Positions 1-64,000 of a stretch of DNA of 64,000 nt are shown here, piece after piece. A program made the position numbers and the translations under genes. Source of the stretch: Nonomuraea sp. NBC_00507. Its GTDB lineage: Bacteria > Actinomycetota > Actinomycetes > Streptosporangiales > Streptosporangiaceae. The DNA lies in contig NZ_CP107853.1 of assembly GCF_036013525.1 (NCBI RefSeq), positions 10,106,001 to 10,170,000 on the forward strand, read 5' to 3'. The notes under the pieces are model-generated. The model saw only the letters and a program-made list of their open reading frames with translations. It searched no databases and was not told the origin of the DNA. Within the stretch, counting starts at the first letter, position 1; each line of letters starts with the position of its first letter.

Positions 1-662
1 ACCACGGCGAACAGGGCGACGACCAGCGCCACCCGCCACCAGGACAGCCGGTTCATCGCCTGCCACAACTCGCCAGTGAAGAAAAGGAAGAGCGTCACGA
101 ACAGCAACGGCGGCAGTGCCCGGCCCACCAGATGCAGGCTGTTACGCAGGTCGGAAAATGTGCGCCGGACCGCCCGGCGCAGCAGCGCGCCCAGGCCGTA
201 CGTCGTTGCCAGCAGCGTCGCCACGAACACGGCGGCGAAGAAGATGACGAACCCCAGCAGCCCGACCACCTGGCTCGCCGGCGGCGTGACAGTTCCGTCG
301 ACGACGAGCTGCAACAGCGGTACGGCCACCGGCATCGCCGCGTATCCGGCGAGGATCGCGATGGTTCCCGCGCGGGAGAAGCGGAGCGACCGCTGGACGA
401 ACGCGCTCGTCGTCGCCCATACGATCACCGTCACCACGATCACCCCGCCGAGTAGTGCCCAGAGTCCCGACCCGGCCGTCCTGAACGGCACCAGCCAAAC
501 CAGGCTGGCGAGCGCCACGAACGCCAGCGCCGGAAGCATCCGGGGGAGCACGTGCGTGACGAAGCCGTACCCCTCGATCATCGTGGGCGCACCACGGCGC
601 ACGAACCACCGTTCGGTCTGGCGCACCAGGGCGGGAGAGACGGGGGACTGCACGGATCGCAT
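1..662 (-). CDS. Polytopic membrane protein, C-terminus outside window
   Basis: About 220 residues are visible, read from an ATG at 662 (GGGAAGG just upstream) with no stop before the left edge, so the gene is partial. The translation has about six hydrophobic stretches, for example around FVALASLVWLVPF, LWALLGGVIVVTVIVW and VVGLLGFVIFFAAVFVATLL. Short Arg-rich loops such as LLRRAVRRTF separate them. I do not recognise a family: there are no catalytic motifs, and it could be a permease-like or stress-related membrane protein. It runs in the same direction as the sulfatase operon, but about 150 bp separate them, so it is probably a separate unit. Confidence 0.6.
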   Translation of the reverse strand, partial: MRSVQSPVSPALVRQTERWFVRRGAPTMIEGYGFVTHVLPRMLPALAFVALASLVWLVPFRTAGSGLWALLGGVIVVTVIVWATTSAFVQRSLRFSRAGTIAILAGYAAMPVAVPLLQLVVDGTVTPPASQVVGLLGFVIFFAAVFVATLLATTYGLGALLRRAVRRTFSDLRNSLHLVGRALPPLLFVTLFLFFTGELWQAMNRLSWWRVALVVALFAV

Positions 663-810
663 CCTTCCCTAGCAAGTCGCGGCAAGGCGAGAGCCGACTT
701 CGCGCTTCTGCATGCTCGGTCCGGTCGCCGCCAGGTCCGAGGCAGCTTACGTCCGGTCGAGGCAGGGACGAATGCCCACGTCGAAACCGAGGACCCCATG
801 CGCCACGCCG

Positions 811-2367
811 CTAACGCGCCCCTTCGCGGGAAATGACGCCGACCCGCTGCGCCCAACACTGGTACGCGGTGGCCAGCTCCGCGGCGAGGTCGGGGCGGCG
901 CTCGGCGAGATCGGTCACCTCGGAGCGGTCGGTGTCCATGTCGTAGAGCTCCCATGGCCCCGCGTGCTCGCGGACCAGCTTCCACCGCCCCCGGCGTACG
1001 GCGGCGTTGCCGAGGTGCTCCCAGAACAGGGGCGTGTCCGGGACCGACGCGCCACGCAGGGCCGCCACCATGGTGCGCCCCTCAAGGTGCGGCACCGCCC
1101 GCCCTCGGTACTCGCGCGGGTAGTCGACGCCGGCGGCACCGAGCAGGGTGGGCAGCACGTCGGTGAGCTGAAAGGGCGTTCGGACGATCCGCCCTGCGGA
1201 CAGGCCGCCCGCGGGCCAGTGCACGATGAACGGGGTCGCGATGCCTCCCTCGTGGACCCACCGTTTGTAGAGGCGGAACGGGGTGTTGGACAGGTTGGCC
1301 CACGCGGGACCGTAACTCGCGTAGGTGTCCTCCGGGCCGGGGTCGATGCCCGGGATGTTGCCGACGCGCAACTCGGCGCCTTCCCGGGTGGCCGCCGGCA
1401 CTATCTGCCGCTTGGCCCGGAATTCCTCGGGGTCACCGAGCGGCAGCGTCTCGGCGCAGCCGCCGTTGTCCGACAGAAACACCACCAGGGTGTCGTCGGA
1501 GACCCCGGATGCCTCCAACCGGTCGAGGATACGGCCGATGCCCCGGTCCATCCGCTCCACCTGGACCGCGTACACCTGCATGCGGCGTGCCTCCCACGCC
1601 TGATCCGGTGCCGAAGCCCACCGTGGTTGCGCCGGGTCGGGCGCGGACAGTGCCGACTCGGCGCCGAGGAGGCCTTCGGCGCGCAGCCGGTCGAGCCGGC
1701 GAGCGCGCAGTTCGTCCCAGCCCGCTGCGTAGACGCCGTCGTACCCGGCGATGTCCTCCTGGGGCGCGTGCAGCGGCCAGTGCGGCGCGGTGTAGGCGAC
1801 ATAGGCGAAGAACGGACGACCGGCGGCAGCCTCCCGGCCGATGAACTCCACCGCGTGATCGGTGATCGCGTCGGTGTAGAAGAACTGCGGATCTCGGGTC
1901 TCAGCGCTCGCGTCCATCTCGCCGCGGTACAGGGTCGCCGGGTCGTAGTAACTCCCGCATCCGCTGAGCGTCCCGAAGAAGTCGGCGAATCCTCGCCGGG
2001 TGGGCCACGAGTCGGCCGGCTCCCACAACGGCCCGCTCAGGTGCCATTTGCCCGACATGCCGGTGGCGTATCCGGCGTCTCGGAGCACCTCGGCGACGGT
2101 CACGCAGCGGTCGTTGAGGCTGCCCGGGTACCCTCCGGGTGCGTCGTTGCCGGCCAGGACGCCGATACCGGTCTGGTGCGGGTGCAGCCCGGTCAGCAGG
2201 GACGCGCGCGACGGGCTGCATCGTGCCGTGTTGTAGAACTGCGACAGCCGCACCCCGGACCGCCCGATCCGGTCGAGATTCGGCGTGCGGATCTCACCGC
2301 CGTAACAGCCGATGTCCGAGTACCCCAGGTCGTCGGCGAGGATCAGCACGATGTTGGGCTGTCTCAT
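811..2367 (-). CDS. Sulfatase (arylsulfatase family), cytoplasmic
   Basis: Alkaline-phosphatase-superfamily sulfatase of 518 residues. The metal-binding start is IVLILADDLGYSDIG (residues 6-20). The formylglycine motif is C50-S-P-S-R, the C-x-P-x-R type activated by formylglycine-generating enzyme. Later metal-site residues lie in VVFLSDNGG. No signal peptide is present, so it should cleave a sulfate ester inside the cell, which fits an imported sulfated sugar. The ATG overlaps the stop of the upstream GH13 gene (ATGA), so it is the last gene of a coupled operon. The open frame continues upstream of this ATG, but that part is a shadow of the GH13 gene. The substrate cannot be read from sequence. 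Confidence 0.9.
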   Translation of the reverse strand: MRQPNIVLILADDLGYSDIGCYGGEIRTPNLDRIGRSGVRLSQFYNTARCSPSRASLLTGLHPHQTGIGVLAGNDAPGGYPGSLNDRCVTVAEVLRDAGYATGMSGKWHLSGPLWEPADSWPTRRGFADFFGTLSGCGSYYDPATLYRGEMDASAETRDPQFFYTDAITDHAVEFIGREAAAGRPFFAYVAYTAPHWPLHAPQEDIAGYDGVYAAGWDELRARRLDRLRAEGLLGAESALSAPDPAQPRWASAPDQAWEARRMQVYAVQVERMDRGIGRILDRLEASGVSDDTLVVFLSDNGGCAETLPLGDPEEFRAKRQIVPAATREGAELRVGNIPGIDPGPEDTYASYGPAWANLSNTPFRLYKRWVHEGGIATPFIVHWPAGGLSAGRIVRTPFQLTDVLPTLLGAAGVDYPREYRGRAVPHLEGRTMVAALRGASVPDTPLFWEHLGNAAVRRGRWKLVREHAGPWELYDMDTDRSEVTDLAERRPDLAAELATAYQCWAQRVGVISREGAR

Positions 2368-4001
2368 GTCGTACTCCCGCCCTGCGGACGCAGCCAGGCG
2401 GCCGTGTCCGGCCCGAGCGGATCGCGGCCCGCGTCGAGGGTGTCGCTGCGCAGGAGGGTGACCGTGTTCGCGGGCACCGGCACCTCCGTGGCGCCGAGAT
2501 TGACGACGCACGCGAAGTCCGGTCCGCGCCGGAAGTGCAGGACCGGGCCGGCTCGGCCCACCCAGTCGAGCTCCTGCGGGACATCCAGCTTCCGCCGGAT
2601 CCGCAGCGCCCGCGCCACGAGGTGATAGGTGGAAGCCGGGTCGTCCACCTGGTTCGCCACCGAGAGCCGTCCCCACCCAGGGGGCTGCGGCAGCCACGGG
2701 TCCGCGGACCCGAACCCGGCGCCGTCCGGTGCCGACGTCCAGGGCAGGGGCACTCGGCAGCCGTCGCGTCCTCGGCGCCGCCCGCCGGAACGGGTCCAGA
2801 TCGGATCCTGGAGGCGATCGTCGGGGATGTCCATGTAGTCGGGCAGCCCGAGTTCCTCACCCTGATAGAGGTAGGCGACACCGGGCAGCGCCAGCATCAG
2901 CAGCAGCGCGGCCCTGGCGCGGCGGCGGCCCAGGTCCTCGTCGACCGGGCCCAGCTCGTGACCGGACCTCCCCTGATGCTTGCGGGTGTCGGCACGGCCG
3001 TAACGGGTCACCGTCCGTTCGACGTCGTGATTGGACAGCACCCAGGTCGGCGGCGCACCGGAGAGGGACATCGTGCGGAGCGTGGAGTCGATCACCGTGA
3101 ACAGATCGCCCGCGTCCCACGCGGACTGCAGAAAGGGGAAGTTGAAGGCGGTGTGGAGTTGGGCCGGCGCCACGTACCGGGCCAGCCGCTCGGGATCCGC
3201 CACCCACGCCTCGGCCACGAAGACCCTTGGCGGGTCGTACGCGTCGGCCACCGCGCGCCAGCCCCGGTAGATGGCGTGCACCTCGTCGCGATCCCGGTGC
3301 GGATGGTCCGGCACGTCAGTCAGGACGAGCAGGTCTTCCTCCCGGTAGCCCAGATCGGGATAGCCGGGGTGCTTGATCAGACCGGTGGCGACGTCGATCC
3401 GGAACCCGTCGACCCCGCGGTCGAACCAGAAGCGCAGCAGGCCCAGGAACTCCGCGCGGACCTCGGGGTTGGACCAGTTCAGGTCAGCCTGGCTGGGATC
3501 GAACAGGTGCAGGTACCACTGCCCGTCGGGCACCCGGGTCCAGGCCGAGCCGCCGAACGTGCTGCGCCAGTCGTTGGGCACGACCTCCCCGGTGGGTCCC
3601 CGACCGTCCAGAAAGTGGTACCTGGCGCGCTCCGCGGAGCCCGGCGGAGCGGCGAGCGCGGCCTGGAACCAGGGGTGCTCGGTGGACGTGTGGTTCGGGA
3701 CGACGTCCAGGATGACCCTCAGGCCATGCCGGTGCGCCTCCGCGATGAGTTGCTCGGCCTCGCGTACGTCGCCGTATTCGCGGGCGATGGCGCGATAGTC
3801 GGATACGTCGTAGCCCCCGTCATTGTTCGGCGACTCGTACCACGGCGTGATCCAGATGGCGTCGACACCGAGGCCGGCCAGATAGCTCAGGCGGCTGCGG
3901 ATCCCGGCGATGTCGCCGATCCCGTCGCCGTCGCCGTCCGCGAACGACCGGATGTAGACCTGGTAGATCACCGCGGTACGCCACCACTCGACGTCACCCA
4001 T
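2364..4001 (-). CDS. GH13 alpha-glucosidase (oligo-1,6-glucosidase type)
   Basis: Intracellular GH13 retaining glycosidase of 545 residues with a typical alpha-glucosidase/trehalose-synthase-like fold. It begins WWRTAVIYQVYIRSF. Conserved region I is DVVPNH (99-104). The nucleophile is D203 in GFRIDVA, the acid/base is E264 in FVAEAW, and the third Asp is D326 in LSNHD. No signal peptide is present. The start overlaps the end of the aldolase gene by 8 bp, and the stop overlaps the sulfatase start. It probably removes alpha-linked glucose from a small oligosaccharide or glycoside handled by this operon; linkage specificity is not determined. Confidence 0.9.
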   Translation of the reverse strand: MGDVEWWRTAVIYQVYIRSFADGDGDGIGDIAGIRSRLSYLAGLGVDAIWITPWYESPNNDGGYDVSDYRAIAREYGDVREAEQLIAEAHRHGLRVILDVVPNHTSTEHPWFQAALAAPPGSAERARYHFLDGRGPTGEVVPNDWRSTFGGSAWTRVPDGQWYLHLFDPSQADLNWSNPEVRAEFLGLLRFWFDRGVDGFRIDVATGLIKHPGYPDLGYREEDLLVLTDVPDHPHRDRDEVHAIYRGWRAVADAYDPPRVFVAEAWVADPERLARYVAPAQLHTAFNFPFLQSAWDAGDLFTVIDSTLRTMSLSGAPPTWVLSNHDVERTVTRYGRADTRKHQGRSGHELGPVDEDLGRRRARAALLLMLALPGVAYLYQGEELGLPDYMDIPDDRLQDPIWTRSGGRRRGRDGCRVPLPWTSAPDGAGFGSADPWLPQPPGWGRLSVANQVDDPASTYHLVARALRIRRKLDVPQELDWVGRAGPVLHFRRGPDFACVVNLGATEVPVPANTVTLLRSDTLDAGRDPLGPDTAAWLRPQGGSTT

Positions 4002-4902
4002 CGGCGGCTCCGATCAGTTCCGGCTCGAGGCCGGTCAGGAACTCGCGCAGCGCCGCCAGCTCGCCGTCGTCGAGGGTCCGCAGCGGTGGGGCGACCGCGG
4101 CCCGGCACAGACCCCGCATGGCCAGGGTCGCCTTGACGACCGGGACTCCGGCCCTGATCCGGTGCACCCCGAGCAGCCGGATGACCCGTTTCTGGGCCAG
4201 GAGAGCACGCTCCTGATCGCCGGCGTGATACGCGGCGACCAGGTCCAGCGCGACGCGCGGGGCGATGTTGGCGATCCCGGGGGTGATCCCGTCCGCGCCC
4301 GCGGCCAGCGCGTCGAGCATCGTGCCTTCGGCTCCCTGGTTCACCCCGAAGTCCGGCCGGTCGCCTTTGACCTCGAGCCACTGACGCAGGATGTCCGTCT
4401 CACCCGAGCTGTCCTTGACGCCGACGACGTGCTCCATGTCGGCGACGGCCGCGATCGAGCCCTCCGAGAACGGCGGCGCGTACCGTGGGATGTTGTACGC
4501 GATCACCGGCACGGCCGCGGTACTGATCGCTCGGTAGTGTTCGATGATGTCGCGCTCGTCATGGTGGAAATAGCAGGGCGGGCTGAGGGCGACCGCGTCA
4601 CACCCGGCCTCGGCGGCGATCTCGGCCCGGCTGAGCGATTCACGGGTGCCGGCTGCGGAGACGTTGACGATGACGGCGCCATCCGGCACCAGCCGCCGCC
4701 AGTGGTCGACGGCGTCGCCGAGGAACGCGCCGATCTCCGCCGTCTGGTGCAGCGGCCCCTCGCCGTTCGTGCCGAGGAGCATGATCTTCGTGATGCCCGC
4801 GGCGGCGAGCGCCCCGAAGTATCGCAGGCCGGCCGCGAGGTCCGGTCGTCCGCTCTCGCCGATCGGGGTCACGGCGGGGACGATCACGCCTGACACAGAC
4901 AT
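3994..4902 (-). CDS. DapA/DHDPS-family aldolase or lyase
   Basis: Class I (Schiff-base) aldolase of the dihydrodipicolinate synthase/N-acetylneuraminate lyase superfamily, 302 residues. Visible signatures are GTNGEG (44-49, substrate carboxylate loop), Tyr136 in the YN-x-P motif, and the Schiff-base Lys163 in GVKDSSG. Lysine biosynthesis genes are absent. It sits between an FAD oxidoreductase and an alpha-glucosidase in an operon led by a LacI gene, so cleavage of a 2-keto-3-deoxy sugar acid or a similar keto acid is more likely than a DapA role. The start overlaps the upstream stop by one base (TGATG) and the end overlaps the GH13 start. Confidence 0.85.
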   Translation of the reverse strand: MSVSGVIVPAVTPIGESGRPDLAAGLRYFGALAAAGITKIMLLGTNGEGPLHQTAEIGAFLGDAVDHWRRLVPDGAVIVNVSAAGTRESLSRAEIAAEAGCDAVALSPPCYFHHDERDIIEHYRAISTAAVPVIAYNIPRYAPPFSEGSIAAVADMEHVVGVKDSSGETDILRQWLEVKGDRPDFGVNQGAEGTMLDALAAGADGITPGIANIAPRVALDLVAAYHAGDQERALLAQKRVIRLLGVHRIRAGVPVVKATLAMRGLCRAAVAPPLRTLDDGELAALREFLTGLEPELIGAADG

Positions 4903-6512
4903 CAGTACCCCCGGATCTCTGGCCAGGCCAGCTCGACGCCGTCGGCCTTCAGCGCGCTCTGGAACGCCCGCAGGTGTCCCTCCTTGCGCCGGACGTCATG
5001 CGGCTCCACCGTCTCCCCCAGGCAGTAGGCCACCAGCGAGGCGGCGGCCTCGCCGATGTTCCACTCCACCGGGTGGAGCCGGTAGCAGCCGTTGGTGATG
5101 TGCGTGCTGCCGATGTTCTTGCCGGCCGACAGCAGGTTCCTCATGCGCACGGGCAGCAGGGCGCCGAGCGGGATCTGGAACGGGCAGCTGGCGACGTCGA
5201 TGTAGTTGTCGCCGCCCGTTGAGGGGTGCAGGTCGATCCGGTACATCCCGATCCCGACCGTGTCGTCGTACTGCGTCGCGCCCGCCGCACCCCGCACGGC
5301 GAGAGACACGTCCTGTTCGACGACCGTGTACTCGGCCCTGATCCGCCGGGACTCGCGGATGTACGGCGCGGCGGCGAAACCGTCGGGAGTGTCCATGACA
5401 TCCGGCCGCAGCCGCAGTCCCGGCCAGCCCCGGCCGCCGTCCGGCCGCGGCGCCTCGGTCTGCAGCCAGTAGAGCATGCTCGCGGAGAGCTCACGCGCGC
5501 CGGCGAGATGGCGGGCCTTCTCCTCCTCGCTCACCCCGATGATGGGCCCCGCCACGTAGTCGATCATCGGCCAGTTCACCAGGGTGACGTCGCTGGTCAC
5601 GAAGCCGGGTTCGTACTGCTCGCGGGCGACGGCCCGGCGGAACTCCCACAGTTCGCGGTCCCCTGGGTCCTCGCTCTGGTCGGCGAGCACAGGCCCGGAC
5701 CGGATGTTCGGAGTGAACGTCCGCGTCAGCGGCTCCCGCGTCCGCGGGTCCGGGGCGGTCAGCCCGATCTGCGGTCCCGGCCAGTAATCCGGACGGTACG
5801 CGCGCCAGTGGTCGTACGCCGCCGGCCGGGCGATCACATGGTCCTCGCCCTCCCGGTGATCGACGGCGAACACCCAGGAGAACGCCTGCATGTTGCCGGG
5901 CTGCGCCACCTCGGGCGCACTCGGCTCCCCGGTCTCGTGCCGGGACTCGAACCCGGTGACATGCTCCGCACCGGCGAGCGGCAGGACGTCGCCGAGCTCG
6001 GTGGCGTCCAGATAGTACGGGCTCGCGATGTGCACCAGGCCGACGTCCGCGCAGTCCACCGTCACGCTGCGGACCCGGTCGCCGTCGGTCTCCGCCGCCA
6101 CCGGCCGCGCACCGAGCAGGATGCGCAGCCGGCCGCTGCTCAAGTAGGGGTCGACCAGCGCGCGCAACACCGCACCGCTGACCCGCGGCTCATGGCACAA
6201 CGCACCGACCCGGCCCAGACCGGGATTCAGGTGTGGCTCGTTCCTGGCCGCCGCGGTGAGGGGATACCACGTCCGATAGTAGTCGCGAACCGCGGTCCGG
6301 TAGCGGCGGTAGGAGGCGGTGCAGCCGAACTGCTCGATCCACCTGTGCTCATCCGGGGGCACGCCCTGGCTGGTGAACTGCCCGCCGATGCGGTCGCCTT
6401 CCTCGGTCAGGACCACCCGCAGCCCGTGTCGCAGAGCTGCGAGCGCGGCGGCGACTCCGCCGACACCGCCGCCGATGATGGCCAGATCCGCATCAGTGAT
6501 CCGCGATTCCAA
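4902..6512 (-). CDS. FAD-dependent oxidoreductase (FAD_oxidored family)
   Basis: 536-residue flavoprotein. The N-terminal Rossmann motif is DLAIIGGGVGGVAAALAALRHG followed by an acidic strand end (VVLTEEGDRIGG). The C-terminal region has NLLSAGKNIGSTHITNG, typical of the FAD_oxidored family common in bacterial carbohydrate loci. I chose the TTG at 6512 because AGGGGG lies at good spacing and there is no ATG or GTG in frame nearby; the longer open frame beyond it is a shadow of the LacI gene. Likely role: oxidation of a sugar, polyol or glycoside before aldol cleavage by the next gene. This is inference from context, and no cofactor partner gene is visible. Confidence 0.85.
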   Translation of the reverse strand: MESRITDADLAIIGGGVGGVAAALAALRHGLRVVLTEEGDRIGGQFTSQGVPPDEHRWIEQFGCTASYRRYRTAVRDYYRTWYPLTAAARNEPHLNPGLGRVGALCHEPRVSGAVLRALVDPYLSSGRLRILLGARPVAAETDGDRVRSVTVDCADVGLVHIASPYYLDATELGDVLPLAGAEHVTGFESRHETGEPSAPEVAQPGNMQAFSWVFAVDHREGEDHVIARPAAYDHWRAYRPDYWPGPQIGLTAPDPRTREPLTRTFTPNIRSGPVLADQSEDPGDRELWEFRRAVAREQYEPGFVTSDVTLVNWPMIDYVAGPIIGVSEEEKARHLAGARELSASMLYWLQTEAPRPDGGRGWPGLRLRPDVMDTPDGFAAAPYIRESRRIRAEYTVVEQDVSLAVRGAAGATQYDDTVGIGMYRIDLHPSTGGDNYIDVASCPFQIPLGALLPVRMRNLLSAGKNIGSTHITNGCYRLHPVEWNIGEAAASLVAYCLGETVEPHDVRRKEGHLRAFQSALKADGVELAWPEIRGY

Positions 6513-6538
6513 CGTGTTCCCCCTGTGTGCATGTGGAT

Positions 6539-6883
6539 TCAGGCGCCCTCTAGGTCGAGGGCGGCGTTCGCCACCAGGGTGAGCTCCACCGAGGCCGGCA
6601 GCCGGGACAACACCAGCTCGAACGCCGGCTGTCCGAAGCGGTAGGACTCCCCGAAGTCGAGCGTCGCCAGCTGGGCCAGATAGTGCCAGTACTGGACCGG
6701 CAGCGGCTGGTCCAGGCCGAGCCGGGTCCGGGCGGCCGCCACCTCGGCGCCTGTGGCGTCCGGTCCGAGCAGCACCAGTGCCTGGTCTCCGGGGGGGAGC
6801 CGCATGATGAAGAACACCAGTGTGGCGGCCCCGAAGATGATCAGGACGCCCGTCGCCGCCGTGCGCAGCGCATACCTGGTCAT
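6539..6883 (-). pseudogene. Truncated DppB-type ABC permease (N-terminal third)
   Basis: The ATG overlaps the LacI stop (ATGA). The 114 residues match the start of oligopeptide/nickel-type ABC permeases. The first transmembrane segment is GVLIIFGAATLVFFIMRLPPGD, followed by an LGLDQPLPVQYWHYLAQLATLDFGES stretch and RLPASVELTLVANA. Intact relatives are about 310 residues with six membrane segments. Here the frame runs into ALDLEGA and stops just after the point where TM2 should begin. The rest of this permease, its partner, the ATPases and the binding protein are all missing. The oxidoreductase follows after 26 bp. This looks like an internal deletion that removed a whole transporter. Confidence 0.8.
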
Positions 6884-7935
6884 CGCCGGACCACCCGGCT
6901 GATCGAGTTGCCGCGTACGTCCGTGCACGGCACGACCAGCTGAAGAGGCGGCTGGTCCGCACCCTCGAGCAGGTTGACCAGCAACTGCACCGCGGCCCGG
7001 CCCATCTCCACCCGTGGTATCTCGAACGACGTCCAGATCCTGGTCGCGGTCGGCGCCGGGGCGGAGCCCAGGAACGCGACCGACAGGTCGTCCGGGATGC
7101 GCAGGCCGGCCGCCTCGGCGACCTCGGCCAGGGCGAGGCCGGTGGCGTTGTCCTCGGAAGGCTCGACCAGGACCGCCGTGATTCCCGCCCGCACCCATCC
7201 GGTGACCCGGTCCGCGCCGATGTCCTCGGCACCGGAGGAGAACTCGACCACGAGGTCGTCCGGGCTCAGGCCCGCGGCCTGAGCACCTTGGCGCAGGCCG
7301 AGCTCGCGATCATCGCCCGGCTCGGCGCCGTCGGTCTGCCGCAGGAGCAGGATCCGCTGATGCCCGAGCGCGACCAGCTCCTCCACGAGGGCCGCGGTCG
7401 GAGCGACGTAATCCGGGGCGACGTAGGACAGCTCGGTTCCCTCGATGTCGCGCCGTCCGATGAAGACGAACGGGAAGCCCTCCTTGACCAGGTTCGCCAG
7501 GTCGTCCCGCGAGATGTGCCGGCCCAGCAGGACACAGCCGTCGGCTTTCAGCAGCGCGTTGCGCCCCCTGGCGTAGACCCCGCCTTGGGCGGTGTTGGCC
7601 GAGGTGAACAGCAGCAGGTCGTAGCCGAGCCGCGCCGCCTCCTCCTCCACTCCGACCAGGAACGGGTGGTAGAAGTCTCGCTGGTCGACCGGGAACACCG
7701 ACTCGAACGTGTAGAGCCCGATGGTCTTGACGGTCATCCCGCGCAGGGCACGGGCGGCGGGGTTGACGGCGTACCCCAGGTCTTCGATCGCCTGTTGAAC
7801 CCGCCGGCGGGTCTCCTCGGCCACCTGCACGCCCGGGCGCTCACTGAGCACGAGGGAGACGGTGGCCTGGGACACTCCGGCCCGCTGGGCGATCTCGACT
7901 TGAGTGGGGCGTCGCGGCCCGGCTCGTTTTCGCAT
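6880..7935 (-). CDS. LacI-family transcriptional regulator
   Basis: 351-residue LacI/GalR regulator. It has an N-terminal helix-turn-helix and hinge helix (TQVEIAQRAGVSQATVSLVLSERPG, then NPAARALRG) and a periplasmic-binding-protein-like effector domain. I chose the ATG at 7935, whose product begins MRKRAGPRRP, because the extra 31 codons upstream do not look like part of the family. It is the first gene of the minus-strand operon ending in the sulfatase and is divergent from a broken pectate-lyase-like gene. Two ATACGTA-containing sites in the shared intergenic region are candidate operators. The effector is probably the sugar degraded by the operon. Confidence 0.9.
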   Translation of the reverse strand: MRKRAGPRRPTQVEIAQRAGVSQATVSLVLSERPGVQVAEETRRRVQQAIEDLGYAVNPAARALRGMTVKTIGLYTFESVFPVDQRDFYHPFLVGVEEEAARLGYDLLLFTSANTAQGGVYARGRNALLKADGCVLLGRHISRDDLANLVKEGFPFVFIGRRDIEGTELSYVAPDYVAPTAALVEELVALGHQRILLLRQTDGAEPGDDRELGLRQGAQAAGLSPDDLVVEFSSGAEDIGADRVTGWVRAGITAVLVEPSEDNATGLALAEVAEAAGLRIPDDLSVAFLGSAPAPTATRIWTSFEIPRVEMGRAAVQLLVNLLEGADQPPLQLVVPCTDVRGNSISRVVRR

Positions 7936-7950
7936 GGCGATCCAGTTGAC

Positions 7951-7962
7951 TAATACGTAACG
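7951..7962. promoter_or_regulatory. Candidate LacI operator 1 (ATACGTA core)
   Basis: TAATACGTAACG, 16 bp upstream of the LacI ATG. It has the central CG pair typical of LacI-family operators and shares ATACGTA with the site at 8107-8118. Assignment to the adjacent regulator is inference. Confidence 0.4.
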
Positions 7963-8106
7963 ACTCGGAGGCACTCTAGGGACCCGGCGGCGGTCTCCAC
8001 AAGGGGTAGGTTTCCCGGATATTGCCATTTAATGTCGCAAACCAGTCCCATTAGGAGCATTTGTTGCCTCTTGTGAGGCGGATATGGCGTCTGTACGATC
8101 CTCGAT

Positions 8107-8118
8107 CTATACGTATCA
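8107..8118. promoter_or_regulatory. Candidate LacI operator 2 (ATACGTAT palindrome)
   Basis: CTATACGTATCA contains a perfect 8-bp palindrome with central CG, 26 bp before the start of the divergent secreted-lyase gene. It matches the core of the site at 7951-7962, and the pair could co-repress both directions. Confidence 0.4.
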
Positions 8119-8143
8119 GGTCGCTTCATGAGAGGTAGAGGCC

Positions 8144-8594
8144 ATGTCCGAGGGGACCGATCGTCGAGCGCTGTTACGGATCGGCGGTGCGGCGCTGGGC
8201 GCGGCCGCGGCAGCCGCGTCATGGGGACCCTCACCCGCGGCGGCCGCCGCCGTGGACCCGCAGGATGTCGTCACACCCCAGCAGTTCGGCGCGGTGGCCG
8301 ACGGGCAGCACGACGACACCGACGCCATTCAGCAGGCCATCAACGCCCAGCAGACCCGGCTGAACCGGATCGTCGTCTTCCCGCCGGGCACCTACCGGAT
8401 CACCCGCACCATCGTCATCCCCGACCTGCCCGGGGAGCCCTTCAACCGCATCCAGCTGCGCGGTGACAGCACCATGACGAACCGCGCCTCGATCATCCAG
8501 GTGACACACGACGGAGTGGGCATCGACGTCCGGTGCTCCCTCGCCGCGATCTACGGCCTGGCCTTCGTCGCCCCTGCCAAGACCGCCGGCAATG
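8144..8594 (+). pseudogene. Truncated secreted pectate-lyase-like (beta-helix) protein
   Basis: Starts with a signal-like N-terminus (RRALLRIGGAALGAAAAAASWG, then an Ala-rich cleavage region). The family hallmark follows: VVTPQQFGAVADGQHDDTDAIQQAINA and FPPGTYRITRTIVIPD. This is the start of the pectate-lyase superfamily/Pfam Pectate_lyase_3 beta-helix. Similarity ends near AFVAPAKTAGN (about 8590), where the frame turns into low-complexity Arg/Pro/Gln sequence. That sequence is antisense to the next gene and ends at a stop by 8815. Intact relatives run 400-700 residues. The C-terminal helix coils and catalytic region are lost, probably by a deletion or rearrangement near 8590-8720. Confidence 0.7.
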
Positions 8595-8721
8595 TTCCGC
8601 GGCGCCGTGACGGACGCCGTGACCACACTGCGTCGATGCGGCGACCATCGCGCCCGCCAGGAGCCGGTAAGAGCATGCCCAGGCCCGCGTCCATGTCCAC
8701 GACGCCGAGGAGATCAAGCGG

Positions 8722-9891
8722 TCAGCCGCAGTCGCAGCCGCAGCCGTCGCAGCAACAGCCGTCCTCGCCCGGGCAGCAGGAACCGCAATTGCTGCAGTTG
8801 CCGCAGCAGTCGTAGCCGGAGCAGTCGAAGCGCTCGCAGCAGGAGCCCTCGCGGTCCTCGTCCCAGGGGGGCCGGTACAGGCCGCACGTGCAGCAGCTCA
8901 GCGCGGTGCACGCCAGCGACAGCAGCCCGCCGGGATCCCGCTTCGGCGGCTGTTGTTTCGGCGGCGCGCCGGGATCGCCGGGCGCGTGTCCTGGCGGATG
9001 GCCGGGGCCGTGCGTTCCGGCGGTGGCGAAGGCTCGGGAGACGGCGCTGCCGGTCTCCCGCACCAGCAGGGCGCGCGTCAGGGCGGGGCGGGGCAGGTCC
9101 AGCTCATCCACGGCGGCGCGCAGCTCGGCGTGCGCGGCGTCGCAGTGGCGGCGCGCCTCGTCCAGGCCGGTCCCGGTGGCGGCCAGCGGGTTGTACGCCC
9201 CGGACGCCTGGTCGTCAGCCAGGTCCTCCACCGCGTCGATCAGGTGTGCCAGCTTCCCGAATCCGCGACCGGCCGCCTCCAGGGCCTCCCGGTTGTGCGG
9301 CTTCCCCGCGAGCACCGCGGTGTGCGCGAACGCGGCGGCGACGGCGTCCTCAGTGGGCCCCGTCAACTCTCGTAACCCGGGCGCCGCGCCGCTCCCCGGG
9401 GGCGCCTGGGCGGGGGCGCGTTCCAGGAGGGCCTGGCGGCCGGCCGCCGCCGTCAGCGGGGTGGGGTCGAACCCCAGCGTGCCGGCCATGGCCGTGCCGG
9501 CCGAGGACCAGCGGCCCGCCAGGCGGGTGGCGCCGGCGGCCACCGGGCGGCGGGCGTACACGCCGTCCCCGTCCGCCACGTGGTCGCTCACCTTGCCGGC
9601 CGCCAGGAGCAGCGACACCGAGGCCGCCAGCCGTACCCCCTCGGACTCCACTACGTCGGCGCCCTTGAAGCCGCGTAGCGCACACGGGCCCGCCCTCCGG
9701 CGCGACGCGGACGCGGGCGACTGGGCCTCGGTGAGGACGGACACGAGCAGGCCGTCGTAGTTGGTCACCAGGCGGGACAGATGTCCGTGCTCGTCGCGGA
9801 GCGCCAGGCAGAGCCCGCACAGGTGGCCCATCCAGTCCGCGTAGAGCCCCTTGCACATGACGTGCCGACACGGGCGGACAATGCCGAACAT
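8722..9891 (-). CDS. DUF5685-like protein with cysteine-rich C-terminus
   Basis: 389 residues from the ATG at 9891, preceded by AAGGGGACGT. The N-terminus (MFGIVRPCRHVMCKGLYADW, then MGHLCGLCLALRDEHGH and TNYDGLLVSVLTEAQ) has paired cysteines and matches actinobacterial DUF5685 proteins as I remember them. The middle is helical and Ala-rich (GKLAHLIDAVEDLADDQASGAYNPL). The last 50 residues contain about 15 cysteines in CC and CxxC pairs, ending CCCDGCGCDCG. Function is unknown. Clustered Cys plus D/E-rich helices suggests metal or cofactor handling or a processing role. It ends next to the broken lyase gene. Confidence 0.75.
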   Translation of the reverse strand: MFGIVRPCRHVMCKGLYADWMGHLCGLCLALRDEHGHLSRLVTNYDGLLVSVLTEAQSPASASRRRAGPCALRGFKGADVVESEGVRLAASVSLLLAAGKVSDHVADGDGVYARRPVAAGATRLAGRWSSAGTAMAGTLGFDPTPLTAAAGRQALLERAPAQAPPGSGAAPGLRELTGPTEDAVAAAFAHTAVLAGKPHNREALEAAGRGFGKLAHLIDAVEDLADDQASGAYNPLAATGTGLDEARRHCDAAHAELRAAVDELDLPRPALTRALLVRETGSAVSRAFATAGTHGPGHPPGHAPGDPGAPPKQQPPKRDPGGLLSLACTALSCCTCGLYRPPWDEDREGSCCERFDCSGYDCCGNCSNCGSCCPGEDGCCCDGCGCDCG

Positions 9892-9987
9892 ACGTCCCCT
9901 TATGTGCGTATTAGAGAGCCAACCGTAGCACCAGGCCGCCGACGGTTTCCGGCGATCAACGCGGAGGTGGACTGATACAAATGGGGC

Positions 9988-10284
9988 ATGAGCGAATCCG
10001 TCGGGTATCCCCCACAGCGGAACGTGCCGCCGGCCCGGCGTGTCTACAGCCGGACCTACCGTGTGTGGGCCCACGTGCTCCTGTGGACGCCGATCGTGCT
10101 CACGGCGGCCGGCGTCGCCCTCGGCCTGGGGCTGTTCGCGGCCGCTGACGCCGACCCGACGTACGGTTCGTCCGCACTCGGCTATCTCGGCATCGTCGTG
10201 TGGGGCGCCCTCGCGGTCCTGTCACCGGCCCTGCTCGGGTCGTTCATCGGCGGGCTGGTCATGCTGAGCCGCTCGCGCCGCTGA
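9988..10284 (+). CDS. Small two-TM membrane protein
   Basis: 98 residues. A cytoplasmic-looking basic N-terminus (MSESVGYPPQRNVPPARRVY) is followed by two hydrophobic segments (VLLWTPIVLTAAGVALGLGLFAAA and YLGIVVWGALAVLSPALLGSFIGGLVML) and a basic end (SRSRR). AATGGGGC precedes the ATG. It is divergent from the DUF5685 gene, with a 96-bp gap. No family recognised. Confidence 0.7.
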   Translation: MSESVGYPPQRNVPPARRVYSRTYRVWAHVLLWTPIVLTAAGVALGLGLFAAADADPTYGSSALGYLGIVVWGALAVLSPALLGSFIGGLVMLSRSRR

Positions 10285-10346
10285 GGCTGATGGGCGCGCC
10301 CAGGCGGACAAGCACAAGATGCGATCTTGACACCCGCACCGGTATC

Positions 10347-11711
10347 TCAGCGCGATCGACTCTCGATCAGATCGTGGAGCTGCTGAGTCAGGGGATCGTG
10401 CGGGCGAGCGGCGTGGGACATGTGCAGCCAGCCGTCGGCGTCGATCTGGAAGAGATCGTCGCGGATGGACGGGTCGGCACCGCGTTCCAGGAGCAGGCGG
10501 ATCACCTCGACATGATCGCCCGGGATCGCCCAGTGCAGGCCGGTCCGCCCGAGATAGGGCGCGACGTCGGGGTCGACGCCGCGGTCGAGGAACCAGCGTG
10601 CGACCTCGATCCGGCCGTGCTGGCAGGCGTGGACGAACGCCTCCCCGACGATCTCCTCCGGGTCATCGGTCGCCGGCAGCCGGGACGGAAAGCCGGCTGT
10701 AGCGTCCGCGAGGTTGGGGCGCGCCGACGCGGCGTCCGGACGTAGCCTGCCGTCCGCGTCGAAACAGGCCCGCACCAGATCCAGCCGGCCGCAGGCGGCA
10801 TACGTCCAGAGCGCCTGCGGGACGATCCCGTGCTCGGCGAGTAGGTCCACGACCTCCGTGTTGTCGAGGAGGATGGCGTTCTCCAGCGGGGTGCTGCCCC
10901 ACTTCCGGGTGCCAGGGTCCGCGCCGGCTTCAAGCAGCAGGCGCACATATTCGACCCGGTTGGAGCGGGCAGCCCAGATGAGCGGGACGTTCAGGTCGGT
11001 GGCCTTGCTGAGCAGGACCTCCACTGCGGCGCGCGGCACGCCGAGCTCCTTCTCGAGCCGGACGCCGGGGATCGTCTCGGGGCCTGCGAGCATGTCCAGC
11101 AGGGTGTCGGCCTGCTCGGCGGTCAGACCGGCCAGCCGATCGATGTCGCCGGCCAGCAGGGCTTCGGCCTCGTGGTGCAGCCGCCGCCGCTTCTCGTGGC
11201 GTTCGTCGAGATCGCGCCTGGATTTCTCGGTGAACGATAGGAGTTCCCGCCAGGTTGGGAAGCCCAGCTCCCGCGCGATGATCAGCTGCGCGTCGCGAAG
11301 CTCGGCGCTCGCGGCGGAGGTCGCGGTGGCGTGCCGGGGCACATAGGCCCGCAACCGTTGCAGCGCACCGGGATCGTCGCGGCGCAACTCGACGAGGAGG
11401 GCGTCGGCCATCGAGGCGTAGATGCCCGGCCTGATTCCCATGAGGCGGGAGACCGGCCGTTCTTCGGTGGTGCTGCGGCTCTCGACGTGGGCGCGGAACT
11501 CGGCCCAGGTCCGGAATCCGTGTTCCTGGGCGAGCACGAACTGGGCATCGCTGAGCAGGAACCGCTTGGCGGCTCGATCGCCCAGCACGTCGGCAACCCG
11601 GGCTTCGGCTGCCGCATCGCCCGCCGCATACGCGTGATGCAGGTGCTTGGCCTGCTTACGGTAGTAGTCCAGGTTCGGATGGGCCGGCAGCTCGAAATGA
11701 CGATCGGACAT
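10347..11711 (-). CDS. Ankyrin-repeat protein
   Basis: 454 residues, with a very strong ribosome site (GAAGGAGG, 5 bp before the ATG at 11711). The N-terminal half is charged and helical and repeats an FxTWxE/LGFxTWREL theme (EHGFRTWAEFRAHV, ELGFPTWRELLSF), common in actinobacterial ankyrin proteins. The C-terminal half carries ankyrin units such as PLIWAARSNRVEYVRLLLEAGADP, STPLENAILLDNTEVVDLLAEHG and GRTGLHWAIPGDHVEVIRLLLERGADP. No catalytic domain is seen. It is probably a cytoplasmic protein-interaction module. A broken VOC gene lies directly upstream. Confidence 0.85.
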   Translation of the reverse strand: MSDRHFELPAHPNLDYYRKQAKHLHHAYAAGDAAAEARVADVLGDRAAKRFLLSDAQFVLAQEHGFRTWAEFRAHVESRSTTEERPVSRLMGIRPGIYASMADALLVELRRDDPGALQRLRAYVPRHATATSAASAELRDAQLIIARELGFPTWRELLSFTEKSRRDLDERHEKRRRLHHEAEALLAGDIDRLAGLTAEQADTLLDMLAGPETIPGVRLEKELGVPRAAVEVLLSKATDLNVPLIWAARSNRVEYVRLLLEAGADPGTRKWGSTPLENAILLDNTEVVDLLAEHGIVPQALWTYAACGRLDLVRACFDADGRLRPDAASARPNLADATAGFPSRLPATDDPEEIVGEAFVHACQHGRIEVARWFLDRGVDPDVAPYLGRTGLHWAIPGDHVEVIRLLLERGADPSIRDDLFQIDADGWLHMSHAARPHDPLTQQLHDLIESRSR

Positions 11712-11842
11712 CGCAACCTCCTTCGTCGCCGAGGTCCGCTTGCCCGGCCGGAAAGAGGTTGGTCTTGTCCAGTGCGTTGACGTGCTGCTCGAGGTGGGAA
11801 AATCCCTGCCCGCGGACTGGCAGCGCCCTCGCACGCTCCCTT

Positions 11843-12076
11843 TCAGAGTAGTGATCGGCTCTGCGTGGAGGCAACCGTCAGGAAACGATGCCGTGCACCG
11901 CCTCCGGCACGAGCGGCATCCTCGATGACGTACACGTACCGGTCCTCGGCCAGCTGCCACACCGCTTCGACATCGTTGGGCCAGAACGCCGGATCCTTGC
12001 CGAGGAGCTTGGTGTACCACTCCACGGCGCTCTTGCAGTCGCGGACAGGGATGCCCGCGAAGATCCCCACTGTCAC
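11843..12076 (-). pseudogene. VOC/glyoxalase-family protein, truncated after first half
   Basis: The 77 residues start MTVGIFAGIPVRDCKSAVEWYTKLLG, then FWPNDVEAVWQLAEDRYVYVIED, which is the first beta-alpha-beta-beta-beta module of small VOC (glyoxalase/bleomycin-resistance) proteins. Intact relatives are about 115-130 residues and carry a second metal-ligand half. Here the frame ends in an unrelated tail (HRFLTVASTQSRSLL), and I find no continuation in the other frames. It is probably a decayed gene or a half-module; enzyme activity is unlikely. Confidence 0.6.
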
Positions 12077-12212
12077 GGTCGGATCTCCTCTCCATCGGGG
12101 CCGGGAAGGACCCAGCTCGCCAAAGGAATCGACTCCGCGCGTCTGCGGAAATCATCGGTGTCAGGGGACGTCACCAGAGGCACAGGCCCGGCCGCTTGCC
12201 CACAACCCCGGG

Positions 12213-12240
12213 TTGAAAAAGTGTGTTCTGGCGATATGTC
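12213..12240 (+). promoter_or_regulatory. Candidate promoter of esterase gene
   Basis: TTGAAA (12213-12218), a 16-bp spacer and TATGTC (12235-12240), 66 bp upstream of the ATG at 12307. The match to a housekeeping promoter is modest. Confidence 0.3.
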
Positions 12241-12306
12241 CGGACGATCGCCGCCACTCTAGCCTGCGCTGAAGACCAGTGATCCAGGTCACAAAGGAGC
12301 GGCACG

Positions 12307-13518
12307 ATGAGCTTCCTCTCTCCCCTGCGCAGACCATGGGCCGTCACCGTGCTAGGCGTTCTCCTCGGGCTGGCGGGCCTGTTCACCACAGCGCTGACCA
12401 CGCCGGCCGCGCGGGCGGCGTCGCTGGTGCAGGTGTCTTCCTTCGGCACCAACCCGGGCAACCTCGCGATGTACGCCTACCGCCCCGACGGTCTGCAGAG
12501 CGGCCGCCCGCTGGTGGTGCTGCTGCACGGGTGCACCCAGAACGCCAGCGGCTATTTCACGAGCAGCGGCTGGCGGAAGTATGCCGACCAGTGGGGCTTC
12601 GCGCTCGTGCTGCCCCAGACGAGCAGCGCCAACAACTCCTCGAGCTGCTTCAACTGGTTCGAGACCGGTGACACCACTCGGGGGGCGGGCGAGGCGGCCT
12701 CGATCCGCGCCATGGTCGCGTACGCCGTCGCGAACTACGGTACCGACCCCGCCCGGATCTACGTCAGCGGCCTGTCCGCGGGCGGGGCCATGTCGGCCGT
12801 CATGCTGGCCACCTATCCGGATGTGTTCGCCGCCGGCTCCATCGCGGCCGGGCTGGCCTATCGCTGCGCAAGCAGCCTGACCCAGGCGTCGAGCTGCCAG
12901 TACGGCCCCACCAGCAAGACGCCGCAGCAGTGGGGCGACCTGGTGCGCAACGCCTGTGCCGGCTGCGCGGGCCCGTACCCGCGCGTCGCGATCTGGCAAG
13001 GTCTGTCTGATTACACCGTCGTTCCGGCCAACGGCACCCAACTGCGTGACCAGTGGACGAACGTGCGCGGCGTCTCGCAGACCCCCACGTCCACACAGTC
13101 GCTCACCGGCGGCACTTCTCTCCAGGTGTACGGCGACGACGACGTGCGCCTGTACCAGATCACCGGAATGGGGCACGGCCTGCCGATCGACCCGGGAAGC
13201 GCTGCCGACCAGTGCGGCACCACTGCGGCGTACTTTCTGGACACCATCTGCTCTGCCTACCACGACGCGCGTTTCTTCCGCCTGGACGGCGGCCAGACCA
13301 CCCCACCGACCTCCACCCCCACGCCCACGCCGACACCGACGACTTGTGTGTACGCGAGCAACTACGCCCACACCACCGCGGGCCGCGCCTATCAGTCCGG
13401 CGGCAACACCTACGCCAACGGCTCCAACGACGCCATGGGCCTATGGAACACTTTCGTCACCCACACGCTCAGGCAGACCGGCCCGAATTACTGGGTCCTC
13501 GCCGACGGCCAGTGCTGA
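12307..13518 (+). CDS. Secreted CE1-type esterase / PHB depolymerase family
   Basis: 403 residues, AAAGGAG before the ATG. The Sec signal peptide spans about residues 1-38 (ending PAARAA). The catalytic domain resembles feruloyl/acetylxylan esterases and extracellular PHB depolymerases. Its oxyanion motif is LLHGCTQ (73-79), the nucleophile Ser157 lies in GLSAGG, the Asp is D236 in GLSDYTVVP, and the His is H290 in GMGHG. A Pro/Thr linker (TPTPTPTPT) leads to a C-terminal 50-residue binding module beginning CVYASNYAHTTAGRAY, of the type seen after PHB depolymerase domains. Likely substrate: ester decorations on plant polysaccharide or a polyester. Confidence 0.85.
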   Translation: MSFLSPLRRPWAVTVLGVLLGLAGLFTTALTTPAARAASLVQVSSFGTNPGNLAMYAYRPDGLQSGRPLVVLLHGCTQNASGYFTSSGWRKYADQWGFALVLPQTSSANNSSSCFNWFETGDTTRGAGEAASIRAMVAYAVANYGTDPARIYVSGLSAGGAMSAVMLATYPDVFAAGSIAAGLAYRCASSLTQASSCQYGPTSKTPQQWGDLVRNACAGCAGPYPRVAIWQGLSDYTVVPANGTQLRDQWTNVRGVSQTPTSTQSLTGGTSLQVYGDDDVRLYQITGMGHGLPIDPGSAADQCGTTAAYFLDTICSAYHDARFFRLDGGQTTPPTSTPTPTPTPTTCVYASNYAHTTAGRAYQSGGNTYANGSNDAMGLWNTFVTHTLRQTGPNYWVLADGQC

Positions 13519-13618
13519 CCTCCGAGGTACCGGCTGCGCGTGTACGGGTCATGGTGCAGATCGCGGAACTCTCGCTCCGGACGATGGTGTGTCGGACCCG
13601 AGCGATAGCCTGTCGGCC

Positions 13619-14548
13619 ATGCGAGTGGGCATCGTGATTCTGCCTGACCAGCGGTGGTCGGAAGCGTCGCGGCGGTGGCGCCAGGCGGAGGAATACGGGT
13701 TCGACCACGCCTGGACCTACGACCACATGGGCTGGCGGGACCTCGTCGACGGCCCTTGGTTCGACGCCGTGCCGGTCTTGACCGCCGCGGCGCTGGTGAC
13801 CTCCCGCATCCGCCTCGGCACGATGGTCGCCTCACCCAACTTCCGCCATCCGGCGCACTTCGCCCGCGAGGTGACCGCGCTCGATGACATGGCCGGTGGA
13901 CGGCTCACCCTTGGCCTGGGCGCCGGCGGCATGGGATATGACGCCACCGTGCTCGGGCTGCCCGCGATGTCCCCGCGCCAGCGGGTCGACCGCTTCGCCG
14001 AGTTCGTGACGCTCCTCGACGGGCTGCTGCGGGACGGCAGTGCCGACTTCAGCGGGGAGCACTACCGAGCCGTCGACGCCCGCAGCACTCCAGGGTGCGT
14101 GCAGCGGCCGCGGGCGCCGTTCGTCGTCGCGGCCAACGGGCCGCGTTCGATGCGCCTGGCCGCCCGATTCGGACAGGGCTGGGTGACCACCGGCGAGCGC
14201 TGCACCGATCTCGGCGCGTGGTGGCAGTCGGTCGCCGAGCTGGCCAAGCGGTTCGACGATGTGGAGGCCGCTGCCGGGCGGGGCCCGGGCGAGCTCGACC
14301 GCATGCTCTCGCTGGACGCCGCACCGGTGTTCTCCCTCTCCAGCGCCGGCTTCTTCGCCGACGCTGCCGGGCGGGCCCGCGAGCTGGGCTTCACCGACGT
14401 GATCACGCACTGGCCGCGGTCCGACAGCTGGTACGCCGGCAGCGAGGCCACCTTGGAGACAGTGGCGACGAACGTGTTGCCTGCCATCCAGCAGACAGCG
14501 CCCAGGCTCGGCCCGCCTACGTCGACGTCCCGCGTCGAGCCGCGCTGA
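13619..14548 (+). CDS. LLM-class flavin (F420/FMN)-dependent oxidoreductase
   Basis: 309-residue luciferase-like monooxygenase fold. Visible features are MRVGIVILPDQRWSEASRRWRQAEEYGFDHAWTYDH, LVTSRIRLGTMVASPNFRHPAHFAREVTALDDMAGGRLTLGLGAGG and PRQRVDRFAEFVTLLDGLL. This pattern is typical of F420-dependent reductases/dehydrogenases in actinomycetes, and FMN cannot be excluded. The open frame extends far upstream of this ATG, but that part is a shadow of the esterase gene. It stands alone between two convergently placed loci, so its substrate is unknown. Confidence 0.85.
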   Translation: MRVGIVILPDQRWSEASRRWRQAEEYGFDHAWTYDHMGWRDLVDGPWFDAVPVLTAAALVTSRIRLGTMVASPNFRHPAHFAREVTALDDMAGGRLTLGLGAGGMGYDATVLGLPAMSPRQRVDRFAEFVTLLDGLLRDGSADFSGEHYRAVDARSTPGCVQRPRAPFVVAANGPRSMRLAARFGQGWVTTGERCTDLGAWWQSVAELAKRFDDVEAAAGRGPGELDRMLSLDAAPVFSLSSAGFFADAAGRARELGFTDVITHWPRSDSWYAGSEATLETVATNVLPAIQQTAPRLGPPTSTSRVEPR

Positions 14549-14599
14549 CTGTCGTCGGGGCCTCCGCCGACGATGCGGTCGTGTCGATCCCGAGACCGG

Positions 14600-15631
14600 C
14601 TAGGCCGAGCCGCCCACGAGGATTTCGGTCGGCAGGTAGATGCCCGGCTCCCCTGTGGGGCCTTCCTCGATCTCGAGCAGGCAGCGCTCCACCAACGCGG
14701 CCGCGGCCTGCTCGAACGGCAGCCGCACGGTCGTCAGCGGCGGATCCGTGAGCCACTGAAGAGGGCCACCGTCGAAGCCGGTCACGGCCACGTCGTGGCC
14801 GACCCGCAGCCCCGCCGAGCGTACGGCGCGGATCGCCGCGACGGCCAGCCAGTCGGCCGCGGTGACCACCGCGGTGGGGCGCCGACGCCCGCGCAGCAGC
14901 CGGCCCACGGCGGCCTCGACCTTCGCCTCCGGCTCCTGCACCAGCCACGAGCCGGGCACGGACAGGCCGTGATGCCGCATGCGGGCGCGGAAACCGTCCA
15001 CCCGCTCGATGAACCAGTAGCCCGGCAGGCGGGGCCCCACGTAGGCGATGTCCTCGTGTCCTTTGCTCACCAGGTAGTCGACCATGGAAGCGACGCCCGC
15101 GGCGTTGTCCACGTCGACCCACGACTGCGGCAGGTCGGCCTCGGTGCGCCCGAACGAGGCGAAGGGCATCCCCACTCCCGCGAGATAGCGGGCCCGGGGA
15201 TCGTCGATGCTGGAGTCGGTGATCACGAATCCGTCGACTCCATGGGCCGCGACGAGCTCGCCCAGCCTGTCGGTCACGTCGCCGGGCGAGGTGAAGACGA
15301 GGATCTGATATCCCCGCCGCTCGGCCTCACGCAGCAGAGGCGAGACGAAGGACACCGCGAAGACCTGGTTGGACTCCAGCAGCGCGCCGGAGACGTGGAA
15401 CCCGAGCTGGCGGGTGCGCTGCAGGCGCAGGCTGCGTGCCTGCCGGTTGGGCTGGTAGCCGAGATCCTCCACCGCGGCCAGCACCCGCAGGCGGGTCTCC
15501 TCGGGGATGCCGCTGCCCGGCCGCTCGTTGATGACGAACGAGACCGTGGTCGGCGAGACGCCGGCAAGGCGGGCCACGTCCGCCATGGTCGGGCGCCGTC
15601 TGCGTCCCCGGGCCCCCTGCCTGGTGCTCAT
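14600..15631 (-). CDS. LacI-family regulator of the alpha-galactoside locus
   Basis: 343 residues. The basic N-terminus (RQGARGRRRRP) leads to the HTH (TMADVARLAGVSPTTVSFVINERPG), the hinge (NRQARSLRLQRTRQLGF) and the effector domain (VDGFVITDSSIDDPRARYL, VAVTGFDGGPL). The ATG has GGAGCGGCCG upstream, which lies in a 15-bp sequence repeated 36 bp away. It lies downstream of and co-directional with the ABC lipoprotein gene, about 300 bp apart, so it has its own promoter or reads through. The likely targets are the operators around 21.46-21.55 kb upstream of the GH36 gene; this is inference from position. Confidence 0.9.
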   Translation of the reverse strand: MSTRQGARGRRRRPTMADVARLAGVSPTTVSFVINERPGSGIPEETRLRVLAAVEDLGYQPNRQARSLRLQRTRQLGFHVSGALLESNQVFAVSFVSPLLREAERRGYQILVFTSPGDVTDRLGELVAAHGVDGFVITDSSIDDPRARYLAGVGMPFASFGRTEADLPQSWVDVDNAAGVASMVDYLVSKGHEDIAYVGPRLPGYWFIERVDGFRARMRHHGLSVPGSWLVQEPEAKVEAAVGRLLRGRRRPTAVVTAADWLAVAAIRAVRSAGLRVGHDVAVTGFDGGPLQWLTDPPLTTVRLPFEQAAAALVERCLLEIEEGPTGEPGIYLPTEILVGGSA

Positions 15632-15635
15632 CGGC

Positions 15636-15686
15636 CGCTCCGTGCTGATCGCTCCCCCACTGCTCCCCGGTCGCTCCGTGCTGATC
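15636..15686. repeat. 15-bp direct repeat at LacI ribosome site
   Basis: CGCTCCGTGCTGATC occurs at 15636-15650 and again at 15672-15686. On the coding (minus) strand it reads GATCAGCACGGAGCG and carries the GGAG ribosome site of the LacI gene. The repeat therefore duplicates an RBS-bearing segment. Confidence 0.7.
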
Positions 15687-15769
15687 CCGCGTCCGCCATC
15701 CTGCGGGCCGTCGCCACCGCGACGCCCCGGCGGTGACGGTGTGGTCCGGCGGCTTCACGCGTGCGCATG

Positions 15770-15791
15770 CGCCCGGCCCCTCGGCCGGGCG
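15770..15791 (-). terminator. GC hairpin downstream of ABC lipoprotein gene
   Basis: Perfect 9-bp stem CGCCCGGCC/GGCCGGGCG with a 4-base loop, about 140 bp after the operon's last stop. It lacks a U-tract, as is common in actinomycete terminators. Confidence 0.45.
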
Positions 15792-15933
15792 TGATCAGCG
15801 TAGCGCAGGTGGTACGGCCGATGAGTACCTCCGGCCGCGTGACTCTTGCGTGCGTATCGGACATGTGGACCCCGTTCCGGCGGCAGACCCGGCACCGGCC
15901 GTGCCGTGCCGGGCTGCCCGCATCTCGCCCCGC

Positions 15934-17289
15934 TCACTTGAACAGGGCGTTGACCTGCTCGTTGGCCTTGCTCAGCGAGCTCGCCGGGGCGCTGCCGCCG
16001 ATCACGGCGTCCATGGCCGGCTTCATGACGGATTCGATCTCGGCGGCGTGGTCGGTGATCGGGAAGAGGAAGGTCGTCTTGTCCTTGACGTTCACGGTGA
16101 ACGCCTCGACGTCGACGCCCTTGTCCGCGAACGTCTTCTGGGCGACCTCGACCGCGGCGGGGATGGCGGGGAAGACGACCGCGTGCTGGGCGACGACGTT
16201 CTGGCAGGCAGGGGAGGCGAGATACTTCACCCACTGCCACGCGGCGTCCTTGTTCTTGGTCCCCGCGTAGATCGAGTCGGCGAGGCCGTTGAACATGCTC
16301 ATCCGCGTGCCCGTCGGGCCGGCGGGCAACGGGGCGAGTCCCGGCTCGAACGTGCCGGACTTGGCGCCGAACACCGAACCGATCATCCAGCTGCCGTTGG
16401 TCGCCATGGCACCCTTACCCGCGGACAGCATGTCGTTCCAGGCCACGCCCTCGGTCGCCTTGAGCGGCGGCATGTAACCCTTGTCGATCAGGCTCTTCCA
16501 CCAGGTGATGGTCTCCTGGAACTTGGGGTCGCCGTAGTTGTACTGGCTGCCCCACGGGTTCTTGTCGGTGAACTTCCAGCCGTTGCTGGCGGCGTACATG
16601 CTCCACTGGGTCTGGCCCACGCCGTTGCCGGAGCTCTCCAGCCACAGGCCGTAGGTCTCGACCTTGCTCTTGTCGAAGCCGGGCTCGTCGCCGCGCTTGC
16701 CGTTCTTGTCCACGGTCAGCTTGGCGATGATCTTCTCGTAGGTGCCGCCGTCGGCAGGGTTCCAGGCCATGTTCTTCAGCTGCTCGTCGGTGATCCCCGC
16801 CTTCTCGGTGAGCTTCTTGTTGTAGAAGACGGCGATGGTGTCCCAGTCCTTGGGCAGGCCGTACCGCTTGCCGTCGGCGCCGACCCACAGGTCGGCCAGG
16901 CCCTCCGCGTAGATGCCGGTGTCCACCTTGTCCTGCTTGACGAGGTCGTCGATCGGCAGGATGGTGCGCTTGGTGACGAACTCCGGGTATTTGGCCAGGT
17001 GGTCGGTGAAGACGTCCGGCGCGGACCCGGAGACGAAGCCCGTGGTGAGCTTGGTCCAGTAGTCGTCCCAGCCGAGCTGGGTGATCTTGACCGTGATGTT
17101 CGGGTTGGCCTTCTGGAAGTCGGTGGCGCACTGCTGGTATGCCGACTGCTGGTTGGCGTCCCAGAGCCAGTAGGAGATGGTCGCCTTTCCGCCGGCGGAG
17201 GCGGACCCTCCGCTGGTGCCGCCGCCGCACGCGGCGAGGGCCAGCGACAGCAGGGCGACGCCGGCGACCGCCGGCAGCTTTTTGATCAT
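15934..17289 (-). CDS. CUT1 ABC transporter sugar-binding lipoprotein (alpha-galactoside)
   Basis: 451 residues. The lipoprotein signal has lipobox LAAC with Cys21, then a Gly/Ser linker and a family-1 solute-binding fold. Visible landmarks are KATISYWLWDANQQSAYQQCATDFQKANPNITV, GLPKDWDTIAVFYNKKLTEKAG and a C-terminal AAWQWVKYLASPACQ. It is anchored outside the membrane and delivers oligosaccharide to the two permeases encoded upstream. AAAGGA precedes the ATG. It is the last gene of the order GH36, permease, permease, lipoprotein. The alpha-galactoside substrate (raffinose/melibiose type) is inferred from the GH36 gene. Confidence 0.9.
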   Translation of the reverse strand: MIKKLPAVAGVALLSLALAACGGGTSGGSASAGGKATISYWLWDANQQSAYQQCATDFQKANPNITVKITQLGWDDYWTKLTTGFVSGSAPDVFTDHLAKYPEFVTKRTILPIDDLVKQDKVDTGIYAEGLADLWVGADGKRYGLPKDWDTIAVFYNKKLTEKAGITDEQLKNMAWNPADGGTYEKIIAKLTVDKNGKRGDEPGFDKSKVETYGLWLESSGNGVGQTQWSMYAASNGWKFTDKNPWGSQYNYGDPKFQETITWWKSLIDKGYMPPLKATEGVAWNDMLSAGKGAMATNGSWMIGSVFGAKSGTFEPGLAPLPAGPTGTRMSMFNGLADSIYAGTKNKDAAWQWVKYLASPACQNVVAQHAVVFPAIPAAVEVAQKTFADKGVDVEAFTVNVKDKTTFLFPITDHAAEIESVMKPAMDAVIGGSAPASSLSKANEQVNALFK

Positions 17290-17333
17290 CAAGGTGTCCT
17301 TTCCAGTGGGGGGTTGACGCGAAGATCCGGCGG

Positions 17334-18278
17334 TCACTTCAGACCGGAGAACTGGATGGAGTTGACGATGCGCTTGCCGAACGCCGCGAACAGCACCAGC
17401 ACCGGAAGCGCCGCGACGAGAGTGGCGGCCATCAGCCCGGCCCAGTCGGGGCTGCCCTGCGGCGTCTGGGACTTGAACACGCCGAGCGCCACGGTCAGCA
17501 CGCGGACGTCGTCGTTCGTGGGATCGGTGACCAGCAGCGGCCAGAAGTACTCGTTCCAGGAATTGATGTACGTGAGGATGGCCAGCGTGGCGATCGGCGC
17601 CGCGCTCATGGGCAGGATGAGCCGGAAGAAGATGCGGGGATAGCCGGCGCCGTCGAGCATCGCGGCCTCCTCCACCTCGCGGCTCACGTTCAGGAAGAAC
17701 TGCCGCAGGAAGAAGACGGCGAACGGGGTCATGAACAGGTACGGCAGCACGATCCCGGCGAAGGTGTTGAGCAGCCCCATGTTCTTCATCAGCTCGAAGT
17801 TGGGCAGGTGGATGAAGATCGGCGGGACCATCAGCGCGGTCAGGAACAGGAAGAACACCTTGTCCCGGCCGGGCCAGCGCAGCCGCGCGAACGCGTAGGC
17901 AGCCATGGCGCTGAAGAACACCTGGCCGATCGTGATGACCGTCGCGACGATCACGGAGTTGCGCAGGTAGAGCCAGAAGCTGATGGAGGCTCCGGAGCCG
18001 CCCTGCGCCTGGGCCTCCTGGATGGTGGCCAGCCCGAACACCCGCTCGTACCCGCCGAGGGTCGGGGCCACCGGCAGCCAGGACGAGGGGTCGGAGAACA
18101 ACATCCGGTTGTTGGACAGCGAGGTGCGCAGCATCCAGTAGAACGGGAACAGCGTGAGCAGGACGAAGATCCAGAGCACCACCCAGGCGGCGATCCGGCC
18201 GATGCGGGTGCGACGTCCTTGGCGCGCGGCCGGCCTGGCCACCGCGGTCTTCGCCGAGGGCATGCTTATCGCGGTCAT
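17334..18278 (-). CDS. CUT1 ABC permease, MalG type
   Basis: 314 residues with six membrane segments, starting with WVVLWIFVLLTLFPFYWMLRTSLS. The cytoplasmic EAA loop that contacts the ATPase reads EEAAMLDGAGYPRIFFRLILP. It ends NSIQFSGLK, the usual MalG-type tail. The gene follows the MalF-type gene by 12 bp and precedes the lipoprotein gene by 44 bp. No ATPase gene is near. Confidence 0.93.
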   Translation of the reverse strand: MTAISMPSAKTAVARPAARQGRRTRIGRIAAWVVLWIFVLLTLFPFYWMLRTSLSNNRMLFSDPSSWLPVAPTLGGYERVFGLATIQEAQAQGGSGASISFWLYLRNSVIVATVITIGQVFFSAMAAYAFARLRWPGRDKVFFLFLTALMVPPIFIHLPNFELMKNMGLLNTFAGIVLPYLFMTPFAVFFLRQFFLNVSREVEEAAMLDGAGYPRIFFRLILPMSAAPIATLAILTYINSWNEYFWPLLVTDPTNDDVRVLTVALGVFKSQTPQGSPDWAGLMAATLVAALPVLVLFAAFGKRIVNSIQFSGLK

Positions 18279-18290
18279 GACAGCGCTCCT

Positions 18291-19235
18291 CTAGGACAGG
18301 TCCGACTCGCCCGCACGCAGCAAGCGCATCTGAAGCAGCGAGACACCGGCGAGGATGGCGATGAGGGCGACGCCCATCGCGGAGGCATAGCCGAAGTCGA
18401 ACTGGCTGAAGGCCTTCTCGAAGATGTAGTAGTAGATGACCTTGGAGGCGTCCGCCGGGCCGCCCTGGGTGGTGACGGCCACGGTGTCGAAGATCTGGAA
18501 CGACCCGATGACCGTGATGACCAGCACCATCGCCAGCACCGGCCGCAGCAGCGGCAGCGTGATCCGCCAGAACGAGCGCCACTCCGTGGATCCGTCCACG
18601 GACGCCGCCTCGTAGAGCGACCTCGGGATCGCCTGTAGACCGGCGAAGATCAGCAGCGCCGTGTAGCCCATGTGCTTCCAGACGTTCACCAGCGCGATCG
18701 TCGGGATCACCAGGTGCTCTTCCCCGAAGAACCCCAGGGGCTCGAGCCCGATCCAGCCGATGACCTGGTTGACCACACCGAGGGTGTAGTCCGCCATCCA
18801 GTACCACACGAGGGCGACGACCACGCTCGCGACGAGGTACGGCAGCAGCAGCACGCCGCGCAGGAAGCTCGACTTGGTCAGCCGGTGCATCATGACCGCC
18901 AGGACGATCGCGACGATCGTCTGCACCGAAATGTTGATGACGACGTATTCCAGGGTCACCGCGAGGGAGCGCCAGAAGGAGCCGTCACCGATGAGCTTGA
19001 CGTAGTTCGCCGCCCCGGCCCATTCGGGCGGAGCCAGCAGGCTGTAGTCGGTGAAGCTCAGGTACACGCCGCGGATCGTGGGCCAGAGGTAGAAGACCGC
19101 GAACCCGAGCAGCGCCGGGAGGATGAAGAAGAGCGCCGCCCGATGGTCCCTCCTCTCCTGCGATCGGGCCTGCGGCTCGTGGCGCCCCGCGGGCGCCCCG
19201 GGTCTTGGTGTGGGAACGGAGACCGTGTTCGCCAT
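18291..19235 (-). CDS. CUT1 ABC permease, MalF type
   Basis: 314 residues. A basic N-terminus rich in Arg and Pro precedes the first membrane segment (ALFFILPALLGFAVFYLWPTI). The EAA motif is YEAASVDGSTEWRSFWRITLPLLRP, and TQGGPADASK is the typical periplasmic loop. It pairs with the next gene to form the membrane channel. The start lies 3 bp after the GH36 stop, so GH36 and the transporter are co-transcribed. Confidence 0.93.
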   Translation of the reverse strand: MANTVSVPTPRPGAPAGRHEPQARSQERRDHRAALFFILPALLGFAVFYLWPTIRGVYLSFTDYSLLAPPEWAGAANYVKLIGDGSFWRSLAVTLEYVVINISVQTIVAIVLAVMMHRLTKSSFLRGVLLLPYLVASVVVALVWYWMADYTLGVVNQVIGWIGLEPLGFFGEEHLVIPTIALVNVWKHMGYTALLIFAGLQAIPRSLYEAASVDGSTEWRSFWRITLPLLRPVLAMVLVITVIGSFQIFDTVAVTTQGGPADASKVIYYYIFEKAFSQFDFGYASAMGVALIAILAGVSLLQMRLLRAGESDLS

Positions 19236-19238
19236 CGA

Positions 19239-21428
19239 TCACTCCCTAGTCAGCCGGAGCAGCAGTAGGTGTTCTGGATAGAGATCGGGGGCCTGGATCC
19301 CGGCCTGTTCCAGGACCGAGCCGGGAAGCCGGAGCTCGCCGCGGGCCAGCCACGACGGGAGTACGTGGTTGATGCCGGCGGCCACGTCACCCGGCGCCAG
19401 CGGTTCGACCCGGTACGTCGCCTGTGGGTCGAGCCCGGGCAGCCGCACCCGGCCGGGCGGCGCGACGACCGAGGTCGCGACCGCGACCAGCGCGAAGATC
19501 GCCTCGGAGCGGTCCTGCGCGACCACGCCGTGCACCCACAGCGCGGAGTCGGGGTGATCGGCGCGGACGATCCGCCCCGTGTGCAGCAGGCCACGCACGT
19601 CCTTGTAGAGCGCGATCCAGCGGGTCAGCTCGGCTCGCTCGGCCACCGAGGCCGAGGTGAGGTCCCATTCGATGCCGAAGTGGCCGAACAGCGCGGTTCC
19701 CGCGCGGAAGGCGAGGTCGTGGCGCCGGCCGGTGGTGTGCGCGTGCCCGGCTCCCACGTGCGAGCCGATGAGCTCGGGCGGGAGCAGGAGCTGGGTCCAG
19801 CGCTGGATCGACTGGCGTTCCAGGGCGTCGATGCAGTCGCTGCCCCACACCCGGTCCGTCCGCTGGAGGATGCCGAGGTCCACCCGCGCTCCCCCCGAGG
19901 AGCAGGACTCGATCTCCAGGCCGGGGTGGCGGCGGCGCAGCTCGTCCAGCAGCCGGTAGACCGCCAGCGTCTGCCGGTGGACGGCCGCCTCTCCGCGCGG
20001 GCTGTGGCCCGCGTCGATCAGGTCGCGGTTGTGGTCCCACTTCAGGTAGTCGATGGCGTACTCGGCGACGAGCCGGTCCAGGCGGTCCAGCACGTACGCG
20101 TACGCCTCGGGGTGCACGAGGTCGAGCACCTGCTGGTGACGCACCTCAGGCGGCGTCCGCCCGCCCGTCGACATGATCCACTCCGGGTGGGCCCGGGCCA
20201 GGTCGGAGTCGGGATTGATCATCTCCGGCTCGACCCACAGACCGAACCGCATCCCGAGCGCCCGCACGTGCTCGACCAGGGGGTGCAGGCCCTGCGGCCA
20301 GACGTCCTCGTCCACGTACCAGTCGCCGAGGCCGGCGTAGTCGTCGCGGCGGTGGCGGAACCAGCCGTCGTCCAGGACGAACCGCTCCGCTCCCACCTCG
20401 GCCGCCCGGTCGGCGAGCGCGCGCAGCTTGGGCAGGTCGTGGTCGAAGTAGACGGCCTCCCAGGTGTTCATGACCACGGGACGCGGGTCCGCCGGGTGGC
20501 CCGCCCGGGCGCGCAGGTGCTGGTGGAAGCGGTCCGACACGTCGTCCAGCCCGTGGCCGTAGGCCGCGTACAGCCGCGGGGTGGTGTACTCCTCCCCCGG
20601 TTCCAGCCGTACCTCGCCCGGCAGGAGCAGCTCGCCGCCGCCGATGACGGCCCGCCCGTCCGGCAGGCGCTCGGCGTAGGTGACGTGGTTGCCACTCCAG
20701 CCCACGTGCACGGCCCACACCTCGCCGGAGCGGAATCCGAAGCCGGGGACACCGGCTGCCAGGAGCAGCGACGCGTCCGCCCCTGTGCGGCCGCGGCGGC
20801 TCTCCCTGACCCGGGAGCCCACGGTGAACGGCTGGCGCTGCGGTGACCGCTCGCGCAGGTGCCGCCCGGTCAGGTCCAGCAGCGCGGCGGCCTCGGCGGG
20901 CACCGGCAGGTTGAGCACGAGGCCGTCCAGCACGTACGGCTCGGCCGGATGCCGGTTGCGCACCGCGGCCCGCAGGGTGATCAGGCCGGTCGCGTCGAGC
21001 GCGATCCACACCGTCAGCTCCAGGCCCGCGGCCTCGTCCACGGCTTCGACGCGGACCTCCGTGCCGGCGGCGTGCGCGGAGGTCACCGTGAACAGCGGCG
21101 ACCAGGCCGTGCCCCCGCGATGCCCGCGTAGTCCCGGCAGCCCCGGCCAGCCGGTCGCGTGCTCGGCGAGCACCGAGAGTTCCGCGGGCGTGTCGAGACC
21201 GCTGGAGACGACGGCGGGAATGGCGGCGAGGGCCAGCTCGCGCAGCTGCGCCGGAGTGATGTCTCCGAGGTCGCCGCCCCAGTGCAGCACGCTCGGCAGG
21301 CGCGGCCCGCCGACATCCAGGACCAGGCTGACGCCGCCCGCCCGCAGGTGGATCGGCTCCGGCCGGCTCGCCGCCACGCCGTACGGCGCCGTCGGCTCCT
21401 CGGCTCGCGTGCTGGTCTCCTGGGGCAC
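19239..21428 (-). CDS. GH36 alpha-galactosidase
   Basis: 729 residues, no signal peptide, so cytoplasmic. The N-terminal beta-sandwich domain is followed by a TIM barrel. Conserved stretches are NTWEAVYFDHD (321-331), VLDDGWF (351-357), GLWVEPEMINPDSDL and YLKWDHNRD with nucleophile D465. The acid/base D531 is in TDRVWGSDCIDALER. Starts at GTG 21428 with AGGAGG upstream. It would hydrolyse imported raffinose-family or melibiose-like sugars, releasing galactose. It heads the transporter operon and is divergent from another clan-D enzyme, sharing a 257-bp regulatory region. Confidence 0.93.
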   Translation of the reverse strand: MPQETSTRAEEPTAPYGVAASRPEPIHLRAGGVSLVLDVGGPRLPSVLHWGGDLGDITPAQLRELALAAIPAVVSSGLDTPAELSVLAEHATGWPGLPGLRGHRGGTAWSPLFTVTSAHAAGTEVRVEAVDEAAGLELTVWIALDATGLITLRAAVRNRHPAEPYVLDGLVLNLPVPAEAAALLDLTGRHLRERSPQRQPFTVGSRVRESRRGRTGADASLLLAAGVPGFGFRSGEVWAVHVGWSGNHVTYAERLPDGRAVIGGGELLLPGEVRLEPGEEYTTPRLYAAYGHGLDDVSDRFHQHLRARAGHPADPRPVVMNTWEAVYFDHDLPKLRALADRAAEVGAERFVLDDGWFRHRRDDYAGLGDWYVDEDVWPQGLHPLVEHVRALGMRFGLWVEPEMINPDSDLARAHPEWIMSTGGRTPPEVRHQQVLDLVHPEAYAYVLDRLDRLVAEYAIDYLKWDHNRDLIDAGHSPRGEAAVHRQTLAVYRLLDELRRRHPGLEIESCSSGGARVDLGILQRTDRVWGSDCIDALERQSIQRWTQLLLPPELIGSHVGAGHAHTTGRRHDLAFRAGTALFGHFGIEWDLTSASVAERAELTRWIALYKDVRGLLHTGRIVRADHPDSALWVHGVVAQDRSEAIFALVAVATSVVAPPGRVRLPGLDPQATYRVEPLAPGDVAAGINHVLPSWLARGELRLPGSVLEQAGIQAPDLYPEHLLLLRLTRE

Positions 21429-21457
21429 TGCGGCACCTCCTGATGAGGAACTAAGCT

Positions 21458-21475
21458 TTAGTAAATCGATTTAGG
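21458..21475. promoter_or_regulatory. Operator-like palindrome upstream of GH36 gene
   Basis: The core TAAATCGATTTA (21462-21473) is a perfect 12-bp palindrome with central CG, flanked by TTAG. It is a classic LacI-family operator form, about 35 bp before the GH36 start codon. The same 12 bases occur at 50783-50794. Confidence 0.65.
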
Positions 21476-21529
21476 CAGCACGATTAACCATGGCGATCAA
21501 GAGGAGAAAGCCACGGTCGGCGCGGGACC

Positions 21530-21545
21530 ATTTCGATTTACTAAT
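21530..21545. promoter_or_regulatory. Second operator-like site in GH36 intergenic region
   Basis: ATTTCGATTTACTAAT. Read on the other strand, it contains AGTAAATCGA exactly as in the site at 21458-21475. The central CG pairs are 67 bp apart, compatible with looping or with separate control of the two divergent genes. Confidence 0.5.
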
Positions 21546-21685
21546 TGCTTTTAGTTGTTAAGCTGGCCTCAAAAGTGCCCCCACCTGAACCGCATGTCAA
21601 TCCTTCGTTACGAGTCCGTTACGCGGATCCCACACCCGGCTCCGCGAGCCTGTGACACTCCACCCCCCATCCGCCTTGGAGCGCC

Positions 21686-23314
21686 ATGAGCGAGGTACGC
21701 GTGCCCGATGAGGTGTTCGTCCTGCACGACGACGACGACGGCCGGCCGGCCCCGGCCCGGCGCGGTCACACCGGCTTCGCCACCCCGGACGTGGCGGTCG
21801 ACCTGAACCCGGCGGGCGAAGGCCTCGAGATCCACCTGAGCTCCCCCCGCCGCGGCCTGTCCCGGGTGGCCCTGCGGTGGCATGATCCGCTACCGGAGCC
21901 GGCCCTGATCCTGGGCGACGCCTGGGAACGCTCCTACGGCGACCTGCAGTGGCGGCACCGCCAGCCGGACCGCGTCATGCCTTGGTATTGGCTGGCCCAC
22001 GACCCCGCCACCGGCCGCACCGAGGGCATGGGCGTGCGGGTCCGGCCCGCCGCCTTCTGCTCGTGGAACCTCGACGAGGACGGCGTCACGCTCTGGCTGG
22101 ACGTACGCAATGGCGCCGCGCCGGTCGAACCTGGCGGGCGGCGGCTGCACGCGGCCACCGTGGTCCGGCTCGGCCCGCGCGCGGACGTGTCACCGTTCGC
22201 CGCGCTGACCGAGTTGTGCCGGGCCATGTGCGACGACCCGCTGCTGCCGCCCGAGCCGGTCGTCGGCGCCAACAACTGGTACTACGCCTATGGCCGCGAC
22301 TTCGGCCCGGGCGAGGTCCTGCGGGATGCGGAGACCATCGCCGACCTCGCCGGCGGCCACCCGGTCCGGCCCTTCTGCGTGGTGGACGCCGGGTGGAGCC
22401 CCGGCGGCGGGTGCCCCGGCGGGCCGTGGACGGCCGGACTCCCCGGCCTCTTCGACGACATGCCCGGCCTCGCCGCCGGCATCGCCGCCGCAGGAGCCCG
22501 GCCCGGCATCTGGCTCCGGCCGGCGGCGCTGTCCGTCGTGGACGACCCGAGCCGACTGCGGGCCGGCCCGCGACCGGTGCCCGAGCAGCCGCTGGACCTG
22601 AGCATCCCGGACAACCTGCACGCCATCGGCGCCGACGTCCGCCGCCTGACCGGCTGGGGCTTCGAGCTGATCAAGCATGACTTCTCCACGTACGACCACT
22701 TCGCCCGGTGGGGTTTTCACATGGGCCGGCGGCTCACCGAACCCGGCTGGGCGCTGGCCGACCGCACCGTCACCAACGCCGAGGTGCTCCTGAGCCTGTA
22801 CCGGACCATCAGGCAGGCGGCCGGTGACGCGCTGGTGCTCGGCTGCAACACGGTCGGCCACCTGGCCGCCGGCCTGGTCCACCTGCAGCGGACCGGCGAC
22901 GACACCTCCGGCAGGTTCTGGGAGCGGACCCGCCGGATGGGGGTCAACACTCTGGCCTTCCGGCTGGCCCAGCACCACACCTTCTTCGCCGTGGACGCCG
23001 ACTGCGTGCCCTGCACCCCGGCCACCCCGTGGGAACGCAACCGGGAGTTCCTGGACCTGGTGGCCCGGTCGGGCACCGCGCTGTTCGTCTCGGTGGACCC
23101 GCGGGCCCGCACCGCCGGCGTGGACGCCGACCTGCGCGCCGCCGTGCGGATCGCGCTGGACGGCGGCGTGCCGGGCGGCGTGGAGCCCTTGGACTGGCTG
23201 CACACCAGCAGCCCGCGCGACTGGCGGACCGGTGACGGCCACCGCCGCTACCGGTGGCTGGAGCCGTACGGCGCCGGGCCGCTGATGGACGGCACCGAGC
23301 TGCTCGGGTTGTGA
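21686..23314 (+). CDS. Clan-D (GH36/GH27-like) glycoside hydrolase
   Basis: 542 residues, no signal peptide. TTGGAG precedes the ATG. The barrel shows VVGANNWYYAYG, FCVVDAGWSPG and GIWLRPAAL. The nucleophile is probably D332 in FELIKHDFSTYD, and the acid/base probably D405 or D406 in RTGDDTSGRFW. This spacing is typical of distant alpha-galactosidase relatives of clan GH-D. It is divergent from the GH36 gene and probably under the same LacI control. The substrate may be a different alpha-linked galactoside or N-acetylgalactosaminide. The call as clan-D hydrolase is firm, the specificity is not. Confidence 0.8.
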   Translation: MSEVRVPDEVFVLHDDDDGRPAPARRGHTGFATPDVAVDLNPAGEGLEIHLSSPRRGLSRVALRWHDPLPEPALILGDAWERSYGDLQWRHRQPDRVMPWYWLAHDPATGRTEGMGVRVRPAAFCSWNLDEDGVTLWLDVRNGAAPVEPGGRRLHAATVVRLGPRADVSPFAALTELCRAMCDDPLLPPEPVVGANNWYYAYGRDFGPGEVLRDAETIADLAGGHPVRPFCVVDAGWSPGGGCPGGPWTAGLPGLFDDMPGLAAGIAAAGARPGIWLRPAALSVVDDPSRLRAGPRPVPEQPLDLSIPDNLHAIGADVRRLTGWGFELIKHDFSTYDHFARWGFHMGRRLTEPGWALADRTVTNAEVLLSLYRTIRQAAGDALVLGCNTVGHLAAGLVHLQRTGDDTSGRFWERTRRMGVNTLAFRLAQHHTFFAVDADCVPCTPATPWERNREFLDLVARSGTALFVSVDPRARTAGVDADLRAAVRIALDGGVPGGVEPLDWLHTSSPRDWRTGDGHRRYRWLEPYGAGPLMDGTELLGL

Positions 23315-23333
23315 CACCTCGCCCGCACCTTGC

Positions 23334-23991
23334 TCATCGGGACGACGTCATGACGCCGGCGATGGCGGCATGAACGAAAGCCTTCTCATCGCTGGTCAGA
23401 TCCATGGGGCGGTGGGTGAAGGCTACGTCCAGCAGGGCACCGCGCAACGTCGAGGTGGTCCAGATGCCGGCGGTCTGGTCATCGAGGTCGAGGTGGACAC
23501 CGGCGACGACTTTTTCGCACCATTCTTCGCCGGCCTGCGGAGCTTGAGGGGAGGGTGGGGTGACCTCGGCGGCGTGGCCGACTGCCACCTTGATCTGCTG
23601 AAGGCCGTCATAGGCCCACTCCACACGCCAGCCGGGCCAGGTCCGGGCGAGTGTTGGCCAGGGCCGCGAGCCGGTAGCTTTGGTCGCCATCGCAGTGGCA
23701 GAACAGCAGCAGTCGCCGTTCGTCATGGTCGATCAGGCAGGCGCCGTCGCATTCGCCCTCCCACATCCATGAGCTCTTCTCGCGCTGGCGGCGGGCGAAC
23801 CGGGTTGCTGGTTCAGGGCCGGGCAGGAGATCCCGGACTTGCGGCAACAGGGCCGCGTCCGCGTGCCTCTGTTGGACTTTGGCGTATGGATCAGCGCCGG
23901 TACTTCCTCCGGGCTGCGTGGCGAGCTCGCCCCCGCTCATGCGCGCACAGGATTGGGCTGCCTTCGGAGCGCCTCCCACCGACAAGTTCAC
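23334..23991 (-). pseudogene. Hypothetical protein gene split by a frameshift
   Basis: Two overlapping minus-strand frames read as one protein. The first gives QVRDLLPGPEPATRFARR, EGECDGACLIDHDERRLLLFCHCDGD and ANTRPDLARLA. The second continues WRVEWAYDGLQQIKVAVGHAAEV, EKVVAGVHLDLDDQTAGIWTT and DEKAFVHAAIAGVM. The switch lies at about 23620-23632, where one base appears lost or gained. I do not recognise the family. The gene could be a real pseudogene or a sequencing error. The true start is uncertain. Confidence 0.6.
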
Positions 23992-24106
23992 GCCGATCGT
24001 GTGGTGGAGTTCGCCGGGTATCCCGAGCGGTGTTCGTGGACAGGGTGACCACGAACACCGCCCAGGCCGCCGGCGCGGCCAGTGCGCATCTGAGCTGCAG
24101 AAACGC

Positions 24107-25738
24107 CTAGGCCGGGAGGTTCCACTTCTGCGGGTCGAGTCCGTTGCAGTCGTAGATCTGCAGGCGGGTGCCGGCGGCGGTGGCGCCGCCGGGGCTGTCG
24201 AGGCAGCGGCCGGACTGCGGGTTCAGCAGGGCGCCGTTCGGCTGCGAGCGCCACTGCTGGCCGCCCGCGCCGTTGCACTCCCAGAGCTGGACCTTGCTGA
24301 AGTTGGCGGTGGCGTTGGCGTCGATGTCCAGGCACTTGCCGAAGGCGCGCAGAGTGCCATCGGGGTGCCGCGACCAGCGCTGGCCGGTGGCGATCCCGCA
24401 GTCCCACAGCTGCACGGGGTTGCCGTTGGCGTTCGTGTTGGTGTCCACGTCCACGCACTTGCCGGCGCCGGCGGGGCCGGTGATCTGGCCGGCGGTGCCG
24501 GACAGCGTGCCGATGCCGTACTTGACCTGGCACTGGTTGCCGGTGAGCTGGGTGGCGGCGAGGTAGAGGAAGCCGGTGCCGTTCGCGGAGGGCACGATCG
24601 GCGAGCTGTAGCCGGGGCAGGACGGCTCGCCGGTGTTGTAGCCGCCGGTGGGGTTGACGTTCACCGGCGCCTCGATCTCGGTCCACGCGCCGGCGCCCAG
24701 ATTGGTGTTGGCGAACAGGACCTGGCCGGACTCGCCGAGCACGGTCTTGTTGCCGGTCGGGCCGGCGACGACGCGCTGGCCGGACATCAGCAGCGTGCCG
24801 TTGGGGCCGCCGCCAGGCAACCAGGCCACGTACGGCGTGTGCAGCAGCTCCCGCTGGTCGGAGGTGCGGACCAGGGTCCCGGTGCCGGAGCCCCAGTTCA
24901 GGCCGTCGGAGCTGGTCTTGACGTACACCTCGCAGGCGTGGTCGGGGTCGGTGGCGTCCCGGCACATCTCGTACGCCATCAGGAATGAGCCGTTCGGCAG
25001 CCCGGTCACGATTGACATGCCCGGCCTGGCCAGGTTGTCGGCCGGGAAGGCCACGTCCTGGGTGAGCGTGGCGCTCCACGACTGGCCGCCGTTGGTGGAG
25101 GTGTAGTGGCCGATGACCTGGTTGTTGGTGGGCGTGTTGGCGGGGCGCTCGTCGGAGATGAAGCAGGCGAGGGTATTGTTCGGGGCCAGCAGGAACCACG
25201 GCTCCCAGATGCCGTGGCCCCACGAATTGGGCTGGCCGCTGGTCTGCGTGCAGTTCGACAGGTACGTCCAGGTCGCGCCGTGGTCGGTGCTCTTGAACAC
25301 CTCGACCTTCTGGGCCGTGTAGTCGCCGACGTCCCAAGCTGTGCCCGCGGCCAGCAGGTCGCCTTGGTTCAGCCCGTTGGCTGTGCGCGGCACCTCGTAC
25401 AGAACCGGGGCCTCCAGGTCCCAGCCGGGCGTGTGGGAGGTGATCGTGGAGATCGGGTTCGCTGACCAGGTGCGCCCACCGTCGGTGCTGCGGTAGATCG
25501 GCAGCGACGTGGGCGCGTTGTGGTTGCGGCGGGCGAACGTCGCGAGCATGGTCTCGTTCGGCGAGCCGTCGTGGTCGAGTCGGATCGCCCGCGGGTAGCT
25601 GGCGTCGCCCTGCGGATACGTGCCCAGGTTCGGCGCGTAGAGCACCTGGCCGGGCGGAGCCGCCTGGGCGGGACTCGCGGACCCGGCCAGGCAGGCTCCG
25701 ACCAGGGCTAACGCGGCAATGGGGGGTGTGAGGCGCAC
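24107..25738 (-). CDS. Secreted BNR-repeat (sialidase-like) protein with ricin-B lectin domain
   Basis: 543 residues from GTG 25738 (AAGGAG upstream, overlapping the end of the GH2 gene). The Sec signal peptide ends around QAAPPG. A six-bladed propeller region carries Asp-box motifs YRSTDGGRTW, FKSTDHGATW and YTSTNGGQSW. After GPAGAGKCVDVDTNTNANG comes a three-unit ricin-type lectin with QRW, QQW and QKW motifs and Cys pairs, ending CNGLDPQKWNLPA. It is probably an exo-acting hydrolase or binding protein targeted to a polysaccharide. I do not see the full Arg triad of true sialidases, so sialidase activity is not claimed. It is the last gene of the CUT1/GH2 operon. Confidence 0.85.
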   Translation of the reverse strand: MRLTPPIAALALVGACLAGSASPAQAAPPGQVLYAPNLGTYPQGDASYPRAIRLDHDGSPNETMLATFARRNHNAPTSLPIYRSTDGGRTWSANPISTITSHTPGWDLEAPVLYEVPRTANGLNQGDLLAAGTAWDVGDYTAQKVEVFKSTDHGATWTYLSNCTQTSGQPNSWGHGIWEPWFLLAPNNTLACFISDERPANTPTNNQVIGHYTSTNGGQSWSATLTQDVAFPADNLARPGMSIVTGLPNGSFLMAYEMCRDATDPDHACEVYVKTSSDGLNWGSGTGTLVRTSDQRELLHTPYVAWLPGGGPNGTLLMSGQRVVAGPTGNKTVLGESGQVLFANTNLGAGAWTEIEAPVNVNPTGGYNTGEPSCPGYSSPIVPSANGTGFLYLAATQLTGNQCQVKYGIGTLSGTAGQITGPAGAGKCVDVDTNTNANGNPVQLWDCGIATGQRWSRHPDGTLRAFGKCLDIDANATANFSKVQLWECNGAGGQQWRSQPNGALLNPQSGRCLDSPGGATAAGTRLQIYDCNGLDPQKWNLPA

Positions 25739-25747
25739 GCTGTCTCC

Positions 25748-27766
25748 TTAGTTCGAGTCGTCTCCGATGACGGGGGCGGTGCAGGTGTCCACGTCCACGG
25801 CCGAGCGGGCGACCACGGCGCCGTCGCTGACCAGGGCGAGGTGCAGGCGGCCGCTGGTCCAACCGGCCGGGAGCTCGGCGCTGACCTCGGCGGGGGCGCT
25901 GAGCAGGAACGGCTTGGCCTCGATCCACGGGCCCGGCGCGCCGGGTGCGTCGGGGGCGGGGCGCAGCACGGGGGTCCAGGCGGTGTGCAGATGGCCGTTG
26001 ACCGGCTCGGCGCCGTGGTGGGAGACGCGTACGGGCACGGTGATCTCGCGCGCCTCGGTCAGCAGGTCCCGGCCGGGCGCGACGGGGACGACGTCGAGGA
26101 CGAGCGTGGTGGTGGCGTTCACGTGCGCCGGGTCCACCCCGGCCAGGTCTTTGGCCCGGCGCTCGAAGTCCAGCAGGCCGGCGGACTCATGCTCGATGTC
26201 GTACAGCTCGGTGTAGACGTAGCCGGCCAGGCGGTCGTGGCGGCGCAGCTCCTGGGTCTGCCAGCGCAGGTGCCAGGCGCGTTCCACGCTGGTGAAGCCG
26301 CCGCCGTACTCGCTGTTGAGGTTGGGCAGGCCGCGCAGCGGCTGGGACGGCGCGCCGGCCAGCTTCTTGCGTACGACGTAGTCGGGGCCGAGCCGGACCG
26401 GGAAGTCGTCCTGCGCGCCGTCCAGCAGGGCGGCCACCGTCCGGCCCCAGGAGGCGGCGGACTCGTCGTAGTAGTGCCAGTCGAGGAGGTCGGTCTTGAC
26501 GTGGGTCCAGCCGGAGTTGTCCACCGCCGGGCGGGTCGGGTCGAGGGCCTTGAGCAGGTCGTACGCCCGCGCGGCGGCCTCCTGCTTGGCCGGGTCGCCC
26601 GGGATGTCCCAGTCCAGGCCCCACTCCTCGTTGTACAGGCCCCAGATGACGATCGCCGGGGAGTTGCCGTCGCGTTCCACCATGGGCGCGATCTGCTCCT
26701 CGAACGCCGCCACGGACTCGGCGGAGAAGCGGCCGGTGGCGGCGGGCTCGGCCCACAGCAGCATGCCGAGCGTGTCGGCGTGGTGGACGAAGCGCGGGTC
26801 CTCCAGCTTGAGGTGTTTGCGGACCAGGTTGTATCCGGCCGCGGCGGCGAGGTCGAGGTCGTGGCGGAGCGCGGCGTCGTCGGGTGGAGTGATGCCGGTG
26901 CGTGGCCAGTAGCCCTGGTCGAGCACGCCGCGTACGAACAGGCGGCGGCCGTTCAGGTACAGGTCCTCGCCGATCACCTCGATCCGGCGCAGACCCGTGT
27001 AGGCGGCGACCCGGTCGGTGCCGTCGGCCGAGGTCAGCTCGGCGTCCACGTGGTAGAGGTGCGGGTCGTCCGGCGACCACAGACGCGGCTCGGCGACCGG
27101 CAGCACGCCCCGTACGGTCCCGCCGGCGACCGGCAGCTCGATCGTCGTGTCCGTCCCGCGCAGGGTCAGCCGGAGCACGGACTCCGCCGGTCCCGCCACT
27201 CGGGCCTCGACCTCGATGGCGTCCAGTCCCGCCGACGGGCGCAGCTTCAGGGCGGCCAGGTGGGTGGCGGGGCGGGCTTCCAGCCAGACGCTCTGCCAGA
27301 TCCCGGACGACGGGGTGAAACACACGCCGTCGAAGTCGTCTCGCGGGATGCTGCGCTGCTTGCCGTGCGCGATCTCGCGCTTGTCGAGCGGCGCGGAGAC
27401 CCGTACCACGACCTCCTGGGCGCCGCCGTCGCGCAGGGCGTCGGTGATGTCGGCCTCGAACGGCGTGTATCCGCCCCGGTGGGCGACCACCTCGACGTCG
27501 TTCACCCAGACGGTGGCCTCGTGGTGCACGGCGCCGAAGTGCAGCACCACCCGTTGCCCGGTCCACTCCGGCGGGATGGTGACCCGGCGGCGATACCAGG
27601 CCACCGGCAGCCAGTGGGCCTCGATGCCGGACGCGGGGGTCTCCCAGGCGAAGGGCACGGTGATGGTCCGGTTCCAGTCCGGCTCGGGGCCGGCCCGGAA
27701 GTCCCACTCGCCGTTGAGGCTCGACCAGGAGTGCGACCGGTCGAAGTGGGGGCGGGGATATTCCAT
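25748..27766 (-). CDS. GH2 family glycoside hydrolase
   Basis: 672 residues, no signal peptide. The order is sugar-binding jelly-roll (SLNGEWDFRAGPEPDWNRTITVPFAWE), Ig-like domain, then TIM barrel. The acid/base is E380 in IWGLYNEEWG and the nucleophile E486 in LNSEYGGG. FDGVCFTPSSGIWQSVWLE is a typical GH2 stretch. The product could act as beta-galactosidase, beta-glucuronidase or alpha-arabinopyranosidase-like enzyme; the motifs do not decide. It lies 27 bp after the MalG-type permease and 9 bp before the BNR gene, so cytoplasmic hydrolysis of the imported sugar is the likely role. Confidence 0.9.
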   Translation of the reverse strand: MEYPRPHFDRSHSWSSLNGEWDFRAGPEPDWNRTITVPFAWETPASGIEAHWLPVAWYRRRVTIPPEWTGQRVVLHFGAVHHEATVWVNDVEVVAHRGGYTPFEADITDALRDGGAQEVVVRVSAPLDKREIAHGKQRSIPRDDFDGVCFTPSSGIWQSVWLEARPATHLAALKLRPSAGLDAIEVEARVAGPAESVLRLTLRGTDTTIELPVAGGTVRGVLPVAEPRLWSPDDPHLYHVDAELTSADGTDRVAAYTGLRRIEVIGEDLYLNGRRLFVRGVLDQGYWPRTGITPPDDAALRHDLDLAAAAGYNLVRKHLKLEDPRFVHHADTLGMLLWAEPAATGRFSAESVAAFEEQIAPMVERDGNSPAIVIWGLYNEEWGLDWDIPGDPAKQEAAARAYDLLKALDPTRPAVDNSGWTHVKTDLLDWHYYDESAASWGRTVAALLDGAQDDFPVRLGPDYVVRKKLAGAPSQPLRGLPNLNSEYGGGFTSVERAWHLRWQTQELRRHDRLAGYVYTELYDIEHESAGLLDFERRAKDLAGVDPAHVNATTTLVLDVVPVAPGRDLLTEAREITVPVRVSHHGAEPVNGHLHTAWTPVLRPAPDAPGAPGPWIEAKPFLLSAPAEVSAELPAGWTSGRLHLALVSDGAVVARSAVDVDTCTAPVIGDDSN

Positions 27767-27793
27767 GGTGCTCTCTTCCGTGAGGACGGGGGG

Positions 27794-28636
27794 TCAGCCC
27801 TTGACGCTGCCCGCGAGGATGCCGTTGATGAAGTGGCGCTGCAGCAGGACGAAGATCACCAGCAGCGGCAGGAGCGCGATGCTGCCCGCAGCGAGGAGTT
27901 CGCCCCAGACCGTCGCGAAGTCGGCGCCGATCCTGTTGCCGGTGACGTTCTGCGCCAGCGTGGCCAGCACCACCTGCAGCGTCTGGTGTGAGGTGTCGTT
28001 GACGGCGACGACCGGCCAGACGAAGTCGTTGTAGACGTTCATGGTGGTCAGCACCGCCAGCGCGGCCAGGCCGGGCCGGATCACCGGCAGCACGACCTTG
28101 GCGAAGATGCCGAACTCGCCCGCGCCGTCCACCCGCCCTGCGTCGATCAGCTCGTCCGGGATGGCGGCGATGGTCTGCCGCATCCAGAAGATGCTGAACG
28201 CGTCGATGCTGCCCGGCAGGATCAGTGCCTGGTACGTGTTCACCCAGCCCAGCGCGCTCATCTCCAGCAGCAGCGGGATGATCAGCACCAGCGTCGGCAG
28301 CATCAGTGTCAGCAGGACCACGCCGAACAGCAGGTTCTTGCCGGGGAAGTCGTACTTGGCGAAGGCGTAGCCCGCCAGCGGGCAGAAGAACATCGTCATC
28401 GCGCCCCTGACCACCAGGACCAGCGCCGTGTTCGCGAATCCGGTGCCGATCGGCACGTCGGTGAACATGGCCCGGTAGTTGTCCAGCGTCAACGCGCCGA
28501 TCGACAGCGGATCGGAGACGATCTCGGCCGCCGGCTTGAGCGAGGAGCTGACCGCCCACCAGATCGGGTAGAGGAACACGATCGCGAGCAGCGCCAGCAC
28601 CGCGTACTGCAGGGGGCCGGGCCTGGTCTGGTTCAT
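27794..28636 (-). CDS. CUT1 ABC permease, MalG type (GH2 locus)
   Basis: 280 residues from the ATG at 28636, which overlaps the preceding permease stop (ATGA). Membrane segments begin AVLALLAIVFLYPIWWAVSSSLKP. The EAA-loop region reads IDAGRVDGAGEFGIFAKVVLPVIRP, and the tail is FINGILAGSVKG. The EAA motif is degenerate (DAG for EAA), as often seen in MalG proteins. The long open frame upstream of the ATG is a shadow of the MalF-type gene. Confidence 0.92.
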   Translation of the reverse strand: MNQTRPGPLQYAVLALLAIVFLYPIWWAVSSSLKPAAEIVSDPLSIGALTLDNYRAMFTDVPIGTGFANTALVLVVRGAMTMFFCPLAGYAFAKYDFPGKNLLFGVVLLTLMLPTLVLIIPLLLEMSALGWVNTYQALILPGSIDAFSIFWMRQTIAAIPDELIDAGRVDGAGEFGIFAKVVLPVIRPGLAALAVLTTMNVYNDFVWPVVAVNDTSHQTLQVVLATLAQNVTGNRIGADFATVWGELLAAGSIALLPLLVIFVLLQRHFINGILAGSVKG

Positions 28637-29499
28637 GACGCCTCGTCCTTCGGCCGCAGCAGCCTGACCGACACCAGCGACAGGCCGAAGACCAGCAGCA
28701 CCAGCAGGAACGAGTTCGCGGCGCCGGTGCCCAGGTCGGAGGCGGTGATGTGGTCGTACAGGTACAGGCCTGCGGTGGTGGTGGAGCCGTACGGGCCGCC
28801 CTCGGTGACCACGAACGGCTCGGCGAACATCTGGAAGACGGCCAGCGTCTGCACGACCACCAGGAACGCCATGCTCCGGCGCACCAGCGGGACGGTGATC
28901 GACCAGAACTGGCGGGCGCGGGAGGCGCCGTCGAGCGCGGCGGCCTCGTACACGCCGCCGGGCACGGCCTGCAGCCCGGCCAGCAGAATGATGATCGCGA
29001 ACCCGGTGGTCTTCCACAGGAACAGCAGCGCCAGCGTCGGCTTGGCCCACGCCGTGGACGTCAGCCAGCCCACGTCCGGCAGGCCCACCAGGTTGAGCAG
29101 GTGGTTGACCGGGCCGTAGTCCTGGTCGAACACCACGATCCACACCTGCGCCATGGCCACCAGCGGGGTCACGAACGGCGCGATGAACGCCACCCGGAAC
29201 AGCCCGCGCAGCCGTAGCTTGGCGTTGGCCAGCAGCACCGCGCCACCCAACCCGGCGATGACCTGGATCGGCACGATCAGCAGCCACATGACCGCGCTGT
29301 TGCCGAGCGAGGCCCAGAAGTCCGGGCTGGTCAGCAGGTAGAGGTAGTTACCGAGCCCCACCCAGTGGGCCTCGCCGGCGCCCCGCCAGCGCATGAAGCT
29401 GAGCTGCAGCGCGTAGATCAGCGGGTAGATCCCGAACGCGGCGAAGACCACGAAGAACGGAGCGATGAACAGGTACGGCGACAGTCGAACAGACCTCAT
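28633..29499 (-). CDS. CUT1 ABC permease, MalF type (GH2 locus)
   Basis: 288 residues from the ATG at 29499, overlapping the lipoprotein stop. It begins SPYLFIAPFFVVFAAFGIYPLIYALQLSF. The EAA loop is YEAAALDGASRARQFWSITVPLVRR, and TEGGPYGSTTTAGLYLYDHI is the usual late loop. It has six membrane segments. It forms the channel with the next gene; the ATPase is not encoded here. Confidence 0.93.
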   Translation of the reverse strand: MRSVRLSPYLFIAPFFVVFAAFGIYPLIYALQLSFMRWRGAGEAHWVGLGNYLYLLTSPDFWASLGNSAVMWLLIVPIQVIAGLGGAVLLANAKLRLRGLFRVAFIAPFVTPLVAMAQVWIVVFDQDYGPVNHLLNLVGLPDVGWLTSTAWAKPTLALLFLWKTTGFAIIILLAGLQAVPGGVYEAAALDGASRARQFWSITVPLVRRSMAFLVVVQTLAVFQMFAEPFVVTEGGPYGSTTTAGLYLYDHITASDLGTGAANSFLLVLLVFGLSLVSVRLLRPKDEAS

Positions 29500-30863
29500 G
29501 AGCGGTCGATGAGGTTGCGCTGGATCTTCTGCGCCGACTCGGCGATCACGTCGTCGGGCGCCATCTTGCCCTCCATCAGGCGCTGCACGTTGTTGCCGAG
29601 GTAGTCCACCGACTGCGCCCACCACCACGGGATCGGCGCGGCGGCCGGGATGGTGGCGGCGGCGTCCACGGCCACCTTCCACAGGTCCTGGCCGCCGAGC
29701 GCCTCGATCGGCTGGAACAGCGGCTTGGCCGGGTCGAGCGCGGGCTGGTAGCTGGGGATCGAGGTGGACAGGCCGCCGGGGTAGACGCTGTTGGGGCCGT
29801 ACACGGCGGTGTAGCCGGGCTCCTTGAAACACAGGAACTCATACAGCAGCCAGGCCAGCTCGGGGTTCTTGGCCTTGGCGGGGATGACGAAGCTGCTGCC
29901 GCCCATCGCGCCGCTGCGCGCGCCGCCCGGCGTCCAGGCCGGCAGCGGCGCCGCCCGCCACTTGCCCTTGGTGGCCTTGAGCAGCTGCTGCGGGGCGAAG
30001 GACCACCAGATCGCCCACGGCACGAACACCTGCTGGCCGCTCTCCAGCGTGTTGACGTCGGCCGGCTCCAGGTAGGGCGCGTGGGTGACCAGGCCGTCCT
30101 TGACCGCGGTCTGGATCCAGGCGAAGATCCGCCGGTATTCGGCCGAGTCGAGCCGGAGCTTGCCCTGGGCGTCGGTGAGGCTGGTGCCCTGCTGGTTGGC
30201 CAGCATCTCCAGCCACAGCTGGCCCAGGAACGGGCTCTTGTCCAGGTGGATGGGCCTGGTCTTGGGGTCCTTCTCCTTGATCGTGCGGGCCGCGGTCAGC
30301 AGGTCGTCGTACGTGGCCAGGCTCGCCGGGTCGATCCCCGCGCCCTCCAGGACGTCCTCGCGATACCAAAGCAGGCCGGGGTCCAGGTCCCACGGCACGC
30401 CGTAGATCTTGCCCCCGACGGTGCTCACCGACACTTTGTACGGCGACGTCTGCTCGCGGTACGGCGCGATCAGGTCGGTCAGGTCGAACAGGTGCTCGGC
30501 CTGCCCGCCGATCTTGGCGTCCTCCCAGAAGCTGCCGTCGGGCACGTCCGTGCCGCTGATCAGGGTGTTGGCCAGCTTGGCGTCGATGTCCACGGCCTGG
30601 TGGTTCACCGTGACGTTCGGGTACGCCTCGCGGAACTTGGCGATCGCCGCGTCGAACACCTTGAACAGGTCGCCGGACCGGTTCCAGATGGTGATCTGGC
30701 CCTTCGCGGACGCGGCCGAGGCGGTGGGCTTGGCGAGCTTGCTCGGCTGGGCGCCCGGGGCGCCGGGGGCGCAGCCGGCCAGCGCGCCGCCGGTCGCGGC
30801 GAGCGCGCCGAGGCCCAGGGCTCCCTTGAGAAATCCACGGCGGTCCATGGGTGGTTCGGACAT
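29496..30863 (-). CDS. CUT1 ABC sugar-binding lipoprotein with Tat-type signal
   Basis: 455 residues. The twin-arginine-like motif DRRGFLKG (7-14) leads to lipobox LAGC with Cys31, so it is probably exported folded and lipidated. The mature part begins GQITIWNRSGDLFKVFDAAIAKFREAYPNVTV. IYGVPWDLDPGLLWYREDVLEGAG and a Trp-rich IPWWWAQSVDYLGN near the end could line a sugar site. It is the first gene of the operon and faces a LacI gene across 125 bp containing two operators. All four junctions after it are overlapping or very short. Confidence 0.92.
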   Translation of the reverse strand: MSEPPMDRRGFLKGALGLGALAATGGALAGCAPGAPGAQPSKLAKPTASAASAKGQITIWNRSGDLFKVFDAAIAKFREAYPNVTVNHQAVDIDAKLANTLISGTDVPDGSFWEDAKIGGQAEHLFDLTDLIAPYREQTSPYKVSVSTVGGKIYGVPWDLDPGLLWYREDVLEGAGIDPASLATYDDLLTAARTIKEKDPKTRPIHLDKSPFLGQLWLEMLANQQGTSLTDAQGKLRLDSAEYRRIFAWIQTAVKDGLVTHAPYLEPADVNTLESGQQVFVPWAIWWSFAPQQLLKATKGKWRAAPLPAWTPGGARSGAMGGSSFVIPAKAKNPELAWLLYEFLCFKEPGYTAVYGPNSVYPGGLSTSIPSYQPALDPAKPLFQPIEALGGQDLWKVAVDAAATIPAAAPIPWWWAQSVDYLGNNVQRLMEGKMAPDDVIAESAQKIQRNLIDRS

Positions 30864-30896
30864 CTCTGACTCCTCGGCCTCGCCTCAGGTGAGGGC

Positions 30897-30912
30897 TCTG
30901 CAACGATGCAGA
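30897..30912. promoter_or_regulatory. LacI-type operator O1
   Basis: TCTGCAACGATGCAGA, with arms TCTGCA/TGCAGA perfectly complementary around a 4-base ACGA centre. It lies 34 bp from the lipoprotein start. Confidence 0.75.
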
Positions 30913-30927
30913 CATCATGCATACTTG

Positions 30928-30943
30928 TCTGCAACGATGCAAG
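30928..30943. promoter_or_regulatory. LacI-type operator O2
   Basis: TCTGCAACGATGCAAG, identical to O1 over 14 bases and starting 31 bp from it, about three DNA turns, on the same face of the helix. It lies 45 bp before the divergent LacI start, so it probably contributes to autoregulation. Confidence 0.75.
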
Positions 30944-30988
30944 AGCGGTTAAGATCTAGTGAGGTTTGGAAGGGCGTAAAGGAGACGC

Positions 30989-31999
30989 ATGGCCGGTGCA
31001 ACTCTGCGCGACGTCGCCAAGCGGGCGAACGTCTCGATCCGCACGGTGTCCAACGTGGTCAACGGCTACGCGCCGGTCTCCGAGGAGCTGCGGGTCCGGG
31101 TCCAGGCGGCGCTGGACGAGCTCGACTACCGCCCCAATCTGATCGCGCGCAATCTCAAACAGGGGCGCACCGGGATGATCGCCCTGGTCGTGCCCGAGCT
31201 GGACGTGCCGTACTTCGCCGAGCTGGCCCGGCAGGTGATCACCGCGGCCCGTGCGCACGGCTACGTGGTGATGATCGACCAGACCGACGGCGACGGGGAT
31301 CGCGAGCGCGAGCTGCTCGGCCGGGACTCGCGGGCCACCATGTTCGACGGGCTCTTGCTGAGCCCGCTGACCGTGTCGGCGCAGGAGCTGCGGTCCCGGG
31401 GCAACCGGATCCCGATCGTGCTGCTCGGCGAGCACATCTTCAACGGCAGCTTCCATCACGTGGCCATCGACAACGTGGCGGCGGCCCGGGACGCCACCGC
31501 GCACCTGCTCGGCCTCGGCCGCCGCCGCGTGGCCGCCATCGGCGACCAGCCGTACGCGACCGGCGAGACCGCGCAGCTCCGCACGGCCGGCTACCGGCAG
31601 GGGCTGGCGCGGGCGGGCCTGGAAGTGGACGAACGCCTGATCGTGTCCACCCCGCACTTCCACCGGCGGCTCGGCGCCGAGGCCATGGAGTCGCTGCTGG
31701 CACTCCCCGAGCCGCCCGACGCCGTGTTCTGCTACAACGACCTGCTGGCCCTCGGCGCGATGCGGGCGCTGACCAGGGCGGGACGGCGCATCCCCGACGA
31801 CGTGGCCGTGGCCGGCATCGACGACATCGAGGAGGGCCAGTACAGCACGCCCAGCCTGACCACGGTCGCCCCCGACAAGGGCGAGATCGCGCGCCGGGCG
31901 GTGAACATCCTCCTCGAAGCGATCAGCGGCACCGCCGCCGCGCCCGCCGAGATCGTGGTGCCTCACCGGCTGATCGTCCGGGAGAGCACGGCGGGCTAG
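30989..31999 (+). CDS. LacI-family regulator of the GH2/BNR locus
   Basis: 336 residues, AAAGGAGACGC before the ATG. The HTH reads TLRDVAKRANVSIRTVSNVVNGYAPVS. The hinge is NLIARNLKQGRTG. The effector domain contains DGLLLSPLTVSAQEL, ATAHLLGLGRRRVAAIGD and VAVAGIDDIEEGQYSTPSLTTVAP. It is divergent from the CUT1/GH2 operon, with two near-identical palindromes between them, which makes it the likely repressor of both directions. Confidence 0.93.
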   Translation: MAGATLRDVAKRANVSIRTVSNVVNGYAPVSEELRVRVQAALDELDYRPNLIARNLKQGRTGMIALVVPELDVPYFAELARQVITAARAHGYVVMIDQTDGDGDRERELLGRDSRATMFDGLLLSPLTVSAQELRSRGNRIPIVLLGEHIFNGSFHHVAIDNVAAARDATAHLLGLGRRRVAAIGDQPYATGETAQLRTAGYRQGLARAGLEVDERLIVSTPHFHRRLGAEAMESLLALPEPPDAVFCYNDLLALGAMRALTRAGRRIPDDVAVAGIDDIEEGQYSTPSLTTVAPDKGEIARRAVNILLEAISGTAAAPAEIVVPHRLIVRESTAG

Positions 32000-32078
32000 G
32001 ACGCCTCATCCCGCGATCTCGTACCGCGCGGCCGGATATTCCGTGGCGGGCGTCGCGGGGAGCGATCACACTGAGCGG

Positions 32079-33278
32079 ATGGACAGGACAGTCAGCGCAT
32101 GGATCACCTCGGGTGACGATCGGCTCGGTGTCATCGGCCCGTTCGCGGTGGATGTGCCGTGGTGGGCCGATGTGGAGCCGGTGGTCGCGCACCTGCGCCA
32201 GGCGCTCGGCGTGGACGTGCTGGTGCTGCGCCTCCTGGACGTGGACGGCGGCGAAGGCGGCCGCGGTGGTCATGTGACCTATCACGTCGAAGCGCTGGAG
32301 CGGCCCGCCCCCGGGCGGCTGACGGCTCCGCTGCCCGCCGATCAAGCGGTGCTGGACAGGCCCGAGCGGCTGCGGGCGCCGTGGGCGCGGATCGACGGGC
32401 TGCGGGAGCTGTTGAGCTGGGCGGCGGACGCGCTGAGGGCGGCCGGCCGACCGCTGACCGGGCCGATCCGGCAACGCAGGACCTGGAATCTGGCCGGGCT
32501 GTTCCTCCTGCCCACCGCCCAAGGGTCCGTATGGCTGAAGGCCACGCCGCACTTCGCCACCGACGAGGCCGCCGTCATCGGCGCGTTCGCGGCCCTGGAC
32601 CCGGGCCTGGTTCCCACGGTCGTGGCGTCGGGACCGCGGCGGGTCCTGCTGGAGCACCTTCCCGGCGAGGACTGCTGGGACGCCCCCGTCGAGATCATCG
32701 ACAGCGCTGTGACGCGACTGGCCGCCGCACAGGCCGGCCTGGCGGGCGCGATCCCGCCCGGGTTGCCGGACCGGCGCGGACCCGTCGTCGCCGACCGGGT
32801 CCGCGAGCTGCTCGCCGGTGACGTGGCCCGCGAGCTGACCGCCGAGGAGCTGGAGGGTGCGTACGAGCTGGTCGAACGGTGGCCCCTGCTGGCCGAGTGC
32901 GGCCTGCCCGACACGGTCGTGCACGGCGACTTCCACCCGGGAAACTGGCGCAGCGACGGCGGCCCGCCGGCCGTGGTGGACTTCGCCGACGCGCACGTCG
33001 GCAACCCGGTGCTGGACGGAATACGGGCCCGCGACTGGCTTCCCCCCGCCAAACGACCCGCCGCTGCCGAGGCCTGGATCGAGGCCTGGACCGCCTACGC
33101 ACCCGGTAGCGACCCGGCCCGAGCACTCGCGATCGCCGAACCACTGTCCCATCTGGACTACGCCGTCCGCTACCAGGAGTTCCTGGACGGCATCGAACCG
33201 TCGGAGCGGATCTATCACCTCGGCGACCCAGCCACCAGCATCCGCGCCGCCCTGCGCTCCGCCGTGATCATGGACTGA
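32079..33278 (+). CDS. Aminoglycoside phosphotransferase (APH)-family protein
   Basis: About 399 residues from the ATG at 32079; a GTG at 32043 would add 12. The kinase-like C-terminal half has the catalytic loop VVHGDFHPGNW and the metal-binding AVVDFADAHVGNP. The N-terminal part (AWITSGDDRLGVIGPFAVDVPWWADVEPVVAHL) looks like a separate domain, with a NUDIX-like or substrate-side role not clear. The family phosphorylates small molecules such as antibiotics, choline or sugars. There is no resistance context here. Its 3' end overlaps the PL8 gene end by 11 bp in convergent orientation. Confidence 0.8.
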   Translation: MDRTVSAWITSGDDRLGVIGPFAVDVPWWADVEPVVAHLRQALGVDVLVLRLLDVDGGEGGRGGHVTYHVEALERPAPGRLTAPLPADQAVLDRPERLRAPWARIDGLRELLSWAADALRAAGRPLTGPIRQRRTWNLAGLFLLPTAQGSVWLKATPHFATDEAAVIGAFAALDPGLVPTVVASGPRRVLLEHLPGEDCWDAPVEIIDSAVTRLAAAQAGLAGAIPPGLPDRRGPVVADRVRELLAGDVARELTAEELEGAYELVERWPLLAECGLPDTVVHGDFHPGNWRSDGGPPAVVDFADAHVGNPVLDGIRARDWLPPAKRPAAAEAWIEAWTAYAPGSDPARALAIAEPLSHLDYAVRYQEFLDGIEPSERIYHLGDPATSIRAALRSAVIMD

Positions 33279-35562
33279 CGTGCACCACCGCGGTGTGGGC
33301 GTGCCCGCGGCTGCCACCGACTTCCACCTTGACCGCTCTCTTGGCCTTGCGCACGCTCCGGTCGTTTTCCTTGACCGCCTTCACCGGCCAGGGCAGCGTG
33401 ATCTTCACCTCGTCGGCGGTCCTGGACGGGTCGGAGACCGCGAGCCGTACCCGCTTGTGGTCGCGGCGGATGAGCAGCGTGCAGGGGCCGTCGGCGGTGA
33501 GCGGTCCATCCGCGGTCTCGACGGTCCCCGCGCGCCAGAAGACGGCGGCGAGCAGGTTGTCGCGGGAAATGGCCTGCACCGTTCTGGAGTTGGCGAGGAT
33601 CTCGATGCGCCCGCCGTAAGCCGCGGTCTGCGCGATGGAGGCTTCGGGCAGCACGGCATAGGCATAGCGTGCCTTGCGCGGATCGACGCCGTGGTCGATG
33701 AGGATCGTCGTGTAGTGCCTGGTGACGGGCGTCTTGTCGCCTCCGGTGGTAGCGCCCTTGTCGATGTCCCGCCAGCGGCCGGTGCGCTTCTTGCGGATCA
33801 CCTTCGCGTCGGCGCCGTCGAGCAGCGCGTAGCCGGCCACGCCGGACAGGTGGACCCAGCCGTCGCCCCGGGTCAGCGGCGGATGCCAGTCGTGGGTGTT
33901 GCGGTTCTCCACGATGGTCTCGATGCGGCGGCCGTCGGAGGCGGCGATGCCGGCGCCGAGGGCGATCACCGCGTCATCGAGAAGGAACCACGCCTTCTTG
34001 GCCCGCAGCGAGGAGCCGTCGGCGATCAGCTTCATGGCCGCCACGCCGTACTCGCCGTCGAGTGCCACGCCGCCCGCCCACGGGGTGGGTGGCAGGCGAC
34101 GCTTGCCGTGCGGGAGAGCGGCGCGTCGCCGCGTGTCGACCGTCGTGCCCGGCAGCCGGTACGGGTCGATCGTGGGCCACAGGTCGTCGTTCCAGTGGGT
34201 GAAGTCGCCGGTGTAGAGGTAGGTCATGCCGTCGCCGGTGTACCAGCCGTGCAGGTTCTCCCGGTTCATGGCCTCGGCCGTGCCGATCCGCTCCGAGCTC
34301 ATCGCGATCGCGTAGGCCCAGGTGGGGCGGCGGTGCACGACCCGGTCCATGTCGGCGAAGACGTACGTGCCCGTCGTGCGCGGGCCGACCGGCACCGACG
34401 GGTCCTCCAGCAGGGCCGTGGCCTTCGCGATGCTCGCCAGCGGTGCGAGCGTGTCGTAAGGGGTGGCCTGGTTGCGGGTGAGCCAGCCCTTCACCAGCGG
34501 CCGCCAGCGCTGGGCATGGCGCTCGGGCGCCGTCTCCAGCAAGGTGAGGATGGCCTCGACCGCTTTCTGCCCCGAGTGGTAGTCGCGATGGCCCTGCACC
34601 GAGATCTGCCGGCCGCGTACGCAGTCCATCATCAGCCCGTCGAAGATGAACGGCGCGAACGAGCGATCCACCAAGTCGTACACGTTCCCGATTCCGGTGA
34701 TCTCCCACGGTGACCGGGAGAGCATGGCGATCAGCTTGGCCACGCTCTCCAGGTAGTCCACGCCGTAGCTGCCGGTGTAGGGGTACACGTCGTGCTGGAT
34801 GAACGACCCGTCACGGTAGAAGCCGTCACCTGGACCCCTCGTCGGCCGCAGCAGGTCGGAGACCGCGTCCCTGGCCCGCTTGATGAGGCGGGCGTCATGG
34901 GTGAGCAATCCGCGCATCGCCACCGCCGTGGCCTTGCCCGCCCGGTTGGCGCCGGTCTCGACGACGCCGGGATGGCTGACGCGGCGTTCCGGGTCGGGGC
35001 ACCAGCGGCGCAGCGGTCGCAGCCAGCGTTCGAGGCGGTCCTTGGGCAGGCCGTCGTAGAGCAGGGCGCAGGTGTCGGTCAGCGCGCGGGGGACGCCGAT
35101 CTCCCACCAGAACCAGTTGCTGCCCCGCCGGTCGAGCCCCTCGTGATAGGCGTGCTCGTACAGGAAGTCCAGCGCCCTGACCGCGGTCTCGGCGACCTGC
35201 CCGTCCCGGTGCATGGCGGTGCCCGGCGTGGCCCAGCCCAGCGCCAGTGTGCGCATGCGGTTGTAGGCACGGTTGAAGTTGCCCGTCCCAGGGTCGCCGA
35301 GCGGCAGGTCGGGCCACAGGCTCGGGCGGTCCGGGGCGGGCTTCAGCTTGCGCAGCACCGCATGGGCCGAGCCCTCGATCGCCTGTGTCTTGTCGGTATA
35401 GGCGGAGTTGTACGACCCGCCGGCCAGCAAGCTCACCCAGCGCTCACGCGCCGCGTCGAACGCGGCGGCGCCGACCGCCTCGGCCGGTCTTTCCCACAGG
35501 GCGAGACCGGCCACGGCCGCGGCGCCCAGCAGGGCGGACCGCCGACTGAGGGGGTGGATCAT
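33268..35562 (-). CDS. Polysaccharide lyase family 8 (hyaluronate/chondroitin/xanthan lyase type)
   Basis: 764 residues from the ATG at 35562 (GGAAGG upstream). The Tat signal SRRSALLGAAAVAGLALWERPAEA is followed by an alpha-toroid domain and a C-terminal beta-sheet region. Motifs: NWFWWEIGVPRAL (149-161), ETGANR with N206, SFIQHDVYPYTGSYG with H257 and Y266, and MNRENLHGWYTGDGMTYLY. The N-to-H and H-to-Y spacings (51 and 9) match known PL8 enzymes, in which these residues are catalytic. It is secreted and cleaves uronic-acid polysaccharide by beta-elimination. Substrate choice within PL8 is not decided. No transporter is adjacent. Confidence 0.88.
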   Translation of the reverse strand: MIHPLSRRSALLGAAAVAGLALWERPAEAVGAAAFDAARERWVSLLAGGSYNSAYTDKTQAIEGSAHAVLRKLKPAPDRPSLWPDLPLGDPGTGNFNRAYNRMRTLALGWATPGTAMHRDGQVAETAVRALDFLYEHAYHEGLDRRGSNWFWWEIGVPRALTDTCALLYDGLPKDRLERWLRPLRRWCPDPERRVSHPGVVETGANRAGKATAVAMRGLLTHDARLIKRARDAVSDLLRPTRGPGDGFYRDGSFIQHDVYPYTGSYGVDYLESVAKLIAMLSRSPWEITGIGNVYDLVDRSFAPFIFDGLMMDCVRGRQISVQGHRDYHSGQKAVEAILTLLETAPERHAQRWRPLVKGWLTRNQATPYDTLAPLASIAKATALLEDPSVPVGPRTTGTYVFADMDRVVHRRPTWAYAIAMSSERIGTAEAMNRENLHGWYTGDGMTYLYTGDFTHWNDDLWPTIDPYRLPGTTVDTRRRAALPHGKRRLPPTPWAGGVALDGEYGVAAMKLIADGSSLRAKKAWFLLDDAVIALGAGIAASDGRRIETIVENRNTHDWHPPLTRGDGWVHLSGVAGYALLDGADAKVIRKKRTGRWRDIDKGATTGGDKTPVTRHYTTILIDHGVDPRKARYAYAVLPEASIAQTAAYGGRIEILANSRTVQAISRDNLLAAVFWRAGTVETADGPLTADGPCTLLIRRDHKRVRLAVSDPSRTADEVKITLPWPVKAVKENDRSVRKAKRAVKVEVGGSRGHAHTAVVHVSP

Positions 35563-35640
35563 GAAAGCCTTCCGACAATCGCGCAAATATCAGGTCAAAG
35601 GATCATATGTCGGCAGGCAGGCTTCAACGGGCTTCGATGG

Positions 35641-36791
35641 TCAGAGGATGCGGAGGGGGAGGGCGCGGGGGCCGCGTACCTGGCCGGCCGCCCACGTTAC
35701 CGCCGCCGGGTCCGCCAGGTCGAAGGCGGGGATGCGCTCCAGCCAGACCTCCAGAGCGACCCGGAGCTCCAGACGGGCCAGGTGGGAGCCCACGCAGCGG
35801 TGGATGCCGAGGCCGAAGGCGGCGTGCCGGTTCAGCTCACGGTCGATGAGCACCTCGTCCGCCCGCTCGAACTGGGCAAGGTCGCGGTTGGCGGCGGGGA
35901 AGGACAGCAGGATCCAGTCGTCGGCCTTCATGTCCACGCCGTTCCAATGCATATCCTGCTTGACCAGCCGAGCCATGGTGACCGGGGCGTAGGCGCGCAG
36001 GAACTCCTCGATCGCGGTCGGCAGCAGCCCCGGCTCGGCCACCAGTCGCTCGCGGTCGGCCGGGGTCTTGGCCAGGTGCCACAGGGACGCCCCGATGGCG
36101 CTCCACGTCGTGTCGATGCCGGCGATGAGGAGCAGCATCATCGTGCCCACCACGTGCATGGGGTCCAGCTTCTGCCCATGGAGTTCGGCGTTGATGAGGT
36201 ACGTCGTCAGATCGTCGCGCGGCCTGGCCACGTGCTCGTGGATCTGCGCGACGAGGTAACCGGCCAATTCGTCTTGGCGTGCGAGCCGTTCCTCGGCCGG
36301 CTGGTTGATGCTCTCCAGGACGTTCTCGACGAACTCGCGGAAGCGCGGCCCGCCCGCGTCGCCTCCTCCTGCTCGGCCACCGCTGCCTTGGTGAACATCG
36401 GCAGCAACAATTGCCGGGCATCGCGGTGGAACGGCGGGTCGGACGTGATGGGCGGGGCGTCGCCTACCGGGGCCAGGTCGAGTGGCGGTTTGTTGTTGCT
36501 GACGATGATCGACCGGGAGGAGAAACGCTCGGTGTCGTACGCGACGGCCGCCACGTCCTTATAGCGCGTCGGCAGCCACACGCCGCCGAACCGCTCGGTG
36601 TGCGCGATCGGGCAACGCTGCCGCAGCTCGTCCTGGATCGGATAGGGACCGGCGGCCCAGACGGGATCGACATGGGAGAAGTCGGTCGCCCAGTCCGTAA
36701 CCGGATCGGTCACGACCTCGCTGGCTGTGCCCAGCAACCGGTTCTTCCGTGCCTCTCCCACGCCTTGCCCGAAGCGGTGGTCCACGGTCAT
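35641..36791 (-). pseudogene. Cytochrome P450 with internal deletion and frameshift
   Basis: The N-terminal part starts at ATG 36791 and reads AAGPYPIQDELRQRCPIAHTERFGGVWLPTRYKDV, then FHRDARQLLLPMFTKAAVAEQEEATR. The frame then breaks near 36360. In a second frame the protein resumes at DAGGPRFREFVENVLESINQP and runs through DDLTTYLINAELHG, the I-helix AGIDTTW, EEFLRAYAP and the heme loop FGLGIHRCVGSHLARLE. Joined, the parts give about 385 residues. The missing block is the helix C to F region (roughly 40-50 residues). This is not a single-base error, so the gene is probably dead. Confidence 0.8.
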
Positions 36792-36851
36792 CACGCAGCT
36801 CCATCGTTGACGTCGGGCCCCATGCGTGTGATACGTCCAGAGTTCGCCGCC

Positions 36852-36894
36852 GATGTGGCAGGCCCGCGACGCGCGTCCGCGGGCCTGCCGCATC
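36852..36894. terminator. Strong hairpin between P450 remnant and secreted-protein gene
   Basis: The arms at 36857-36868 and 36878-36889 pair perfectly over 12 bp (GGCAGGCCCGCG with CGCGGGCCTGCC), around a 9-base loop. Four more outer pairs follow beyond one T-G pair. It lies about 70 bp downstream of the stop at 36965 and is a good terminator candidate in the minus direction. Confidence 0.7.
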
Positions 36895-36964
36895 CGGCTG
36901 GCGGTTCAGGTCCTGGGGCCGGTCCGAGCTCGGGCAGGCAGGGCCCCGGTGGAGACGGCAGCGG

Positions 36965-37711
36965 TCAGTCGCCCGTGTCGGTGGTCACCGTCTCGGGGTC
37001 CGGCGCCTTGATGGACACCTTGGTGCCCCATCCGGTGAAGCGGCTGTCGATCGTGATCGTCTTGCCTTCAAACCCGTTGGTGTCGAACACGCCCGTGGCC
37101 GCGTACGACGACTTCACCCTGCTCACCAGCCCGGCAGAGGTCAGCGTGAGCGTGTAGGAGACCTTCGTGTCGTTGTGCATGCGCAGCGGGATCGACGCCC
37201 CGAACCAGCGCGACACCTTCTCCAGCTCCTTGAAGGTGATCTTCCCTGTGAGCGTGCTCCCGCTCAGCTTGCCCTTCTTGACCAGCGCCGCCAGGGTCGT
37301 CGGCTCGACGGGGTTGATGACCTGCCCGTAGAAGCCGCTGCCGCCGCCGAGCAGGCCGTTGCCCTTGAGCCAGGACTTGCCCGCCGGTAAGCGGTCTTCC
37401 CATAGGCCGCCCGAGGTGTAGCTGACCTTGCCGACGCTGATCGTGCGCTCGCGGGGGCGGCCCACGGGGGTGGCGGTGATGTCGGAGGCCGCCACGCCCT
37501 TGGCGTTGAACTGGAAGGTCCCCTTGCGGCTCTGAATCTTGATCTTGTCGTCGCCCGAGAGCGTGGTCGTCTCGGTGAACCGCACGCCGTGCCCGGAGGT
37601 GAGCTTGCTCTTGAGGGCGCGTACGGGGTCCTTGGGAGCGGCCTGGGCGGGCGCGGCTGCCGCCAGTAGGCAGCCGCAGGCCACCAGGGCTGTGATCGTT
37701 GTCTTCTTCAC
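36965..37711 (-). CDS. Secreted LppX/LolA-like protein
   Basis: About 248 residues from the GTG at 37711, giving a clean Sec signal (KKTTITALVACGCLLAAAAPAQAA); an ATG at 37738 would add nine residues. The mature part is a beta-rich fold (RFTETTTLSGDDKIKIQSRKGTFQFNAKG, RERTISVGKVSYTSGG, TKVSYTLTLTSAGLVSRVKSSY). This resembles LppX/LprG/LolA-type lipid-binding or signalling proteins of actinomycetes, although there is no lipobox Cys at the cleavage site. It is probably an extracytoplasmic protein of unknown ligand. A strong hairpin follows the stop. Confidence 0.75.
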   Translation of the reverse strand: MKKTTITALVACGCLLAAAAPAQAAPKDPVRALKSKLTSGHGVRFTETTTLSGDDKIKIQSRKGTFQFNAKGVAASDITATPVGRPRERTISVGKVSYTSGGLWEDRLPAGKSWLKGNGLLGGGSGFYGQVINPVEPTTLAALVKKGKLSGSTLTGKITFKELEKVSRWFGASIPLRMHNDTKVSYTLTLTSAGLVSRVKSSYAATGVFDTNGFEGKTITIDSRFTGWGTKVSIKAPDPETVTTDTGD

Positions 37712-37800
37712 GAGCCGATCTTGCCGCAAGCGGATCACGATCGGAGACCGCTGGAGGGCATCTGGTCATTTTCGCCTGCGTAGATCCTCCACCCCGAGAG

Positions 37801-38845
37801 TTACGGACTGGGCGCGGCGTTGGGGTTCTCGTAGGCGCCGACGATCTGGCCGCGGTCGTTGATGCCGGTCGCCAGGGTCCTGGGCGCGCCCGGGAAGCTG
37901 ATGGGAGTGACGGGGCCGTCGACGCCGTTGCGCAGCAGGAAGCCGCGGGCTCCGGACAGAGTGGCGGCGTCGGTGAGGGTGCTGCCCACGATCTGGCCAT
38001 GGTCGTTGATGCCGAAGGGGATGGTGATCGGGACGCCGGGGACGTCGATCGTGGTGAAGCGGCCCTTGTCCCAGAGGAAGCCGTGGATCGGTCCCGTGCC
38101 GGAGCCCTCGCCATAGATGCCGACGATCTGGCCATGGTCGTTGATGTCGATGGGCTCGGAGTAGGCGGCGCCGGGGACGTCGATGGTGGTGAAGCGCCCC
38201 TTGTTCCAGAGGAAGCCGTGGGAGGTGTCGCCGGCGTCGGTGAAGACGCCCACCACCTGCCGGCGGTCGTTGATGCCGGCCGCCTCGGTCTGCACTGCGC
38301 CGGGGACGTCGATTCTGGTGACCTTGCCGCGGTCAAGCAGGAACCCGTGCGCCATCCCGTTGGGGTCACTGAGGAACGGGACGGTCCGGCTGTAGGCGCC
38401 CGCGATCACGCCACGATCGTTGATCTTGACGACCTCGGTTGCCGTGGCGCCGGGGAGGTCGACCTTGGTGACCTTGCCGCGCCTGTCCCGCAGGAAACCG
38501 GACTCGTTGCCGGGGCCGAGGTACTCACCCGTGATCTGGCCGCGGTTGTTGATGCCTGCGGGCAAGAGCCGCACGCCGGTCTCTGGCGGGTCGAACGTCG
38601 TGTATCGACCCCGGTCCAGCAGGAACCCGGGCATCGGGGAGCGGCGGCCCGGCGCCAGGGCGGGCGCTGGGAATGAGGCTGAGGGTGCTGCCGGCGCCGA
38701 GCCGGGTCAGCCCCACGGCTGAAGTCCCCCTCGGAGTCGTCGCCGAAGCTCCGACTGTCCCCACCGCGAGCCCCGTGACTACGACCGCGCCGATGATGGC
38801 CAGGCGGATGTGACGGCGGACCTTGCAACGCGCTGTTGCGGCCAT
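37801..38845 (-). pseudogene. Secreted HAF-repeat protein, signal peptide and repeats out of frame
   Basis: The ATG at 38845 has AGGAGG upstream and encodes a clear signal peptide (RRHIRLAIIGAVVVTGLAVGTVGASA). That frame loses sense at about 38640-38660. The next frame carries six repeats of about 43 residues with the pattern GFLxDxGxxTxxDxPGA, then GINDxGQIVGxY (for example GRFTTIDVPGAAYSEPIDIND and HGQIVGIYGEG). These are HAF-type repeats of extracellular proteins of unknown function. The two parts are in different frames, so either one base is missing or the gene is inactive. The repeat ORF alone would start at an internal ATG with no export signal. Confidence 0.75.
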
Positions 38846-38903
38846 GCCAGTCTCCTCCTGTACGGGTCTGTTTCCCGGTATTCGCACCATCGGCGCCCGC
38901 GGA

Positions 38904-39085
38904 TCAGTCCCCGTAAAGCTGGGGCGGGCGGGCGCGCCACAGGCACAGGCCACGTGCACGCCGGTGCGGTGGGACGCGGTCGAGGTAGCCGGCCAGCCGG
39001 CCACTGTTGGTGCGATCCACCTCGCCATCGACGGCGACTAGCGTCATGCCGGGAAGGCGCTGAGAGATCAGCGTCAGCGCCGGGG
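38904..39085 (-). pseudogene. Remnant of an anti-sigma factor antagonist (STAS domain N-terminus)
   Basis: The minus strand reads ALTLISQRLPGMTLVAVDGE, then VDRTNSGRLAGYLDRVPPHR, and runs to a stop at 38904. This matches the first beta strands and helix of STAS antagonists (SpoIIAA/RsbV type). The part with the phosphorylatable Ser is missing. There is no start codon with a ribosome site, and the sequence after PPHR is not STAS-like. It is a decayed fragment. Confidence 0.55.
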
Positions 39086-39200
39086 GCGATGCCTTCGCCG
39101 GGCGAGGCGAGGGCCAGGTCGCCCAGCCGCTCGCCGGTCAGTCCCAGGTGCTCGCCGTGGACTCGTACCAGGTCGCGGAGGAAGCCCAGGCCGGGGGCCG
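39086..39200 (-). pseudogene. Remnant resembling the N-terminus of an RsbW-type anti-sigma kinase
   Basis: Just upstream of the STAS remnant in the same direction, one frame reads GLGFLRDLVRVHGEHLGL, then TGERLGDLALASPGEG. This resembles the first two helices of HATPase-type anti-sigma factors (LRxxVxxHAxxxGLxGERLxDLxLA). The ATP-binding N and G boxes are absent. Weak alone, it is more believable beside the STAS fragment. Confidence 0.4.
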
Positions 39201-39266
39201 ATGGGGCAGCGCACCGCCGGACCCGGGCGGGCCTGGCGGTGGCTGATCCGGATCACGACGACCCGA

Positions 39267-40313
39267 TCACCCGGGCAGGACCGCTCCGCTCCAGTGTGTG
39301 CTGGCGGCGGAGTAGACGGCCGCCAGCTCGCCGTCGAAGTAGGGCGACAGGCTCGTGTCGTACCGCAGGTCGGCGTCGGTGTCGGCCACGCTGATCGTGA
39401 GGCCGTTGAGGTAGCCCCTGCCGCTGGCCTTGTCATAGCGCAGCATCCAGGCGGAGCCGAGCGACCCTTCCCCGGTGAACGGGGAGTCGACGGCCTGCAG
39501 GTTCTCGCCCTTCAGGCTGGGCGCCATGGCGGTGATCGTGCGACCACGGGAGGATTCGAGGGTCTCCCCCGTGTACGGCCGCTTGCCGTCGGGGTGCTGG
39601 CCGGCCGGGTAGCCGAAGACGTCGACCGTGGAGCCCATCGGCTGGTTCCAGGCCAGGCCCTGCCCGCCGACGTTGTCGCCCAGCCTGCCGAAGTTGGCCA
39701 GCCCGCCGGTGGGTGAAGGGACGACGCCCTCGTACACGACGACGAAGGCGTAGTCGCGGTCGTAGTCGCGGTAGGCGTCGAAGTCGTAATGTCCGAAGAG
39801 CTGCTTGCCGACGTAGAGGCCCGACGGGATCGTGCCGCCGGCGTAGCCCGGCACGAAGACCCACTTGTCGAGCGTGGAGTCGAAGCGCTCGGTGTCGTAC
39901 ACGCAGTGCGCCGCGGTCGCCACGACGTTGCGGTACTGCGACTGCACGGCGGTGCCCGTGCACCAGTGCGGCTGCCCGTCGGCGCCGACGAAGAACACCT
40001 TGCCCGCGGTGGTGGGCGCCGTCCCGGTGGTGGCAGGAAGCGACGGCGGGGTGGAGCCGGGCTTGGTGTCGGGTGAGATGCCGCCGCCACCGGTGGTGAT
40101 CTTGTCGACGGCGGTCTGGACGCTGTACGGGGTGGCGGCGGCCAGGTTGGCGCCGCCGCCGCTCAGCCAGAACGTCGCGATCTCGGCGGCGGCCGCCTGC
40201 GAAGAGGCCAGCGGGTCAGTCGCCACGCCGGCGCTGACGGCTGCGGTCGGCGCGGCCACAAGAAGGGAGGCCAGGAGGCTGACAGCTAATGCACCTAAGG
40301 TTCGATTGGTCAC
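39267..40313 (-). CDS. Secreted trypsin-like serine protease, atypical Ser region
   Basis: About 348 residues. I prefer the GTG at 40313 because AGGAG sits at good distance; the ATG at 40319 abuts it. The Sec signal (TLGALAVSLLASLLVAAPTAAVSAG) is followed by a pro-region and a chymotrypsin-fold domain. The catalytic His is in VVATAAHCVYD and the Asp in DRDYAFVVV. Where GxSGGP is expected, the sequence is TGEGSLGSAWMLRYD, so the Ser and the following Gly-Gly-Pro are not canonical. The C-terminal RYDTSLSPYFDGELAAVYSAA is typical of this actinobacterial family. It is probably secreted; activity is uncertain. Confidence 0.8.
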   Translation of the reverse strand: MTNRTLGALAVSLLASLLVAAPTAAVSAGVATDPLASSQAAAAEIATFWLSGGGANLAAATPYSVQTAVDKITTGGGGISPDTKPGSTPPSLPATTGTAPTTAGKVFFVGADGQPHWCTGTAVQSQYRNVVATAAHCVYDTERFDSTLDKWVFVPGYAGGTIPSGLYVGKQLFGHYDFDAYRDYDRDYAFVVVYEGVVPSPTGGLANFGRLGDNVGGQGLAWNQPMGSTVDVFGYPAGQHPDGKRPYTGETLESSRGRTITAMAPSLKGENLQAVDSPFTGEGSLGSAWMLRYDKASGRGYLNGLTISVADTDADLRYDTSLSPYFDGELAAVYSAASTHWSGAVLPG

Positions 40314-40510
40314 ACACATCTCCTGATCGGCATGCAAGGTCTGGCAACAATTCGAACACGTGATCGTCGCCAAGCAAGAACGCTACCTGCCGCCCCCGTT
40401 ATGATCAACGGTTTTTGCGCGCCGAGACGGTGTCCGCCGCGGACTTGGCCCGGCAGCGTCACCCAGGGCGGCTGGCGTCAGCGGGCGAAAAGGGCGCAAG
40501 GGCCACGAGC

Positions 40511-41302
40511 TCATCGACCATCATGCGGCGGGCTTAGATTCTCGCGGAGGAACTGCAAGGTGGACTGATGCAGCCGGGTGCGGTGGGGCACGGTGGACCA
40601 GCCGTGGTCGGCGCCCTCGACGACTTCCAGCTCCGCGTTGCCGCCGTAGTGATCGAGGTAGCGACGGGCGTAGGAGACAGGGGCGATGTCGTCCTTGTCG
40701 CCGTGGATGATGCGCACGGGCCCGGCATACGCACAGGACCGGCCGTAGACGTCGAGGTTAGCGATGTCGTCGACCAGGGCCGGGCTCATCCGGTGGCTGT
40801 CGGCGTCGAAGTATCCCTTCTCCCCGATCTCCGCCGCGATGTCACGGCCCTTGAGGTGGCCGGAGCCCACTTCGAAGGGGGCGACAGCGGCCGGCGACCA
40901 CAGGCAGACGGCGCGGATGCCCGGCTCCTCTGCGGCCACGATGCCGGCGACGACGCCGCCCATGCTCATCCCGACCAGGCCGATGCGGTCGGGAGCGACG
41001 AAGTCGAAGGAGCGCACGGCCCGCACGACGGACCGGGTTTCGGCGATCTCGCCGATGATGGTGACGTCGAAGAAGTCGCCGTCGCTCTCCCCGTGCCCGG
41101 ACAGGTCGAACCGGACCGATGCGATGCCGGCCGCCTCCAGCATCCGCGACATCAGGACGAACGAGCGGTTCTCCATCCGGTTGTTGGAGAACCCATGGAC
41201 GAACACCACCGTCGGCAGGCCAATGGCACCCCGTTCCTCGGGAATGTGCAGCGTGGAGCGCAGAATCCGCCCGTTGTGCTCGAAGTCTTGATTCCTGATC
41301 AC
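40511..41302 (-). CDS. Alpha/beta hydrolase (esterase) of the rhamnoside operon
   Basis: 263 residues from GTG 41302, overlapping the GH78 stop (GTGA). The oxyanion region is PTVVFVHGFSNNRMENR, the nucleophile elbow GLVGMSMGGVVAG, the Asp region IIHGDKDDIAPVSYA and the His EGADHGWSTV. FDLSGHGESDGDFFDV is typical of small cytoplasmic esterases. No signal peptide is present. As last gene of the rhamnoside operon it probably removes acyl groups (acetyl or feruloyl type) from imported oligosaccharide or glycoside. The large open frame around it is mostly antisense or shadow of the GH78 gene. Confidence 0.88.
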   Translation of the reverse strand: MIRNQDFEHNGRILRSTLHIPEERGAIGLPTVVFVHGFSNNRMENRSFVLMSRMLEAAGIASVRFDLSGHGESDGDFFDVTIIGEIAETRSVVRAVRSFDFVAPDRIGLVGMSMGGVVAGIVAAEEPGIRAVCLWSPAAVAPFEVGSGHLKGRDIAAEIGEKGYFDADSHRMSPALVDDIANLDVYGRSCAYAGPVRIIHGDKDDIAPVSYARRYLDHYGGNAELEVVEGADHGWSTVPHRTRLHQSTLQFLRENLSPPHDGR

Positions 41303-43890
41303 AGAGCCGCCTTTCCTGGCACGCACTGGAAGACATGGCGTCCCGCCCCGACCTCGATGGCGTTGTCCGGGTCGGTGGGCAGATGGACGGCGGCGGTGGT
41401 GTTCGCGGGCAACACCACCACGAGCGTCACCTGATCGCCGGTTCGTTTCCAGCTGACCTCGGCCCTGCCGTACGGGGTGTCGAGACTCGCGCCGGCGTGG
41501 GTGAGGCCGCCGCCGGGGCGAGGACGGATGACGAACCGGCGGTAACCCGGAGCCGCCGGGGCCAGGCCGGCGATGGTGCGGTGCATCCAGTCGGCGACGG
41601 CGCCGAACGCGTAGTGGTTGAAGGAGGTCATCTCGCCCGGGTTGACCGTGCCGTCGGGCAGCATGCTGTCCCAGCGTTCCCAGATCGTGGTGGCGCCCAT
41701 GGTGACCGCGTACAGCCAGGACGGGCACTCGGTCTGTAGGAGCAGCCGGTAGGCGTCCTCGACGGCCCCGGCGTCGGTGAGCGCGTCGCAGATGAGCGGC
41801 GTGCCGACGAAGCCGGTGCCGATGCGGTGACCGTTCGCCCGCACCAGCTCCACCAGCCGCTCCCCCGCGTGTGCGCGACGTTCTGCGCCGTCGAGGAGCC
41901 CGAAGCGCAGGGCGAGGGCGTAGGCCGTCTGGGAGTCGCTGCTCACTTTGCCGTCGCACGTCGCGTACACGGTGTCGAAGGCGGCCCGGACCCGCTCGGT
42001 CAGCTCGCGGTAACGGGCGGCGTCGCCGGTGCGGCCGAGCAGCGTGGCCGTCTCGGCGACCAGCCCGGCCGAGTGGACCAGGTAGGCGGTGGCGACCAGA
42101 GCCGGGTCGGTCTGCGCCTCGGAGGGCCGTTCGGGTGGGGCGGTCGGGTCGAGCCAGTCGCCGAGCTGCGGCCCGGTGTCCCACAGGAAACTCTCGCCGG
42201 CCAGGCCGGCGATCTGGTCCACCCAGGCACTCATGCTCGGGTACTGCTCGCGCAGCAGCTCGAGGTCGCCGGTGCGCTGGTAGAGGGTCCAGGGCACGAC
42301 GACCGCCGCGTCGCCCCACGCAGCTGTCGGCAGCACGTCGGGGACGGGCTCGAGCGCGATCCAGGGCACGAAGACGGGGACGGTGCCGTGGCGGCGGTGC
42401 TCGGCGGAGAGGTCGGCGAGCCAGGACTTCAGCGGACCGGCGCAGTCGTACAGGAAGGACGCTGTGGGGGCGAAGACCTGGATGTCGCCGGTCCAGCCGA
42501 GCCGCTCGTCGCGCTGGGGGCAGTCGGTGGGCAAGTCGACGTAGTTGCCGCGCATGCTCCAGCGGACGTTGTCGTGCAGGCGGCTGAGCAGCGGATCGGA
42601 ACAGTCGAAGTCGCCGATAGGCCGCATGTCGGTGTGGCAGACGACCGCCACGACGTCGCCGTGCCGGAGGTCTCCTGGCCATCCGTCGATCTGCGCGTAG
42701 CGGAAGCCGTGGACCGTGAAGCGCGGCTCCCAGGTCTCGGGCTCGGCGTCGCCGCGCAGGATGTAGCGGTCGTGGGCGGCGGCATGGCGCAGCGGTCGTA
42801 GTGCCAGGGCGCCATTGTCCAGGACTTCGGCATGACGCAGCGAGACGGTGTGCCCGGCCGGGCCCTGGACGCGGATGCGCAGCCGTCCGGCGATGTTCTG
42901 CCCGAAGTCCAGAATGGTCTCGCCGTTCGGGCCGGTGAGGACGCCGATCGGGTGAAGGACTTCGGTACGGCGTACGGGCGGCCCGGTCGGGGCGACCAGA
43001 AGGGCCGTATCGTGGTGGAGGACCTCGGCGGGCAACCAGGTGGAGGCGTCGAAGCCGGGCTCCGACCAGCCGTCGGGAAGCAGGCGGGCGTCGTGGGTCT
43101 CGCCGTCGTAGAGGCTCGCGGCCGTGACCGGGCCCGGTGCGCAGCGCCAGGCACTGTCGGTGGCGACCGTGTCCGTCGTGCCGTCGAGGTAGGTGATCTC
43201 CAGCTGGGCGATCAGCGAGGTGCGGTCGCCGTAGATGCCGGATCTGCCGCCGGCGAAGCCGATGCGGCCGCGGTACCAGCCGTCGGCGAGGGTGGCGCCG
43301 ATCGTGTTGGGGCCCTCGCGCAGCAGGGCGGTGACGTCGTGGGTACGGTAACGCAGGCGGTGGTGATAGCTGGTCCACCCGGGGGCGAGCACGTCGTCGC
43401 CGACGACCCGGCCGTTGATCTCGGCCTCGTACGTGCCGTGCGCGGTGACGTACAGGCGAGCGCGCTCGACCGGCCCGCGAAGGGTGAAGTCGCGGCGCAG
43501 CAGCGGCGCCGGGCCGTCGGAATCGGCGAGCAGGTCCCACGGCGGCGCCGCCGCCCTCGCCTGCCAGTCGGCCGGGTCGAGCAGCCCCGCCTCCACGTAT
43601 GACCAGGGGCTCCACCCGCTGGCCGAGCCGTCGGCGCCGTGCACGCGCACCCGCACGCCACGCCGCTCGCGCGAGCCCAGCGGTTCGCCCGGCCACGGGA
43701 CGAGGACCGACTCCCCCGACTCGACGAAGCCGGTGGAGGTGCCGTCGCTGAGCTCGATCTCGTACGCCTGCTGCAGCCAGCCGGGGATGTCGGTCTGGAT
43801 GATCCAAGACAGGCGCGGGGCATGCTCGCCGATGCCGAGAGGGTCTCGATGATGGTCGAAGGTGACCGGTTCGACGTTCAGGAAGGTCAT
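41299..43890 (-). CDS. GH78 alpha-L-rhamnosidase, cytoplasmic
   Basis: 863 residues, no signal peptide. The N-terminal Ig/beta-sandwich domains (PRLSWIIQTD, DEVLAPGW-like DDVLAPGWTSYHHRLRY) precede the (alpha/alpha)6 barrel. The signature DCPQRDERLGWTGD (456-469) contains the acidic residues of the active site, probably D456, D461 and E462. SFNHYAFGAVADWMHRTIAGL is the usual late motif, followed by a C-terminal jelly roll. It starts 1 bp after the permease stop and overlaps the esterase start. It would cleave terminal alpha-L-rhamnose from imported oligosaccharide. Confidence 0.93.
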   Translation of the reverse strand: MTFLNVEPVTFDHHRDPLGIGEHAPRLSWIIQTDIPGWLQQAYEIELSDGTSTGFVESGESVLVPWPGEPLGSRERRGVRVRVHGADGSASGWSPWSYVEAGLLDPADWQARAAAPPWDLLADSDGPAPLLRRDFTLRGPVERARLYVTAHGTYEAEINGRVVGDDVLAPGWTSYHHRLRYRTHDVTALLREGPNTIGATLADGWYRGRIGFAGGRSGIYGDRTSLIAQLEITYLDGTTDTVATDSAWRCAPGPVTAASLYDGETHDARLLPDGWSEPGFDASTWLPAEVLHHDTALLVAPTGPPVRRTEVLHPIGVLTGPNGETILDFGQNIAGRLRIRVQGPAGHTVSLRHAEVLDNGALALRPLRHAAAHDRYILRGDAEPETWEPRFTVHGFRYAQIDGWPGDLRHGDVVAVVCHTDMRPIGDFDCSDPLLSRLHDNVRWSMRGNYVDLPTDCPQRDERLGWTGDIQVFAPTASFLYDCAGPLKSWLADLSAEHRRHGTVPVFVPWIALEPVPDVLPTAAWGDAAVVVPWTLYQRTGDLELLREQYPSMSAWVDQIAGLAGESFLWDTGPQLGDWLDPTAPPERPSEAQTDPALVATAYLVHSAGLVAETATLLGRTGDAARYRELTERVRAAFDTVYATCDGKVSSDSQTAYALALRFGLLDGAERRAHAGERLVELVRANGHRIGTGFVGTPLICDALTDAGAVEDAYRLLLQTECPSWLYAVTMGATTIWERWDSMLPDGTVNPGEMTSFNHYAFGAVADWMHRTIAGLAPAAPGYRRFVIRPRPGGGLTHAGASLDTPYGRAEVSWKRTGDQVTLVVVLPANTTAAVHLPTDPDNAIEVGAGRHVFQCVPGKAAL

Positions 43891-43891
43891 G

Positions 43892-44719
43892 TCATCCCTT
43901 GATGGCGCCGGCGGTCATGCCGGCGACGATCTTGCGGTTGAAGAAGACGAAGGCCAGCAGCGGGGGAATCGTGATCAGGACGATGTCCATGAACAGCAGG
44001 TTCCATTGGGTGCTGTACTGGCTCTGGAAGTTGTAGAGGGTGACCTGCACGGTGGCGTTGTCGTCGCCGGGCAGGAAGTACAGCGGGTTGACGAAGTCGT
44101 TGAAGACGGCCACGGACGTGGTCAGGATGACCGTGATGGTGACCGGCCGCAGCAGGGGGAAGATCACCCGGAAGAACAGGGCGAGCCCCGTGCAGCCGTC
44201 GATCTGGGCGGCCTCGTCCAGTTCATGCGGGATGGCCGCGATGAAGGCGCGGAACAGCAGCACCGCGTACGACAGGCCGAAGGCGACCTCGACCAGGATC
44301 AGTCCGGGCAGGGTCTTGAACAGGCCGAGCCCTTGCAGCAGCCAGATCGTGGGCACGATCGCGGGCGGGATGATCAGCCCGGACAGCACCAGGAAGTTGG
44401 CCAGCGACCCGATCTTCCCGGCCCGGCGCTGCAGCACGAACGCGGCCATCGCGGCGAAGATCACGATCAGCGCGACCGACGCGACGGTGAGGACGGTGGA
44501 GTTGACGAAGGCGCGCAGCAGCACGTAGTCGCGCGCCTCGACGACCTCGACGAGGTTCTCCACCAGCCGCCACTCGCCCGGCCACCCGAAGTCCAGGTCC
44601 GCGGACTGCGCCTGATCCTTCACCGCGGTCAGCAGCATGAAGGAGAAGGGCACCAGGAAGATCGCGGTGGCCAGGACCAGTGCGACCGTCTCGGCGCTGA
44701 GCTTCTTGAGAGCTCTCAT
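43892..44719 (-). CDS. CUT1 ABC permease, MalG type (rhamnoside locus)
   Basis: 275 residues, ATG overlapping the upstream permease stop (ATGA). The first segment is TVALVLATAIFLVPFSFMLLTAVK. The EAA loop is LDEAAQIDGCTGLALFFRVIFPLLRP, and it ends VAGMTAGAIKG. Six membrane segments. It pairs with the MalF-type partner for uptake of rhamnose-containing sugars (substrate inferred from the GH78 genes). Confidence 0.92.
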   Translation of the reverse strand: MRALKKLSAETVALVLATAIFLVPFSFMLLTAVKDQAQSADLDFGWPGEWRLVENLVEVVEARDYVLLRAFVNSTVLTVASVALIVIFAAMAAFVLQRRAGKIGSLANFLVLSGLIIPPAIVPTIWLLQGLGLFKTLPGLILVEVAFGLSYAVLLFRAFIAAIPHELDEAAQIDGCTGLALFFRVIFPLLRPVTITVILTTSVAVFNDFVNPLYFLPGDDNATVQVTLYNFQSQYSTQWNLLFMDIVLITIPPLLAFVFFNRKIVAGMTAGAIKG

Positions 44720-45651
44720 ACGGCGACCTGCCTCTTGCCGAGGATGTAGTTCAGCGGGACGACGATGGCGGTGACCATGAGGAACAGCAGCACGTTGCCG
44801 GCCGTGGACAGGCCGAAGAAGCCGGCCTGGTACTGCTTGTAGATGATCGAGGCGATGGTGTCGCTGGTGAAGCCGGGCCCGCCGCGGGTCATCGTCCAGA
44901 TCAGGTCGAACGAGCGCAGCCCGCCGATGAAGGAGAGGATGATCACGGAGTAGGTGGCCGGCCAGCTCAGCGGCAGCGTGACGTGCCGGAAGCGGTGCCA
45001 GGCGCTGCCCCCGTCGACCGCGACCGCCTGGTAGTAGTCACGGGGAATCGACATGATCCCCGCGATGTAGATGACGGTGGCCAGGCCGACGCCCTTCCAC
45101 ACGTCCACCATCGCCACCGACAGCAGGGCAGAGTTGGCGTCGCCCAGCCAGTCCGGGCCGTCGATGCCGACCAGGGCGAGGGCCTTGTTGACCAGGCCGG
45201 TGTCCGGTCGCAGCAGCGCGCTGAAGGTGATGCCGACCGCGACCGTGCTCACCAGCACGGGGAAGAACACCACCGAGCGTAGGAAGCCGCGCAGCCGCAG
45301 CCGCGAGGTGAGCAGCACGCCCAGCAGCAGCCCGAGGACGACCTTCAGCCCGCTCGTGACCACGGCGTAGACGATGGTGTTCTGGAAGCCGATGCGCAGG
45401 TTCTGCTCCGCGAGGAAGTCCCGGAAGTTCTGGAGTCCGACGAAGGTGCTGTCGAACAACGTCCAGCGAGTGAGCGCGAAGTAGAAGGCCATGGCCGTCG
45501 GCACCAGGAAGATCACCAGGTAGACGACGGCGGCCGGCAGGTACAGCGCATAGGGGTAGGCCGACTTTCGCCTGGCCACCGGGCGGGCGTGCCGCTGTGC
45601 GGGCGGCGCGCCGGGCCCCGTGCGGGGCCCGGCTTGGTGCTTGGTCACCAC
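44716..45651 (-). CDS. CUT1 ABC permease, MalF type (rhamnoside locus)
   Basis: 311 residues from GTG 45651, which overlaps the lipoprotein stop by 7 bp. The basic N-terminus encodes GPRTGPGAPP, whose DNA forms a 9-bp hairpin. The first membrane segment is YALYLPAAVVYLVIFLVPTAMAFYF. The EAA-like loop is YQAVAVDGGSAWHRFRHVTLPLSWP, and TRGGPGFTSDTIASIIYKQ is the usual late loop. The EAA motif is degenerate (QAV). Confidence 0.92.
   Translation of the reverse strand: MVTKHQAGPRTGPGAPPAQRHARPVARRKSAYPYALYLPAAVVYLVIFLVPTAMAFYFALTRWTLFDSTFVGLQNFRDFLAEQNLRIGFQNTIVYAVVTSGLKVVLGLLLGVLLTSRLRLRGFLRSVVFFPVLVSTVAVGITFSALLRPDTGLVNKALALVGIDGPDWLGDANSALLSVAMVDVWKGVGLATVIYIAGIMSIPRDYYQAVAVDGGSAWHRFRHVTLPLSWPATYSVIILSFIGGLRSFDLIWTMTRGGPGFTSDTIASIIYKQYQAGFFGLSTAGNVLLFLMVTAIVVPLNYILGKRQVAV
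45611..45632 (-). promoter_or_regulatory. Perfect hairpin at lipoprotein/permease junction
   Basis: CCGGGCCCC (45611-45619), a 4-base loop and GGGGCCCGG (45624-45632). It lies inside codons 7-14 of the permease and just past the lipoprotein stop. It could act as an mRNA stabiliser or attenuator that keeps lipoprotein expression above permease expression, as intercistronic hairpins do in other sugar ABC operons. That role is inference. Confidence 0.45.
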
Positions 45652-46946
45652 CCTGCCAGGCCCAACTGCTTGGCCTGCTTCTCCACGTCCTTGTCGTACT
45701 GCGCGGCACCCTCGGCGGGCGGCGTCAGCCCGGAGCCGACCGCGACGGTGATCTGTTCCAGCGACGGGCCCTTGATGGGCGACAGGAACTCCAGCGCCGG
45801 CGCCGTAGCACCCTTGTCGATGTAGCCCTGCAGGTCCTTGGCCACCTGGATGGCGTCCTCAGGCAGCTTGGACCCCTTGATGCGATACGGCCCCGACGGC
45901 CGCACCGCCGCGGTCACGGCCTCCGTACCTGCCGGCGAGGCGACGAAGGCGAGGAACTTCTTGGCCGCTTCCAGGTGTTCGGTGGTCTTGGCGATGTAGA
46001 TGGCGGGGGGCTCCCAGACGGTGGCGCCGCTTTTGGCCGGGTCGGTGCCGGGGACGCCGAAGAAGCCGACGTCAGTGGCCGTCTGCGGGTTAGTGGCCAG
46101 AAGCGGCGGCAGCAGCGCGCTGAGCATCGCGTAGTGTGCGCCCTTGCCCTCGACCAGCATCTTCAGGCCCTGATCGAGGGTGGCCGAGCCGAAGCCCTTG
46201 TTGAGGTAATCCTTGGCGTGCACATCGGCGAGGTGCTGGAACCCGCCCTGCGCGGCGGGCGTGGTGGCGTACTTCGCCTTGCCCGCCGTGTAGTCCTGGG
46301 CGAAGGTCGGTGCCGCCGCCTGGACGTTGTAGTAGTCGGCGAGCACGAAGATCTGCGACGTCCACGTGTCCTTGAACGTGCTGATCACGGGGGTGATCCC
46401 GGCCGCCTTGATCTTGTCGTTGTTGGCCATGAACTCGGCCCACGTCTTGGGGATCTCCAGGCCCAGCTGGTCGTAGACCTTGCGGTTGTACAGGATGCCG
46501 CCGCCGGCGAGCGTCGTGGCGGGAACGCCGTACACCTTGCCGCCTTGCGTGACCACGGGCAGGTAGTCGGTCTGGACGTTGGCGAGGACGGGGTCATTGC
46601 TGAGATCGACGAGGGTCTGGGTGGGGTTGAGCGCCTGCAGCAATGAGCCCGAGTTGTACCAGAACACGTCCGTCATCTCGCCGGTGGACAGGCGGGTCTT
46701 GACGATGTTGTCGCCCTCGCTGCCGCCCGGCTGATGCTCCATCTCGATCTTGATGGTGGGGTTGGCCTTCATGAACGCGTTCGCCAGCGCCCTGGACGTG
46801 TCCACGGTCGACTGGTCGCTGCCCGTCATGAAGGAGAGGGTGACGGTGCCGTCAGCAGCGGGCTCCGAACCGGAGCCGCAGGAGGTCAGGGCCGCCATCG
46901 CGAGCACGGCCACGGCCGTCGCAAGCGTGCGGTGGGAGGTCTTCAC
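45645..46946 (-). CDS. CUT1 ABC sugar-binding lipoprotein (rhamnoside locus)
   Basis: 433 residues from GTG 46946 with GGAGGGG upstream. The lipobox is LTSC with Cys23. The mature fold begins TVTLSFMTGSDQSTVDTSRALANAFMKANPTIKIEM, with VYGVPATTLAGGGILYNRKVYDQLGLEIPKTWAEF in the hinge-proximal region. It is the first gene of a five-gene, tightly overlapping operon (lipoprotein, two permeases, GH78, esterase). The promoter at 46965-47050 has well-formed -35/-10 and several operators and matches the one at 50.7 kb. Confidence 0.92.
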   Translation of the reverse strand: MKTSHRTLATAVAVLAMAALTSCGSGSEPAADGTVTLSFMTGSDQSTVDTSRALANAFMKANPTIKIEMEHQPGGSEGDNIVKTRLSTGEMTDVFWYNSGSLLQALNPTQTLVDLSNDPVLANVQTDYLPVVTQGGKVYGVPATTLAGGGILYNRKVYDQLGLEIPKTWAEFMANNDKIKAAGITPVISTFKDTWTSQIFVLADYYNVQAAAPTFAQDYTAGKAKYATTPAAQGGFQHLADVHAKDYLNKGFGSATLDQGLKMLVEGKGAHYAMLSALLPPLLATNPQTATDVGFFGVPGTDPAKSGATVWEPPAIYIAKTTEHLEAAKKFLAFVASPAGTEAVTAAVRPSGPYRIKGSKLPEDAIQVAKDLQGYIDKGATAPALEFLSPIKGPSLEQITVAVGSGLTPPAEGAAQYDKDVEKQAKQLGLAGW

Positions 46947-46964
46947 ACACCCCTCCAGGGTTTA

Positions 46965-47050
46965 TTGAATCGTTTTAAGCGACTCCCCGATGCGGTTAAC
47001 GTAGGCGTTACGTGGAGGAGTGTCAAGACACATTTTGGGTAACGGTTCCC
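46965..47050 (-). promoter_or_regulatory. Promoter and operators of the rhamnoside operon
   Basis: Minus-strand order: box GGGAACCGTTACCC (47050-47037), 10 bp, -35 TTGACA (47026-47021), 17 bp, -10 TACGTT (47003-46998), 19 bp, operator TTAAAACGATTCAA (46978-46965), then 8 bp, GGAGG and GTG. The -10 region lies in GTAACGCCTACGTTAAC. A further site, GGAGAAACGTTACCT (about 47105-47091), lies upstream. The elements and spacings are nearly the same as at 50711-50808. Confidence 0.75.
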
Positions 47051-47124
47051 ATCCTTTTCCCAGGCCAGATCGCTGATATCGCGATTTTTTAGGTAACGTT
47101 TCTCCAGCTTCGCAAAGGAACGGC

Positions 47125-47155
47125 GCGCCGGGCCAGCACCCTGGTGGCCCGGCGC
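47125..47155 (-). terminator. Hairpin downstream of ADH gene
   Basis: GCGCCGGGCCA (47125-47135) pairs perfectly with TGGCCCGGCGC (47145-47155) over 11 bp, about 70 bp after the ADH stop. Confidence 0.6.
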
Positions 47156-47222
47156 TCGGCCATGGCCTCGCAGCCTGCGGCCCTGCCTTCACTCATCGGC
47201 GAGTCCTGGGTGCGCGCCCGGG

Positions 47223-48245
47223 TTACGGGCGCAGGAGCACCTTGATGGCGCGGCGTTCGTCCATGGCCTTGTAACCCTCGGCGGCCTCGTCGAGGGGCAG
47301 CTCAAGGTCGAAGACCTTGCCGGGGTCGATCTGACGGTTCGAGATGAGGTCGATGAGCTCCGGCAGGTACTGACGGACCGGGGCTGGGCCGCCGTGCAGG
47401 TGCACGTGGGAGAAGAACAGCTCCTCGCCGGGCAGTTCGACGCCGTGCGCGACGCCCACATAGCCGACATGCCCGCCGCCCCGGGTCGAGCGGATGGCCT
47501 GCATCATCGACTCCTGGGTGCCGACCGCCTCGACGACCGAGTGCGCGCCCAGGCCGCCGGTGAGCTCCTTGATCATCCTTACGCCCTCGTCACCGCGCTC
47601 GGTGACGATGTCGGTCGCGCCGAACTCGCGGGCGAGCTTCTGCCTCGGCTCGTGGCGGCTCATCGCGATGATCCGCTCCGCGCCGAGCTGCTTGGCGGCC
47701 AGCACCGCGAGCAGGCCGACCGCGCCGTCGCCGACCACCGCGACCGTCTTGCCGGGACCGGCCTGCGCGGCTACGGCACCGAACCAGCCGGTGCCCAGCA
47801 CGTCCGATGCGGCCAGGAAACTCGGGATCAGATCGTCGGAGGGGATATCCGGCGTGGCCACGAGCGTGCCGTCGGCGAGCGGGACGCGCAGCAGCTCCGC
47901 CTGGGCCCCGCCCGCGGTCGCGAACTCGCGATTGACGCAGGAGGTCTGGTAGCCGGTCCGGCAGATCTCGCAGGTGTTGTCCGAGGCGAAGAAGGACCCG
48001 ATCACGAACTGGCCGGGCTTGATCGTCTTCACCGCACCGCCGACCTCCTCGACGATGCCCACGTACTCGTGGCCCATCGGGGACGGCCCGTCCACGGCGT
48101 CGATCCCGCGATACGGCCACAGGTCCGACCCGCAGATACAGGTCGCGGGCAGGCGGATGATCGCATCGGACGGAGCGATGATCTTCGGGTCCTGGCGCTC
48201 TTCCACCCGGACGTCACCGGGGGCGTGCATCACGGCACCACGCAT
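47223..48245 (-). CDS. Zinc-dependent medium-chain alcohol dehydrogenase
   Basis: 340 residues. The catalytic zinc site is C38 in CICGSD with H59-E60 in GHEYVG. The structural zinc lobe has C92, C95 and C103, but the first ligand position is D89 instead of Cys. The Rossmann motif GDGAVG is at 172-177. It closely resembles actinobacterial Zn-alcohol dehydrogenases induced with XRE regulators. It is NAD(P)-dependent; the substrate is not defined. Divergent from an XRE/MmyB regulator, so redox or aldehyde stress control is likely. Confidence 0.92.
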   Translation of the reverse strand: MRGAVMHAPGDVRVEERQDPKIIAPSDAIIRLPATCICGSDLWPYRGIDAVDGPSPMGHEYVGIVEEVGGAVKTIKPGQFVIGSFFASDNTCEICRTGYQTSCVNREFATAGGAQAELLRVPLADGTLVATPDIPSDDLIPSFLAASDVLGTGWFGAVAAQAGPGKTVAVVGDGAVGLLAVLAAKQLGAERIIAMSRHEPRQKLAREFGATDIVTERGDEGVRMIKELTGGLGAHSVVEAVGTQESMMQAIRSTRGGGHVGYVGVAHGVELPGEELFFSHVHLHGGPAPVRQYLPELIDLISNRQIDPGKVFDLELPLDEAAEGYKAMDERRAIKVLLRP

Positions 48246-48391
48246 GATGGTTCTCCTTGCTGGATGAGATCTGGTTGATGGCTGTACACAACGACCCAGG
48301 AAACACCAACCACCCTTGACCAGGGAGTTCTTGATAAAAGGTGTACTGGCAGGGCACCCCTCCCGCCCGAAGGGCCGCCTAGCCTAAGAGG

Positions 48392-49288
48392 ATGGACAAC
48401 CGCAGCGAGATCCGTGAGTTCCTGACCTCACGCCGCGCCAAGATCAGCCCGCAGCAGGCCGGGCTTCCGTCCTACGGCATCCGCCGGGTGCCGGGCCTGC
48501 GCCGCGCCGAGGTCGCCCAACTGGCCGGGGTCAGCGTGGAGTACTACTCCCGCCTGGAACGCGGCGACCTGTCCGGGGTCTCCGACAATGTCCTCGACGC
48601 CCTGGCCCGCGCGCTGCGGCTCAACGACGAAGAACGCACCCACCTGGAGCACCTGGCCCGCGCCGCCGGACCCGCCCCGCGCCGCCGGCACCGCCCCGCC
48701 CCCTGCACCGTGCGGCCCAACGTGCAGCGGCTCCTGGACGCCATGACCGGCGCGCCCGCGTTCGTCCTGAACGGCCGCTGCGACCTTCTGGCCACCAACG
48801 CCCTCAGCCGCGCCCTGTTCGCTCCCATGATCGGCTCCGCACATGGCGCCACACCCAACTTCGGCCGGTTCACCTTCCTCGATCCCCAATCCCGCCTGTT
48901 CTGGGGCGACTGGGAACGCGCCGCCGACGAAACCGTCGCCCTCCTGCACGCCCAGGCCGGCCGCGACCCGTACGACAAAGACCTCACCGACCTGGTCGGC
49001 GAACTGTCCACCCGCAGCGACGACTTCCGCACCCGCTGGGCCCGCCACGACGTCCGCCAGCACCACCAGGGCGCCAAGCCCCTCCACCACCCCGTCGTCG
49101 GCGACCTCCACCTCACCTATGAATCCCTCGAACTGGCCGCCGACAACCTCCGCCTGGTCGCCTACGGCGCCGAACCCGGCAGCGACTCTGCAGACAAACT
49201 CCGCCTTCTGGCCAGCTGGGCCGCCTCCGACACCAGCGATCTCCAGCCTCACGAAGCCCCGGGCCGCCGACCGGCAGACCAGGCCTGA
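48392..49288 (+). CDS. XRE-family regulator with MmyB-like ligand-binding domain
   Basis: 298 residues. The N-terminal HTH reads [41 protein letters not shown]. The C-terminal MmyB-like PAS domain includes PAFVLNGRCDLLATNALSRALF, NFGRFTFLDPQSRLFWGDWERAA and LHHPVVGDLHLTYESLELA. This architecture typically controls an adjacent divergently transcribed oxidoreductase gene, here the ADH. AAGAGG lies directly before the ATG, so translation may be nearly leaderless. Confidence 0.9.
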   Translation: MDNRSEIREFLTSRRAKISPQQAGLPSYGIRRVPGLRRAEVAQLAGVSVEYYSRLERGDLSGVSDNVLDALARALRLNDEERTHLEHLARAAGPAPRRRHRPAPCTVRPNVQRLLDAMTGAPAFVLNGRCDLLATNALSRALFAPMIGSAHGATPNFGRFTFLDPQSRLFWGDWERAADETVALLHAQAGRDPYDKDLTDLVGELSTRSDDFRTRWARHDVRQHHQGAKPLHHPVVGDLHLTYESLELAADNLRLVAYGAEPGSDSADKLRLLASWAASDTSDLQPHEAPGRRPADQA

Positions 49289-49435
49289 CCATCCCCCAGC
49301 CGCACCATCTCCGGCTATCCGGCACCGGTGACCCTGACCCGGCGGCACCAGCCGGCGTCTCAGCGAAGCGCCACGGCTATCGCGACTCCGCGCGCCCCGA
49401 ATCCCGCCGCTCCAGACGGCGCGCCACCCGTTCGG

Positions 49436-50488
49436 CTACGGCTTCGGAGCATTCACCGAGCCCCCAGGCGGGGCCGTGGAAGTGCGGGCGACCAGGCTCG
49501 GGGTGACGGAGAAGCGCACGGGCGTCATGCGGCCCTCGATGCGTTCCAGCAGGAGCTTGCCCGCGGCGCGGCCCATCTCGGCGCCTTCCTGGTCAACGCT
49601 GGTCAGCGCGATGTTCGGCAGAGCGGCCAGGTGAGTGTTGTCGTAACCGGCGACTGAGACGTCCGCCGGGACGGACAGGCCGGCCTCGTGGAGCGCGGCG
49701 AGCGCGCCGAGCGCTGCCTGGTCAGCCCCCGCGAAGATCGCCGTCGGGCGGGAGGAACGGCTCAGCAGCTCACGGGCTCCCTCGTAGCCGCCTTTCTCGT
49801 GATAGAAGCTGGTGGCGATGGCGATCTCGTCGCCGAACCCGTGCTCGCGCATGACGCGTTCGTAGGTCGCCGACCGGATGTTGTGCAGCAGGTCGGCCGG
49901 CCTAGCCTGGCTGTCGTCCTGGTGCGTGATGTGCGCGATCCGGCGGTGCCCCAGCGCGATGAGGTGCTGCACGACGAGTTCGGCGCCCGCCTCGTCGTCA
50001 TCGAACACCGAGTCGTAGTACGACGACCGCTCGTGCCGTGCCAGCACCACGGTGGGCTTTTCCTTCGCCACCTCTTCCAGCCGCGGCTTCGAAGCGAGCG
50101 GGGCGACCATGATGATGCCGTCCACCTGGCGGTCCATGAGGGCGTCGACCGCCCGCCTCTCGACCTTGCGGGTGGCGCCTCCTTGGATCATGAACGCCTG
50201 GTAGTCGGTGTTCTCGAGATACTCGGTGAGGCCGTCGAGAATGTCGGCGAAGAACGGGTTCCTGATGTGCGGCAACACCAGCCCGATCGTGAAAGTGCGC
50301 CCCCGCATCCCCCGGGCGACGGCCTGCGGCCGATAGCCGAGCTCCTCGATGGCCGTCTTGACCCGGTCCTTCATGGCCGGGCTCACGCCGTAGGCGTTGC
50401 GGATCACCTTGGACACCGCCGTGACGGAGACCTGAGCATGGCTCGCCACATCGGCGATCGTCACTCGTCGTCGACCAGGCGCGGCCAT
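49436..50488 (-). CDS. LacI-family regulator, probable controller of rhamnoside genes
   Basis: 350 residues. The HTH reads RVTIADVASHAQVSVTAVSKVIRNAYGVS. The hinge is QAVARGMRGRTFTIGLVLP. The effector domain has RNPFFADILDGLTEYLENTDYQAF, VDGIIMVAPLASKPRLEEV and VSVAGYDNTHLAALPNIALTSVDQ. It lies between the two rhamnosidase loci. Operator-like sites of the same kind as in both rhamnoside promoters occur in its own upstream region (AAAACGTTTT at 50558-50567 and GGGTATCGTTACCC at 50657-50670), so it probably represses itself and both loci. Confidence 0.92.
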   Translation of the reverse strand: MAAPGRRRVTIADVASHAQVSVTAVSKVIRNAYGVSPAMKDRVKTAIEELGYRPQAVARGMRGRTFTIGLVLPHIRNPFFADILDGLTEYLENTDYQAFMIQGGATRKVERRAVDALMDRQVDGIIMVAPLASKPRLEEVAKEKPTVVLARHERSSYYDSVFDDDEAGAELVVQHLIALGHRRIAHITHQDDSQARPADLLHNIRSATYERVMREHGFGDEIAIATSFYHEKGGYEGARELLSRSSRPTAIFAGADQAALGALAALHEAGLSVPADVSVAGYDNTHLAALPNIALTSVDQEGAEMGRAAGKLLLERIEGRMTPVRFSVTPSLVARTSTAPPGGSVNAPKP

Positions 50489-50557
50489 GAAACTCCATTT
50501 CCCGAGACGTGTACCGATTCTACGAGCTCAGGGCATCGCTCAGCTTGGGCGCTTGAG

Positions 50558-50567
50558 AAAACGTTTT
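50558..50567. promoter_or_regulatory. Operator-like palindrome upstream of LacI gene
   Basis: AAAACGTTTT, perfect. On the LacI coding strand it reads CTTAAAACGTTTTC, sharing CTTAAAACG with the operator at the rhamnoside operon start. Confidence 0.6.
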
Positions 50568-50656
50568 AAGAGCCTACGTTCGCAGGCCGGTCCGACCACC
50601 CATGGCCGCGCCCTAGCCGTCCTCCTGTTCGCCGTGGTCAAGAGCTTGATCGGAAC

Positions 50657-50670
50657 GGGTATCGTTACCC
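50657..50670. promoter_or_regulatory. GGGTATCGTTACCC operator-like site
   Basis: Imperfect palindrome of the same class as GGGAACCGTTACCC at 47037-47050, between the LacI start and the 50.7-kb promoter. Confidence 0.55.
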
Positions 50671-50710
50671 ATTTATGTTGTGCTGCATCTCTTATACATC
50701 GGTCAATACC

Positions 50711-50808
50711 GGGAACCGTTGCTCGAGATGCCTCTTGACGCCGGACTGGGTTACGCCTACGTTAACGACAACGATGCGATCTTAAATCGATTTACCCCCT
50801 CGCGGAGG
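50711..50808 (+). promoter_or_regulatory. Promoter module copy upstream of secreted rhamnosidase
   Basis: Plus-strand order: box GGGAACCGTTGCTC (50711-50724), 10 bp, -35 TTGACG (50735-50740), 17 bp, -10 TACGTT (50758-50763), 18 bp, operator TTAAATCGATTTAC (50782-50795), 8 bp, GGAGG (50804-50808), then an ATG. The -10 region lies in GTTACGCCTACGTTAAC, 16 of 17 bases identical to the rhamnoside operon promoter. Strong internal agreement in order and spacing supports a shared regulator. Confidence 0.75.
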
Positions 50809-50811
50809 CGC

Positions 50812-50889
50812 ATGGTGCGAGCCTTCCGTCACCCCCATCGCCCTGAACTGGTCGTTCCCCGCGGCCCACCCGACCGCACAGGGGTATAA
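50812..50889 (+). CDS. Possible 25-residue leader ORF
   Basis: ATG with GGAGG 3 bp upstream, at the place where the homologous promoter at 47 kb has the lipoprotein start. It encodes MVRAFRHPHRPELVVPRGPP followed by DRTGV and a stop. Arg and Pro are frequent. It could be a true leader peptide controlling the GH78 gene, or the stub of a gene replaced after promoter duplication. No homolog recognised. Confidence 0.35.
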   Translation: MVRAFRHPHRPELVVPRGPPDRTGV

Positions 50890-51030
50890 GCCCGCCGCCC
50901 GATGTCGCGCATTCTCCGGAGCGGCGACTGCAGCGTTCACCCTCACGCCGACTCATTCGGCGGCCCGAGCGCCACCCTCGCGCCCGCCCTGGCATGGGCG
51001 CGACCCCAGCCACAAGCAGGCGAAGCAGCA

Positions 51031-51056
51031 CCGGCCGGCGCGGAATGGCCGGCCGG
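51031..51056 (+). promoter_or_regulatory. Hairpin next to the ribosome site of secreted GH78
   Basis: CCGGCCGG at 51031-51038 and 51049-51056 can pair over 8 bp around a 10-base loop. It directly abuts GGGAAGGGAG, the ribosome site for GTG 51071, so it may influence translation. Confidence 0.4.
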
Positions 51057-51070
51057 GAAGGGAGTGACCT

Positions 51071-54000
51071 GTGTCGAAATCACGTCGTCGGATCCGCATG
51101 CTCGCGGGACTGGGGGTTTCCTTAGCCCTCGCTCTCTCGCAGCCCTTCGGCGCTCCACCGGCCGTCGCCGCCGGCGCGGTATCGCCCGTCCACGTCGTCG
51201 ACCTCAACGTTGACGGCCGGTACGACGAATCTCTCGGCATCGACAACCTCACCCCCTCACTCGGGTGGCGGATGCAAGAGACACGACAAGCCGCCGCCCA
51301 CCCGTGCCACCGGCCGCTCTCGCGGGCGGCGTGTCCCGGCGACGCGCAGACCGCGTACCAGGTCCAGGCCGCGACAAGCGAGGAGAACCTCAAGCGCGGC
51401 CGGCTGATCTGGGACTCCGGCAAGGTGAACTCCCCCGTCCAGTCCGGCGTCCGCTATGCCGGCCAAGCGTTGGGTTCACGTCAGAAGATCATCTGGCACG
51501 TCCGGGTCTGGGACGCCGACAAGAAGCCGTCGGACTGGAGCAAGCCCTCCTCATGGGAGATGGGCCTGCTGCAGCAGAGCGATTGGGGCGCGGCGCGCTG
51601 GATCGAGTACCCGGGCCGCACCGAAACGCAGCCCATGCCGATCTTCGCCCGTCAGTTCGACGTCGACCGCGGCAAGCGCGTGGCCGGCGCCCGTCTCTAC
51701 CTCTCCGGCGTGGGCCTGCACCTGCCGACCTTGAACGGTCGCAAGCTCAGCGACGAAGTCCTCGCGCCCGGCTACTCCAACTACCAGCTCTCCAGTGAGT
51801 ACCGCACCTACGACATCACCGACGACCTGCGCGCCGGGGCCAACACCCTCGGTGTACGGCTCGGCAACGGCCCTGCTTACGTGCGGCGCAGCGTCACCAA
51901 CCCGGCCGTGGGCCGCACGGCGCCGTACTCATGGTGGCAGAGCCAGCTGAAAGGCAGCGGCTCCCTGGCCGCCGGGGCCGAGGCCGGCGCCACGACCGTG
52001 AAACTCGACAATGTCGCCAACTACCACATCGGCGGCACCATCAACATCGACACCGGCAACGGCGGCGACAACCTCGAATCGCGCACCATCACCGCGATCG
52101 GCACCGCAGGCGTTGACGGAACAGGGATCACCTTCACGCCGGGGCTGGCCAAGGCGCACTCCACCGGCGCGACGGTGACCGGCTCGGGCAACAACATCGC
52201 CGCCAGCGACCCGAGCGCCGGCGCCGCGGTCGCTCCCCGCATGATCGCGCGGCTGGAGATCGCCTACAGCAACGGCTCGACGGACGTCATCGTCTCCGAC
52301 CGCAGCTGGCGCTCCGCCCTCGGCGCCCTCGTCACCGACGCTTGGTACTCCGGCTCCGACTATGACGCACGGCGCGAGCAAGTCGGCTGGGACCTGCCAG
52401 GCTCCGACCTGTCAGCCACCGCCAAGCGACGCGACGGCTCGGACATGTCGTGGGTGGACGCGGGAATAGCGCCGCCCCCGAATCTCGCCACCAAACTCGT
52501 GGCCCGGACGGCCGAGCCGGTCAAGGCCGTCGAAACGTTCACGGCGGTCTCGATGACCAACCCGACCCCGGGCACCTGGGTGTTCGACCTCGGCCAGAAC
52601 ATCAGCGGATGGCCACAGCTGAACCTCAAGGGCACTGTGCCCGGCGGAGTCACCATCCGGATGGCACCCGCCGAGTCTCTCGCCCCCGACGGAACCGTCG
52701 ACCAGGCCTCTCTCATGGGAGGAGGCGGCAACCGGGGGCGCGACCTGTTCAACACCTACACCACGGCCGGTCTGCGCGGCGGAGAGACTTGGCACCCCGA
52801 CTTCACCTACTTCGGCATGCAGTGGATCCAGGTCACCGGCCTTCCGGAGGGCTACACCCCCACGAAGGACCTGATCAAGGGCATCCGGCTGCAGGTCGCC
52901 ACCCCCGTGGCAGGTGAGGTCACCACTTCCAACGCACGCGTCAACCGCATCCACAAGATGGCCCGCTACTCCTTCGCGTCGAACATGATGTCGGTCTTCA
53001 CCGACTGTCCCGGCCGCGAGAAGCTGTCGTACCCGGCCGACTACACGATGCCGATGGGAGCCATCCACCGCAATTACGAACTCGCCGCCTACCTGCGGAC
53101 CACGATGCGGCACCTCGTCGAGGGACAGTCGATTGCCGACACCCCCATGCGCGGAAACGTGGCGCTGAAGACGCCGGTCTACGACTGGGGCTACAGCGGA
53201 CGCTTCGGCGACGAGATCAACTGGGGCAACGCCATCATTTTGGTCCCGGCGATGCTCTACGAGCTCTACGGCGACACCGAGACGATGACGCGGTACTACG
53301 ACCAGATGGTCGACTTCGCCGACTACATCCAGCGACAGAAGGCGGGGACGGGCGAGAACGCGCACATTGTCGACGCCGCCCTCGCCGACTGGGTCGCGGC
53401 CGACCAGACCTCAGGCCGGATCACCGGCACCTGGGGCTACTACATCATGATCACGAAGCTGGCCAGGATGGCCGAGCTCACGGGTCACGCCGACGACGCC
53501 GCCCGCTACCAGACCCTCGCCGGTGACATCAAGAACGCCTTCAACGCCCACTTCTACAACCAGGAGCTGCGCCGCTACACCAGCACGGGCAACGCCGGGA
53601 CCGCCGGCGCCACCCAGACGGCTCAGGCGCTCGCGCTCGACGCCGGGCTCGTCCCCGACAGCGAACGCCTGGCTGTCCTCGACGCGCTCGTCGAGCTTGT
53701 CTACGCTTTCCACCCCAACGGCGAGGGCCCGCACTTCAGTGGCGGCACCATCGGCATGGCCCCGACGGTCCGGGCCCTTGCCGACGGCGGCAGGGACGAT
53801 GTCCTGTGGGACCTGCTGCAGGCTGATGACCAGCCGAGTTACGGGTTCTTCATGCAGCCCACCACCGCCAATCCGGGCGGCATGACCACGATCGGCGAGC
53901 AGTGGAACCGTGGAGCCTCGAAGAACCACATGATCCTGGCGCAGATCGAGGAGTGGTTCCACACCGGGCTGGCGGGCATCCGCGAGGCCGATGACTCCAC

Positions 54001-54295
54001 CGCCTACCGGCGCCTCGTCATCCAGCCCAAGCCGGTCGGCGACCTCACCTCCGTAAAGGGCAGCTACGAGACGCCGCACGGTAGCGTGCGGTCCGCATGG
54101 ACCAAGGGAGGAGACCGGTTCAAGCTGACGGTCGAGGTGCCGGCGAACACCGCCGCCGAAGTCTGGGTGCCGGCGAAAGAACAACGCCTCGTCGCAGCGC
54201 CGCACCGAGCGACGTTCCTCCGGATGGACCGAGACCACGCCGTCTACAGAGTCGCCTCCGGCTCCTTCACGTTCGTGGCGGCAATGGCAAGCTGA
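51071..54295 (+). CDS. Secreted multi-domain GH78 alpha-L-rhamnosidase
   Basis: 1074 residues from GTG 51071 with GGGAAGGGAG upstream. The Sec signal ends about residue 34 (PPAVAAG). An Ig-like domain (VDGRYDESLGIDNLTPSLGWRM) and GH78 N-terminal sandwich are followed by an (alpha/alpha)6 barrel with DCPGREKLSYPADY (from D645; catalytic acid probably E650 or a neighbour) and GMTTIGEQWNRGASKNH. An extra beta-rich block at about residues 295-387 interrupts the N-terminal sandwich. It would strip rhamnose from pectin-type rhamnogalacturonan or glycosides outside the cell, feeding the 41-47 kb importer. A strong hairpin follows. Confidence 0.9.
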   Translation: MSKSRRRIRMLAGLGVSLALALSQPFGAPPAVAAGAVSPVHVVDLNVDGRYDESLGIDNLTPSLGWRMQETRQAAAHPCHRPLSRAACPGDAQTAYQVQAATSEENLKRGRLIWDSGKVNSPVQSGVRYAGQALGSRQKIIWHVRVWDADKKPSDWSKPSSWEMGLLQQSDWGAARWIEYPGRTETQPMPIFARQFDVDRGKRVAGARLYLSGVGLHLPTLNGRKLSDEVLAPGYSNYQLSSEYRTYDITDDLRAGANTLGVRLGNGPAYVRRSVTNPAVGRTAPYSWWQSQLKGSGSLAAGAEAGATTVKLDNVANYHIGGTINIDTGNGGDNLESRTITAIGTAGVDGTGITFTPGLAKAHSTGATVTGSGNNIAASDPSAGAAVAPRMIARLEIAYSNGSTDVIVSDRSWRSALGALVTDAWYSGSDYDARREQVGWDLPGSDLSATAKRRDGSDMSWVDAGIAPPPNLATKLVARTAEPVKAVETFTAVSMTNPTPGTWVFDLGQNISGWPQLNLKGTVPGGVTIRMAPAESLAPDGTVDQASLMGGGGNRGRDLFNTYTTAGLRGGETWHPDFTYFGMQWIQVTGLPEGYTPTKDLIKGIRLQVATPVAGEVTTSNARVNRIHKMARYSFASNMMSVFTDCPGREKLSYPADYTMPMGAIHRNYELAAYLRTTMRHLVEGQSIADTPMRGNVALKTPVYDWGYSGRFGDEINWGNAIILVPAMLYELYGDTETMTRYYDQMVDFADYIQRQKAGTGENAHIVDAALADWVAADQTSGRITGTWGYYIMITKLARMAELTGHADDAARYQTLAGDIKNAFNAHFYNQELRRYTSTGNAGTAGATQTAQALALDAGLVPDSERLAVLDALVELVYAFHPNGEGPHFSGGTIGMAPTVRALADGGRDDVLWDLLQADDQPSYGFFMQPTTANPGGMTTIGEQWNRGASKNHMILAQIEEWFHTGLAGIREADDSTAYRRLVIQPKPVGDLTSVKGSYETPHGSVRSAWTKGGDRFKLTVEVPANTAAEVWVPAKEQRLVAAPHRATFLRMDRDHAVYRVASGSFTFVAAMAS

Positions 54296-54305
54296 TCCCC
54301 CTGCA

Positions 54306-54342
54306 CTCGGTCTCCGCCTGTCCGACCAGGGCGGAGACCGAG
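54306..54342 (+). terminator. Terminator hairpin after secreted GH78
   Basis: CTCGGTCTCCGCC (54306-54318) pairs perfectly with GGCGGAGACCGAG (54330-54342), a 13-bp stem with an 11-base loop, starting 10 bp after the stop. Confidence 0.8.
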
Positions 54343-54388
54343 CGGGAATTCACCGGTCGCGAGAGCCGATCGGCCCGGCGGATGCGGA

Positions 54389-55294
54389 TCAGGACTGTGC
54401 CCGCGGCTGTGCCTCGTCCTTCGCGGCCGGCTCGGGGACGGTCATGTCCAGCAGCAGCATCGCGTCATGGTCAGGGGTGCCGGGCTCGGCGACATAGACG
54501 CCGAGGCGGTGGCCGGGGGTGCCCTCCAGGTCCATGGATTGGGCGGTGAGGTTGATGGTGCCCACGTGCGGATGGTGGAAGGTCTTGTGGGTGCGCTTGC
54601 GGCCGGTCACGTCATAGCGTTCCCAGAGCTTGGCGAAGTCGGAGCTCTTCACCAGCAGCTCGCCGATGAGGTTGGTCAGGTCGGGAGCGTCGGGTGCGGT
54701 GCCGGCCTGCGCGCGCAGGCGGGCCACGCAGCCGCGGACCTGGTTGTCCCAGTCGGGGAACAGCTCGCGGGCCGTGGGGTGCAGGAACAGGTAGCGGGCG
54801 AGGTTGCGCTGCTTGACCGGCCAGTCGTCCAGGCCTGCGTACAGGGCGAGCCCTCCGGGGTTCCAGGCGAGGAGGTCCATGCTGCGGCTGACGATGTAGG
54901 CGGGACTGGGACGCATCGTCTCCAGCAGCAGCTTCAGGTGGGGCCGCACGGTGCGGCTGGGTGGAGGCGGGGGCTCGGGAGCGTAGCGGGCGGCGTGGGC
55001 GGCCAGCTCGCGCAGGTGCTGGTGTTCCTGGTCATCGAGCTGGAGGGCGCGGGCGAGGGCGTCGAGCACCGAGGGGCTGGGGCGGGTCTCCTTGCCACGC
55101 TCGAGACGCACGTAGTAGTCGATGCTGATCCCGGCGAGGGTGGCCAGCTCTTCCCGGCGCAGCCCGGGAGTGCGGCGCAGGCCGGGCCCGATCGTGAGGC
55201 CCACCTGCTCGGGGCTGGTCTGGGTACGGCGGGCGCGCAGGAACCGGCTCAGCTCCGTGTCGCTGCTGCTGGTGGTGGTGCGCTGCTGTGCCAT
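54389..55294 (-). CDS. XRE-family regulator with MmyB-like domain (second copy)
   Basis: 301 residues from the ATG at 55294. The HTH reads [41 protein letters not shown]. The MmyB-like domain contains [45 protein letters not shown] and [20 protein letters not shown]. It is divergent from two aldo-keto reductase genes and a flavodoxin gene, the usual arrangement for local control of redox genes. Confidence 0.92.
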
Positions 55295-55467
55295 GTCTTC
55301 AGTCTCACACCGCGCCGACCTCCACGGTGGCCAGGTGGGGGGCCGTGTCATTACCCCGAACGCCACTCCCTGGCAATACCCGGCCTGGCACCGAATCTGG
55401 ACCGGCGCGAAGGTGGATACCCCCCGACGTCCCCATCAAGCCATCATCAGAAACGGAAGAGACCGCA

Positions 55468-58103
<2,636 letters not shown>

Positions 58104-58315
58104 CAAGCGGTGGCGGCCGCGGCCATGTCGATCCGCAGCCCCACCGCCCCGCGCGGCGCGGACGAGGCAGCGGGGCACGGCCACGACTGTGAGTGCTGAA
58201 GATGGGCCACCACTCTGACCTGGTGCTGGTCCGAGAACGATCGGTGGGCTTGAATCTTCACTAAAGGGATGCCATCTGGGCACCCGTGCGCTTGGTGCCA
58301 GGCATGGGAGGTACG

Positions 58316-59470
58316 GTGACGCCGGATTCGATCCCCGAAATCGACCACATCTCAGCCGGATACGACCCTGACCCTGCACTGTCGATGTCGTTGCACGCCG
58401 ACGCCTACACCGATCCTCAATGGTTCGACGTCGACCAGCGGGCGATCTTCGCTCGTACGTGGCAGTGGCTGTGCCATGTCGAGAAGCTTCGGGAGCCGGG
58501 AAGCTATATGACGGGCACGGCGGCCGGCATGCCCATCGTCGCCGTCCGGGACGAGGCCGGAACGCTGCGGGCGTTCTACAACGTGTGCAAGCACCGGGCG
58601 CACGAACTGCTGTCCGGCACCGGCGTCCGGCGCAGCATCGTGTGCCCCTGTCACGCCTGGACCTTCGACCTGACCGGCCGGTTGAGGCGAGCGCGCAACA
58701 CCGGTGACATGCCGGGCTTCGACACCTCCACGGTATGCCTGGACCAGATCCAGGTCACCGAGTTCGGGGGCATGGTCTACGTCAACCTCGATCCCGAGGC
58801 GGCCCCTCTGCCGGAGCAGGCCGGGGGCCTCGAGGCGGAGATCCAGGCAAGGGCGCCGGACGTGGCCAAGCTGACCCTCGCCCGCCGCCTCACCTATGAC
58901 ATCGCCTCCAACTGGAAGAACGTCGTCGACAACTTCCTGGAGTGCTACCACTGCCATGTGGCCCACAAAGACTTCGTGTCCCTGGTCGACATGAGCACCT
59001 ACAAGGTCACCACCTACGGGATCTACTCGAGCCACATGGCGCAGGCCGGTACAACGGAGAACTCCGCCTACGACGTGTCACGCGCGACGGTCACCGAGCA
59101 TGCGGTCTGGTGGCTGTGGCCCAACACCTGCCTGCTGCGCTATCCCGGCCGGGGGAACTTCATGGTGCTGCAGATCATCCCTGACGGCCCGGAACGGACT
59201 CGCGAAATCTGGGACTTCTATCTGGAGACCGCGGAGCCCGACGAGGCCGAGCTGGACAGCATCCGGTACATCGACGAGGTTCTCCAGGTGGAGGACATCG
59301 CCTTGGTGGAAAGCGTCCAGCGCGGAATGCGCACCCCCGCGTTCACCCAGGGGAAGATTGTATATGACCCCAACGGGTCCGGGTTGTCGGAGCACGCGGT
59401 CCACCATTTCCATGGCCTCATCCTCGATGCCTACCGACACGAGCTCGGACGATCCCGCACAACCTCCTGA
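58316..59470 (+). CDS. Aromatic ring-hydroxylating-type Rieske oxygenase, alpha subunit
   Basis: 384 residues from GTG 58316 (GGGAGG upstream); a GTG at 58286 would add ten. The Rieske [2Fe-2S] ligands are C91, H93, C110 and H113 (NVCKHRAH, CPCHAW). The mononuclear iron site is in NFLECYHCHVAH with H212 and H217 and a nearby E209 or D205. This resembles oxygenases acting on choline/carnitine-type or aromatic substrates. No ferredoxin, reductase or beta subunit gene is adjacent, so electrons must come from elsewhere. Confidence 0.9.
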   Translation: MTPDSIPEIDHISAGYDPDPALSMSLHADAYTDPQWFDVDQRAIFARTWQWLCHVEKLREPGSYMTGTAAGMPIVAVRDEAGTLRAFYNVCKHRAHELLSGTGVRRSIVCPCHAWTFDLTGRLRRARNTGDMPGFDTSTVCLDQIQVTEFGGMVYVNLDPEAAPLPEQAGGLEAEIQARAPDVAKLTLARRLTYDIASNWKNVVDNFLECYHCHVAHKDFVSLVDMSTYKVTTYGIYSSHMAQAGTTENSAYDVSRATVTEHAVWWLWPNTCLLRYPGRGNFMVLQIIPDGPERTREIWDFYLETAEPDEAELDSIRYIDEVLQVEDIALVESVQRGMRTPAFTQGKIVYDPNGSGLSEHAVHHFHGLILDAYRHELGRSRTTS

Positions 59471-59500
59471 GATGAGCTGCGGAGGCGGCTCCATAGTGGG

Positions 59501-60058
59501 CTAGCCCTTCGCCTTGGCTGCCTTCTTGAAGGCGCGGACCTCGGCGAGCGACTCCGGCCCCGTCACGTCGGCGATCGAGCGGTGCGAGCCCTCCTCGCCG
59601 TACGGACCGGCGGCTTCGCGCCAGCCCGGCGGCTGGACGCCGAGCTGCTTGCCGAGCAGGGCGAGGAAGATCCGCGCTTTCTGCTCGCCGTAGCCGGGCA
59701 GGGCCTTGAGGCGCTTGAGCACCTCCTTGCCGTCGGGGTCGCCCGTGGTCCAGATCGCCTCGGTGCGCCCGTCGTAGTGCTCCACGACATACTGCGCCAG
59801 CGCGTGCACCCGCCTCGCCATCGACCCGCCGTAACGGTGGATCGCCGGCTTGGTCACGCAGAGCTCGACGAACTCCTCGAGGTCGGATTCGGCGATCTTC
59901 GTGACGCTGAAGCCGCCCATCCGGTCCGCGATCTTCTTCGGCCCGATGAAGGCGATCTCCATGGCGATCTGCTGATCGAGGAGCATGCCCGTCAGCAGGG
60001 CGAACGGGTCCTCGGAGAGGAGCTTGTCGGCTTCTGGATCGTCGACCAAACGCACCAT
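59501..60058 (-). CDS. HhH-GPD base-excision repair glycosylase-like protein
   Basis: 185 residues. The helix-hairpin-helix reads LKRLKALPGYGEQKARIFLALLGKQLG. The N-terminal part (PFALLTGMLLDQQIAMEIAFIGPKKIADRMG) fits the actinobacterial HhH-GPD family. The usual catalytic Asp after the HhH is not obvious, so glycosylase activity is likely but unproven. It is convergent with the Rieske gene and divergent from the NmrA/DoxX pair. Confidence 0.85.
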   Translation of the reverse strand: MVRLVDDPEADKLLSEDPFALLTGMLLDQQIAMEIAFIGPKKIADRMGGFSVTKIAESDLEEFVELCVTKPAIHRYGGSMARRVHALAQYVVEHYDGRTEAIWTTGDPDGKEVLKRLKALPGYGEQKARIFLALLGKQLGVQPPGWREAAGPYGEEGSHRSIADVTGPESLAEVRAFKKAAKAKG

Positions 60059-60170
60059 GCCACTACTCTACGAGGTGCCGCCGAGCGTCACGGCACATCC
60101 TGGCGAGGTGATGGGACAGGCGGCTCTGCTCCCAGTCCACCGTCTTGGCCAGGTCCTGGACCCCGAATAC

Positions 60171-60257
60171 TTGACATGTCATGGGATCCGGCTAACGTAC
60201 ATGACACATCAATTGATGCGTCATGTATCTTCGTGAACGAAGAGATGACACATCATC
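60171..60257 (+). promoter_or_regulatory. Promoter with a 30-bp palindromic operator
   Basis: -35 TTGACA (60171-60176), 16-bp spacer, -10 TAACGT (60193-60198). From 60198 to 60227 lies a 30-bp palindrome with only one mismatched pair; its arms read TACATGAC-x-CATCAA and TTGATG-x-GTCATGTA. A perfect TGACATGTCA (60172-60181) overlaps the -35, and a partial copy, ATGACACATCAT, is at 60245-60256. A HxlR, MarR or TetR-type repressor is likely, but no such gene is nearby. Confidence 0.75.
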
Positions 60258-60296
60258 TGTGCAGGTGCTTGGGCACCCGTAGATGAAGGAGAAGCT

Positions 60297-61238
60297 GTGG
60301 CGGACAAGAGAGTGATCGCGGTGGTCGGCGCGACCGGGGCGCAAGGCGGCGGGCTGGCGAGGGCGATCTTGGCTGATGGCGGCGCGTTCACGGTGCGGGC
60401 GCTGACCCGTAATGCGGCCTCGGACAAGGCGCGGGAACTGGCCGCCCAAGGAGCCGAAGTGGTCGAGGCCGACATCCGGGACGAGGCGCGGCTGACGGAG
60501 GCGTTCGACGGGGCCACCCACGCATACCTGGTGACGAACTTCTGGGAGCACATGTCGCCGGAGCAGGAGAAGCAGGACGCCGCGACGATGGCGCGGGCAG
60601 CCGAGAAGGCCGGGCTGCGCCACGTCATCTGGTCGACGCTGGATGACACCCGCGACCACATCCCCCTCGACGACGAGCGCATGCCGACGCTGATGGGCCA
60701 GTACAAGGTGCCGCACTTCGACGCCAAGGCCGAGGCCGACCGGTTCTTCATCGACGCCGGGGTGCCGACCACGTTCCTGCGGACCACGTTCTACTGGGAG
60801 AGCCTCCTCGGCCGGCTGGCGCCGAAGCGGGGAGAGGACGGGCGGCTCGTGCTCGCCCTGCCGATGGCCGACGGCAAGCTCGCCGGCATCGCGTCCGAAG
60901 ACATCGGGAAGACCGCCTACGGCATCTTCAAGCGGGGCGACGAGCTCGCCGGCCGGACCGTCAGCATCGCCGGTGAGCACCTGACCGGCGTGGAGATGGC
61001 CGCGCACCTCAGCAAGGCGCTGGGCGAAGAGGTCGGCTACGTGCCGGTGCCGTTCGATGCCATGCGCGCGCAGCCCTGGCCCGCCGCCGCCGAGCTGGGG
61101 AACATGTTCCAGTTCTATGCGCAGGTGCCGCAGTTCGTGACCGACCGCGACCTCGACGTCGTCCGCGGCCTCAACCCGGAACTGCAGAACTTCGAGCAGT
61201 GGCTGGCGGCGCACAAGACCGCCCTCGCCGGCATCTGA
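60297..61238 (+). CDS. NmrA-family NAD(P)-binding protein
   Basis: 313 residues from GTG 60297 with GAAGGAG upstream. The Rossmann start is VIAVVGATGAQGGGLARAIL. Later regions (HAYLVTNFWEHMSPEQEKQDAATMARAAEKAG, IDAGVPTTFLRTTFYWESLL) match NmrA/HSCARG-type sensor or reductase-like proteins. Its start sits just after the large palindromic operator. A DoxX gene follows after 58 bp, so they form one operon likely induced by electrophile or redox stress. Confidence 0.9.
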   Translation: MADKRVIAVVGATGAQGGGLARAILADGGAFTVRALTRNAASDKARELAAQGAEVVEADIRDEARLTEAFDGATHAYLVTNFWEHMSPEQEKQDAATMARAAEKAGLRHVIWSTLDDTRDHIPLDDERMPTLMGQYKVPHFDAKAEADRFFIDAGVPTTFLRTTFYWESLLGRLAPKRGEDGRLVLALPMADGKLAGIASEDIGKTAYGIFKRGDELAGRTVSIAGEHLTGVEMAAHLSKALGEEVGYVPVPFDAMRAQPWPAAAELGNMFQFYAQVPQFVTDRDLDVVRGLNPELQNFEQWLAAHKTALAGI

Positions 61239-61296
61239 CCACGACCCCGGTCATCCCCCATCCGCATCCATCCCCCAAAGGTTCCTGGAAATCGTT

Positions 61297-61677
61297 GTGA
61301 ACATCGTTTTGTGGGTCGTCTCCGCTCTGCTGGCGCTCGTCTTCCTCGGCGCCGGTGGCGCGAAGCTGGCTCAATCGAAGGAAAAGCTCATCGCTTCGCC
61401 GAACATGGCCTGGGCGGAGGACTTCCCGCCCGGCGCGCTCAAGACGATCGGCGCGCTGGAGGTGCTGGGCGCGATCGGGCTGATCCTGCCCCCGGCGCTC
61501 GGCATCGTTCCGATGCTCGCGCCGCTGGCCGCCCTCGGGCTGGCGGTGACGATGATCGGCGCCATCCTCACACACGCCCGGCGCAAGGAGTCCCAGCCGG
61601 TCGTGATCAACCTGGTGCTGCTCGCACTGGCCCTGTTCGTGGCCTGGGGCCGCTTCGGCCCGTACCCCTTCGCCTGA
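61297..61677 (+). CDS. DoxX-like membrane protein
   Basis: 126 residues, GTG start, four hydrophobic segments (IVLWVVSALLALVFLGAGGAKLA, ALEVLGAIGLILPPAL, PMLAPLAALGLAVTMIGAIL, VVINLVLLALALFVAWGRF). This is the DoxX family, usually tied to thiol/quinone redox balance at the membrane. It lies downstream of the NmrA gene. Confidence 0.88.
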   Translation: MNIVLWVVSALLALVFLGAGGAKLAQSKEKLIASPNMAWAEDFPPGALKTIGALEVLGAIGLILPPALGIVPMLAPLAALGLAVTMIGAILTHARRKESQPVVINLVLLALALFVAWGRFGPYPFA

Positions 61678-61766
61678 TCACAGAGACCGCCATCGCCCGA
61701 CCCCGGGCACCCATGACGTGGCGTGGTAGGTGAATATGGGACTTGATTGCGTGGGAGGTGATCTCG

Positions 61767-62780
61767 GTGAGCAACGTGGAAGCCGAGCCTGTCGAAATGC
61801 GGTGCGGAGAGCCGGTGGACGACGGGCGCCTGGCTGAGGAGCCGTCGGTTGACGTGCTCTCTGCGCGGGACGTGCCTCTGGGCGGGCCGCGGGCGATGTC
61901 CGTACGGCGGACGCTGCCACAGCGGGGCCGGACGTTGATCGGAGCCTGGTGCTTCGCCGATCACTACGGCCCCGACGACGTGGCCCGGACGGGCGGCATG
62001 GAGGTCCCGCCGCATCCGCACACCGGCCTGCAGACGGTGAGCTGGCTCTTCAGCGGGGAGGTCGAACACCGCGACAGCCTCGGCAGTCACGCCTTCATCC
62101 GTCCCGGTGAGATGAACCTCATGACCGGCGGGTACGGCATCGCCCACTCGGAGGTCTCCACTCCGCGCACCACCGTCCTCCACGGCGTCCAGTTGTGGGT
62201 GGCGCTCCCCGAAGAGCACCGCAACGCCGGACGGGACTTCCAGCACCACGTACCCGAACCCGTGCGGATCGACGGGGCCGAGATCAGGGTGTTCCTGGGC
62301 TCGCTCGCCGGAGACGTCTCCCCCGTGCGGACCTTCACCCCGCTGCTCGGCGCCGAGATCACCCTCGAACCGCATGCGGCGATCACCCTCGCCGTGGACA
62401 CGGCGTTCGAGCACGGCCTTCTCGTGGACAGCGGGCACGTCCGCGTCGCCGGCGCCCTGCTGCGCCCGGCGGAGCTCGGCTACGTCCGCCCCGGCATCGA
62501 CGCCCTGGAGCTGACGAACGCGTCAGACGGCCCGGCCCGGGCGATCCTGCTCGGCGGCACTCCGTTCAAGGAAGAGATCGTCATGTGGTGGAACTTCATC
62601 GGCCGCACGCATGAGGACATCGTCCGGGCGCGCGAGGACTGGGAGGCCTCCTCCGACCGTTTCGGCGTCGTTGACGGATATCCGGGGAACCGCCTTCACG
62701 CGCCCGTCCTGCCCAACGCCACCATCAAGCCGCGCGGAAATCCACCGCATGGCCAGCTCCGCCCGAAAGGCACCTCATGA
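61767..62780 (+). CDS. Pirin-family protein (quercetinase-like cupin)
   Basis: 337 residues from GTG 61767 with GGGAGGTGA upstream. The N-terminal cupin holds PPHPHTGLQTVSWLFSGEVEHRDSLG, whose two His and a later His (TGGYGIAHSEVS) would bind metal. The C-terminal pirin cupin continues to FGVVDGYPG and LPNATIKPRG. Bacterial pirins act as quercetin dioxygenases or redox sensors. Its stop overlaps an ATG that opens a 31-codon fragment (ATGA). Confidence 0.9.
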   Translation: MSNVEAEPVEMRCGEPVDDGRLAEEPSVDVLSARDVPLGGPRAMSVRRTLPQRGRTLIGAWCFADHYGPDDVARTGGMEVPPHPHTGLQTVSWLFSGEVEHRDSLGSHAFIRPGEMNLMTGGYGIAHSEVSTPRTTVLHGVQLWVALPEEHRNAGRDFQHHVPEPVRIDGAEIRVFLGSLAGDVSPVRTFTPLLGAEITLEPHAAITLAVDTAFEHGLLVDSGHVRVAGALLRPAELGYVRPGIDALELTNASDGPARAILLGGTPFKEEIVMWWNFIGRTHEDIVRAREDWEASSDRFGVVDGYPGNRLHAPVLPNATIKPRGNPPHGQLRPKGTS

Positions 62781-62872
62781 GCCAGACGTCTGCCGCTCCG
62801 ATCGTCGACGACGCCTTCGCCGGCCAGGACCTGGCCACGCGGTTGGCTTCGCCGACATCACCGATCCCGTGA
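62777..62872 (+). pseudogene. 31-codon stub translationally coupled to pirin gene
   Basis: The ATG overlaps the pirin stop. It encodes MSQTSAAPIVDDAFAGQDLA and 11 more residues, then a stop at 62870. It looks like the first codons of a normal coupled gene whose remainder is gone. The next bases belong to the convergent ChbG gene. No family recognised. Confidence 0.4.
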
Positions 62873-63709
62873 CCGCCGACGTCCCCACCAGCCTCCGACG
62901 ACCTCGACGCTCTCCTTCTCGAGGGCCTTGTGCCACACCGGATCCCGCAGCAGCCGCGCCTCCCAGGTCCGCACGATGCCGTCCGGTCCTGTGACCGCGT
63001 CCTCGCGGGACGGGTGCAGGAACAACTCGCTCGTGCCCTCGGGGAGGGCCGCGAGCCGGCGGAGGTAGTCGTCCCGCAGTCGCTCGTAGGATCCGAGCTC
63101 GGGTGCGCTGCGCCGGTTGGTCGCGATCGTCTGCGGGATGGCCACGCCGAGTGCGTCGGCCAGGGCGACGGCGCGCTCGTGCGCTGCCGCGAGCGCCGGC
63201 GGGAGCGGCCCGCCGAAGTACGGCTCCGGGTCGCGGGGCAGCCGGAAAGCAAGGCCGTGGTGCGCACACCACTCAAGCGCCTCGGCGAGCCACGATCTGC
63301 CGTGCAGGCCGTAGAGGGTGCCGGCGTGGGAGTCGGCCGCCTCGGGCAGGGGACCCCGGTCGCGCATCCAGTGCAGCTGTGCGTCCGCCTCCCGGATGAC
63401 ATCCTGGGCCTCGCCGCGGGCTCCGAGAACCAGCGGATCGTCACTGAGCGTCCCGTCCGGATCGACGAGGCTCGCCGCGCCGTTGAGGGGCCGCCAGCGC
63501 GGGAGGCCGCGCTCGCTCGTGAGGGTCACGTGCAGCCGCGGCACGACGCCGAGCTCCCGGACCTGCTTCGCGGCTCGCTCCGCGGCCGGCGAGACGCAGA
63601 TGAGGGTCGTCGCGGTGACATGTCCCTCGGCGAGCAGAGCGGCGATGACCTCGGTCGTCCCGGGTTCCCGGCCGAGATCGTCGGCGGTGATCACGACGCG
63701 GCGGGTCAT
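62858..63709 (-). CDS. ChbG/HpnK (YdjC)-family carbohydrate deacetylase
   Basis: 283 residues. The metal-binding start is VVITADDLGREPG with tandem Asp at 10-11, with LHVTLTSERGLPRW and ADSHAGTLYGLHG giving His ligands. The family removes N-acetyl groups from sugars such as chitobiose. The start overlaps the symporter stop (ATGA). The last ten residues (WWGRRRSRDR) look like read-through past the normal end and overlap the pirin-linked stub, supporting a deletion junction here. Confidence 0.85.
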   Translation of the reverse strand: MTRRVVITADDLGREPGTTEVIAALLAEGHVTATTLICVSPAAERAAKQVRELGVVPRLHVTLTSERGLPRWRPLNGAASLVDPDGTLSDDPLVLGARGEAQDVIREADAQLHWMRDRGPLPEAADSHAGTLYGLHGRSWLAEALEWCAHHGLAFRLPRDPEPYFGGPLPPALAAAHERAVALADALGVAIPQTIATNRRSAPELGSYERLRDDYLRRLAALPEGTSELFLHPSREDAVTGPDGIVRTWEARLLRDPVWHKALEKESVEVVGGWWGRRRSRDR

Positions 63710-64000
63710 CGGGGGCGCTCCACGGCGGACTCGTCCACGGGACCGGGGGGCGGCGGTTCGACCGGCTCAGCCGCCTCAGGCGGTGTCTCGATCGGGACCG
63801 AGATGAGGCGCGCCGCGACCGCGCCGATCGTCGTCAGCACGAACGGGTACACGCATAAGTACACCCGGAACGCGAGCCCGGGGTCGGCGCCGGGATCGTC
63901 GCCCGAGTTGTAGCCGAAGAACACGCCCAGCGAGGTGAGCGCGAGTCCGGTCACGATCCCGTTGAGCCGGCCGAAGAAGCCGAACGCGGACAGGAAGAGC
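63706..64000 (-). CDS. GPH-type sugar:cation symporter, C-terminal end
   Basis: Partial; it runs off the right edge. The visible 97 residues read LFLSAFGFFGRLNGIVTGLALTSLGVFFGYNSGDDPG, then AFRVYLCVYPFVLTTIGAVAARL and an acidic, Pro-rich tail. This matches the last two membrane segments of MelB/GPH-family glycoside symporters. It is coupled to the deacetylase gene, so the pair may import and deacetylate an N-acetyl sugar. Confidence 0.7.
   Translation of the reverse strand, partial: LFLSAFGFFGRLNGIVTGLALTSLGVFFGYNSGDDPGADPGLAFRVYLCVYPFVLTTIGAVAARLISVPIETPPEAAEPVEPPPPGPVDESAVERPR

Follow-up and report, generated by a model that had tools for sequence, protein, structure and literature searches.

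The locus studied here raises the question of whether two promoters of similar build, one ahead of a sugar importer operon and one ahead of a gene for a secreted alpha-L-rhamnosidase, belong to a single regulon, and, if so, which regulator reads which of their parts. The window, meaning the whole stretch of 64,000 nucleotides that was analysed, covers 10.106-10.170 Mb of its contig in a genome of 12.9 Mb. According to Pfam, a minus-strand operon in the window encodes a sugar ABC importer together with an alpha-L-rhamnosidase and a hydrolase, and the plus-strand gene encodes another alpha-L-rhamnosidase; from this gene context we infer rhamnose-containing sugars as the importer's cargo. The genes concerned are:

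40511..46946, minus strand: importer operon (Pfam; taken as a single operon from the gene spacing)
45645-46946, minus strand: solute-binding protein (Pfam)
44716-45651 and 43892-44719, minus strand: permeases (Pfam)
41299-43890, minus strand: alpha-L-rhamnosidase (Pfam)
40511-41320, minus strand: alpha/beta hydrolase (Pfam; ORF boundaries set by us)
49436..50488, minus strand: local LacI-family regulator, recognition helix VSVTAVSKV (PF00356, Peripla_BP_3)
51071..54295, plus strand: secreted alpha-L-rhamnosidase of 1074 aa (Pfam; secretion judged by eye from the N-terminus)

The local regulator combines a LacI helix-turn-helix domain (PF00356, 54.3 bits against a cut-off of 27) with a periplasmic-binding-like sensor domain (PF13377, 129.1 bits against a cut-off of 26.5), and its named relatives come from 16 loci, 14 of them in Nonomuraea and one each in Actinomadura and Microtetraspora, pointing to Nonomuraea as the source genus. 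A second LacI/importer/rhamnosidase cluster with the same promoter architecture lies about 0.4 Mb away (L108, C1:10562000-10579000); its LacI is 68% and its permeases are 86-88% identical to those of the window cluster.

Two promoters with the same ordered parts

Read directly on the minus strand, the importer promoter runs GGGAACCGTTACCC, 10 bp, TTGACA, 17 bp, TACGTT, 19 bp, TTAAAACGATTCA, GGAGG and GTG, and the rhamnosidase promoter on the plus strand runs GGGAACCGTTGCTC, 10 bp, TTGACG, 17 bp, TACGTT, 18 bp, TTAAATCGATTTA, GGAGG and ATG. The order of parts given by an earlier, sequence-only reading (box, -35, -10, operator, Shine-Dalgarno) is thus present in both, and the interval from box to GTTAAC, which it had put at 56 bp twice, is indeed 56 bp in both and aligns without gaps. 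Further upstream, at a distance of 54 bp, each promoter has another box that this reading lacked, and the gap from operator to GGAGG, previously given as 8 bp, comes to 9 bp in both promoters when recounted from a 13-base operator. In both, the box centres lie 94 and 40 bp before TACGTT and the operator centre 31-32 bp after its start.

47090..47105, minus strand: distal box of the importer promoter, GGAGAAACGTTACCTA, candidate local-LacI site, centre 54 bp from the proximal-box centre
47036..47051, minus strand: proximal box of the importer promoter, TGGGAACCGTTACCCA, candidate local-LacI site
47021..47026, minus strand: putative -35 TTGACA of the importer promoter (match to consensus only)
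46995..47011, minus strand: conserved 17-bp -10 segment of the importer promoter, GTAACGCCTACGTTAAC, including -10 TACGTT at 46998-47003
46965..46978, minus strand: downstream operator of the importer promoter, TTAAAACGATTCAA, candidate RhaR site
46950..46956, minus strand: Shine-Dalgarno GGAGGGG ahead of GTG 46946 of the importer operon (sequence)
50557..50569, minus strand: operator-like TTAAAACGTTTTC 5' of the lacI gene (sequence), also present in locus L081
50656..50671, plus strand: distal box of the rhamnosidase promoter, CGGGTATCGTTACCCA, candidate local-LacI site
50710..50725, plus strand: proximal box of the rhamnosidase promoter, CGGGAACCGTTGCTCG, candidate local-LacI site
50735..50740, plus strand: putative -35 TTGACG of the rhamnosidase promoter (match to consensus only)
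50750..50766, plus strand: conserved 17-bp -10 segment of the rhamnosidase promoter, GTTACGCCTACGTTAAC, including -10 TACGTT at 50758-50763
50782..50795, plus strand: downstream operator of the rhamnosidase promoter, TTAAATCGATTTAC, candidate RhaR site
50804..50808, plus strand: GGAGG ahead of a short ORF in the rhamnosidase promoter (sequence)
50812..50889, plus strand: 25-codon ORF between the downstream operator and the rhamnosidase start (compared among relatives)

The plus-strand start codon had been placed directly behind GGAGG, a point that needs correction: ATG 50812 opens the 25-codon ORF, and the listed rhamnosidase ORF starts at GTG 51071. L081 keeps the frame of this short ORF open, as does L080 when judged by eye, whereas in L090 and L094 only a short distance separates the operator from the start of the rhamnosidase. 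The ORF is possibly a leader peptide, or a product of chance.

The 56-bp cores of the two promoters are identical at 41 of 56 positions without gaps (local score 37), a score reached by none of 5000 dinucleotide shuffles (maximum 31), none of 3410 other window segments (maximum 22) and none of 549 lower-GC segments from 20 loci of the same genome (maximum 32), and these three controls rule out chance likeness. Within one mismatch, GTWACGCCTACGTTAAC occurs at four sites in the genome, namely both promoters and two places just 5' of paralogous LacI genes.

Among relatives, a pattern of -10 and operator was found in 27 of the 54 genus genomes, and a slightly widened version in 37 of the 345 genomes of the order (none for the reversed control), which by our count from the order table are 29 of the 54 Nonomuraea genomes and eight outside the genus. 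All 29 fall among the 32 genus genomes that encode a LacI of at least 60% identity, three of the 32 (G025, G033, G060) do not have the pattern, and it occurs in none of the 22 without such a LacI, an association that is partly built in because most such promoters adjoin a lacI gene. A version of the promoter particular to the secreted rhamnosidase is also conserved. Eleven such loci were read, in one of which (L092) the gene sits inside an operon; the other ten all have the proximal box and -10 segment (L091 by eye), nine have the operator (all save L091) and nine a good distal box (all save L084). At L087:2609-2900, a rhamnosidase-type promoter and a signal-like start directly follow lacI, and tblastn found no rhamnosidase behind them, which suggests a remnant or a replacement. 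In the comparison of relatives' loci that the sequence-only reading had proposed, the parts of both promoters are kept in other Nonomuraea and in a few other genera.

The claim that conserved elements stand in diverged filler survives in part. Filler has indeed diverged when the two promoters are compared, and part of the -35/-10 spacer is likewise poorly conserved (0.28 bits at -17 to -9), but the stretch from -10 to operator, GCATCGGGG, is itself conserved among importer promoters. The column analysis (37 non-redundant of 49 promoters) also shows the -10 segment conserved well past the hexamer, with a mean of 1.3 bits at -8 to -1. The strength of the TTGAC and TACG columns is partly built in because the search patterns contained these letters, the positions of box and operator being free within wide ranges. 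Of 60 promoters surveyed, 59 were used, the remaining one having no proximal box with a score of 12, and promoters of close relatives are not independent of one another.

Paralogous LacI-importer clusters in the genome indicate that duplication did occur, and they would also suit a different origin of the likeness, namely recent duplication of one promoter with its elements under no selection. We regard this as scarcely credible, as each set of relatives retains the elements, whereas part of the spacer lies near background; the pattern's presence beyond the genus, in diverged genomes, already contradicts it.

Upstream boxes and the local LacI-family regulator

Boxes like TGGGTAACGTTACCCA occur within two mismatches at three places in the 12.9 Mb of the genome, all in promoters of this kind; with so few places, we rejected the idea that the box is the site of a genome-wide regulator. 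Within one mismatch, they occur in 24 of the 54 genus genomes, and each of these 24 is one of the 32 that encode a member of the LacI clade (at least 60% identity). CG-centred palindromes are present near the local lacI gene and co-vary with the recognition helix, as seen in a survey of 67 LacI proteins from 77 loci in which the -10 segment was accepted within four mismatches. Where a VT, TT or IT recognition helix is accompanied by the -10 segment, the proximal box is T-type in 32 of 32 cases and the distal box in 28 of 32. In paralogues with a KA helix, proximal and distal box alike resemble GTAGACCGGTCTAC (9/9; a tenth KA protein, L236, is without the -10 segment), although these are not nine independent cases, since the KA change is a single event on the LacI tree. 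The helix-turn-helix pattern of the survey missed at least two clade members, L277 (TT) and L271 (KA), the latter having KA-type boxes in agreement with the nine. Upstream of the more distant TA/RS proteins stands TGGAGAACGTTCTACA or CGTAGAACGTTCTACA, in eight of eight cases, and neither occurs at a TS protein (L275).

These observations suggest that the upstream boxes are candidate sites of the local LacI (49436-50488), the helix swap being the strongest hint. The sections of PMC2978694 drawn on here tie LacI helix residues 15 and 16 by mutual information to operator positions 5 and 4, and in our alignment the VT/TT, KA and TA differences fall at these residues; that analysis covers the TVSR group, whereas the proteins here read AVSK. 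A further inverted repeat, ACGAT/ATCGT, overlaps the proximal box in many TT-type promoters (by eye; L034-L037, L242, L244 and similar). The -10 segment was considered as a third local-LacI site and rejected, because it is nearly constant also in promoters whose boxes have changed.

Could the boxes instead be sites of a third regulator, the local LacI reading the operator alone? Some TT-helix orthologues without boxes nearby would allow this: seven such loci, all without the -10 segment (L032, L033, L238, L239, L241, L248, L250), have no box within two mismatches nearby, and L248 has one box-like site at three. Box type, however, tracks the helix residues, with three different palindromes for the VT/TT/IT, the KA and the TA/RS proteins, and we consider a third regulator very improbable.

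The spacing of the boxes is consistent with assignment to a LacI-family protein. Among 54 pairs with a distal score of 14 or more, 53 have centres 54-57 or 64-67 bp apart and one 48 bp (looser pairs also gave 38, 48 and 75 bp), and the spacing therefore moves in helical steps, as in a looping or cooperative LacI operator pair. These two spacing classes differ by about one helical turn, and there have been at least three switches between them on the LacI tree (37 labelled rows). Outside the genus, six loci gave three clear pairs at 67, 54 and 65 bp and one weak pair at 54 bp, and two showed no clear distal box. From these steps we infer that the pair may be bound on one face of the helix, allowing cooperation or looping.

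The downstream operator and RhaR

The operator, like TTAAAWCGWTTYAA, has a different distribution. It stands ahead of rhaI, at one place, in all 30 loci that were fetched and examined from the rhaI genes of the 54 genomes searched, and five of these loci belong to genomes in which the local LacI clade is absent (G006, G020, G031, G035, G067). Within one mismatch it has six sites in the own genome. Five are at rhamnose-related genes, namely the importer, the rhamnosidase, an importer cluster paralogous to the first, rhaI-rhaD and a gene whose product has rhamnogalacturonan-lyase family 11 domains, and the sixth falls inside a coding region; one or two may be chance, because a reversed control gave 2+2 matches against 6+6. 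A second LacI-family protein, at least 73% identical to that in L141, is encoded in 51 of the 54 genomes (counted from the list). The copy in this genome (C1:6758576-6759571) lies about 5.5 kb from rhaI (C1:6765124-6766278), and rhaI and rhaD pass TIGR02635 and TIGR02632. A LacI-family gene near rhamnose catabolic genes and a palindrome shared before rhaI are thus both present, as in a RhaR regulon. Because of its presence before all 30 rhaI genes, including the five without the local clade, the operator probably belongs to this second protein, RhaR, an assignment made by distribution. The two SPECIFICITIES would then differ in their readers, the distributions suggesting that the boxes go with the local LacI and the operator with rhamnose catabolism.

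The sequence-only reading had implied that the local LacI reads both elements, so that one regulator would bind all three sites of each promoter in the manner of the lac operators. All three sites are CG-centred palindromes of LacI type, and the operator-like TTAAAACGTTTTC that precedes lacI both in L081 and in the window could mean that the local LacI reads the operator. Against this, the half-sites of box and operator differ, and the operator precedes rhaI in all five loci from genomes without this clade. All 32 T-type promoters have the operator, against one of nine KA promoters, and in that one (L243) both boxes have changed with the helix while the operator has not. A single regulator thus seems unlikely, boxes and operator being distributed like sites of two different LacI-family proteins.

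A proposed composite promoter and its known relatives

We therefore consider it fairly likely that both promoters are composite, dual-repressor (AND-type) promoters of an L-rhamnose/rhamnoside system, a reading that draws on the parts, their spacing and conservation, and the separate distribution of boxes and operator. The local LacI would sense an imported rhamnoside and occupy the phased box pair, either cooperatively or by forming a short loop, hindering polymerase from upstream, and RhaR would sense rhamnose or a catabolite and block from the transcribed side, both signals being proposed from gene context. Full expression would need release of both repressors, so that importer and secreted rhamnosidase would rise together, with general rhamnose catabolism but more selectively. 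That importer operon and secreted rhamnosidase form one regulon, as first proposed, is supported by the relatives of both promoters, which keep the same parts. The seven boxless TT-helix loci, L091 without its operator and L084 without its distal box are points against the dual-repressor reading. The wider proposal has, in our view, about an even chance of being right: that in about half of Nonomuraea a helically phased, pathway-specific LacI box pair and a shared RhaR operator form an AND gate, and that paralogous clusters were rewired by joint change of helix and both boxes around a constant core promoter, giving a natural orthogonal operator set.

Firmicutes promoters controlled by a pathway LacI and by CcpA likewise bring together two LacI-family proteins, of which the first is pathway-specific and the second has a wider range; what CcpA conveys is the supply of preferred carbon sources, whereas RhaR here would signal rhamnose itself. 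For Actinomycetales, the sections of PMC3870299 drawn on here predict that a LacI-type RhaR co-regulates rhamnose and oligosaccharide genes, and both systems share a LacI-type regulator of rhamnose catabolic, uptake and oligosaccharide genes with CG-centred palindromes before them, a likeness drawn without comparison of motif letters. There, oligosaccharide genes are placed under RhaR or under a specialised regulator, whereas here both kinds of site occur on one promoter. Multiple phased sites beside an adjacent LacI gene also recall the local LacI regulons of PMC4052901, in which about 20% of operons have more than one site, with spacing peaks at 13, 22 and 32 bp as against 54-57 and 64-67 bp here. 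Among open-access papers on Nonomuraea rhamnosidases, none concerns regulation by its title, and as far as the open-access papers searched go, the architecture appears undescribed.

The assignment of a particular LacI to each site yields specific and cheaply tested predictions on rhamnoside use in a large actinomycete genus. Nature also supplies a series of LacI paralogues, of VT/TT, KA and TA/RS type, each with its own matching operator and two of them on almost the same promoter; on these the LacI recognition code could be tested, as could helical phasing at 54 against 65 bp.
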